Origin: a virus
Length of the DNA stretch: 20,383 bases
IMG/VR virus record: IMGVR_UViG_3300040811_000778
Coordinates: 1-20,383 of that record
Direction: 5' to 3' (one strand)
Positions 1 through 20,383 of this stretch are shown here, in pieces (the first letter of the stretch is position 1; each line of letters starts with the position of its first letter). The notes under the pieces were generated by a model that worked only from the letters and a program-made list of their open reading frames with translations, did not search any database and was not told the origin of the DNA. A program made the translations under genes and the position numbers.

Positions 1-1
1 T

Positions 2-151
2 ACACCGTTGACAGGTTCTCTTAGTAAATCAATTACTAATACTTCAAAACTGACTATCGGAGGTTTTAGTGGCGCTGTGCGGAGAATCGCCCGCCTCACC
101 TACTTCCCGGAACGTCTCCCTGACTCTACCCTTCAAGCCATCACCACCTAA
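2..151 (+). CDS. C-terminal end of a phage structural protein (5' end outside window)
   Basis: The frame is open from the window edge and stops with TAA at 149-151, giving 49 residues. They end in RIARLTYFPERLPDSTLQAI followed by Thr-Thr. A 'G.I.R..YFP.RL.D..LQ..T' ending is one I associate with concanavalin A-like (LamG-type) jelly-roll domains of phage virion proteins, especially in phages with long decoration or fibre proteins. It lies 36 bases upstream of the tail-terminator gene and on the same strand, where head or head-tail joining proteins sit in a lambda-like order. Its main function cannot be read from this fragment. Identification as a structural protein is fairly safe; the jelly-roll assignment is from memory of the motif. 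Confidence 0.6.
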   Translation, partial: TPLTGSLSKSITNTSKLTIGGFSGAVRRIARLTYFPERLPDSTLQAITT

Positions 152-187
152 GCACCGCTAGCCACCCCACTCCGATCAAGTGAACCC

Positions 188-613
188 ATGGCCACCAAGC
201 GTGAGCAGATCCTTAGCGCCATCGTCACCACGTTGGCCGGCACCACAGGCGTCAGTACGCGGATCTACCGCAGCAGGGTTGAGCCCCTGGCCCGTGCTGA
301 AAGCCCGGCGATCGTCGTCGAGCCGATCACTGATCAGCCGCAGCAGAACACCAGCCTGCCAACCTTGGACTGGAGCCTGACGGTGCGCGTTGCCGTGATC
401 GTGCGCGGCACCGTTCCTGATCAGCAGGCTGATGCAACTGTTCAATCGCTGCACGCCAAGCTGATGGCTGATCTGACGCTTGGCGGCTATGCGATCGACG
501 TGCAGCCCAGTCTCGTGAACTTCGAGATGGTGGAAGCTGATCAGCCCGCTGGTGTGATCTCCTGTGACTACGTGGTGCGATACCGCACGCAGGTGGCTGA
601 TTTAACAAGCTGA
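188..613 (+). CDS. Tail terminator / minor tail protein U-like
   Basis: A 141-residue protein, about the size of lambda gpU (131 residues), which caps the growing tail tube and joins it to the head. It has an N-terminal helix (residues 4-17), then PAIVVEPITDQ (about 39-49) and the strand-rich segment WSLTVRVAVIVRG (62-74), a helix with paired acidic and glutamine residues (78-94), and a final CDYVVRYRT strand. This helix plus beta-sandwich pattern matches the gpU/tail-completion fold. The start is ATG in an acCCATGGcc context with no clear Shine-Dalgarno sequence. It sits directly before the tail tube gene, as U precedes V in lambda. The family call rests on pattern and position, not on detailed identity. 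Confidence 0.7.
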   Translation: MATKREQILSAIVTTLAGTTGVSTRIYRSRVEPLARAESPAIVVEPITDQPQQNTSLPTLDWSLTVRVAVIVRGTVPDQQADATVQSLHAKLMADLTLGGYAIDVQPSLVNFEMVEADQPAGVISCDYVVRYRTQVADLTS

Positions 614-679
614 AGCCCTAGCTACGATGAGGTGAGACGGGCCATGGCGCCCATTGCACAACCTCTGTGGTAGCCACCC

Positions 680-1615
680 ATGGCATCAGTTCTCACTCGT
701 CGGCGTCTAATCCTCGCTGAAATCGAAAGCAGCTACGGCACGGATCCCACGCCGGACGGCACCAATGCGATCTTGGTGCGCAACCTAGAGATTCAGCCGC
801 TGGTGGCTGACACGGTCAACCGCGAGCTGGTGCGCCCGTACCTTGGCCAAGCCGATCAGCTGCTCAGCCAGACACGGGTTGAGGTGAGCTTTGAGGTTGA
901 GCTGGCCGGTTCTGGAGCCGCCGGCACCGCTCCGGCCTATGGCCCGGTGCTCCGCAGCTGCGGCATCAGCGAGACCGTCTCCGCTGGTGTGAGCGTGACC
1001 TATGCGCCAGAGTCCAGCGGCTTTGAGAGCTGTACGATCTACTACCACGTAGACGGCATCCTCCACAAGGTGACCGGCTGCCGCGGCACCTTCGAGATGT
1101 CGTGCGAGGTGGGCCAGATCCCGGTGATCAGCTTCACGATGACCGGCATCTACAACGCACCAACAGACGAAACACAGCCCTCACCGACCTACAGCAACCA
1201 AGCCACGCCAGTGCTGTTCAAGGAGGGCAATACTACTGGGTTCAGCGCCTTCGGTTACTCCGGCTGCCTGATGTCCTACAGCTTTACCCTGGCCAATGAC
1301 GTGATCTACCGCGAGCTGGTGGGCTGCACCAAGGAGGTCTTGATCACCAACCGTGCGCCCAATGGCACGGCTGTGATCGAGGCGCCGACCATCACCGCTA
1401 AGGACTTCTTCACGGTGTCCACTGGCAGCAGCACCGGCAGCATCACCTTCCAGCATGGCCAGACTGCCGGCAACATCGTCACGATGACCACGGCACAGTC
1501 GGACCTAGGCAACCTGACCTATAGCGATCAGGACGGCATCCACATGCTGAACATGCCCTTTATTGCAGTCCCAACCAACGCAGGCGATGATGAGCTGAGT
1601 CTGGTTTACACCTGA
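680..1615 (+). CDS. Major tail (tube) protein
   Basis: A 311-residue protein predicted to polymerise into the tail tube. The N-terminus (RRLILAEIESSYGTDPTPD, residues 8-26, then NAILVRNLEIQPL) is typical of the siphovirus tail tube family in which a 'ESSYGTDPTP...A.l......pl' stretch opens the protein. The segment around residues 60-75 (TRVEVSFEVELAGSG) followed by GPVLRSCG near 86-93 is the conserved tube beta-sheet and loop. The rest is Ser/Thr/Gly-rich beta structure. It is preceded by a 66-base untranslated spacer, the longest gap in the tail cluster, which suits a separately controlled, highly expressed virion protein. It is followed within 5 bases by the tail assembly chaperone gene. 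Confidence 0.85.
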   Translation: MASVLTRRRLILAEIESSYGTDPTPDGTNAILVRNLEIQPLVADTVNRELVRPYLGQADQLLSQTRVEVSFEVELAGSGAAGTAPAYGPVLRSCGISETVSAGVSVTYAPESSGFESCTIYYHVDGILHKVTGCRGTFEMSCEVGQIPVISFTMTGIYNAPTDETQPSPTYSNQATPVLFKEGNTTGFSAFGYSGCLMSYSFTLANDVIYRELVGCTKEVLITNRAPNGTAVIEAPTITAKDFFTVSTGSSTGSITFQHGQTAGNIVTMTTAQSDLGNLTYSDQDGIHMLNMPFIAVPTNAGDDELSLVYT

Positions 1616-1619
1616 TCGC

Positions 1620-2000
1620 GTGGCCTTTGTTCTCAACCAATCGCAGACCTACAGCTGGCCGGTGAGCATCAAGCTCCCGGCAGATGGTGGCAAGCGTGAG
1701 AAGTCCAGCTTTGATGCGGTGTTCAAGCGGCTGCCGCAGAGCAGGATTAATGAACTGCAGCAGCTGGTGCAGCAGCGCGTGAAAGCTGCTGAGCAGGGCG
1801 ACGAGCTGGACAATGGCGTGACAGATCAGAGCATCGCCGATGAGATCCTCGTGGGCTGGTCTGGCATCGTGGATGGTGATGGCGATGAGGTGCCCTACAG
1901 CGAGGCGGTGAAGGCGCAGCTGTTGGATGTGCCGATGCTGGCCGGTGCCTTGATTGAGGCGTACTTCGCGTCGCTGGTGGAGCTGAAGAGAAAAAACTGA
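1620..2000 (+). CDS. Tail assembly chaperone, zero-frame product (G-like)
   Basis: A 126-residue acidic protein starting at GTG, four bases after the tail tube stop. It lies between tail tube and tape measure, the position of lambda G. The fold looks like the common tail chaperone: an N-terminal beta segment (SYSWP-like, residues 10-25), a phenylalanine-rich patch (FDAVFKRLP, 30-38), a long helix (42-60), and a helical C-terminus ending in ELKRKN. The last four codons carry the slippery heptamer AAAAAAC in the correct phase, so a minority of ribosomes should continue into the next frame. In lambda, gpG binds the tape measure through the T domain and recruits tail tube subunits; the same role is inferred here. 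Confidence 0.8.
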   Translation: MAFVLNQSQTYSWPVSIKLPADGGKREKSSFDAVFKRLPQSRINELQQLVQQRVKAAEQGDELDNGVTDQSIADEILVGWSGIVDGDGDEVPYSEAVKAQLLDVPMLAGALIEAYFASLVELKRKN

Positions 2001-2031
2001 TCAGCGCCGCCGACCACTGGGCAGGTGGCGC
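1991..2031 (+). promoter_or_regulatory. Programmed -1 ribosomal frameshift signal (slippery site and stem-loop)
   Basis: The slippery heptamer A AAA AAC occupies 1991-1997, read in the zero frame as the last base of AGA followed by AAA and AAC; the zero-frame TGA follows at 1998-2000. A stem-loop begins six bases after the heptamer: GCGCCGCC (2004-2011) pairs with GGTGGCGC (2024-2031), giving eight base pairs with one G-U and a 12-base loop. Slippage places ribosomes in the frame that begins CTG ATC AGC at 1997. Both elements and the spacing match textbook -1 frameshift signals of phage tail chaperone genes. Confidence 0.88.
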
Positions 2032-2320
2032 CGTGATTGATGACAGCGCTGATGATGCAGCAGCGTTCGGGTTGGAGCTGCCTGCTGCTGAGGGCGATGA
2101 GGATTGTCTGGTGTGGCCGGAGGCATGGCCTGCTGTTGATCTGTTCCTGAAGGTGCAGACGCAATGGCGTGGTGGTGCGTCGGGCATCATCGGGCTGGAC
2201 TACACAGCTGTGCGCTGGGTGATGCAGCTGTATGGGGTTGAGGATGAGCGCGAGCTGTTGGAAGACCTGCAGGTGATCGAAGCTAGAGTGATTGAGAAGG
2301 TGAACGATCGGCAGGGCTAG
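1997..2320 (+). CDS. Tail assembly chaperone extension (T-like), made by -1 frameshift as a G-T fusion
   Basis: This is the second half of the tail chaperone, best read as the continuation of the 1620 gene after slippage at 1991-1997. The fusion would have 126 + 107 = 233 residues. The extension opens LISAADHWAGGAVIDDSADD; ISAA.HWA is a recurrent junction sequence in such fusions. An in-frame GTG at 2033 could be called as an independent start but has no obvious ribosome binding site. The body is acidic and tryptophan-containing (VWPEAWPAVDLFLKVQTQW) and resembles the phage DUF1799 family found just before tape measure genes. It ends two bases before the tape measure start. Confidence 0.85.
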   Translation: MISAADHWAGGAVIDDSADDAAAFGLELPAAEGDEDCLVWPEAWPAVDLFLKVQTQWRGGASGIIGLDYTAVRWVMQLYGVEDERELLEDLQVIEARVIEKVNDRQG

Positions 2321-2322
2321 GC

Positions 2323-4101
2323 ATGGCGCTGGACATGACCACCGCCCTGACGATCCGGGCACGGGTTGACGGTCAGCAGCAGATCGACCGCCTCGGCCAG
2401 TCGCTTGGTACCACTACCACCAAGGCGAATGGCCTAGCAGGTGCATTTGGCAAGCTGAAAACCATTGGCGGCTCGTTAGTCGGTGTTCTTGGCACGGCTG
2501 GGATTGTTGCCGGCCTGAAGAAGTCGATTGATACATTCAGCCAGTTTCAGGCTGAAACCAAGCTGCTAGAGAATGGACTGAAGAATGTTGGGGCACAGGC
2601 TGGACAGCTTGACAAGCTGCAGAAGATTGCCAGCGATCTGGGTGAGGCCACTCTCTTTAACGAAGAGGACTTTCGGCGTGGCTTCGGCCTGCTAACGAGT
2701 TTCGGCAACATCGGTGTAGAGAGCTATGAGCGTGTTGCCAAGGCCGCTGCAGACGTTGCATATACCAGTGGCACTGAGGTGAGCGGTGCCTTTATGCAGC
2801 TGGCCAAGGCGTTGAACGATCCATCCAAGGGCCTCTCAGCGCTCGGTCGTTCTGGCATTCAGTTCACCGAGGCTCAGAAGGCGGTGATCGAGTCGCTGCA
2901 GGAGACTGGCAACGTCGCTGAGGCGCAGCGGCTGATCTTGGTGGAACTGGAGAAGCAGTACGGTGGCAATGCTGTCGCTGCTGCCCAAGGCCTGGCCGGT
3001 GCGTTCGACACGCTCGGGGAGAAGTTCTACGACCTACAGGTGGCGCTCGGTGACAACGTGGCGCAGGTGCTGCAGCCGCTGATCGTTGGATTGACAGGAC
3101 TGATTGATGTACTGGCAAACCTGCCTGAGCCGGTGCAGAACATGATCGTGGCGCTCGGCGGTCTGGTGGTGGCGCTCGGTGCCCTTGGCACTGTCATGGC
3201 TATTGGCGGCCCGATCATCAGCGCATTGGCTGGCCTCGGTCCGCTGATCGTTGGCATCACTGCAACGATCGCCGGCTGGGCTGGCGCCATCGGCCCGCTG
3301 ATCGCTTCACTGACCGGCAGTGGTGGTTTGCTGGCTGCGCTTGCTGCTGTCTTCACCGGCCCTGTCGGTTGGATCGCCTTGGCTGTTGCTGCAGGCGTGG
3401 CCATCTACGCATTCAGAGACCAAATCGCCGCAGCATTCAAGGTGATCGGCGATGTGATCAAAGCTGCGGCTAAGGCCTTCTACGACGTGTTTATCAAGCC
3501 AGTCATCACTGGCGCCAAGGATGCCGTAAAAGGAATTAAGTCCGCTTTCTCTAGTCTGGCCAAGATCATCACATCACCGTTCGAGCAAGGCGCTGATGCA
3601 ATTAAGTCGATCTTCCGCGGATTGCTGCAGTTCGTTGCTAATGGCATCAACAAAGCAATCGGCAGCATCAATACATTGATCCGTGGTTACAACAGCATCC
3701 CGACCCTGCCGGATGTGCCGACTATCCCTCAGGTGAGGGTGCCAGCCTTCGCTGCTGGTGGTGTCGTCAACGGTCCAACCCTCGCCATGGTCGGCGAAGG
3801 GGGCCAGAGCGAGTACATCATCCCCGAGTCCAAGATGGCCAAGGCTTCGGCCAACTACCTCAGCGGGATGCGTGGCCGCTCCGTGATCCCTGCTTTTGCT
3901 GATGGTGGTGTAGTTGGCCCAATGGGCGGCGGCGGTGCAGCGAACACCACTGTGCAGATCACCACCGGCCCGGTGCTGCAGCAGGACGGCCAGCGCTACG
4001 TCACCGTCGGCGACCTGGAGCGAGCCCTACAGGACTTCGGCTCACAGGTGTTCCGCAATAGCCGCAGCTACGGCGGTCGCCGCTATCAGGGGGCCTACTG
4101 A
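2323..4101 (+). CDS. Tail tape measure protein
   Basis: A 592-residue protein that sets tail length and is ejected with DNA. Residues 1-60 form an amphipathic start (TALTIRARVDGQQQIDRLGQ) typical of tape measures. Residues 65-260 are helical, with FSQFQAETKLLENGLKNVGA and a DPSKGLSALGRSGIQFTEAQ segment seen in many Prophage tail length tape measure proteins. Residues about 272-365 hold several hydrophobic Gly/Ala-rich segments able to cross a membrane. The C-terminal part has the repeated hallmark FAAGGVVNGPTLAMVGEGG and FADGGVVGPM. At roughly 1.5 Å per residue the tail would be near 90 nm (inference). Its stop overlaps the next start as TGATG. Confidence 0.93.
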   Translation: MALDMTTALTIRARVDGQQQIDRLGQSLGTTTTKANGLAGAFGKLKTIGGSLVGVLGTAGIVAGLKKSIDTFSQFQAETKLLENGLKNVGAQAGQLDKLQKIASDLGEATLFNEEDFRRGFGLLTSFGNIGVESYERVAKAAADVAYTSGTEVSGAFMQLAKALNDPSKGLSALGRSGIQFTEAQKAVIESLQETGNVAEAQRLILVELEKQYGGNAVAAAQGLAGAFDTLGEKFYDLQVALGDNVAQVLQPLIVGLTGLIDVLANLPEPVQNMIVALGGLVVALGALGTVMAIGGPIISALAGLGPLIVGITATIAGWAGAIGPLIASLTGSGGLLAALAAVFTGPVGWIALAVAAGVAIYAFRDQIAAAFKVIGDVIKAAAKAFYDVFIKPVITGAKDAVKGIKSAFSSLAKIITSPFEQGADAIKSIFRGLLQFVANGINKAIGSINTLIRGYNSIPTLPDVPTIPQVRVPAFAAGGVVNGPTLAMVGEGGQSEYIIPESKMAKASANYLSGMRGRSVIPAFADGGVVGPMGGGGAANTTVQITTGPVLQQDGQRYVTVGDLERALQDFGSQVFRNSRSYGGRRYQGAY

Positions 4102-4562
4102 TGGGAAGGGCTCAGGCGCAGTACCTGCGGATCTTCGACGACAGCACCACCTACGTGCGCTGGCAGGGCTACTACGTCAACCAGACCGTGACGTTGGACA
4201 GCGCCAGCTGGGAATACATGCCCTTTAGCGCCAGCGGCATCGTTGAATCCGGCGCCAGTGGCGGCAAGTCCGTCTCGATCACGGTGCCGGCCACCAACAG
4301 CGTGGTGGAGGCCTTCAACCTGGCGCTGAGCTATGGCCGCTTCTGTGAGCTCAAGATCTACGAGTTCGACAGCAGGCTGGATCAGGCTGCACCGCAGTCA
4401 GCCCAGAACCTGATCGCGGCCTATACCGCGGAGGTGGTCAACGTCTCCGGCACCTTCACCAGACTCGACATCGAGCTGGGATCTAGCTTGTCTCCAGTGG
4501 GGGCACAGGTGCCGCCGCGTAAGTTCAACAGCTACCTGATCGGCGCACCGCTGCGGATATGA
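4101..4562 (+). CDS. Minor tail (tail tip) protein
   Basis: A 153-residue beta-rich protein between tape measure and J-like hub, where lambda has M and L. It begins with residues YLRIFDDSTTYVRWQGYYVN (8-27), alternates strands throughout, and ends PPRKFNSYLIGAPLRI. The pattern of an N-terminal strand describing a position or length, then SVSITVPATN, resembles small distal tail or baseplate proteins such as the DUF1833 group, but I cannot place it in a family with confidence. No iron-sulphur cysteine cluster as in lambda gpL is visible; there is only one cysteine. Start and stop overlap the neighbours by 1 and 4 bases, so it is translationally coupled to both. Confidence 0.65.
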   Translation: MGRAQAQYLRIFDDSTTYVRWQGYYVNQTVTLDSASWEYMPFSASGIVESGASGGKSVSITVPATNSVVEAFNLALSYGRFCELKIYEFDSRLDQAAPQSAQNLIAAYTAEVVNVSGTFTRLDIELGSSLSPVGAQVPPRKFNSYLIGAPLRI

Positions 4563-6904
4563 GCCTGAACATCTCCGATCCGCTATCCCTGCTGCCGTAT
4601 CAGAGCGGTCTGGCTGATCCGGTGTTGATCGAGGGCGCTGCACAGGCTGCCAATGATCTGACAGCACAACAGCAGGCGTACAAGATCGGTGATCCGGTGC
4701 CGATCGTCTTCTGCCGCCGCATCAGTGACAATGGCGGCGTGATGGTTAGCCCAGGGGCCACAGAGGCCCGGTATCAGAACAACGGGATTACCAACGCACT
4801 GACGGTCAGCCTGCACCTAGTCCTCAGTGAAGGCGACCTGCCGACCATCCCGATCAAAGATGTGTTTGTCGGCCCATGCCGTCAGGGCACATGGGATCAG
4901 AACTATGACCGCCGCTCTGGTACGTGGTTCCCCGGCAACTTCGTCACCACCGTGGCCGGCAAACAGCCGTGGTCGTGCCCCTACTACTGCGGCACAGCAG
5001 GGCGCTACGAGGACATGACGACCCTGAGCTACGTCAACACCTTCGTGGACGGCAGCCAGCGGTGGAATCAGCAGGTGCATGTCTTCGTGCGTGAAGGCAT
5101 GAAGGTCACCCGGATCATCGACAGCACGCTCGGCCCAAGCAACAGCGTGATCGACCTGGCGATCTACCTGATGAACGAATCAGGCCGGATACCCAGCACG
5201 CTGATCGACAACACCCAGATGCTGGCTGCGGCCAACTTCTGCGACACCAACGGCCTGTTCTACAACGGCGTTTTCAAGGAGAGCATCAACCTGGACGAAT
5301 GGCTGGAGCAGATCGGTAACGACTTCCTGCTGCGTCTGGTGGAGGCTGACGGTAAGTTCGGCTTCCGGCCGCGGCTGCCGGTGAACGTCGATCACACGAT
5401 CAAGACGACGGCGATCGACTGGGTGTTCACCTTCACGGAGGATCACCTGCTGCCGGATGGCTTCGAGATCCAATACATCCCGCTGGAGGATCGCCTGCCG
5501 GTGTGCCTGCAGATGATGTGGCGACAGCAGCCTGATTCTGACATCGGATTTCCGCGTACCACTGAGGTGCGATTTACGGGCGAGGCGACTGCAGGACCGT
5601 TTGAGCAGTACGACCTGAGTCAGTTCTGCACAAGCGAAACGCACGCGGTGAAGGTTGGGGCGTACCGCCTGGCTCGCCGCAAGTACATCACGCACACGCT
5701 GCGTTTGACGGTACGGCCCAGCAGCTACAACAGCACGCTTACGCTTGGTGATGTAGTGCGTGTCAGGTTGCGGCGCGAGACGGCGACGACAGCGCTCAAC
5801 TACCACGACTATCTGTATGAGGTGGAGAGGATTGAGAAGGCCGCGAGCGGTGCGTGTGTGTTTGATCTGACGCACCTGCCGATCGACGATCAGGGCAGGA
5901 GCCTGGTGGCGCTGGAGGTGGCAGCAGCCACGGCGCCAGGCGTTGTGATCTCAGCCGGCCGCAGTGATTACAGCTGCGATGACAACTCAGCATCTGACAA
6001 CACAAGCCTGGGTGGTGGTGGGATCGACTATCCGGCCAGCGGTGGCAACTTCGATCCGCCAACCCTGGCCGAGACGACTGTGGGCCTTGATGTGCCGACT
6101 GATGACACCTGGGCCAGTGGTGGCTATTCACCGATCGGGCCTGACGTGTCGCAGCCGGCTGGTGAACCAAGTGGCGGGCCAACACCGATTGGCAGCTGGG
6201 ACAACCCTGCTGATCCCCTGGAGGAAAGCCTGGATGAGGCTGGCGCTGGTGTGATCACCGGCGGTACCGGCACTGGTGGCGTGCCACTTGTTGGCGACAC
6301 GCTCTCAGTCTCTGCCGCTGACCTTGGCTGCGACGGTCAGGTGTGTTGGTCAAGAATTGACAAAACTACAGGCGAAGAAACGGCAATCTCTTGCCAAAAC
6401 CAGCCTATTGCAGGTGCATACACTCTCTCTATTACCTCAAGCGAGCTGGACTACTTCATTGTTGCTGTTGGCCGCTGCAAAGACCCATCAACGCCTGATG
6501 GCTTTGGTGAACCGCGCACGCTTGGCACTACCGCAGCAGTCGAAGTGAATTGCACCCAACAGACTTGCCCAGGAAACAGCTTTACTTTCACTATTTACTA
6601 TGACCTTCAGGGCAAATCATTCTTAGGCAGCTGCATTGGCGGAACTAAGGACGGAAACTCAAAAACTGGTATCTCGACTGTCACCAAATCCCTCCTGAAT
6701 ACATGCAACTTGAACTGGCTTGTGATTCCGGCTTCAAACGACTGCGACGGTTCTCATGCCGGGAAGCCTAATCGCTATGTCTTGCAACAAGGCACAGGAC
6801 CATTTGCTTTTGTGATCTGGTCCTCTGGAACAAGCAATGGTTACAGCGCTGACTACTGGGAAGGCGATCCTCCTGTTTACACCTGGGCTTGTACTAATCC
6901 CTAG
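4559..6904 (+). CDS. J-like tail tip hub / host specificity protein
   Basis: A 781-residue protein at the end of the tail tip cluster. Residues 40-330 are the conserved hub (KIGDPVPIVFCRRISDNGG; YVNTFVDGSQRWN; NSVIDLAIYLMNESGRIP). Residues 340-450 include YRLARRKYITHTLRLTVRPS and LGDVVRVRL, hallmarks of the phage tail protein J domain. Residues about 455-585 are a Gly/Ser/Pro/Asp-rich linker. Residues 591-778 form a separate module with ten cysteines whose coding sequence (about 6330-6900) is visibly richer in A and T than the rest. By analogy with lambda J, the C-terminal module would contact the host receptor. The hub call is strong; the receptor-binding role of the last module is inference. 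Confidence 0.88.
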   Translation: MSLNISDPLSLLPYQSGLADPVLIEGAAQAANDLTAQQQAYKIGDPVPIVFCRRISDNGGVMVSPGATEARYQNNGITNALTVSLHLVLSEGDLPTIPIKDVFVGPCRQGTWDQNYDRRSGTWFPGNFVTTVAGKQPWSCPYYCGTAGRYEDMTTLSYVNTFVDGSQRWNQQVHVFVREGMKVTRIIDSTLGPSNSVIDLAIYLMNESGRIPSTLIDNTQMLAAANFCDTNGLFYNGVFKESINLDEWLEQIGNDFLLRLVEADGKFGFRPRLPVNVDHTIKTTAIDWVFTFTEDHLLPDGFEIQYIPLEDRLPVCLQMMWRQQPDSDIGFPRTTEVRFTGEATAGPFEQYDLSQFCTSETHAVKVGAYRLARRKYITHTLRLTVRPSSYNSTLTLGDVVRVRLRRETATTALNYHDYLYEVERIEKAASGACVFDLTHLPIDDQGRSLVALEVAAATAPGVVISAGRSDYSCDDNSASDNTSLGGGGIDYPASGGNFDPPTLAETTVGLDVPTDDTWASGGYSPIGPDVSQPAGEPSGGPTPIGSWDNPADPLEESLDEAGAGVITGGTGTGGVPLVGDTLSVSAADLGCDGQVCWSRIDKTTGEETAISCQNQPIAGAYTLSITSSELDYFIVAVGRCKDPSTPDGFGEPRTLGTTAAVEVNCTQQTCPGNSFTFTIYYDLQGKSFLGSCIGGTKDGNSKTGISTVTKSLLNTCNLNWLVIPASNDCDGSHAGKPNRYVLQQGTGPFAFVIWSSGTSNGYSADYWEGDPPVYTWACTNP

Positions 6905-6906
6905 CC

Positions 6907-7275
6907 ATGGCCACCTTCCCCGCCCTGCAGCCAGCCACCAGGACATACACACCGGGCACTAGCGCCAGCACTGAGTTCGCTGTGCTCGATGGCTATGAAA
7001 CCAGTGTGCGCCATAGCAACGCCTCTGTGGGCCAAATCCTGCGCATGACATTCACCAGGCTCAGCAGCGCTGACACCTTCAGTCTGGTGAGCCACTACTC
7101 CTTGCATGGCACCTTTGAGCCGTTCGATCTCACCAGCACCACGCTGATCGCAACGAACCTCACATTTCCAGCCAACTACCTTTGGCGTTACCTTTCGGCG
7201 CCAGTGATTGATCAGTCCTGTGACATCACCAACGCTACGGTGGAGTTACAGCTGCTGCCGCCGTATCTGGTATGA
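6907..7275 (+). CDS. Small tail-associated protein, paralogue A
   Basis: A 122-residue beta-rich protein of unknown exact function. It starts two bases after the J-like stop in a tagCCATGG context. Residues 30-60 (ETSVRHSNASVGQILRMTF, then TRLSSADTFSLVSHYSLHG) and the ending NATVELQLLPPYL align by eye with the next gene: an 'R.S......L.L....L....A.L...HY..' core, an F.L strand, an aromatic-Arg-Tyr step (LWRYLSAP versus LYRYAAKP) and a final 'T/NATVEL' strand. Two copies of the fold side by side point to duplication. Position between hub and fibre suggests a tip or fibre-attachment protein. It overlaps the next gene by ATGA. Confidence 0.6.
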   Translation: MATFPALQPATRTYTPGTSASTEFAVLDGYETSVRHSNASVGQILRMTFTRLSSADTFSLVSHYSLHGTFEPFDLTSTTLIATNLTFPANYLWRYLSAPVIDQSCDITNATVELQLLPPYLV

Positions 7276-7796
7276 CTGCCTACCCTGAGCTGCTACCGGC
7301 TGGCTTTCAGTACGACCTCGGCGGTCTCAACGTCAGCAGTGAGGAGACGCTGATCGGCGCTCCGGTGCTGTTCAGGCACAGCCTCAGGCAAAGCAACTAT
7401 CGCCTGATCCTCACCTACACCAATCTCACAGAAGCGCAGGCCACACTGATCCGCAATCACTACGTCGATCAGCAAGGCAGCCACGCCACATTCACCTTGC
7501 CCACCGCCATATGGGGCAGCACTGATGTCATTCCGGCAGACTCGCTCTACCGCTACGCCGCCAAGCCAGACGAAACACAACGCGGCGTCTACACCGACAT
7601 CACCGTGGAGCTGGTGGCGCTGATCGGCAACTTCCTGCTGTACAACCTGATTGGTGAGCCGGCCACCCTCGGCGCTGAAGAGGCTTTCACTTCCTACGCC
7701 ATGACCGGCACTGCACCCTTCATCCTTGACGGCGACGACGCAGATCCTGCCGAGGCAGCCACTCTTATCCTGAAAGCTGGCGGCGCCGAATCATGA
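7272..7796 (+). CDS. Small tail-associated protein, paralogue B with C-terminal extension
   Basis: A 174-residue protein whose first about 120 residues share the layout of the preceding gene (RQSNYRLILTYTNLTEAQAT, HYVDQQGSHATFTLP, SLYRYAAKPDE, TDITVEL). An extra region follows (residues 120-174: LLYNLIGEPATLGAEEAFTS...ILDGDDADPAEAATLILKAG) that is absent from paralogue A and is Ala/Asp-rich. It is coupled to both neighbours by four-base overlaps (ATGA at 7272 and 7793). Similar 'GSHATFTLP...W' proteins occur near tail tips of phages and recall proteins that cap the hub. The specific role is unknown. Confidence 0.6.
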   Translation: MTAYPELLPAGFQYDLGGLNVSSEETLIGAPVLFRHSLRQSNYRLILTYTNLTEAQATLIRNHYVDQQGSHATFTLPTAIWGSTDVIPADSLYRYAAKPDETQRGVYTDITVELVALIGNFLLYNLIGEPATLGAEEAFTSYAMTGTAPFILDGDDADPAEAATLILKAGGAES

Positions 7797-8341
7797 CAGC
7801 AACTACGATCCGCGTCCAGATGGCGCAACGCAGCGACACCGCTGCCAACTGGACATCCGCCAATCCAATCCTGCTGGCTGGTGAGCTTGGCCACGAATCC
7901 GATACCGACAAGCTGAAGATTGGCGATGGCGCAACCAACTGGAATAGCCTGACCTATCTGCCGATTGACGGCACATGGACTGGTGACACCATCGCCGTGG
8001 CCTATGGCGGCACCGGTCAAACCACATACACCGATGGCCAGCTGCTTATCGGCAACAGCACCGGCAACACGCTGGCCAAGGCCACGCTCACCGCCGGCAC
8101 CGGCATCACGGTCACCAACGGCAGCGGCACCATCACGCTGGCGATCGACTCCGACGCGGCCATCACAGACATCACCACCACGGCCACCACTGGCACGCTG
8201 CCTACGGCTGATGGCTCGGTGACCATTGCTGATGCAGCATCTCCCACCAACGCCGAGCTGCTCGAATACTGCGTGGAGCTGGAAGCCAAGCTGGAAGCGG
8301 CTCTAGCCGCCTTGCGCACGACTGGCGTAATTGCTACCTAG
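7793..8341 (+). CDS. Short tail fibre with Mtd-like N-terminal domain
   Basis: A 182-residue fibre-like protein. Residues 5-58 (QMAQRSDTAANWTSANPILL...GELGHESDTDKLKIGDGATN WNSL) match the attachment domain found at the N-terminus of major tropism determinants and many tail fibres. Residues 70-115 contain YGGTGQTTYTDGQLLIGNST followed by a GTGITVTNGSGTITLAI strand, a repeat unit common in trimeric phage fibres. The end (ELLEYCVELEAKLEAALAAL) is a probable trimeric coiled coil. No C-type lectin or other receptor domain is present, so this may be a short spike or adaptor. It probably docks on the J-like tip. Product class is well supported; receptor is unknown. Confidence 0.75.
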   Translation: MTATTIRVQMAQRSDTAANWTSANPILLAGELGHESDTDKLKIGDGATNWNSLTYLPIDGTWTGDTIAVAYGGTGQTTYTDGQLLIGNSTGNTLAKATLTAGTGITVTNGSGTITLAIDSDAAITDITTTATTGTLPTADGSVTIADAASPTNAELLEYCVELEAKLEAALAALRTTGVIAT

Positions 8342-8355
8342 TGCAGTCGGCATTG

Positions 8356-8386
8356 GCTGGCTAGATACCCTGTACTGGTAGCCGGC
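8356..8386 (+). other. Stem-loop between tail and lysis genes
   Basis: GCTGGCTA (8356-8363) pairs with TAGCCGGC (8379-8386): eight base pairs in RNA with one G-U and a 15-base loop, inside the only gap between the fibre gene and the lysis genes. No T-run follows, so it does not read as an intrinsic terminator. GCTA...TAGC inverted sequences also occur in the two other gaps on this strand (621-674 and 9891-9906), each just before a CCATGG start. It could be a processing, promoter-linked or translational element. Confidence 0.45.
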
Positions 8387-8392
8387 ACAGCC

Positions 8393-8641
8393 ATGGTCGA
8401 GATCATCGCCGCGGTAGCCGGCGCCAGCATCAGCGTCGCTGCCATGGGGGCAGCAGGCTTCACCCGCAAGTCAGACGAGGCCAGGGAGGCGGTGGTGCGT
8501 CTCACTGCAGCCGTTGAGCACATAGCCACGCAGCTGGAGGTGCTTCACAGCGATATGAAGGAAGACCGCAAAGAGACTTTTGGAAGGTTATCGACAGTCG
8601 AGCAACGCGTCTCTAGGTTGGAAGCACGACCGCCGACCTAG
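8393..8641 (+). CDS. Small membrane protein with coiled coil (possible lysis accessory)
   Basis: An 82-residue protein. Residues 3-23 (EIIAAVAGASISVAAMGAAG) are a single hydrophobic segment; residues 26-78 are a charged helix with a heptad pattern (AVVRLTAAVEHIATQLEVLH, then RLSTVEQRVSRLEA). One N-terminal membrane helix plus a coiled coil resembles XhlA-type or spanin-like lysis accessory proteins, although XhlA has the reverse order. Location directly upstream of another small membrane protein and the endolysin supports a lysis role by context. It starts in a agCCATGG context. It could also be a structural membrane-interacting peptide; function is not established. Confidence 0.6.
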   Translation: MVEIIAAVAGASISVAAMGAAGFTRKSDEAREAVVRLTAAVEHIATQLEVLHSDMKEDRKETFGRLSTVEQRVSRLEARPPT

Positions 8642-8643
8642 CC

Positions 8644-8790
8644 ATGGATCAGGCTCAAACGCTCGCCATCATCGCCATTGTCGTGGCAGCTGGCTCTGAA
8701 GTGATCGGGATGCTGCCCATCCGTGAGAACAGCTGGGTGCAGCTGATCGTGAAGATTATGGAGACCGCCTTCCCAAAGCGCAACGGCTGA
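8644..8790 (+). CDS. 48-residue membrane protein, candidate holin
   Basis: A 48-residue protein starting two bases after the previous stop and ending three bases before the endolysin. Residues 6-21 (TLAIIAIVVAAGSEVIGM) form one hydrophobic helix, followed by a polar turn (LPIRENS) and a second amphipathic stretch (WVQLIVKIMETAFPKRNG) with a basic end. Small size, one or two membrane-active helices, basic C-terminus and position immediately before the endolysin are holin-like. No family could be recognised with certainty. Short proteins with a 'SE.IG..P...NS.VQL' pattern seem familiar from cyanophages, from memory only. The start has a tagCCATGG context. Confidence 0.55.
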   Translation: MDQAQTLAIIAIVVAAGSEVIGMLPIRENSWVQLIVKIMETAFPKRNG

Positions 8791-8793
8791 ACC

Positions 8794-9873
8794 ATGGCCA
8801 ACGAAGCGCCAATCTCGTTGCAGCAGCTCTTCAGGTATTACAAGGGCTTGCCGCACCAGGCGGCCGCGGTTCAGCAGCTGGAGAGCGATCTGGCGGAGAA
8901 CGGCTACGCCGCCGCGATGCGAAGGGATCGCGCATGGTTCGAGACGTGGAGCCAAGACGGAAAGCAAAGCGATCTGGCCGCCGCAATCGCGCTGATTAAG
9001 GAGTTCGAGGGCTGCCACCTCAGTGCATACCCTGATCCGCTCAGCGGTGGCGATCCTTGGACCATCGGTTATGGCACGACGCGCTACAGCACCGGCCTGC
9101 CCGTCAAGCGTGGCGATCTGATCAACGTGATCGAGGCCGACATCTTGCTGCGGCTTGAGGTTGATCGGATTGCAGAGAAGCTGCGCAGCACGGTGCCCCA
9201 TTGGAAGGTGATGGACGACAGCCAGCGCAGTGCGTTGGTCAGCTTCGCCTACAACCTTGGCGCCGGCTTCTATGGCGCTGCAGGCTTTGAGACGATCAGC
9301 CTTTGCCTCCACGAGCGCAACTGGGGCGATGTGCCTGCAGTGCTTGAGTTGTACCGCAACCCCGGCACCACCGTCGAAGCTGGCCTGCTGAGGCGCCGCA
9401 GGGCCGAAGGCAAGCTATGGGGGCAACATCGAGCAGAGATCCAGCAGGAGCCGGCCAAGCTGCGCCCTGAAAGCTCGTTCAGCGCACGGCTGACACCGCA
9501 CATAAGGCTCGGTGAGTTTGCGCTTGATCAAGAGGCCAGGCGTTTCGATCGTCAGGATCAGCTGGACATCGCAGCTGAGCTGGCTGCATTCTTGGAGCGT
9601 GTGCGGGTGCAGTTTGGCGGCAAGCCAGTGGTGATCGTTTCCGGCTACCGGCCAGAAGCTATCAACCGTGCTGTAGGCGGTGCCAGCAACAGCGAGCACC
9701 TCTTCAACGTTGGGTGCGGCGCTGTCGATTTCTACATCGCTGACGCTGATCTGTATCTGGTGCAGGCTTGGTGCGATGATCACTGGCGCTATTCGATCGG
9801 CTACGGCGCGAAAAAGGGATTCGTGCATCTAGGCATCCGAGGCAGCAGGGCAAAGGTCCGCTGGGATTACTGA
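8794..9873 (+). CDS. Bifunctional endolysin: GH24 muramidase plus M15-type peptidase
   Basis: A 359-residue two-domain lysin that should degrade host peptidoglycan. Domain 1 (about 60-210) is a T4-type lysozyme: IKEFEGCHLSAYPDP...PWTIGYGT gives the catalytic E72, D81 and T90 of the Glu-8-Asp-5-Thr style arrangement. Further lysozyme hallmarks are QRSALVSFAYNLGAG and the final GLLRRRRAE. Domain 2 (about 235-359) resembles M15 D-Ala peptidases: VSGYRPEAINRAVGG, H302, D312 and H345 (GFVHLGI) would bind zinc. The His-to-Asp spacing is longer than the classical H-x6-D because of an inserted VGCG. Residues 1-58 are a helical extension of unknown use. No signal peptide is seen, so it needs a holin, most likely one of the two genes upstream. 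Confidence 0.88.
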   Translation: MANEAPISLQQLFRYYKGLPHQAAAVQQLESDLAENGYAAAMRRDRAWFETWSQDGKQSDLAAAIALIKEFEGCHLSAYPDPLSGGDPWTIGYGTTRYSTGLPVKRGDLINVIEADILLRLEVDRIAEKLRSTVPHWKVMDDSQRSALVSFAYNLGAGFYGAAGFETISLCLHERNWGDVPAVLELYRNPGTTVEAGLLRRRRAEGKLWGQHRAEIQQEPAKLRPESSFSARLTPHIRLGEFALDQEARRFDRQDQLDIAAELAAFLERVRVQFGGKPVVIVSGYRPEAINRAVGGASNSEHLFNVGCGAVDFYIADADLYLVQAWCDDHWRYSIGYGAKKGFVHLGIRGSRAKVRWDY

Positions 9874-9917
9874 GCCAAAAGGTTGCGGCGGCTACAGTTG
9901 CTTAGCGGCACAGCGCC

Positions 9918-10103
9918 ATGGCGGGCTTTTACTTGGAGGTGACGTGCAAGCTATTCATTCGATCAGACAAGCCGGCCGATCTGATCCCTGGCGATGTTTA
10001 CAGCCAGATCGCTGAGCACATCAGATCAGATGAAGACATTATCGACGTTGAGGTGAATTGCGTCCCGGTGCCGGCAGACATCCATGGGGCAGCACAGGAT
10101 TGA
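9918..10103 (+). CDS. Small hypothetical protein
   Basis: A 61-residue acidic protein starting in a cgCCATGG context and overlapping the HNH gene by 20 bases. It is composed of alternating strand and helix (FYLEVTCKLFIRSD, DVYSQIAEHI, DIIDVEVNCVPVPA), a compact alpha/beta layout. There is no membrane segment or recognised motif. The preceding 44-base gap contains GCTA...TAGC (9891-9906). I do not recognise a family. Its start context and coupling to the next gene make it likely real. Confidence 0.5.
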   Translation: MAGFYLEVTCKLFIRSDKPADLIPGDVYSQIAEHIRSDEDIIDVEVNCVPVPADIHGAAQD

Positions 10104-10380
10104 AGGCACATGGCTGGTCACAAGGAGATCAGCCCGCGATCAGATTTTGTTGGCTTGGGATTATCGTTGCGCGTATTGCGGCGAAGAGCTGGGCTGCAAG
10201 CCAACTATTGATCACATCGTGCCCAAGGCAAGAGGCGGCCCTACGGTGCCCAGCAATCTGGTGGCCTGCTGCATGACGTGCAACTCCTCAAAAGGGCACA
10301 GCACGTGGCTTGAGTGGTATCGGCAGCAGGCCTTCAGCTCAACGCTTGGCGAGTGGGCGATTAGGCAATGGATGACTTAG
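10084..10380 (+). CDS. Free-standing HNH endonuclease
   Basis: A 98-residue HNH-family nuclease. A zinc-binding CAYC (29-32) and a second pair in CCMTCN (62-67) frame the core DHIVPKARGG (43-52), with PSNLVACC (56-63) supplying the central Asn. H44 would be the general base. The N-terminus is basic. Such small HNH proteins in phages either act with terminase at the packaging site or are homing endonucleases. No terminase is in the window, and this one sits after the endolysin at the end of the plus-strand late cluster. It meets the minus-strand cluster tail to tail with a four-base overlap (10377-10380). Confidence 0.85.
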   Translation: MGQHRIEGTWLVTRRSARDQILLAWDYRCAYCGEELGCKPTIDHIVPKARGGPTVPSNLVACCMTCNSSKGHSTWLEWYRQQAFSSTLGEWAIRQWMT

Positions 10381-10661
10381 CGCCACTTGTTGCCCAGCAG
10401 CTGCTGACGGCAGACCTCGATGGCCTGCTGCGCCTGCTTTTGCGTCATCACAGATTCTGTGGCGTCCATCGCCTTCACTGCGCGATTCAGCAGATCAGGG
10501 TAGGAAGTGTCGCGGAAGTTGACGGCGACGTCTCGGCAAAACTCTTTCCAGAGTCCCGTGTATGTGCTGCAGGTGCGGCCGCTTTTTTGGTAGAGCGCCT
10601 CCATCATCTCTGAGCGCTTCTGATCAAGTTCAAATGATTTCATGGCGGTGACGGCCGGCAT
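10377..10661 (-). CDS. Hypothetical protein, last gene of the sigma-factor cluster
   Basis: A 94-residue, largely helical protein. I chose the ATG at 10661, which overlaps the upstream stop as TGATG, over the in-frame TTG at 10664. Features are an N-terminal helix (SFELDQKRSEMMEALYQKSG), a cysteine-containing middle (RTCSTYTGLWKEFCRDVAVN) and a C-terminal helix (MTQKQAQQAIEVCRQQLLGN). There are three cysteines and no membrane segment. No family recognised. It is the promoter-distal gene of the sigma cluster and converges with the HNH gene with almost no space for a terminator. Confidence 0.6.
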   Translation of the reverse strand: MPAVTAMKSFELDQKRSEMMEALYQKSGRTCSTYTGLWKEFCRDVAVNFRDTSYPDLLNRAVKAMDATESVMTQKQAQQAIEVCRQQLLGNKWR

Positions 10662-11002
10662 CAAATTATGGTGCGCGTCTGATGGTTTGGGTCGGATTCG
10701 TCAAGTCCGTGCACTTCAGGACCAAAGCCGGTGGCGATGTGCTCAGGTGTTAGGCCTTCCTTAGGTTGCTGTTTCTTGGCTTGGCGTTCAGCGTCTGACG
10801 CTTGTACGCTCTCGACCCAGCTATCGAAGGCTTGGCGGCTTGGTGTGCCCAACGGGAGGCCAAGCCACTTGCGCAGCACCTTCACATCCCGAAAGAAGAG
10901 GCTGCAGCCCTTGCGGTATCCGATCCAATAGCGTCCATCCCAATCGGGGCCGGTTTCGATTGACATGCCGCCGGGCAGGCGCAGGGCGTCGCGTTTGACC
11001 AT
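10661..11002 (-). CDS. Hypothetical protein in the sigma-factor cluster
   Basis: A 113-residue protein. Its N-terminal half is compact and aromatic (SIETGPDWDGRYWIGYRKGC, then SLFFRDVKVLRKWLGLPLG), suggesting a small beta/alpha domain that could bind nucleic acid or a partner. The second half is polar (EPQ/K-rich, residues 75-113) and probably disordered. It starts one base after the stop-adjacent base of the upstream small gene and overlaps the downstream gene by one base, so the four genes form a coupled set with the sigma factor. No known family recognised. Confidence 0.6.
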   Translation of the reverse strand: MVKRDALRLPGGMSIETGPDWDGRYWIGYRKGCSLFFRDVKVLRKWLGLPLGTPSRQAFDSWVESVQASDAERQAKKQQPKEGLTPEHIATGFGPEVHGLDESDPNHQTRTII

Positions 11003-11003
11003 C

Positions 11004-11171
11004 TCAGGGCTTCAGCATTTGGTTGAGGTAGAGCTCGGCCTGCCATAGGTCTGAGCTGTAACGACAGATCCCGCCGAGGCAGCTTCGATAGAAGAGCTCA
11101 CCCTTCTCGGGTTCAAGCGTTTCGATGAAGCCGCCATCGCGATCGATTCTGCTAATTACCCGAACCCGCAT
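11004..11171 (-). CDS. 55-residue hypothetical protein coupled to the sigma factor
   Basis: A short gene whose ATG (11171-11169) lies inside the end of the sigma-factor gene (20-base overlap) and whose TGA (11006-11004) is one base before the next start. The product reads MRVRVISRIDRDGGFIETLE, then PEKGELFYRSCLGGICRYSS, then DLWQAELYLNQMLKP: a strand-turn-strand start, a CxxxxC pair and a C-terminal helix. It fills what would otherwise be the only gap in this cluster, with tight spacing on both sides, which supports a real gene. Co-translation with a sigma factor makes an accessory or anti-sigma role imaginable, but nothing in the sequence shows this. Confidence 0.55.
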   Translation of the reverse strand: MRVRVISRIDRDGGFIETLEPEKGELFYRSCLGGICRYSSDLWQAELYLNQMLKP

Positions 11172-12072
11172 TGATGGCTAGGCGCCTGCCTTCATTGTTG
11201 CACTGCTGGCGAATCAACCTGTTCAGGCGCATCATGGCTCGCTGTAGCCGCTGCCTGATAGCTTCGCGGCTAACGCCACCTTCTTTCCCCAAGGCCGACA
11301 GCGTGGCTTTCTTGTATCCGGGCAGCCCGTTGTACCTGCAGATCAAATACCGTTCGTCTTCCTCAAGGCTGTTCAGGGCATCGGCCAGCATGTCACGCTC
11401 AAAGGTGAAATCATCCTCCTCGTAAAGGGTTTTCTCATCTGGGATCAGATCAATCAGCCGATGCTTCTGTATATCGTTTGAGGCATGGTTGTCGAGGCTT
11501 GTGACATCCCTGGCCATCAGAAGCGATAGCACCACATCATCACGCTCGATCTCTAGCTCAGCTGCGCATTCAGCCAGCGTTGGCTCTCTGCCGGTCAGCT
11601 GTTGCTGCCGTGTCATGAATGCGCGTAGCTTGACGATCTTCTCCTGCCTGTGGATGGGGAGCCTGATCAGCCGATCGCAATCCTGCAGGCCGCGGCTGAT
11701 TGACTGGCGGATCCACCAGTACGCATAGGTGGAGAACTTATAGCCACGGGAAGGGTCGAACAGCTCAGTCGCGCGATCTAGGCCCATGTTGCCAAACTGC
11801 ACTAGATCCAGCAGTTCAAGCGATGAACAGCGGCGAATGTACTTTTTGGCGATGGTCACCACCAGGCGCAGGTTGCGGGTGATCATGCGCTCCTTCGCAC
11901 GTTGGCCGCGGCGGATGACCATTTTCTGCTCTCGCGTGTAGTCAGCAGCGTCGATGTCTTGAGACTGCAAATCCAGCATCTTCTGGATCTGCCTGCTGTA
12001 CTGAATTTCTTCTGCAGGAGTCAGCAGCGGATGGCGGGCGATCTCGTTGAGGTAGTGGTGAACGGAATCCAT
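11152..12072 (-). CDS. RpoD-family (group 2-like) sigma factor
   Basis: A 306-residue sigma-70 protein that would direct host RNA polymerase to chosen promoters. Region 1.1 is absent; region 1.2 is at 3-30 (HHYLNEIARHPLLTPAEEIQ). Regions 2.1-2.4 span about 58-145, with LVQFGNMGLDRATELFDPSR and the core YKFSTYAYWWIRQSISRGLQ. The -10 reading residues W119, W120 and Q123 are kept and Thr440 of E. coli is replaced by S126. Region 3 is about 145-200. Region 4.2 helix-turn-helix is 254-285 (KKATLSALGKEGGVSREAIR), with R269, E270, R273 and Q274 kept for the -35 element. All domains look intact. It lies downstream of a strong terminator after ssb, so its expression probably depends on readthrough or a local promoter I cannot define. 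Its ATG is in a CCATGG context. Confidence 0.93.
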   Translation of the reverse strand: MDSVHHYLNEIARHPLLTPAEEIQYSRQIQKMLDLQSQDIDAADYTREQKMVIRRGQRAKERMITRNLRLVVTIAKKYIRRCSSLELLDLVQFGNMGLDRATELFDPSRGYKFSTYAYWWIRQSISRGLQDCDRLIRLPIHRQEKIVKLRAFMTRQQQLTGREPTLAECAAELEIERDDVVLSLLMARDVTSLDNHASNDIQKHRLIDLIPDEKTLYEEDDFTFERDMLADALNSLEEDERYLICRYNGLPGYKKATLSALGKEGGVSREAIRQRLQRAMMRLNRLIRQQCNNEGRRLAINAGSGN

Positions 12073-12091
12073 GGTTTCAATTGCGATAGGT

Positions 12092-12113
12092 AAAAGAAAG
12101 GCCCCGAAGGGCC
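12092..12113 (-). terminator. Intrinsic terminator after ssb
   Basis: Read on the minus strand: GGCCC, loop TTCG, GGGCC, then TTTCTTTTA. The five-pair GC stem (12100-12113) is closed by a very stable C(UUCG)G tetraloop and followed by a U-rich run. It begins six bases beyond the ssb stop and ends about 20 bases before the sigma-factor start. Confidence 0.85.
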
Positions 12114-12119
12114 ATCTGA

Positions 12120-12464
12120 TCAGAAGGGCATCTCAGCAACGGCTGCAGCAGGCTGCTGCGCTGCGCGTGGCGGCAAGGTGAAGTCAGAGACCCTGAGCAC
12201 AAGCTTGCAAGCTGTTGAGCCGTCTTTGCGCTCGTACGTCTCGGCGTGGGCGTCACCAGCCACGGTGATCTGGCTGCCCTTGCTCAGGTACTGGGCAGCC
12301 ACGGCAGCACGGGCGCCCCATACTGCGCAGTCAATTGCGGTGACGTGTTCTGCGTCCTTGGTCTTCTTGTTCACCAACAGGGTGAAGTTCGTCACCTCGG
12401 TATTGCCGGCGGTGTTGTTGCGAGGATCAGCGGCCAGGTTGCCGCTGGCGGTCACGTTGAGCAT
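12120..12464 (-). CDS. ssb: Single-stranded DNA-binding protein
   Basis: A 114-residue OB-fold protein, shorter than cellular SSB (about 170). It starts MLNVTASGNLAADPR, followed by VTNFTLLVNKK (24-34), HVTAIDCAVWG (40-50), AAQYLSKGSQITVAGDAH (56-73) and a final LVLRVSDFTL strand, in the standard SSB order. A short Ala/Gln-rich linker leads to the ending AVAEMPF, which resembles the acidic-hydrophobic SSB tip (DDIPF in E. coli) used to recruit partner proteins. It coats single-stranded DNA during replication and recombination. Its start overlaps the ribbon-helix-helix gene as TGATG, and a terminator follows it. Confidence 0.92.
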   Translation of the reverse strand: MLNVTASGNLAADPRNNTAGNTEVTNFTLLVNKKTKDAEHVTAIDCAVWGARAAVAAQYLSKGSQITVAGDAHAETYERKDGSTACKLVLRVSDFTLPPRAAQQPAAAVAEMPF

Positions 12465-12649
12465 CAGCTGAAGAAAGTGGAGAGGATGGCGATAATGGCC
12501 TGATTGTTGTTCAGGCCGGTGGTGTGCAGGTACTGGCGGAACTTCTCTGCCAGTTCAGGCGGAAGCCTGGCCTGCACCTGATCACGTTGGCGCTTGCGAT
12601 CAGCGCGTCTGCGGTATTCGCGCAGTATCTGGCGCGGTGTTTCAGCCAT
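12464..12649 (-). CDS. Small ribbon-helix-helix-like DNA-binding protein
   Basis: A 61-residue, very basic protein. The first 24 residues are Arg-rich (ILREYRRRADRKRQRDQ). Residues 25-61 (VQARLPPELAEKFRQYLHTT, then GLNNNQAIIAILSTFFS) fit a ribbon-helix-helix domain: a short strand, helix 1, a turn with Gly-Leu-Asn and helix 2. Such proteins act as dimeric regulators, often of their own operon. It overlaps ssb by one base and the upstream gene by eight, so it is made with the recombination proteins. The fold is inferred from the pattern; target sites are unknown. Confidence 0.65.
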   Translation of the reverse strand: MAETPRQILREYRRRADRKRQRDQVQARLPPELAEKFRQYLHTTGLNNNQAIIAILSTFFS

Positions 12650-12824
12650 AGATGACGCTCTCTGTCACCGCCTCGACGTTGACCCATTCGAGTTCGTGCC
12701 AGTGGTGCAGCCAGCGCTCTGCGGCGAGTTGTTTGGCTTCTGTCAGGCTGCAGGCTGTGACGCACTCAAAAACGTTGACGCTCGGGATGCGGTAGTAGTA
12801 GCGATGAGGGCATGGATCAGTCAT
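12642..12824 (-). CDS. 60-residue hypothetical protein
   Basis: An aromatic, acidic 60-residue protein (RYYYRIPSVNVFECVTACSL, then TEAKQLAAERWLHHWHELEW, then VNVEAVTESVIYG). The layout is strand, helix rich in Ala/Glu/Trp/His, strand, which recalls the small alpha/beta 'EAK..A...W' proteins common in phage early regions. There are two cysteines and no membrane segment. It starts by ATGA overlap with the upstream gene and overlaps the next by eight bases. No function recognised. Confidence 0.6.
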   Translation of the reverse strand: MTDPCPHRYYYRIPSVNVFECVTACSLTEAKQLAAERWLHHWHELEWVNVEAVTESVIYG

Positions 12825-13042
12825 GGCTTCTGTGGTGTGACTACGTTGCCGCAGTTCAGGTGCTTTTCAACGATGCCGAGGGCGATCCGCAACTCAGCGT
12901 TGCGCTGCTGTTCATGCGCCCACGCGACATATCGATGCTCAAAGAAGAGGCGGTCGCTGTCGTTGGTGTGCAGGTAAGCGCGGATGGCACCGGCTGCGCG
13001 AAAGAGTTGCTCACGCGGTGAGCTGCTGCTGGATGAAGTCAC
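12821..13042 (-). CDS. Hypothetical protein downstream of the annealing protein
   Basis: The frame is open back to 13117, but I place the start at the GTG at 13042 (73 residues) to limit overlap with the upstream gene to 32 bases; the start is uncertain. After a serine-rich leader, the body is one amphipathic helical unit (REQLFRAAGAIRAYLHTNDS, DRLFFEHRYVAWAHEQQRNA, ELRIALGIVEKHLNCGNVVT). It has a predicted helical bundle-like composition with no motif I recognise. Coupled by ATGA to the next gene. Position right after the recombinase suggests a recombination or replication accessory. Confidence 0.5.
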   Translation of the reverse strand: MTSSSSSSPREQLFRAAGAIRAYLHTNDSDRLFFEHRYVAWAHEQQRNAELRIALGIVEKHLNCGNVVTPQKP

Positions 13043-13736
13043 GGTGTTCTGCGGTGGTGATGTGTTGAGTGATGAGCGCGTCGGCGGCAAGGCTGAAGCG
13101 CTGCTTAAAGGCGGCAATCAGCTTGTTCCGTTGATCGGCGGGCATGTCTTTGAGCAGCTGCACGCAGAGCTGCCGTTCATCTTCTGTGATCGGCTCGCCT
13201 TGAGGCTGCTGCTGAGGCTCTGGCGCTGCTGCTGGGGCAGCTGGCTCAGGTTTGGCCGCGGCCTTGGCGGTTGCCTTGTTGGCGGGCTTGGCCGGTGCAG
13301 GATCCTCGCGGTGGGGATCCTCCACGGGATCCTTCGCCCACAGCTCAAAGGCAAGCCCCAAGCTGAATGCGGCGCAGGCGCACATGGCGCGGCGGTGCGT
13401 GTCTGTGAGGATCCTGGCGCTGACCTTCTCCAGCTGGATCGGATTGTTCCGGTGATCCATGCATGGGAAGGGGAAGCTGGCTAGCTGCTGGCCGCCAGGG
13501 CCGGCGAAATGGCCGATCACCAGGCCCGTGCCATCTGGCGCTTGATGCAACAAGCCGCCATCAGTGGCCGGTTCTAGGTGGAACTGCCAGCCGGGCGCGT
13601 GCTCGTGGAGCAGGTGCGCCACCTTTGCCCAGTTGACGTAGGACGCGGCATAAGAGCCGGTCCCCTTGGTGTCCACATCGGCCTTGGTGATGACACCGGC
13701 CAGATTGGGGATTTTGAGGCTTTCAGTTTCAGGCAT
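13011..13736 (-). CDS. Probable single-strand annealing protein (Sak3/DUF1071-like)
   Basis: A 241-residue protein. Residues 30-135 resemble the DUF1071/Sak3 branch of phage annealing proteins: YVNWAKVAHLLHEHAPGWQF (33-52), a strand pair, SFPFPCMDHRNNPI (87-100) and a helix with RRAMCACAAFSLGLAFELW (115-133), which corresponds to the 'R.l.KaiA.hGLGl.i' helix. Residues 136-182 are an Ala/Pro/Lys linker that opens with three acidic-Asp-Pro steps; residues 183-241 form a helical C-terminal domain. It would pair complementary single strands produced by an exonuclease. Neighbours RusA and SSB, and the RecB-type nuclease at the head of the strand, fit this. The family call is by pattern, so moderate. 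Confidence 0.6.
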   Translation of the reverse strand: MPETESLKIPNLAGVITKADVDTKGTGSYAASYVNWAKVAHLLHEHAPGWQFHLEPATDGGLLHQAPDGTGLVIGHFAGPGGQQLASFPFPCMDHRNNPIQLEKVSARILTDTHRRAMCACAAFSLGLAFELWAKDPVEDPHREDPAPAKPANKATAKAAAKPEPAAPAAAPEPQQQPQGEPITEDERQLCVQLLKDMPADQRNKLIAAFKQRFSLAADALITQHITTAEHRDFIQQQLTA

Positions 13737-14172
13737 GAGGCGTGATTGCGATGTGCGTGTAAGGAGCGCAGTCCCGGCCGATCAGATACCCCTTGCTTGA
13801 GTTCAGATCAATGACCTGACGATCGTCGAGGTATGCCACGCCGGTTAAGGCATCAAGGATGGCCCGGCTGAGCTTGTCTATGTCGCCGATCCTTGCGCTG
13901 ACTGGCTCATCTGGTGCGCTGGCTTTGATGTAGCTGATGCCGCCTTTGGATCCGTAATGGCTGGCAGGTCTGGGAAACCAGAAGCGGATGAGGACATCCA
14001 TCGGGACCTTCATATCCCAGATCACCGGCTTGTTCTCTATGGCAGCCATGCGGACATCGCTGCGCCAAGGATGAACACGCTTGGATGATTCCACCATCAC
14101 CTTGCCGAGCAGCCTCTTGCTGCCCTGCGGTGCTGCTGTGCCCCACACCGTGAAGGAGTAGGCAGAGCTCAT
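13729..14172 (-). CDS. rusA: RusA-family Holliday junction resolvase
   Basis: A 147-residue protein taken from the ATG at 14172, which forms an ATGA overlap with the upstream gene; the frame is open further but the upstream part is not protein-like. VWGTAAPQGSKR (about 8-19) is the RusA N-terminal strand and loop. The signature is GDIDKLSRAILDALTGVAYL (95-114) then DDRQVIDLNSSKG: aspartates of D-x-D-K and D-D-x-Q coordinate Mg2+ in RusA. It cleaves Holliday junctions produced by recombination or replication and may also clear branched DNA before packaging. It overlaps the annealing protein gene by eight bases. Confidence 0.88.
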   Translation of the reverse strand: MSSAYSFTVWGTAAPQGSKRLLGKVMVESSKRVHPWRSDVRMAAIENKPVIWDMKVPMDVLIRFWFPRPASHYGSKGGISYIKASAPDEPVSARIGDIDKLSRAILDALTGVAYLDDRQVIDLNSSKGYLIGRDCAPYTHIAITPHA

Positions 14173-14474
14173 GATTTTGGAGGATCGACGCGCAGGTATG
14201 TGGTCTGTTTGCGCGTTGCGGTACCGCTCAGCTGTTCTTGCTCCTGCAGTTCCTTTACGGCCTTGCTGTAGGCCCAGCTGCTGCGCGTCACTGGCACGAG
14301 GCGGCAACCGCTGATGTAGAAGCTGCCGTCTTCGCCTTCGTAGCCATCTAGCAAGCCGTTGGCCCGGTATTCATCAAGGGTGTTCATGTAGCTTTCAAGT
14401 TGGTAGTCAAGCAGCTTGATCGCTTTTTTGGTGCTTGTGATCTGATGCATGAGATCTTCGACTTGTGAGTTCAT
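14169..14474 (-). CDS. Hypothetical protein with N-terminal coiled coil
   Basis: A 101-residue protein. Residues 1-40 are a coiled-coil-like helix (VEDLMHQITSTKKAIKLLDY, then QLESYMNTLDEYRANG), followed by a beta segment (DGSFYISGCRLVPVTR, about 48-64), a short helix (YSKAVKELQEQEQ) and a basic end. This is one of the few genes here with a strong Shine-Dalgarno sequence (AAGGAG five bases before ATG). It overlaps both neighbours by four bases. Similar 'coiled coil plus FxVsG' small proteins are common in phage early operons; no function assigned. Confidence 0.6.
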   Translation of the reverse strand: MNSQVEDLMHQITSTKKAIKLLDYQLESYMNTLDEYRANGLLDGYEGEDGSFYISGCRLVPVTRSSWAYSKAVKELQEQEQLSGTATRKQTTYLRVDPPKS

Positions 14475-14764
14475 CGGTTCTCCTTGGAGTATTGGCGGCG
14501 ATCCCGCAGATGCGAGAACGCAAGTTGTCGGGCCTGAACGCCATAGGCCTGAGAGATGGCGAACAGATCGAGCTCAATGGTGAGATCTTCGGTTGTCTTG
14601 ATGTCTGAGTAGAACCAAGCGTTGTTGATGATGTTTGCGATGAGGCTGATTGCATCGCAAGCCATTGAAGGGCTGTTGAGCAGATCGGCCAGCGTTATGT
14701 CTTCCGCAATGTCGCAAATGTGCTCAGGCATGGGGATAGAAGGCGGCGGCGTGAGTTGCGTCAT
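14471..14764 (-). CDS. Hypothetical acidic helical protein
   Basis: A 97-residue, mainly helical protein (TLADLLNSPSMACDAISLIA, NIINNAWFYSDIKTTEDLTI, ELDLFAISQAYGVQARQLAF, ending in basic HLRDRRQYSKENR). It opens with a proline-rich MTQLTPPPSIPMPEH. The AYGVQARQLAFSHLRDR end could be a small helix-turn-helix, but I would not claim it. Four-base ATGA overlaps connect it to the genes on both sides, making it part of the recombination operon. No family recognised. Confidence 0.55.
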   Translation of the reverse strand: MTQLTPPPSIPMPEHICDIAEDITLADLLNSPSMACDAISLIANIINNAWFYSDIKTTEDLTIELDLFAISQAYGVQARQLAFSHLRDRRQYSKENR

Positions 14765-15033
14765 TGCTTTTGAAACGATGGCATGGCTAGGCAGTTCTCT
14801 AGGTGTTCCATGTAGAACTGCCTGAAGACTGGATCCCTCAATTCAATAGTGAGTACGTCACGGTCCAACAAGTAGCCCGGTTGAAGGGATGGCTGGCAGT
14901 AGTGCGTGCTCTCTGTTGGCGTTGCTGGTGTGGTCGTGGTGGGTTTGGTGGTGAGATTGCGGAGAATGGCGAACAGTTGGAGCAGGAGCCTGAAAGGCAT
15001 AGCAAATAGCAGCGGCAGCGGTTGTGAGTCCAA
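14761..15033 (-). CDS. Hypothetical protein overlapping another open frame (start uncertain)
   Basis: Open to a TTG at 15033 (90 residues). Its stop overlaps the next ATG as ATGA, which supports translation of this frame at least at its 3' end. The last 40 residues (PGYLLDRDVLTIELRDPVFR, then QFYMEHLENCLAMPSFQKQ) look like a folded protein. The first part is hydrophobic, then Thr/Pro-rich. No good start codon is present near 15033. The gene beginning at 15070 runs one base out of phase and ends at 14858, so the real product may be a fusion produced by frameshift, or two overlapping genes. Confidence 0.45.
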   Translation of the reverse strand: MDSQPLPLLFAMPFRLLLQLFAILRNLTTKPTTTTPATPTESTHYCQPSLQPGYLLDRDVLTIELRDPVFRQFYMEHLENCLAMPSFQKQ

Positions 15034-15070
15034 GGATCAAGCCGATTGATTCGTAAGTTCTGTTAGTCAT
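14858..15070 (-). CDS. Small protein with an N-terminal membrane segment
   Basis: A 70-residue frame from ATG at 15070. Residues 8-26 (SIGLILGLTTAAAAICYAF) are a clear membrane helix or uncleaved signal; the remainder is polar, rich in His, Pro, Ser and Thr and probably disordered. It overlaps the 14761-15033 frame for most of its length. The C-terminal half may therefore be only an out-of-phase reading, with the membrane anchor belonging to the longer protein. No typical terminator separates it from the downstream genes. Confidence 0.4.
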   Translation of the reverse strand: MTNRTYESIGLILGLTTAAAAICYAFQAPAPTVRHSPQSHHQTHHDHTSNANREHALLPAIPSTGLLVGP

Positions 15071-15094
15071 TGCTTTGGTTGAGATGGATGGGGA

Positions 15095-15110
15095 GGGCCC
15101 CGAAGGGCCC
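15095..15110 (-). terminator. UUCG hairpin after the 15119 gene
   Basis: On the minus strand GGGCCC-TTCG-GGGCCC, a six-pair GC stem with a C(UUCG)G tetraloop, beginning eight bases beyond the stop codon of the preceding gene. It is followed by TCCCCATCC rather than a T-run, so it may stabilise a 3' end or weakly terminate. It is the same core as the hairpins at 12100 and 15450. Confidence 0.6.
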
Positions 15111-15118
15111 CAAATGAA

Positions 15119-15376
15119 TCAGGCAAATTGCATATCGACGCTGCTGTCGCATTGATCAGCGCTGATAAGCCAATTGCGGAAGTTGGCCATTTCGTAGCGG
15201 CTGCCTTCGCGGATGGTGGCCCGCTTGGCGGGATAGTGCTCAGGGTGCACTGCGTGCTCAAACCAGACGCACTTAGCGGTGCGCTTGGTGCAGATGACGG
15301 GGAAGCAGCCATGGGAGCAGGCGAGGCTGCCGAAGTAAGTCTGGCCGACTTGGAAGCGAGAGAAAGAGTTGTTCAT
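15119..15376 (-). CDS. Hypothetical protein, cassette 1
   Basis: An 85-residue protein (VGQTYFGSLACSHGCFPVIC, TKRTAKCVWFEHAVHPEHYP, AKRATIREGSRYEMANFRNW). It resembles a small SH3-like or zinc-binding beta barrel: C20, C24 and C29 with two histidines are candidates for metal binding. The pattern 'G..YFG.L.C.HGCFPV....RTAKCVWFEH..HP..Y..KR..IR' is one I associate with short phage and cyanobacterial hypothetical proteins. It has its own promoter (15421-15449) and is followed by a UUCG hairpin, so it is a self-contained transcription unit. Confidence 0.65.
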   Translation of the reverse strand: MNNSFSRFQVGQTYFGSLACSHGCFPVICTKRTAKCVWFEHAVHPEHYPAKRATIREGSRYEMANFRNWLISADQCDSSVDMQFA

Positions 15377-15420
15377 GGTGAGTTGTGAGTGTTGAGTACC
15401 GGGTGCGCCCGATGCCCTGA

Positions 15421-15449
15421 ATTATGGCATACCACGATCAAGGTGGCAA
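15421..15449 (-). promoter_or_regulatory. Promoter P1, sigma-70 type with extended -10
   Basis: Minus strand: -35 TTGCCA (15449-15444), 17-base spacer, -10 CATAAT (15426-15421) preceded by TGC, an extended -10. The shared core GGTATGCCATA also occurs in P2 and P3. The -35 directly abuts the upstream gene's hairpin. Predicted start of transcription is about 38 bases before the 15376 ATG. Confidence 0.7.
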
Positions 15450-15465
15450 GGGCCCCGAAGGGCCC
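15450..15465 (-). terminator. UUCG hairpin after the 15474 gene
   Basis: On the minus strand GGGCCC-TTCG-GGGCCC begins eight bases after the stop codon and ends directly at the -35 hexamer of promoter P1. The following bases, TTGCCACC, are not a good T-run, so termination strength is uncertain; insulation of adjacent units is a reasonable guess. Confidence 0.6.
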
Positions 15466-15473
15466 GGTTCAAA

Positions 15474-15665
15474 TCAGGCGGCGCACCAGCGGCGTGCCGT
15501 GGTGTGGCTGACGCCAAGGCGCTTGCCGATGGAGCGGTAGGAGCTGCCGGTGCGGTGCCAACGGCGTGCCCGCTGCTGAGGGCTTTCTGTGGCCCAGAGG
15601 ATCACCACCAGAGGGATGGTGAGCAGGGCGAGCAGCGTGGCGGCGAAGCAGGTGAGTGTGGCCAT
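15474..15665 (-). CDS. Membrane segment joined to a helix-turn-helix, cassette 2
   Basis: A 63-residue protein starting in an acCATGG context. Residues 3-24 (TLTCFAATLLALLTIPLVVI) form a membrane helix. Residues 30-63 are basic and end with SYRSIGKRLGVSHTTARRWC (42-61), a good match to resolvase/transposase-type helix-turn-helix segments (S..IG..LGVS..T..RW). A membrane-tethered regulator of this size is unusual. Alternatives are that the hydrophobic segment packs inside a small protein, or that translation also starts later. It is driven by P2 with a leader of about 100 bases and followed by a UUCG hairpin. Confidence 0.6.
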   Translation of the reverse strand: MATLTCFAATLLALLTIPLVVILWATESPQQRARRWHRTGSSYRSIGKRLGVSHTTARRWCAA

Positions 15666-15776
15666 GGTCTGAGTGATGATTGGTTGCCCCGTGATCGCTG
15701 CTCAGGGGCCAGGCAGGCAGTTCTCTTGTCCACTGCGGAGAATCCGGGGCGCTGCATCCGGCTTTGGCCTGCACAA

Positions 15777-15804
15777 AGTATGGCATACCGCAGCCAATCA
15801 TCAA
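15777..15804 (-). promoter_or_regulatory. Promoter P2, sigma-70 type with extended -10
   Basis: Minus strand: -35 TTGATG (15804-15799), 16-base spacer, -10 CATACT (15782-15777) preceded by TGC. The surrounding CGGTATGCCATACTTT is identical to P3 and contains the 11-base palindrome GTATGCCATAC (odd centre). A following TGCAG is also shared with P3. Confidence 0.7.
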
Positions 15805-15807
15805 AGT

Positions 15808-15821
15808 CCCGGCATCCCGGG
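15808..15821 (-). terminator. Hairpin after the 15833 gene
   Basis: On the minus strand CCCGG-GATG-CCGGG, a five-pair GC stem with a four-base loop, 11 bases beyond the stop codon and three bases before the P2 -35 element. It is followed by ACTTTGA, a weak U-run. Together with a conserved GCCTGATTTG around the stop codon it repeats the arrangement seen after the 15474 gene. Confidence 0.5.
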
Positions 15822-15832
15822 CCCGCTGCAAA

Positions 15833-16147
15833 TCAGGCCAGCGCAGCCAGAGCGTTTTGGTTCAGCCAGGCAGGCACTTGGGCAATCACATCGACGCCAT
15901 CGGCAGCCATGGCCACGATCAGCTGAGCGATCTGCCAAGGCGTGGCGCGGCGCAGCGCCATCGACACGGTGCCGGTGGTGCGCCCGGTGTCGTCGGCATA
16001 GCGGATGCCGTAAGCCAGGTTGCTGGCCTTAAAGCTGTCGCTGTACTGCACCAGCACGCTCAGCAGCTGCTCAGCAGCACCGGCTTGGTGGCGCTTGGGG
16101 CGAACTGCTGCAGGCAGTGTGTTGAAGATCGCAGTGGCGTTGCGCAT
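15833..16147 (-). CDS. Hypothetical protein, cassette 3
   Basis: A 104-residue helical protein taken from the ATG at 16147. The frame is open back to 16201, but that upstream ATG lies within the P3 -10 element and is unlikely to be translated. Helical stretches include AAEQLLSVLVQYSDSFKASN and TPWQIAQLIVAMAADGVDVI; a middle segment (LAYGIRYADDTGRTTGTVSM, then ALRRA) looks beta. The N-terminus is Ala/Pro/Arg-rich. No known family recognised. It has its own promoter P3 with a short leader containing a 15-base palindrome, and a hairpin after the stop. Confidence 0.6.
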   Translation of the reverse strand: MRNATAIFNTLPAAVRPKRHQAGAAEQLLSVLVQYSDSFKASNLAYGIRYADDTGRTTGTVSMALRRATPWQIAQLIVAMAADGVDVIAQVPAWLNQNALAALA

Positions 16148-16165
16148 GGCCTGAATTGTGAATGT

Positions 16166-16180
16166 GCGGGACCGTCCCGC
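16166..16180. promoter_or_regulatory. 15-base palindrome, candidate operator for P3
   Basis: GCGGGAC-C-GTCCCGC, a perfect 7-1-7 inverted repeat. It starts roughly five bases beyond the predicted P3 transcription start and ends 18 bases before the 16147 ATG. This is where a repressor would block P3, and in RNA a tight hairpin cannot form because the loop is one base. P1 and P2 have no matching palindrome. Confidence 0.5.
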
Positions 16181-16191
16181 TGACTGCAGAA

Positions 16192-16220
16192 AGTATGGCA
16201 TACCGTAATCCGTCTCGCAA
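16192..16220 (-). promoter_or_regulatory. Promoter P3, sigma-70 type with extended -10
   Basis: Minus strand: -35 TTGCGA (16220-16215), 17-base spacer, -10 CATACT (16197-16192) preceded by TGC. The core CGGTATGCCATACTTT is identical to P2. It begins four bases after the stop codon of the 16224 gene and drives the 15833 gene with a leader of about 38 bases. Confidence 0.7.
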
Positions 16221-16223
16221 CGG

Positions 16224-16400
16224 TCAGTCAGTCCCGTGCTTCAGGCTTGGGAATCTGTTAGGCCTCTTGCTGCCCTTGGGCTTCCCACGTGCGGGACGCT
16301 CGCGCGGGTTCTCGATCATGTCCAGCACTGTTGCCGCATAGCCGGGCGGATCCAGATCGGGCCGCAGCGTGAAGATCGCGACCCAATCCGGCTGAGCCAT
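16224..16400 (-). CDS. 58-residue hypothetical protein
   Basis: Start chosen at the ATG at 16400, which overlaps the upstream stop as TGATG; the frame stays open seven codons further. The protein reads MAQPDWVAIFTLRPDLDPPG, then YAATVLDMIENPRERPARGK, ending in a basic PKGSKRPNRFPSLKHGTD tail. It consists of an aromatic N-terminal element, one helix and a disordered basic tail that could contact nucleic acid. No family is recognised. It is the last gene of the nuclease/zinc-ribbon unit before the three cassettes. Confidence 0.55.
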   Translation of the reverse strand: MAQPDWVAIFTLRPDLDPPGYAATVLDMIENPRERPARGKPKGSKRPNRFPSLKHGTD

Positions 16401-16678
16401 CACCTCACCCCTGCATTCCATTTCGCCTTCTTAACCAATAGCCGCAGCCGCTTGATCTCATCAGCAGCAGCTTGCAGCTGAACGGCGGGCACCTCCACGG
16501 TGCTCCACGCATGGCCGCAATCTGAGCACCTGCGCCGTCGCCGCGTGTACTCCTTCAGGCCAAGCACAACCAGATCCGCATAGGGGCTATGCCTAGTGAG
16601 ATTCCCATGCCGTGTGTCTGTCGCCCACGTCTGATAGCTGCCGCACTGCAGGCAAGTGATGTCTGATCGCTTGTTCAT
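16400..16678 (-). CDS. NrdR-like zinc-ribbon protein
   Basis: A 92-residue protein from the ATG at 16678 (TGATG overlap with the nuclease stop). CLQC (9-12) and CSDC (51-54) form a four-cysteine zinc ribbon. The context DTRHGN...YTRRRRRCSDCGHAWST followed by VEV is close to the NrdR N-terminal domain (DSR...RRRR.C..C..RF.TYE). The ATP-cone of NrdR is missing; instead residues 66-92 form a charged helix (QLQAAADEIKRLRLLVKKAK). Phage Ogr/Delta-type activators have a similar small zinc fold. A DNA-binding regulator is likely; whether it acts on nucleotide metabolism or phage promoters is unknown. Confidence 0.65.
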   Translation of the reverse strand: MNKRSDITCLQCGSYQTWATDTRHGNLTRHSPYADLVVLGLKEYTRRRRRCSDCGHAWSTVEVPAVQLQAAADEIKRLRLLVKKAKWNAGVR

Positions 16679-17358
16679 CAAAAGCCTCGCAGCTGTTCTT
16701 CGGCTTGGTGGCGCTCCCAGGCCTCTTGCCATGCCGCAACACAGGCTGCAGGCTCCTGCACCTTGACCTCGCACTCGCCCGGTGCCGATACCAGCGTGGC
16801 GCACTTGTCGATGGTGATGGTCGGCCACCAGCTCGCCAGCATCGAGCAATAAGCACCAAGCTGGGCCGCGGCCGGCTTGCGGGACTTGAGGGCCGCGGCG
16901 CTGGCCACCGTCTTCAGATCACCCAGAACCGTGTTCCCCTGCGCCGTGCGCACCAAGAAATCAAAGCTGCCCCCGACGCGTTTGATGGGGTCGCACAGCT
17001 GCATCTCGACGGCCAAAACAGTGCAGTCACGCCAGAGCCAGTGATCGAGCAAAGGGTCGGCCCATTTGGACCAATGCTCGTCGATCACGACCCCGCTCAT
17101 CCCGCCATTGGCAATGCCGCGCAGGTTCTGCTCCAAGATCGCGTGGATGCTGGTGCCGCGGAGCTCCCAGCCGTCTGGGCCGTCTTTGGTGCGCTCGATC
17201 TGCTTACGGGCAGCAGGGCTCAGATCGCTCACGATGCCGGTGACGCTGAACGGCAACCAGTCGCCGCGGAAGCAGTAGCGGTGAGCGCCATGGGCCATGG
17301 ACAGGCCTTCGATAGGCGGTAGGAGTTGGCCAGCTTTCGGCAGTTGCGAGACAGGCAT
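16678..17358 (-). CDS. RecB-type PD-(D/E)XK nuclease, candidate recombination exonuclease
   Basis: A 226-residue protein from the ATG at 17358; the frame remains open 16 codons further. Motifs of the RecB/Cas4-type nuclease fold are visible: GTSIHAILEQ (68-77, an early His), AVEMQL with E119, VGGSFDFLVR with D133, VLGDLKTV with D147 and K149, and the QxxxY box QLGAYCSML (166-174). In Red-like systems such an enzyme resects double-strand ends for the annealing protein; it could alternatively process replication or packaging intermediates. It heads the minus-strand cluster and diverges from the replication operon across 59 bases. Confidence 0.75.
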   Translation of the reverse strand: MPVSQLPKAGQLLPPIEGLSMAHGAHRYCFRGDWLPFSVTGIVSDLSPAARKQIERTKDGPDGWELRGTSIHAILEQNLRGIANGGMSGVVIDEHWSKWADPLLDHWLWRDCTVLAVEMQLCDPIKRVGGSFDFLVRTAQGNTVLGDLKTVASAAALKSRKPAAAQLGAYCSMLASWWPTITIDKCATLVSAPGECEVKVQEPAACVAAWQEAWERHQAEEQLRGF

Positions 17359-17417
17359 CAGACGGTTGCCAGTTTGGGGCAAGAGTGGCACCATTTCGAG
17401 GCACACGCAACCTACGC
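17359..17417. promoter_or_regulatory. Divergent control region between nuclease and replication operons
   Basis: These 59 bases separate two divergent starts, so promoters for both arms must lie here or within the coding ends. A possible plus-strand promoter is TTGCCA (17366-17371), 17-base spacer, CACCAT (17389-17394); the -10 is poor. TTGCC...GGCAA forms a five-base inverted repeat, and GGCA recurs at 17378, 17387 and 17401. No convincing minus-strand promoter was seen. Confidence 0.35.
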
Positions 17418-17585
17418 ATGGACGGCACCAAGGTTTTCATTGATGCAACCCTTCTGGGGCGGATCGACCGCACAAACCCGCCAGGCCTCACCCGCACAGC
17501 ATGGGTATCAATGCTTTTGGAGATCGGTCTGGTGAACAACCCACTGCCCGATCCGCATTGTCAGCACGATGAATCTTCAAGCTGA
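17418..17585 (+). CDS. Small ribbon-helix-helix-like protein
   Basis: A 55-residue protein from the ATG at 17418; the frame is open from 17385 but that part is Arg-rich noise. KVFIDATLLGRIDRTNPPGL, then TRTAWVSMLLEIGLVNN, fits a short strand, helix 1, a turn and helix 2 as in ribbon-helix-helix or Arc-like regulators ('I..lL.riD...p.G.sR..wv..LLe.GL'). The tail is polar. As first gene of the plus-strand operon, next to the divergent control region, it is a natural candidate for a switch or autoregulator. It overlaps the next gene by 17 bases. Confidence 0.6.
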   Translation: MDGTKVFIDATLLGRIDRTNPPGLTRTAWVSMLLEIGLVNNPLPDPHCQHDESSS

Positions 17586-18009
17586 GCTACGTGCTTATGA
17601 ACTGCTGCAGTGGCAGGCATTGGCCCCATTGGCAGACTTTGATGAGGGGTGGGCCCTAGAGGGCCGTTATTCCCTCCTGCAGCGAACGCGATCAGACCAG
17701 GCTATCAACGCTTGGCAAGCTGCAAACCCAGCCGAAACCAGCCCTGAACTGGCCGCGTTCAAAGAGCTGGAACGGCTGGGTTCCCTGACCCAAAACGACT
17801 TTTACTCTCCAAGCAAAGCCGCACATGGATGTTACACCAGCAGCCTCAGAGATTATCAAAGAGGTCGTGCAGGACTTCAATCAAGAGCTGCAAAACCTCA
17901 AGCAAGAGATCAAGAAACTGGTACAGGAATCACCAGACTCCGATCTAATGCCCAGAGCACGGGCAAAGGCGAACGATTACGGCTTAAGCGCCGAGATCCG
18001 AGACGCTGA
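17569..18009 (+). CDS. Hypothetical protein overlapping the ATPase gene
   Basis: A 146-residue frame. Residues 1-86 look like a genuine protein with helices (LQAELRAYELLQWQALAPLA, ALEGRYSLLQRTRSDQAINA, SPELAAFKELERLG). From about residue 87 to the end it overlaps the ATPase gene out of phase for 185 bases and becomes Arg/Gln/Ser-rich, as expected if that part is constrained by the other frame. The overlap is unusually long for this compact genome. It may be real, or the genuine protein may be shorter or fused to the ATPase by a frameshift. No family recognised. Confidence 0.5.
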   Translation: MNLQAELRAYELLQWQALAPLADFDEGWALEGRYSLLQRTRSDQAINAWQAANPAETSPELAAFKELERLGSLTQNDFYSPSKAAHGCYTSSLRDYQRGRAGLQSRAAKPQARDQETGTGITRLRSNAQSTGKGERLRLKRRDPRR

Positions 18010-19471
18010 TCTTCGCACCTTCATTCTTGAAGCAAGAGGCGCACGGATCGGCATCGCTGCCCCACGCCTTCAGGGCGAGGTTATTGATACCACGCAGGTG
18101 CGCTGGGTGTGGGAGGGCGTGTTGATGGCCGGCAGCCTGAATCTGCTGATTGCCCCGCCAAAGATCGGCAAGTCGGCGCTCATGGTGGGCATGATCGCGG
18201 CATGGGGCCGTGGCGATGAGAGCTACCTAGGGCAGCCCCTACACGGTGACTGTCCCAACGTCTACATCGTCGGCACTGACCAGCCCGAAAGCGATTGGTT
18301 CACGTTGCTGCAACGTGAAGGGTTGGTAGGCGACTCTCAGACACTGGCGGACCCCATAAAGATGCTTTGGTCTGCAGGCGCACCGCTGCACCTAACCACG
18401 GAGGGGATTGAGCACCTTCGCATGGTGTCCGAGGCTGATCCCGGATCGCTGTTCCTGATCGATAGCTACCACGCGTGCATCAGCCCGCTGGACATCGATG
18501 AGGCGTCCAGCGCACTCGACCGGCCTGCTCGGGCCCTGATGGAGGCCCTAGGGCCTAGCAAGGCCACGGTGGCCCTGATCCACCACGCGAACAAAAGCGT
18601 TAGCGGAGGCAACGCCACAAGCGCCTCTAGGGGCTCCAACGCACTCCCTGCTGCCGCCAGCCTCACGATCCTCATGAACTGGCTCAGACAGCCCACAGAG
18701 GGGCAAACGCAGAGCGACTACCGCGTAGTGCTCAAAACACAGGGCCGGGCCCGTGGTTGCTCTCTGGTAGCCGAGCTGCAGGACATCGGATGGCTGTTGC
18801 ACGGGGAGGGTGAGGACGCACTAAGGGCCGAAGCATTTGCCGATGCAGAGGCCGAGCTCAGCGGCAGGCAGGCCGACTTCTTTGACTTCATCGCTGACCG
18901 ATGGGAGGCCATGCAAATGCCCGTGGCGATCAATGAGCTTGCCAGCAACTTTTCAATAGACCGCAACAAGGCCAACCGCGTCGTGCGCCAGCTGGAGCGC
19001 AAGGGCCTGCTTAAACAGATCGGATCGACACAGCCAGGGAACGGTAGGCCGTCGCTTTTGTTCGCACCTTTGTCACCCTTGCAGCCACCCCCCTCCAGCA
19101 GGGTGGGACAAACGCAACAAACCGAGCAAACCCCCCTCGCGCGTAATAAAAGAAGGGGTTTGTCACCTTTTTCTCCTTTGTCACACATGCTCGGAGGAGG
19201 GTCGGGCAGTGCAACAAACCCCCTTTGTCACACCCCCCTTTCTGAACCCAATGCCCCCGTCGAGCTTTTGCAGCCCGATGGCGCATGGGTCAACGGCTGG
19301 AAGCTCCAAGGAAATTCGACCAAGCATTCGGTGATCGCATGGCGCTATTCCTCCCATGGCATCCAGCGCAAGACCGATCTCAGATGGGGAATCGACGTAA
19401 GGCCTAGCCAGCAGCAAGATCACGCCACCCCCTCGACTGAATTTGACCCCACAGCCGAGTTCCCCTTCTGA
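17825..19471 (+). CDS. RepA/DnaB-like AAA ATPase, probable replication protein
   Basis: A 548-residue protein. Residues 1-36 are a coiled coil. Residues 90-330 are a RecA-type ATPase (AAA_25/RepA helicase type): Walker A APPKIGKSAL (110-119), an acidic GTDQPESDW turn (150-158), Walker B LFLID (209-213) and ALIHHANKS (250-258), the sensor histidines of this family. Residues 350-405 form a winged-helix-like region (VAINELASNFSIDRNKANRV, then VRQLERKGLL). Residues 410-475 are a Pro/Ser/Thr linker whose DNA carries four TTTGTCAC repeats. The end DPTAEFPF resembles an SSB tip. It would unwind or initiate at the phage origin; no separate primase or polymerase is in the window. Confidence 0.82.
   Translation: MDVTPAASEIIKEVVQDFNQELQNLKQEIKKLVQESPDSDLMPRARAKANDYGLSAEIRDADLRTFILEARGARIGIAAPRLQGEVIDTTQVRWVWEGVLMAGSLNLLIAPPKIGKSALMVGMIAAWGRGDESYLGQPLHGDCPNVYIVGTDQPESDWFTLLQREGLVGDSQTLADPIKMLWSAGAPLHLTTEGIEHLRMVSEADPGSLFLIDSYHACISPLDIDEASSALDRPARALMEALGPSKATVALIHHANKSVSGGNATSASRGSNALPAAASLTILMNWLRQPTEGQTQSDYRVVLKTQGRARGCSLVAELQDIGWLLHGEGEDALRAEAFADAEAELSGRQADFFDFIADRWEAMQMPVAINELASNFSIDRNKANRVVRQLERKGLLKQIGSTQPGNGRPSLLFAPLSPLQPPPSSRVGQTQQTEQTPLARNKRRGLSPFSPLSHMLGGGSGSATNPLCHTPLSEPNAPVELLQPDGAWVNGWKLQGNSTKHSVIAWRYSSHGIQRKTDLRWGIDVRPSQQQDHATPSTEFDPTAEFPF
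19069..19231 (+). repeat. Four TTTGTCAC direct repeats, candidate replication origin (iterons)
   Basis: Exact TTTGTCAC copies lie at 19069-19076, 19159-19166, 19177-19184 and 19224-19231, inside the linker-coding part of the ATPase gene. Three are in one codon phase and the fourth in another, so protein repetition does not explain them. An eight-base inverted repeat, CAAACCCC (19127-19134) and GGGGTTTG (19155-19162), flanks an A-rich TAATAAAAGAA. Further CAAAC and GACAAAC variants lie between. Lambda has its iterons at the same place, within O. Confidence 0.55.
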
Positions 19472-19491
19472 TCCGCCTACCCTTCACTCGG

Positions 19492-19533
19492 GATGAGTCA
19501 TCAACCCCGCTGGGTGACATCGGCGGGGCTTTA
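19492..19533 (+). terminator. Palindrome and weak hairpin between ATPase and virion gene
   Basis: GATGAGTCATC (19492-19502) is a perfect 5-1-5 palindrome. Directly after it CCCCGC (19505-19510) pairs with GCGGGG (19523-19528) across a 12-base loop, followed by CTTTA. This could be a weak intrinsic terminator for the replication operon with an operator-like palindrome beside it; the U-run is short. Confidence 0.4.
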
Positions 19534-19547
19534 CTCCACACCACGCC

Positions 19548-20231
19548 ATGGCCATCAACATCACCATCGACCAGAAGGGCATCGGCCTCCTCCAGCGCCG
19601 CTCACAAGCCGTTGCACGCCAGCTACCCTTCGCTACCTCCGTAGCCCTCAACAACACCGCCTTTGACGCCCGCACAGCCCTTAACGGCGCCACACGCGGC
19701 TACTTCGATCGCCCAACCAAATTCACCCAGACCGCCTTCCTCGTCCAAAAATCAAAGAAGGCCGATCTCACTGCCTACGTCTACGCCAACAACCAACCCG
19801 GCCGCTCCCGCTCCCGCTACCTCCGCTATCCCATCCAAGGTGGTCAGCGTCGTCAAAAAGGCTTTGAGCGCTTCTTCCTCGGTGCCCCCAACGACGGCAC
19901 CATCCCGCCCGGCTCAGTCTTTGTACCTACCCGCAACGTCAAGCTCACCGCATCGGGCAACGTCAGCATCAGCACCCTTAAGAGCATCAACAAGGGCCTT
20001 AGCGGTTCGCCTAGGGGGGGCTTCTTCATAGGCACCCCCCGTGGCGGCAACCGCCCCCCCGGTATCTACCGCCGCTCCCGGGAGCAGCTCTTTGCCTACT
20101 TCATCGCACAGCCAGCACCGCGTTATGACCGGCGCTTCCCAATCCAAGACGTGGGCAGCAAAGTCATACAACGCAAGTTCAACGGCTACCTGCGATCCGC
20201 ACTTGAGCGTGCGCTCGCAACCGCTCGTTGA
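19548..20231 (+). CDS. Phage virion-associated protein (gpZ-like or related)
   Basis: A 227-residue, strongly basic protein. It begins with a strand and helix (NITIDQKGIGLLQRRSQAVA), then QLPFATSVALNNTAFDARTA, GYFDRPTKFTQTAF, a KADLTAYVYAN strand, and PIQGGQRRQKGFERFFLGA. The pattern 'LPFA...ALN.TA.D.R......FDRPT.FT' with 'GG.R..K.FE..L' is one I recall from phage structural genes. The layout (basic, Gly-rich, helical start) recalls lambda minor tail protein Z, but here it lies far from the U/V genes. The C-terminal third is Arg-rich (SPRGGFFIGTPRGGNRPPGI). Start is in a cgCCATGG context. Exact function unknown. Confidence 0.55.
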   Translation: MAINITIDQKGIGLLQRRSQAVARQLPFATSVALNNTAFDARTALNGATRGYFDRPTKFTQTAFLVQKSKKADLTAYVYANNQPGRSRSRYLRYPIQGGQRRQKGFERFFLGAPNDGTIPPGSVFVPTRNVKLTASGNVSISTLKSINKGLSGSPRGGFFIGTPRGGNRPPGIYRRSREQLFAYFIAQPAPRYDRRFPIQDVGSKVIQRKFNGYLRSALERALATAR

Positions 20232-20239
20232 TCATTGCG

Positions 20240-20383
20240 ATGCACGCATCGGCTGCCAGCGAACGCAGCAAGGCCATTGCGATCGCAATCGCGTGTCATC
20301 CACCCTCCACCCCCCAACCGGCAGCCACCGCCGCCGACAATCGCGGGTCCCTTTTGCGTCAAAGAGTGTGGGTCGTTCGTTCG
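20240..20383 (+). CDS. Possible partial open reading frame at the window edge
   Basis: From an ATG at 20240 the frame is open to the end of the window (48 codons: MHASAASERSKAIAIAIACH, then Pro/Ala/Thr-rich sequence, then NRGSLLRQRVWVVRS). It may be the start of a gene, for example a packaging protein, since the gene before it is virion-related. It may equally be non-coding DNA, as the composition is low-complexity and the ATG has no ribosome binding site or CCATGG context. I cannot decide from this window. Confidence 0.25.
   Translation, partial: MHASAASERSKAIAIAIACHPPSTPQPAATAADNRGSLLRQRVWVVRS
20276..20289. repeat. 14-base palindrome containing HIP1
   Basis: ATTGCGATCGCAAT is a perfect palindrome with the cyanobacterial highly iterated palindrome GCGATCGC at 20279-20286. 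It is the only HIP1 copy I found in the window. CATTGCGAT also occurs at 20233-20241, just after the stop of the preceding gene, giving a direct repeat 42 bases apart. Confidence 0.6.

Follow-up and report, generated by a model that had tools for sequence, protein, structure and literature searches.

The window analysed here, the whole 20,383-base stretch of a virus record, carries a gene for a sigma-70 family sigma factor within a compact group of small genes (Table 1). When 36 open reading frames (ORFs) of the window were compared with S-CBS3 (NC_015465, 33 kb, Synechococcus CB0202) using tblastn, homologues of nearly all were found, with their order largely kept. This homology extends from the tail terminator as far as the gene that follows the RepA-like helicase, meaning the window is without the terminase-portal-capsid part; RepA itself, used as a scanning query, found only S-CBS3. 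Judged by gene content and order, the window is a fragment of an S-CBS3-like Synechococcus siphovirus. The span 11004-12072, quoted for the factor in a preliminary description of this DNA, comprises the sigma ORF (11152-12072) and the next small ORF (11004-11171).

Table 1. Features of the window discussed in the text, with their positions, strand and the evidence recorded for them.
Feature	Positions	Strand	Evidence
Sigma-70 family sigma factor, group 2-type, 306 aa, ATG start	11152..12072	-	Pfam, PHROG, alignment
Region 1.2, residues 2-34	11971..12069	-	PF00140, 49.8 bits
Region 2, residues 63-130; -10 readers T115, Y116, W119, W120, Q123, and S126 (T440 position)	11683..11886	-	PF04542 and alignment
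Residues 80-84, extra residues between regions 2.1 and 2.2, phage-clade marker	11821..11835	-	segment length in 60 phage and 41 host sequences
Region 3, residues 144-218	11419..11643	-	PF04539
Region 4, residues 232-283; -35 readers R269, E270, R273, Q274	11224..11379	-	PF04545 and alignment
Small ORF, 55 aa, overlaps sigma stop; homologue in S-CBS3 gp25	11004..11171	-	
Small ORF, 113 aa, phrog_37139; homologues also in sigma-less phages	10661..11002	-	
Small ORF, 95 aa; homologue of S-CBS3 gp27	10377..10664	-	
Terminator-like hairpin GGCCCTTCGGGGCC with T-rich tail, between ssb and sigma gene	12100..12113	-	
Early promoter TTGCGA-N17-CATACT, palindrome GTATGcCATAC over -10	16192..16220	-	
Early promoter TTGATG-N16-CATACT, palindrome GTATGcCATAC over -10	15777..15804	-	
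Early promoter TTGCCA-N17-CATAAT, palindrome GTATGcCATAC over -10	15421..15449	-	
Late -10-only element TACCCT, 27 nt before gp20-like gene 8393	8366..8371	+	
Candidate late -10 element TACGAT before 680; also in S-CBS1 and G001	623..628	+	
Candidate late -10 element TACAGT before 9918	9893..9898	+	
Candidate late -10 element TACCCT after RepA; also in S-CBS3, G001 and G002	19478..19483	+	

The gene product is firmly identified as a complete phage sigma factor of group 2 type. The four Pfam matches (Sigma70_r1_2, r2, r3 and r4) were all over cut-off and put the fold beyond doubt, and Pfam matched nothing N-terminal to region 1.2, which begins at residue 2, bearing out the earlier statement that the factor is complete but lacks region 1.1. 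The protein also matched phrog_351, ‘RNA polymerase sigma factor’, at 3e-75. Its best NCBIfam model was Sig70-cyanoRpoD (TIGR02997), at 253.5 bits against a curated cut-off of 384.5 bits, and it is therefore a relative, rather than a canonical cellular member, of that family. Alignment to E. coli sigma70, in which the roles of the individual residues are general knowledge, equated W433, W434 and Q437 with W119, W120 and Q123, and R584, E585 and Q589 with R269, E270 and Q274, so both the retention and the numbering of these six readers were right in the preliminary description. With R588 corresponding to R273, the TYWWQ and RERQ sets are both intact. The serine at the T440 position (S126) had been given as the one change; the substitution itself is correct, but the count is too low. 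In region 4.2, R586, E591, R596 and R599 are replaced by A271, L276, M281 and N284 respectively, the region 3.2 finger is rewritten, and E407 of region 2.2, conserved without exception across 41 host sequences, gives way to phenylalanine (F93) in the window sigma and one relative (IMGVR contig L002) only. The E407F substitution and the other changes could alter the binding of core polymerase. Comparison with this relative, which is 88% identical, gave a dN of 0.066 and a dS of 0.72 (dN/dS ~0.09): by this measure the gene is under purifying selection, and is no chance ORF.

A quick tree of 94 sequences, with SH-aLRT supports and no bootstrap, combined 53 viral sigmas with 41 cyanobacterial ones, among the latter most of the paralogues that PF04542 picked out in three strains. 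The window sigma formed a five-row clade with L002, S-CBS3, L003 and L004 (SH-aLRT 100), nested in a 49-row phage-only clade (SH-aLRT 98); the S-LBS1 group fell outside the latter, on long branches. Hence the phylogeny, which had been suggested as a check, places the factor among phage sigmas and outside the recent paralogues of one host, the placement that would have counted against the preliminary description. The sigma of a 5.6-kb ‘viral’ contig (L009, IMGVR_UViG_3300006305_000945) grouped with Prochlorococcus, and this contig is probably host DNA. Regions 2.1 and 2.2 are separated by 15-17 residues in all 60 non-redundant phage sequences, as opposed to 13 in all 41 host sequences. The -35 quartet RERQ is complete in 33 of the 60 phage sigmas, compared with 36 of the 41 host sigmas, three of the five host exceptions being RDRN. 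Such erosion of the -35 readers in the wider phage clade would fit, indirectly, with promoters centred on the -10 element, although the window sigma itself keeps the quartet. The invariance of the -10 readers across the 60 phage sequences was dropped as evidence, because this set was mostly gathered with six search peptides that included YAYWWIRQ, and is thereby biased for the -10 helix; TYWWQ was nevertheless intact in all 12 phage sequences chosen without this peptide.

Several related phages appear to have no sigma factor. Among these uncultured and possibly incomplete records, a PF04542 search found no sigma in G007, G008, G009, G011, G013 and G014, searches with PF04545 and phrog_351 at E-values up to 10 found none in G007, G009, G011, G013 and G014, and reading through the DNA that separates the ssb or annealing-protein gene from the endolysin revealed none in G007, G011, G013 and G014. 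In G018 (32.5 kb), the genes that flank the sigma gene in S-CBS3 are present and the sigma is missing; two small helix-turn-helix-like proteins (12143-12481 and 13458-13796, plus strand) stand in its expected place.

In four cyanosiphovirus isolates, S-CBS3, S-CBS1, S-LBS1 and KBS-S-2A, the place of the sigma gene is conserved: it occupies the distal end of the early/replication module, or a position close to it, where it faces the structural module and converges on the endolysin gene. Together with P-SS2, these phages all have sigma genes, and the earlier view that such a factor is unusual in a lambda-like phage does not hold for small lambda-like cyanosiphoviruses. The three small ORFs that trail the window sigma do so closely (20-bp overlap, 1-bp gap and 4-bp overlap), and the compact cluster described previously is real; compared with their counterparts at 20897-21710 of S-CBS3, the three genes (window 10377-11171) are in reversed order. 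Their candidacy as sigma partners or anti-sigmas was rejected, given this difference in order and the homologues of the 113-aa protein in sigma-less phages, which mean that this ORF is not a dedicated sigma partner.

The GGCCCTTCGGGGCC hairpin in the gap between ssb and the sigma gene recurs in L002/G001, while a different hairpin follows ssb in S-CBS3, G002 and G003. Three near-identical GGCCCTTCGGGGCC hairpins occur at early gene boundaries on the minus strand of the window (12100-12113, ~15098-15113 and 15450-15465), the last directly before an early promoter, and S-CBS3 has one at the corresponding position of its early module (25840). The sigma gene is expressed either from its own start, or by read-through past the GGCCCTTCGGGGCC hairpin. 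On the opposite strand, an unlisted 48-aa ORF (MDQAQTLAIIAIVVAAGSEVIGML...) before the endolysin gene (8644-8790), conserved in G001-G003, is a possible holin.

Two classes of promoter element could be separated in these phages. The first is represented by the sites at 15421, 15777 and 16192, which have in common GGTATGCCATAnT, the core of which is the palindrome GTATGcCATAC across the -10 element. Across 12 phages, S-CBS3 among them, a TTG lay 16-18 nt 5' of CATAnT in 19 of 20 motif copies, compared with 1.1 in shuffles, and this spacing marks the GGTATGCCATAnT sites as promoters. Copies of the cassette lie in S-CBS3 (26115 and 28915) and G007 (11437); the palindrome is present in two tandem copies in G007, the second within the -35/-10 spacer, and this doubling suggests an operator bound by a protein. 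Copies in G006, G010 and G015 were set aside, being inside the RusA coding sequence and without a TTG box, as was that in G012/L187, which has the same flanks as G015. The preliminary description had proposed the three window sites as targets of the sigma. However, the promoter family is intergenic in the sigma-less G007, G008, G009, G011, G013 and G014, and missing from the sigma-bearing S-CBS1, S-LBS1, KBS-S-2A, G016 and G017, an occurrence that rules out sigma-specific sites. Nor could the residue at the T440 position be linked to the C at -12, as L007 has threonine, L011 has serine, and the motif is found in both. On the plainest reading, the host enzyme would use the GGTATGCCATAnT sites as early promoters, perhaps under the control of a phage repressor.

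A 63-aa protein encoded on the minus strand (15474-15665) is hydrophobic at its N-terminus and resembles a helix-turn-helix at its C-terminus, with homologues in S-CBS3 (82%), G001, G002, G004-G006 and G015. Its gene is downstream of a motif copy in six phages (the window, S-CBS3, G001, G002, G004 and G005), and it is a possible candidate for the repressor or regulator of the palindromic promoters. Short hairpins, exemplified by GGCGGAGACGCC and GCCGGAGACGGC (GAGA loop), could be recognised by eye within ~25 nt downstream of many cassettes, placing them near the predicted mRNA 5' end, for instance in L007, L011, G008, G011 and G013.

The second class lies on the late strand. Most close homologues (~50% identity or more) of the gp20-like gene have TAnnnT approximately 26-32 nt before their start, with varying inner bases (TACCCT, TATCCT, TACACT, TAGCCT, TAACCT, TAAGCT, TAGGCT, TACAGT and TAAACT). 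The pattern TAnnCT was fixed from the gp20 homologues and annotated genomes, then tested on 41 held-out sigma-bearing contigs, in which genes were called simply as longest ORFs. It was found at -34 to -22 in 42 of 281 held-out late-strand gaps, against 11.3 in shuffles, with 34 sites in one 6-nt bin, although KBS-S-2A and some of the gp20 homologues used in choosing the pattern were among the contigs tested. On the early strand of these contigs, TAnnCT was not in excess (6/230 gaps vs 10.2 in shuffles). The late consensus is TA(A/G)nCT without an extended -10, and few sites (4/44 and 3/18) have a TTG where a -35 would be. However, TAnnCT was also present in 21 of 109 late gaps (5.0 expected from shuffles) in eight contigs without a detectable sigma. 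This equal enrichment means the element is not assignable to the window sigma, which would not be its sole reader. The earlier suggestion that the factor serves the late genes therefore stands in part: the gaps at 614-679 and 8342-8392 do have -10-like elements (TACGAT at 623 and TACCCT at 8366), on a strand enriched for them, but the enrichment does not depend on this sigma. Before the sigma genes themselves TAnnCT was not in excess (9/50 vs 8.7 expected), and a feedback loop of the sigma on its own gene was discarded. The separation of these two promoter classes, neither of which appears strictly dependent on the sigma, is what the present analysis adds.

Taken together, these data are compatible with an early-to-late switch, and we judge the chances to be evenly balanced that the window sigma is an early-module product that partners the host core polymerase and favours late promoters without a -35 element. 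The host SigA holoenzyme would read the early promoters, with their -35, extended -10 and operator-like palindrome; the sigma made from the early module would then bind host core polymerase, and shift it to the late-strand promoters that have a -10 (TAnnCT) and no -35. This would raise late transcription, or free the late genes from host conditions. As the late elements are present in sigma-less relatives, the factor would probably be a booster rather than the only reader, with a host group 2 sigma, SigA or another factor reading the late promoters of phages without it. Among cyanobacterial promoters, those of type 1 carry both a -35 and a -10 element and are basically used by group 1 sigma, whereas those of type 2 have the -10 alone or with activator motifs; when a psbA promoter was reduced to its -10, the group 2 sigma SigD could use it and SigA could not (PMC2758279). 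The early and late elements of the phages match this division in their hosts. The switch is supported by the intact domains and residues, the selection on the gene, the phage-only clade, the insertion between regions 2.1 and 2.2, the fixed place of the gene in four isolates, the TTG spacing of the early promoters, the excess of TAnnCT on the late strand and the SigD precedent. Against it count the retention of all four -35 readers in the window sigma, the possible effect of E407F and the other changes on core binding, the equal enrichment of the late element in contigs without a detectable sigma, and the lack of any sign of feedback in the form of a TAnnCT excess before sigma genes. SigA of marine picocyanobacteria also tolerates promoters with only a -10. 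A broader version can be offered tentatively, as something we would sooner doubt than affirm: that small cyanosiphoviruses base their switch on the host's type 1/type 2 split, with a lineage of phage group 2-type sigmas driving the late TA(A/G)nCT set in place of a gp55 system. That lineage would be marked by the 2.1-2.2 insertion, with the -35 readers eroded in many members.

Other explanations divide over who reads the promoters. Host sigmas, SigA and those of group 2, may read all of them, with the phage factor a late backup for when host pools change, such as in the dark or under nutrient stress. Relatives without the sigma retain both early and late elements, and Ma-LMM01, a cyanophage without a gp55-type sigma, has SigA-like motifs for its early, middle and late genes (PMC5780444). 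Yet strong purifying selection and a fixed place in several cyanosiphoviruses argue that the sigma matters often, and we consider this backup role rather improbable. Very unlikely is the suggestion of the preliminary description, that the window sigma reads 15421, 15777 and 16192 and thereby amplifies the early module: these are genuine promoters, and its -35 readers could use their TTG boxes, but the family occurs in six sigma-less phages and is absent from five sigma-bearing ones, early promoters must act before the sigma exists, and the T440-position residue does not follow the motif.

The factor might instead be an auxiliary regulatory gene, mainly reprogramming host genes rather than acting on phage promoters. 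According to a review (PMC10452541, citing Sawa et al. 2019), S. elongatus PCC 7942 grew better when it expressed RpsD4 of S-CBS3, and its acetyl-CoA rose 1.9-fold. However, overexpression outside infection reveals a capacity rather than a role, and the place of the gene in the replication module argues for the timing of phage genes, making such a primary function unlikely. That the sigma is host DNA, or a newly captured host paralogue, is scarcely credible: cyanobacteria are rich in group 2 proteins of the sigma-70 family, but nearly all window genes have S-CBS3 homologues in largely the same order, and the sigma falls outside the host clades.

Cyanophages shape marine carbon flow, and gene timing in small cyanosiphoviruses has been little studied. 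Several of these phages carry a group 2-type sigma, and the two promoter classes supply exact sequences with which it can be compared with SigA. The kind of gene is already known, group 2 sigmas having been reported in cyanosiphoviruses since 2009, as with ORF 113 of Prochlorococcus phage P-SS2 (PMC2784084); by its sequence, gene neighbourhood and place in the tree, the window sigma is a further member of the S-CBS3-like rpsD4 sigmas. The P-SS2 gene likewise adjoins ssb (PMC2784084), but its phage belongs to another lineage, has a larger genome (over 106 kb), and carries a group 3 sigma as well. The closest likeness is to S-CBS3 gp29 (rpsD4, YP_004421751), annotated ‘group 2 RNA polymerase sigma factor’, which is 60% identical over 292 aa, has the same orientation, and shares the neighbouring ssb, small ORFs, HNH and endolysin genes; it differs in having aspartate at the E407 position, where the window has phenylalanine, and in the reversed order of some downstream small genes. 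S-CBS1 gp27, S-LBS1 A33 and KBS-S-2A CPKG_00011 have the same domain set and the same early-module end facing the endolysin, but are only 34-44% identical (44% for S-CBS1 gp27), and come from phages without the GGTATGCCATAnT promoter family; the S-LBS1 sigma has also lost the -35 quartet (TRES). Cyanobacterial group 2 sigmas of the SigB-SigE type share regions 1.2-4, the lack of region 1.1 and the YAYWWIRQ -10 helix, whereas in the phage clade region 4.2 has diverged and two to four more residues lie between 2.1 and 2.2. The late sigma gp55 of T4 is a small, divergent protein from which most of a full-length sigma is missing, unlike the full-length window factor with its regions 3 and 4, and it works with gp33 and the gp45 clamp. 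The resemblance between the two would be in their working only, as phage sigmas paired with late promoters that consist of a -10 alone.

Follow-up and report, generated by a model that had tools for sequence, protein, structure and literature searches.

A 20,383-base stretch of DNA, the whole of which is called here the window, comes from an uncultured virus contig whose early and tail genes match the Synechococcus siphophage S-CBS3, and on its minus strand it raises the question of what a row of three small genes, each furnished with its own signals, may be and how such a row could have grown. The initial annotation had described three tandem units, each made of an extended –10 promoter, one small gene and a GC hairpin, and all of these elements are indeed present. 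The array consists of three predicted expression units, to which 5' stem-loops are added in the following list:

16194..16220, minus strand: promoter 1, TTGCGA-17-CATACT, holding GGTATGCCATA; the motif is also kept upstream of the G1 homologue in the related locus L023.
16166..16180, minus strand: 5' stem-loop of unit 1, GCGGGA-CGG-TCCCGC; fold –10.4 kcal/mol, z –0.65.
15833..16147, minus strand: G1, 104 aa, without known family; the L023 homologue is 90% identical.
15808..15821, minus strand: 3' GC hairpin after G1, CCCGG-GATG-CCGGG, without U-tract.
15779..15805, minus strand: promoter 2, TTTGAT-17-CATACT, holding GGTATGCCATA; kept upstream of G2 in S-CBS3, L025 and L180.
15474..15665, minus strand: G2, 63 aa, with a hydrophobic N-terminal segment and a C-terminal helix-turn-helix.
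15450..15465, minus strand: 3' hairpin after G2, GGGCCC-TTCG-GGGCCC, abutting the next –35.
15423..15449, minus strand: promoter 3, TTGCCA-17-CATAAT, holding GGTATGCCATA.
15398..15413, minus strand: 5' stem-loop of unit 3, ATCGGG-CGCA-CCCGGT; z –2.25, 2 of 200 shuffles as good; same position in relatives.
15119..15376, minus strand: G3, 85 aa, 69–79% identity within the five-member alignment A5.
15095..15111, minus strand: 3' hairpin after G3, GGGGCCC-TTCG-GGGCCC.

The 11-mer GGTATGCCATA occurs at 16204-16194, 15789-15779 and 15433-15423 of the minus strand, that is in three exact copies against a mean of 0.013 and a maximum of one in 300 dinucleotide shuffles of the window; CGGTATGCCATACTTT is common to the units at 16204 and 15789, and the unit at 15433 has GGTATGCCATAATT. 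The –35-like hexamers are TTGCGA (17-nt spacer), TTTGAT or TTGATG (17 or 16) and TTGCCA (17) and, because a generic sigma70 scan of the array passes only the TTGCCA promoter of unit 3, promoters 1 and 2 rest on their extended –10 and on comparison. The three ORFs each end in GCC-TGA-TT. A hairpin placed directly before the next –35 was found at the first two boundaries of the window, where the G1 hairpin (15821-15808) ends 2–3 nt ahead of it and the G2 hairpin (15465-15450) leaves no gap, but this had to be dropped as a general rule, the relatives showing it in 9 of 82 cases against 7.1 expected from shuffled sequences. A GC hairpin follows each gene, but a terminator scan of the three window units gave 0 intrinsic-terminator-like sites, with a U-tract at none of them.

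Relatives carry the same promoter upstream of the G2 and G3 homologues in most cases, with a differing gene arrangement. The window slot reads u65-[G1][G2][G3]-G4, in which brackets enclose a unit with its promoter; in L180, the closest relative found (sigma 88%, RusA 95%), it reads u65-[G2][GX]GY-G4, and in L023 u65-[G1][G3], then G5. The slot between u65 and G4/G5 is thus occupied by G1-G2-G3, by G2-GX-GY or by G1-G3, and it was wholly empty in none of the relatives compared. Further arrangements are [G2]-helicase/methylase-[G3] in L025 (helicase and methylase named from position and from the S-CBS3 annotation), [GX][G3]-GY in L026, [G2]-methylase-[gp38] in S-CBS3 and, without the promoter motif, G3 then G2 in L027. 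Synechococcus phage S-CBS3 (GU936715) is an isolate with two such cassettes (gp41, which is G2, and gp38) surrounded by genes in the same order, and its record lists the cassette genes as hypothetical proteins and leaves the cassettes without annotation. The initial annotation had proposed to look in related phages for the same flanks around different genes, and these were found in the same slot as well as in different ones; the same three genes between diverged flanks, the opposite outcome, were not seen in the relatives, L180, L023, S-CBS3 and L027 differing in content or order.

The reading that we favor, with a probability of about 0.76, is that S-CBS3-like cyanosiphophages possess a portable expression cassette, exchanged via the phage exonuclease/annealing system, and that the array represents three copies of it. 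Such a cassette would comprise, in this order, an extended –10 promoter for host sigma70 (TGGYATGCCATAMT, with a TTG –35), a 5'-terminal stem-loop, a leader and a single small accessory gene, to which a 3' GC hairpin is usually added. Any gene inserted in it would be expressed immediately, on a short mRNA of its own, given the activity predicted for the promoter.

Viral contigs were searched for TTGAC plus TGGYATGCCATA, which gave 85 stretches, several of them chance matches in AT-rich coding DNA. These stretches and the relatives, filtered for a TTG –35, a leader motif and an ORF, make up a set of 84 cassettes at 58 loci, a few of which overlap, with about 39 unrelated protein families, an approximate figure since ORF starts were chosen automatically and a few are perhaps wrong. 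Most loci were found through the motif, and its conservation inside them is therefore partly built in, the stem-loop searches excepted. A 16-mer promoter search alone was rejected, since most of its matches arose by chance from KYGIP codons of coding DNA, and L005 alone was clearly real. The cassettes fall into two groups, one in S-CBS3-like contigs and the other in marine contigs with roughly 36–51% identical exo, RusA, Sak or RepA; in those of the marine group that have RepA, the cassettes are found downstream of this gene, with exo on the other strand. As placement differs between the two groups, the array therefore occupies different genome slots.

The promoter could be read in more than one way, and the following proteins are among those encoded in the window that bear on its reading or on the proposed exchange:

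11152-12072, minus strand: phage-encoded group 2 sigma factor, region 2.4 = WWIRQSISR.
13011..13736, minus strand: Sak-like single-strand annealing protein, Pfam SSAP_Sak E 0.0011, below cut-off; homologues in most relatives compared; putative motor of exchange.
16678..17406, minus strand: PD-(D/E)XK exonuclease, PHROG exonuclease E 4e-22, near the upstream border of the array; putative partner of the Sak-like protein in exchange.

Region 2.4 of the sigma factor has S where E. coli sigma70 has T440. A promoter specific for this phage sigma, to which the T-to-S change and the invariant C at –12 had pointed, was considered and rejected, the sigma gene being found in only 5 of the 36 related records tested. 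Several marine cassette contigs of 30–45 kb had no sigma gene found and, as most cassette contigs are without a detected phage sigma, many of them being fragments, the extended –10 promoters are probably read by host sigma70.

Alternatively, GGTATGCC could be a binding site overlapping the –10 for a phage or host regulator, the cassettes forming one regulon and exchange being a side effect, which we consider a possibility of rather low probability, albeit compatible with the portable-cassette reading. In fact, GTATG-C-CATAC forms a dyad, the constraint on GGTATGCC exceeds what an extended –10 requires, and in 9 of 121 cassettes a second exact GGTATGCC lies exactly 11 nt, one helical turn, upstream within the promoter spacer (L036, L038, L046, L055, L069, L094, L201, L202 and L204), with none at the other offsets from 8 to 24; this doubling suggests a protein-binding site. 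However, TTGACGGTATGCC is common to these nine cassettes, which may go back to a single promoter; in window unit 3 the dyad is imperfect, and no candidate regulator was identified.

Returning to the portable cassette, its joints are visible in the comparisons: promoter, 5' hairpin and leader stay and the gene changes from ATG to stop. In 102 pairs (related contigs counted separately) leaders at least 85% identical precede unrelated proteins, some of these leaders being 41 nt long and 100% identical, and in 15 pairs one gene family stands beneath leaders less than 65% alike. Against a random level of 49%, the mean at which unrelated ORFs align, S-CBS3 gp38 and L058 share 91% upstream, 100% in the leader, 51% in the ORF and 85–89% downstream, and gp38 and L061 share 97, 90, 53 and 81–86%, respectively; the comparison of S-CBS3 with L058/L181 likewise leaves the gene between ATG and stop at the random level. 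A leader of group A, about 140 nt long, is 90–94% identical over S-CBS3 G2, L026 G3 and a third gene (L034). A near-identical leader of this length, predicted to be structured, precedes unrelated genes at L025:3133-3285, L026:4553-5140, L030:28927-28773 and L180:3380-3534, and for L180, a holder of one copy, Rfam returned no match.

These identities bear on another account, in which the signals are ordinary early promoters conserved in one phage clade, and the flanks play no special part in exchange, gene turnover being due to the usual illegitimate recombination followed by selection. The carriers examined do have early genes in common (exo, RusA, Sak or RepA), so that descent alone could keep the promoter; nevertheless, leaders of 41 to 140 nt are near-identical over unrelated genes, identity drops at the ATG and returns at the 3' hairpin, one gene is found under different leaders (L056 and L110) and the same genes recur in different slots, and we hold this account to be unlikely.

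The leader of the cassette contains a 5'-terminal stem-loop that the initial annotation had overlooked. In most leaders this hairpin lies about 10–13 nt after the motif, often with a GNRA loop, and its stems include GGGA/TCCC, GCCG/CGGC, GCGG/CCGC, GGCG/CGCC and CCCA/TGGG; in L023 the stem-loop GCGGG-CAGA-CCCGC occupies the same place as that of window unit 1 with both stem and loop changed. The rest of the leader is unstructured and rich in CACTCA/CCTCAA, with which leaders end before the ATG. Stem positions are paired in 98.1% of cells against 65.5% in shuffled sequences, and because the 13 sequences were selected for having a hairpin it is the covariation, not the pairing, that constitutes the evidence: each of the four pairs shows a double change, the covariation score is attained in 0 of 500 shuffles (related contigs counted separately), and sliding the stem partner destroys the pairing signal. 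Furthermore, when IMG/VR was searched with two stem-loop leader patterns alone, the promoter motif was found just upstream in 29 of 29 testable matches, 28 of them exact, some of the contigs having already been found earlier. Of the window units, 1 and 3 show the hairpin clearly, and only the latter folds better than shuffles; the leader of unit 2 has no clear 5' stem-loop (z +0.98). An Rfam search gave no match. That the flanks serve a dedicated recombinase as its recognition sites, in the manner of integrons, is very improbable even though they are repeated, oriented, hairpin-bearing and associated with one gene each, since stem sequence varies freely with pairing kept, long homologies rather than a single crossover point form the borders, and none of the window genes tested was recognised as an integrase or recombinase.

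At the other end of the portable cassette, a GC hairpin follows the stop codon in 55 of 84 cassettes, against 11.7 expected, and is followed by a T-run in 12 of the 84 and in 0 of the 3 window units. Some marine units (L083, L047 and L088) have a hairpin with a T-run just ahead of the next –35. In 52 of 82 upstream regions, against 28 expected, an inverted repeat encloses the –35 in its loop, which may represent a hairpin fused with a promoter. The gene preceding the first cassette ends, in S-CBS3 and others, in a TGA stop that forms part of the TTGAC –35 of that cassette. Terminal stem-loops are known to protect other mRNAs, and the 5' stem-loop and the 3' hairpin may guard both ends of a short monocistronic mRNA in the same way.

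Exchange itself could be served by the phage. The window encodes an exonuclease, a Sak-like annealing protein, SSB and RusA, and homologues of several of these are found in relatives. Because the flanks are near-identical between units and between phages, exonuclease, Sak-like protein and SSB could recombine there, and genes would be swapped, gained, lost or stacked between the ATG and the 3' hairpin. The shared flanks would be suitable as recombination arms because annealing proteins of the Sak kind recombine diverged homologies (PMC3945230, PMC2327257). From where identity stops and resumes we infer that the flanks are probably the actual arms, though selection for keeping good promoters could also account for the pattern. 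The RepA-like AAA ATPase of the window (17825-19471, plus strand) has a C-terminal match to a LexA-type DNA-binding domain (E 3e-5).

The genes carried are small, with a median of 77 aa in the 84 cassettes, and poorly classified. Protein family searches gave no convincing match for G1 and G3; G2 matches Pfam HTH_38 with E 3e-5, below the family cut-off, and Pfam, PHROGs and PADLOC returned almost nothing besides this helix-turn-helix for 30 cargo proteins. An AlphaFold model of G3 was set aside for its mean pLDDT of 47. Homologues of G3 occur in six other viral contigs, and those of G2 in S-CBS3, S-2L, L005, L025, L027 and L180. In cyanophage S-2L (MW334946; L032:5878-6126) the G2 homologue is unannotated, stands alone on the strand opposite the tail genes, and has its own TGTATGCTATACT extended –10 and a leader hairpin GAGCAT-GG-ATGCTC; with these predicted signals it appears to be a moron-like unit in an isolate. 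An extra promoter copy at L023:3088-2515, on the minus strand and opposite to the main array, stands before a small zinc-ribbon-like gene and another homologue of G2, a diverged one; these lie close to the tail gene, in a slot other than that of the main array. The cassette genes might serve host takeover or anti-defence, and promoter plus stem-loop provide a search handle for small, mostly unannotated cyanophage genes. The gain and loss of small accessory genes by phages is mostly inferred after the fact; S-CBS3, an isolate carrying cassettes, is suited to the study of their exchange and expression. With rather low probability, the flank might be a standard interchange format, uniting in one a regulon-wide operator (GGTATGCC), an RNA-recognised 5' stem-loop and homology arms; if so, cyanosiphophages of different lineages would draw interchangeable accessory genes from one pool, whatever the genome position.

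Several known systems resemble the portable cassette to different degrees. Integron gene cassettes have an integrase and attachment sites, whereas here stems covary without a fixed sequence. In Cluster K mycobacteriophages many small genes are preceded by the short SAS/ESAS repeats, about half of which come with an inverted repeat (PMC3203893), a likeness to the present case. SAS, however, is located at the start codon and is mostly tied to one gene family, whereas here promoter and leader change genes, and the 13-bp GGGATAGGAGCCC of SAS differs in sequence from the CACTCA/CCTCAA at which our leaders stop. Morons, a concept of Hendrix, are a looser category: the units are likewise single genes with their own (here predicted) promoter and 3' hairpin, differing between relatives and counting as inserted genes in that the u65-G4/G5 slot holds differing sets. 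In contrast to morons, they are in tandem, reuse shared flanks for dozens of genes, belong to the early region and were not found in bacterial genomes. The tight promoter pattern had no cyanobacterial hit among about 85,000 species, its 8 bacterial matches being discarded as none was cyanobacterial, and no prophage link like that of lambdoid morons was found. The proposal of a moron-like array grown by exchange at conserved boundaries is supported as to genes exchanged within kept flanks, though not as to its lambdoid-prophage side, and those boundaries now take in the 5' stem-loop leader. Morons have also been reported in the cyanosiphovirus P-SS2 (PMC2784084).

The closest precedent is the PeSL (promoter-early stem-loop) cassettes, which mediate gene shuffling in T4-type phages; for the cyanomyovirus S-PM2 their presence was considered unlikely (PMC4503421). 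Both systems have small cassettes between nonessential genes, with a strong sigma70-like early promoter and a stem-loop repeated in the genome, and modular shuffling of gene content between copies at the cassette, the promoter being here a matter of sequence. The PeSLs were reportedly described by Arbiol in 2010 and Comeau in 2014 in T4-type myoviruses, whereas the present carriers are unrelated S-CBS3-like cyanobacterial siphophages. The PeSL stem-loop is an effective transcription terminator; the window hairpins are without U-tract. Here the best conserved stem-loop is near the mRNA 5' end, often with a GNRA loop, the leader belongs to the unit, and each cassette has one gene. In the open-access papers searched, no description of the cassette, its stem-loop or its motif in S-CBS3-like phages was found. 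The cassette would work like a PeSL and is moron-like, and we file it under neither; what is new here is the 5'-terminal stem-loop, with its GNRA loop and compensatory changes.
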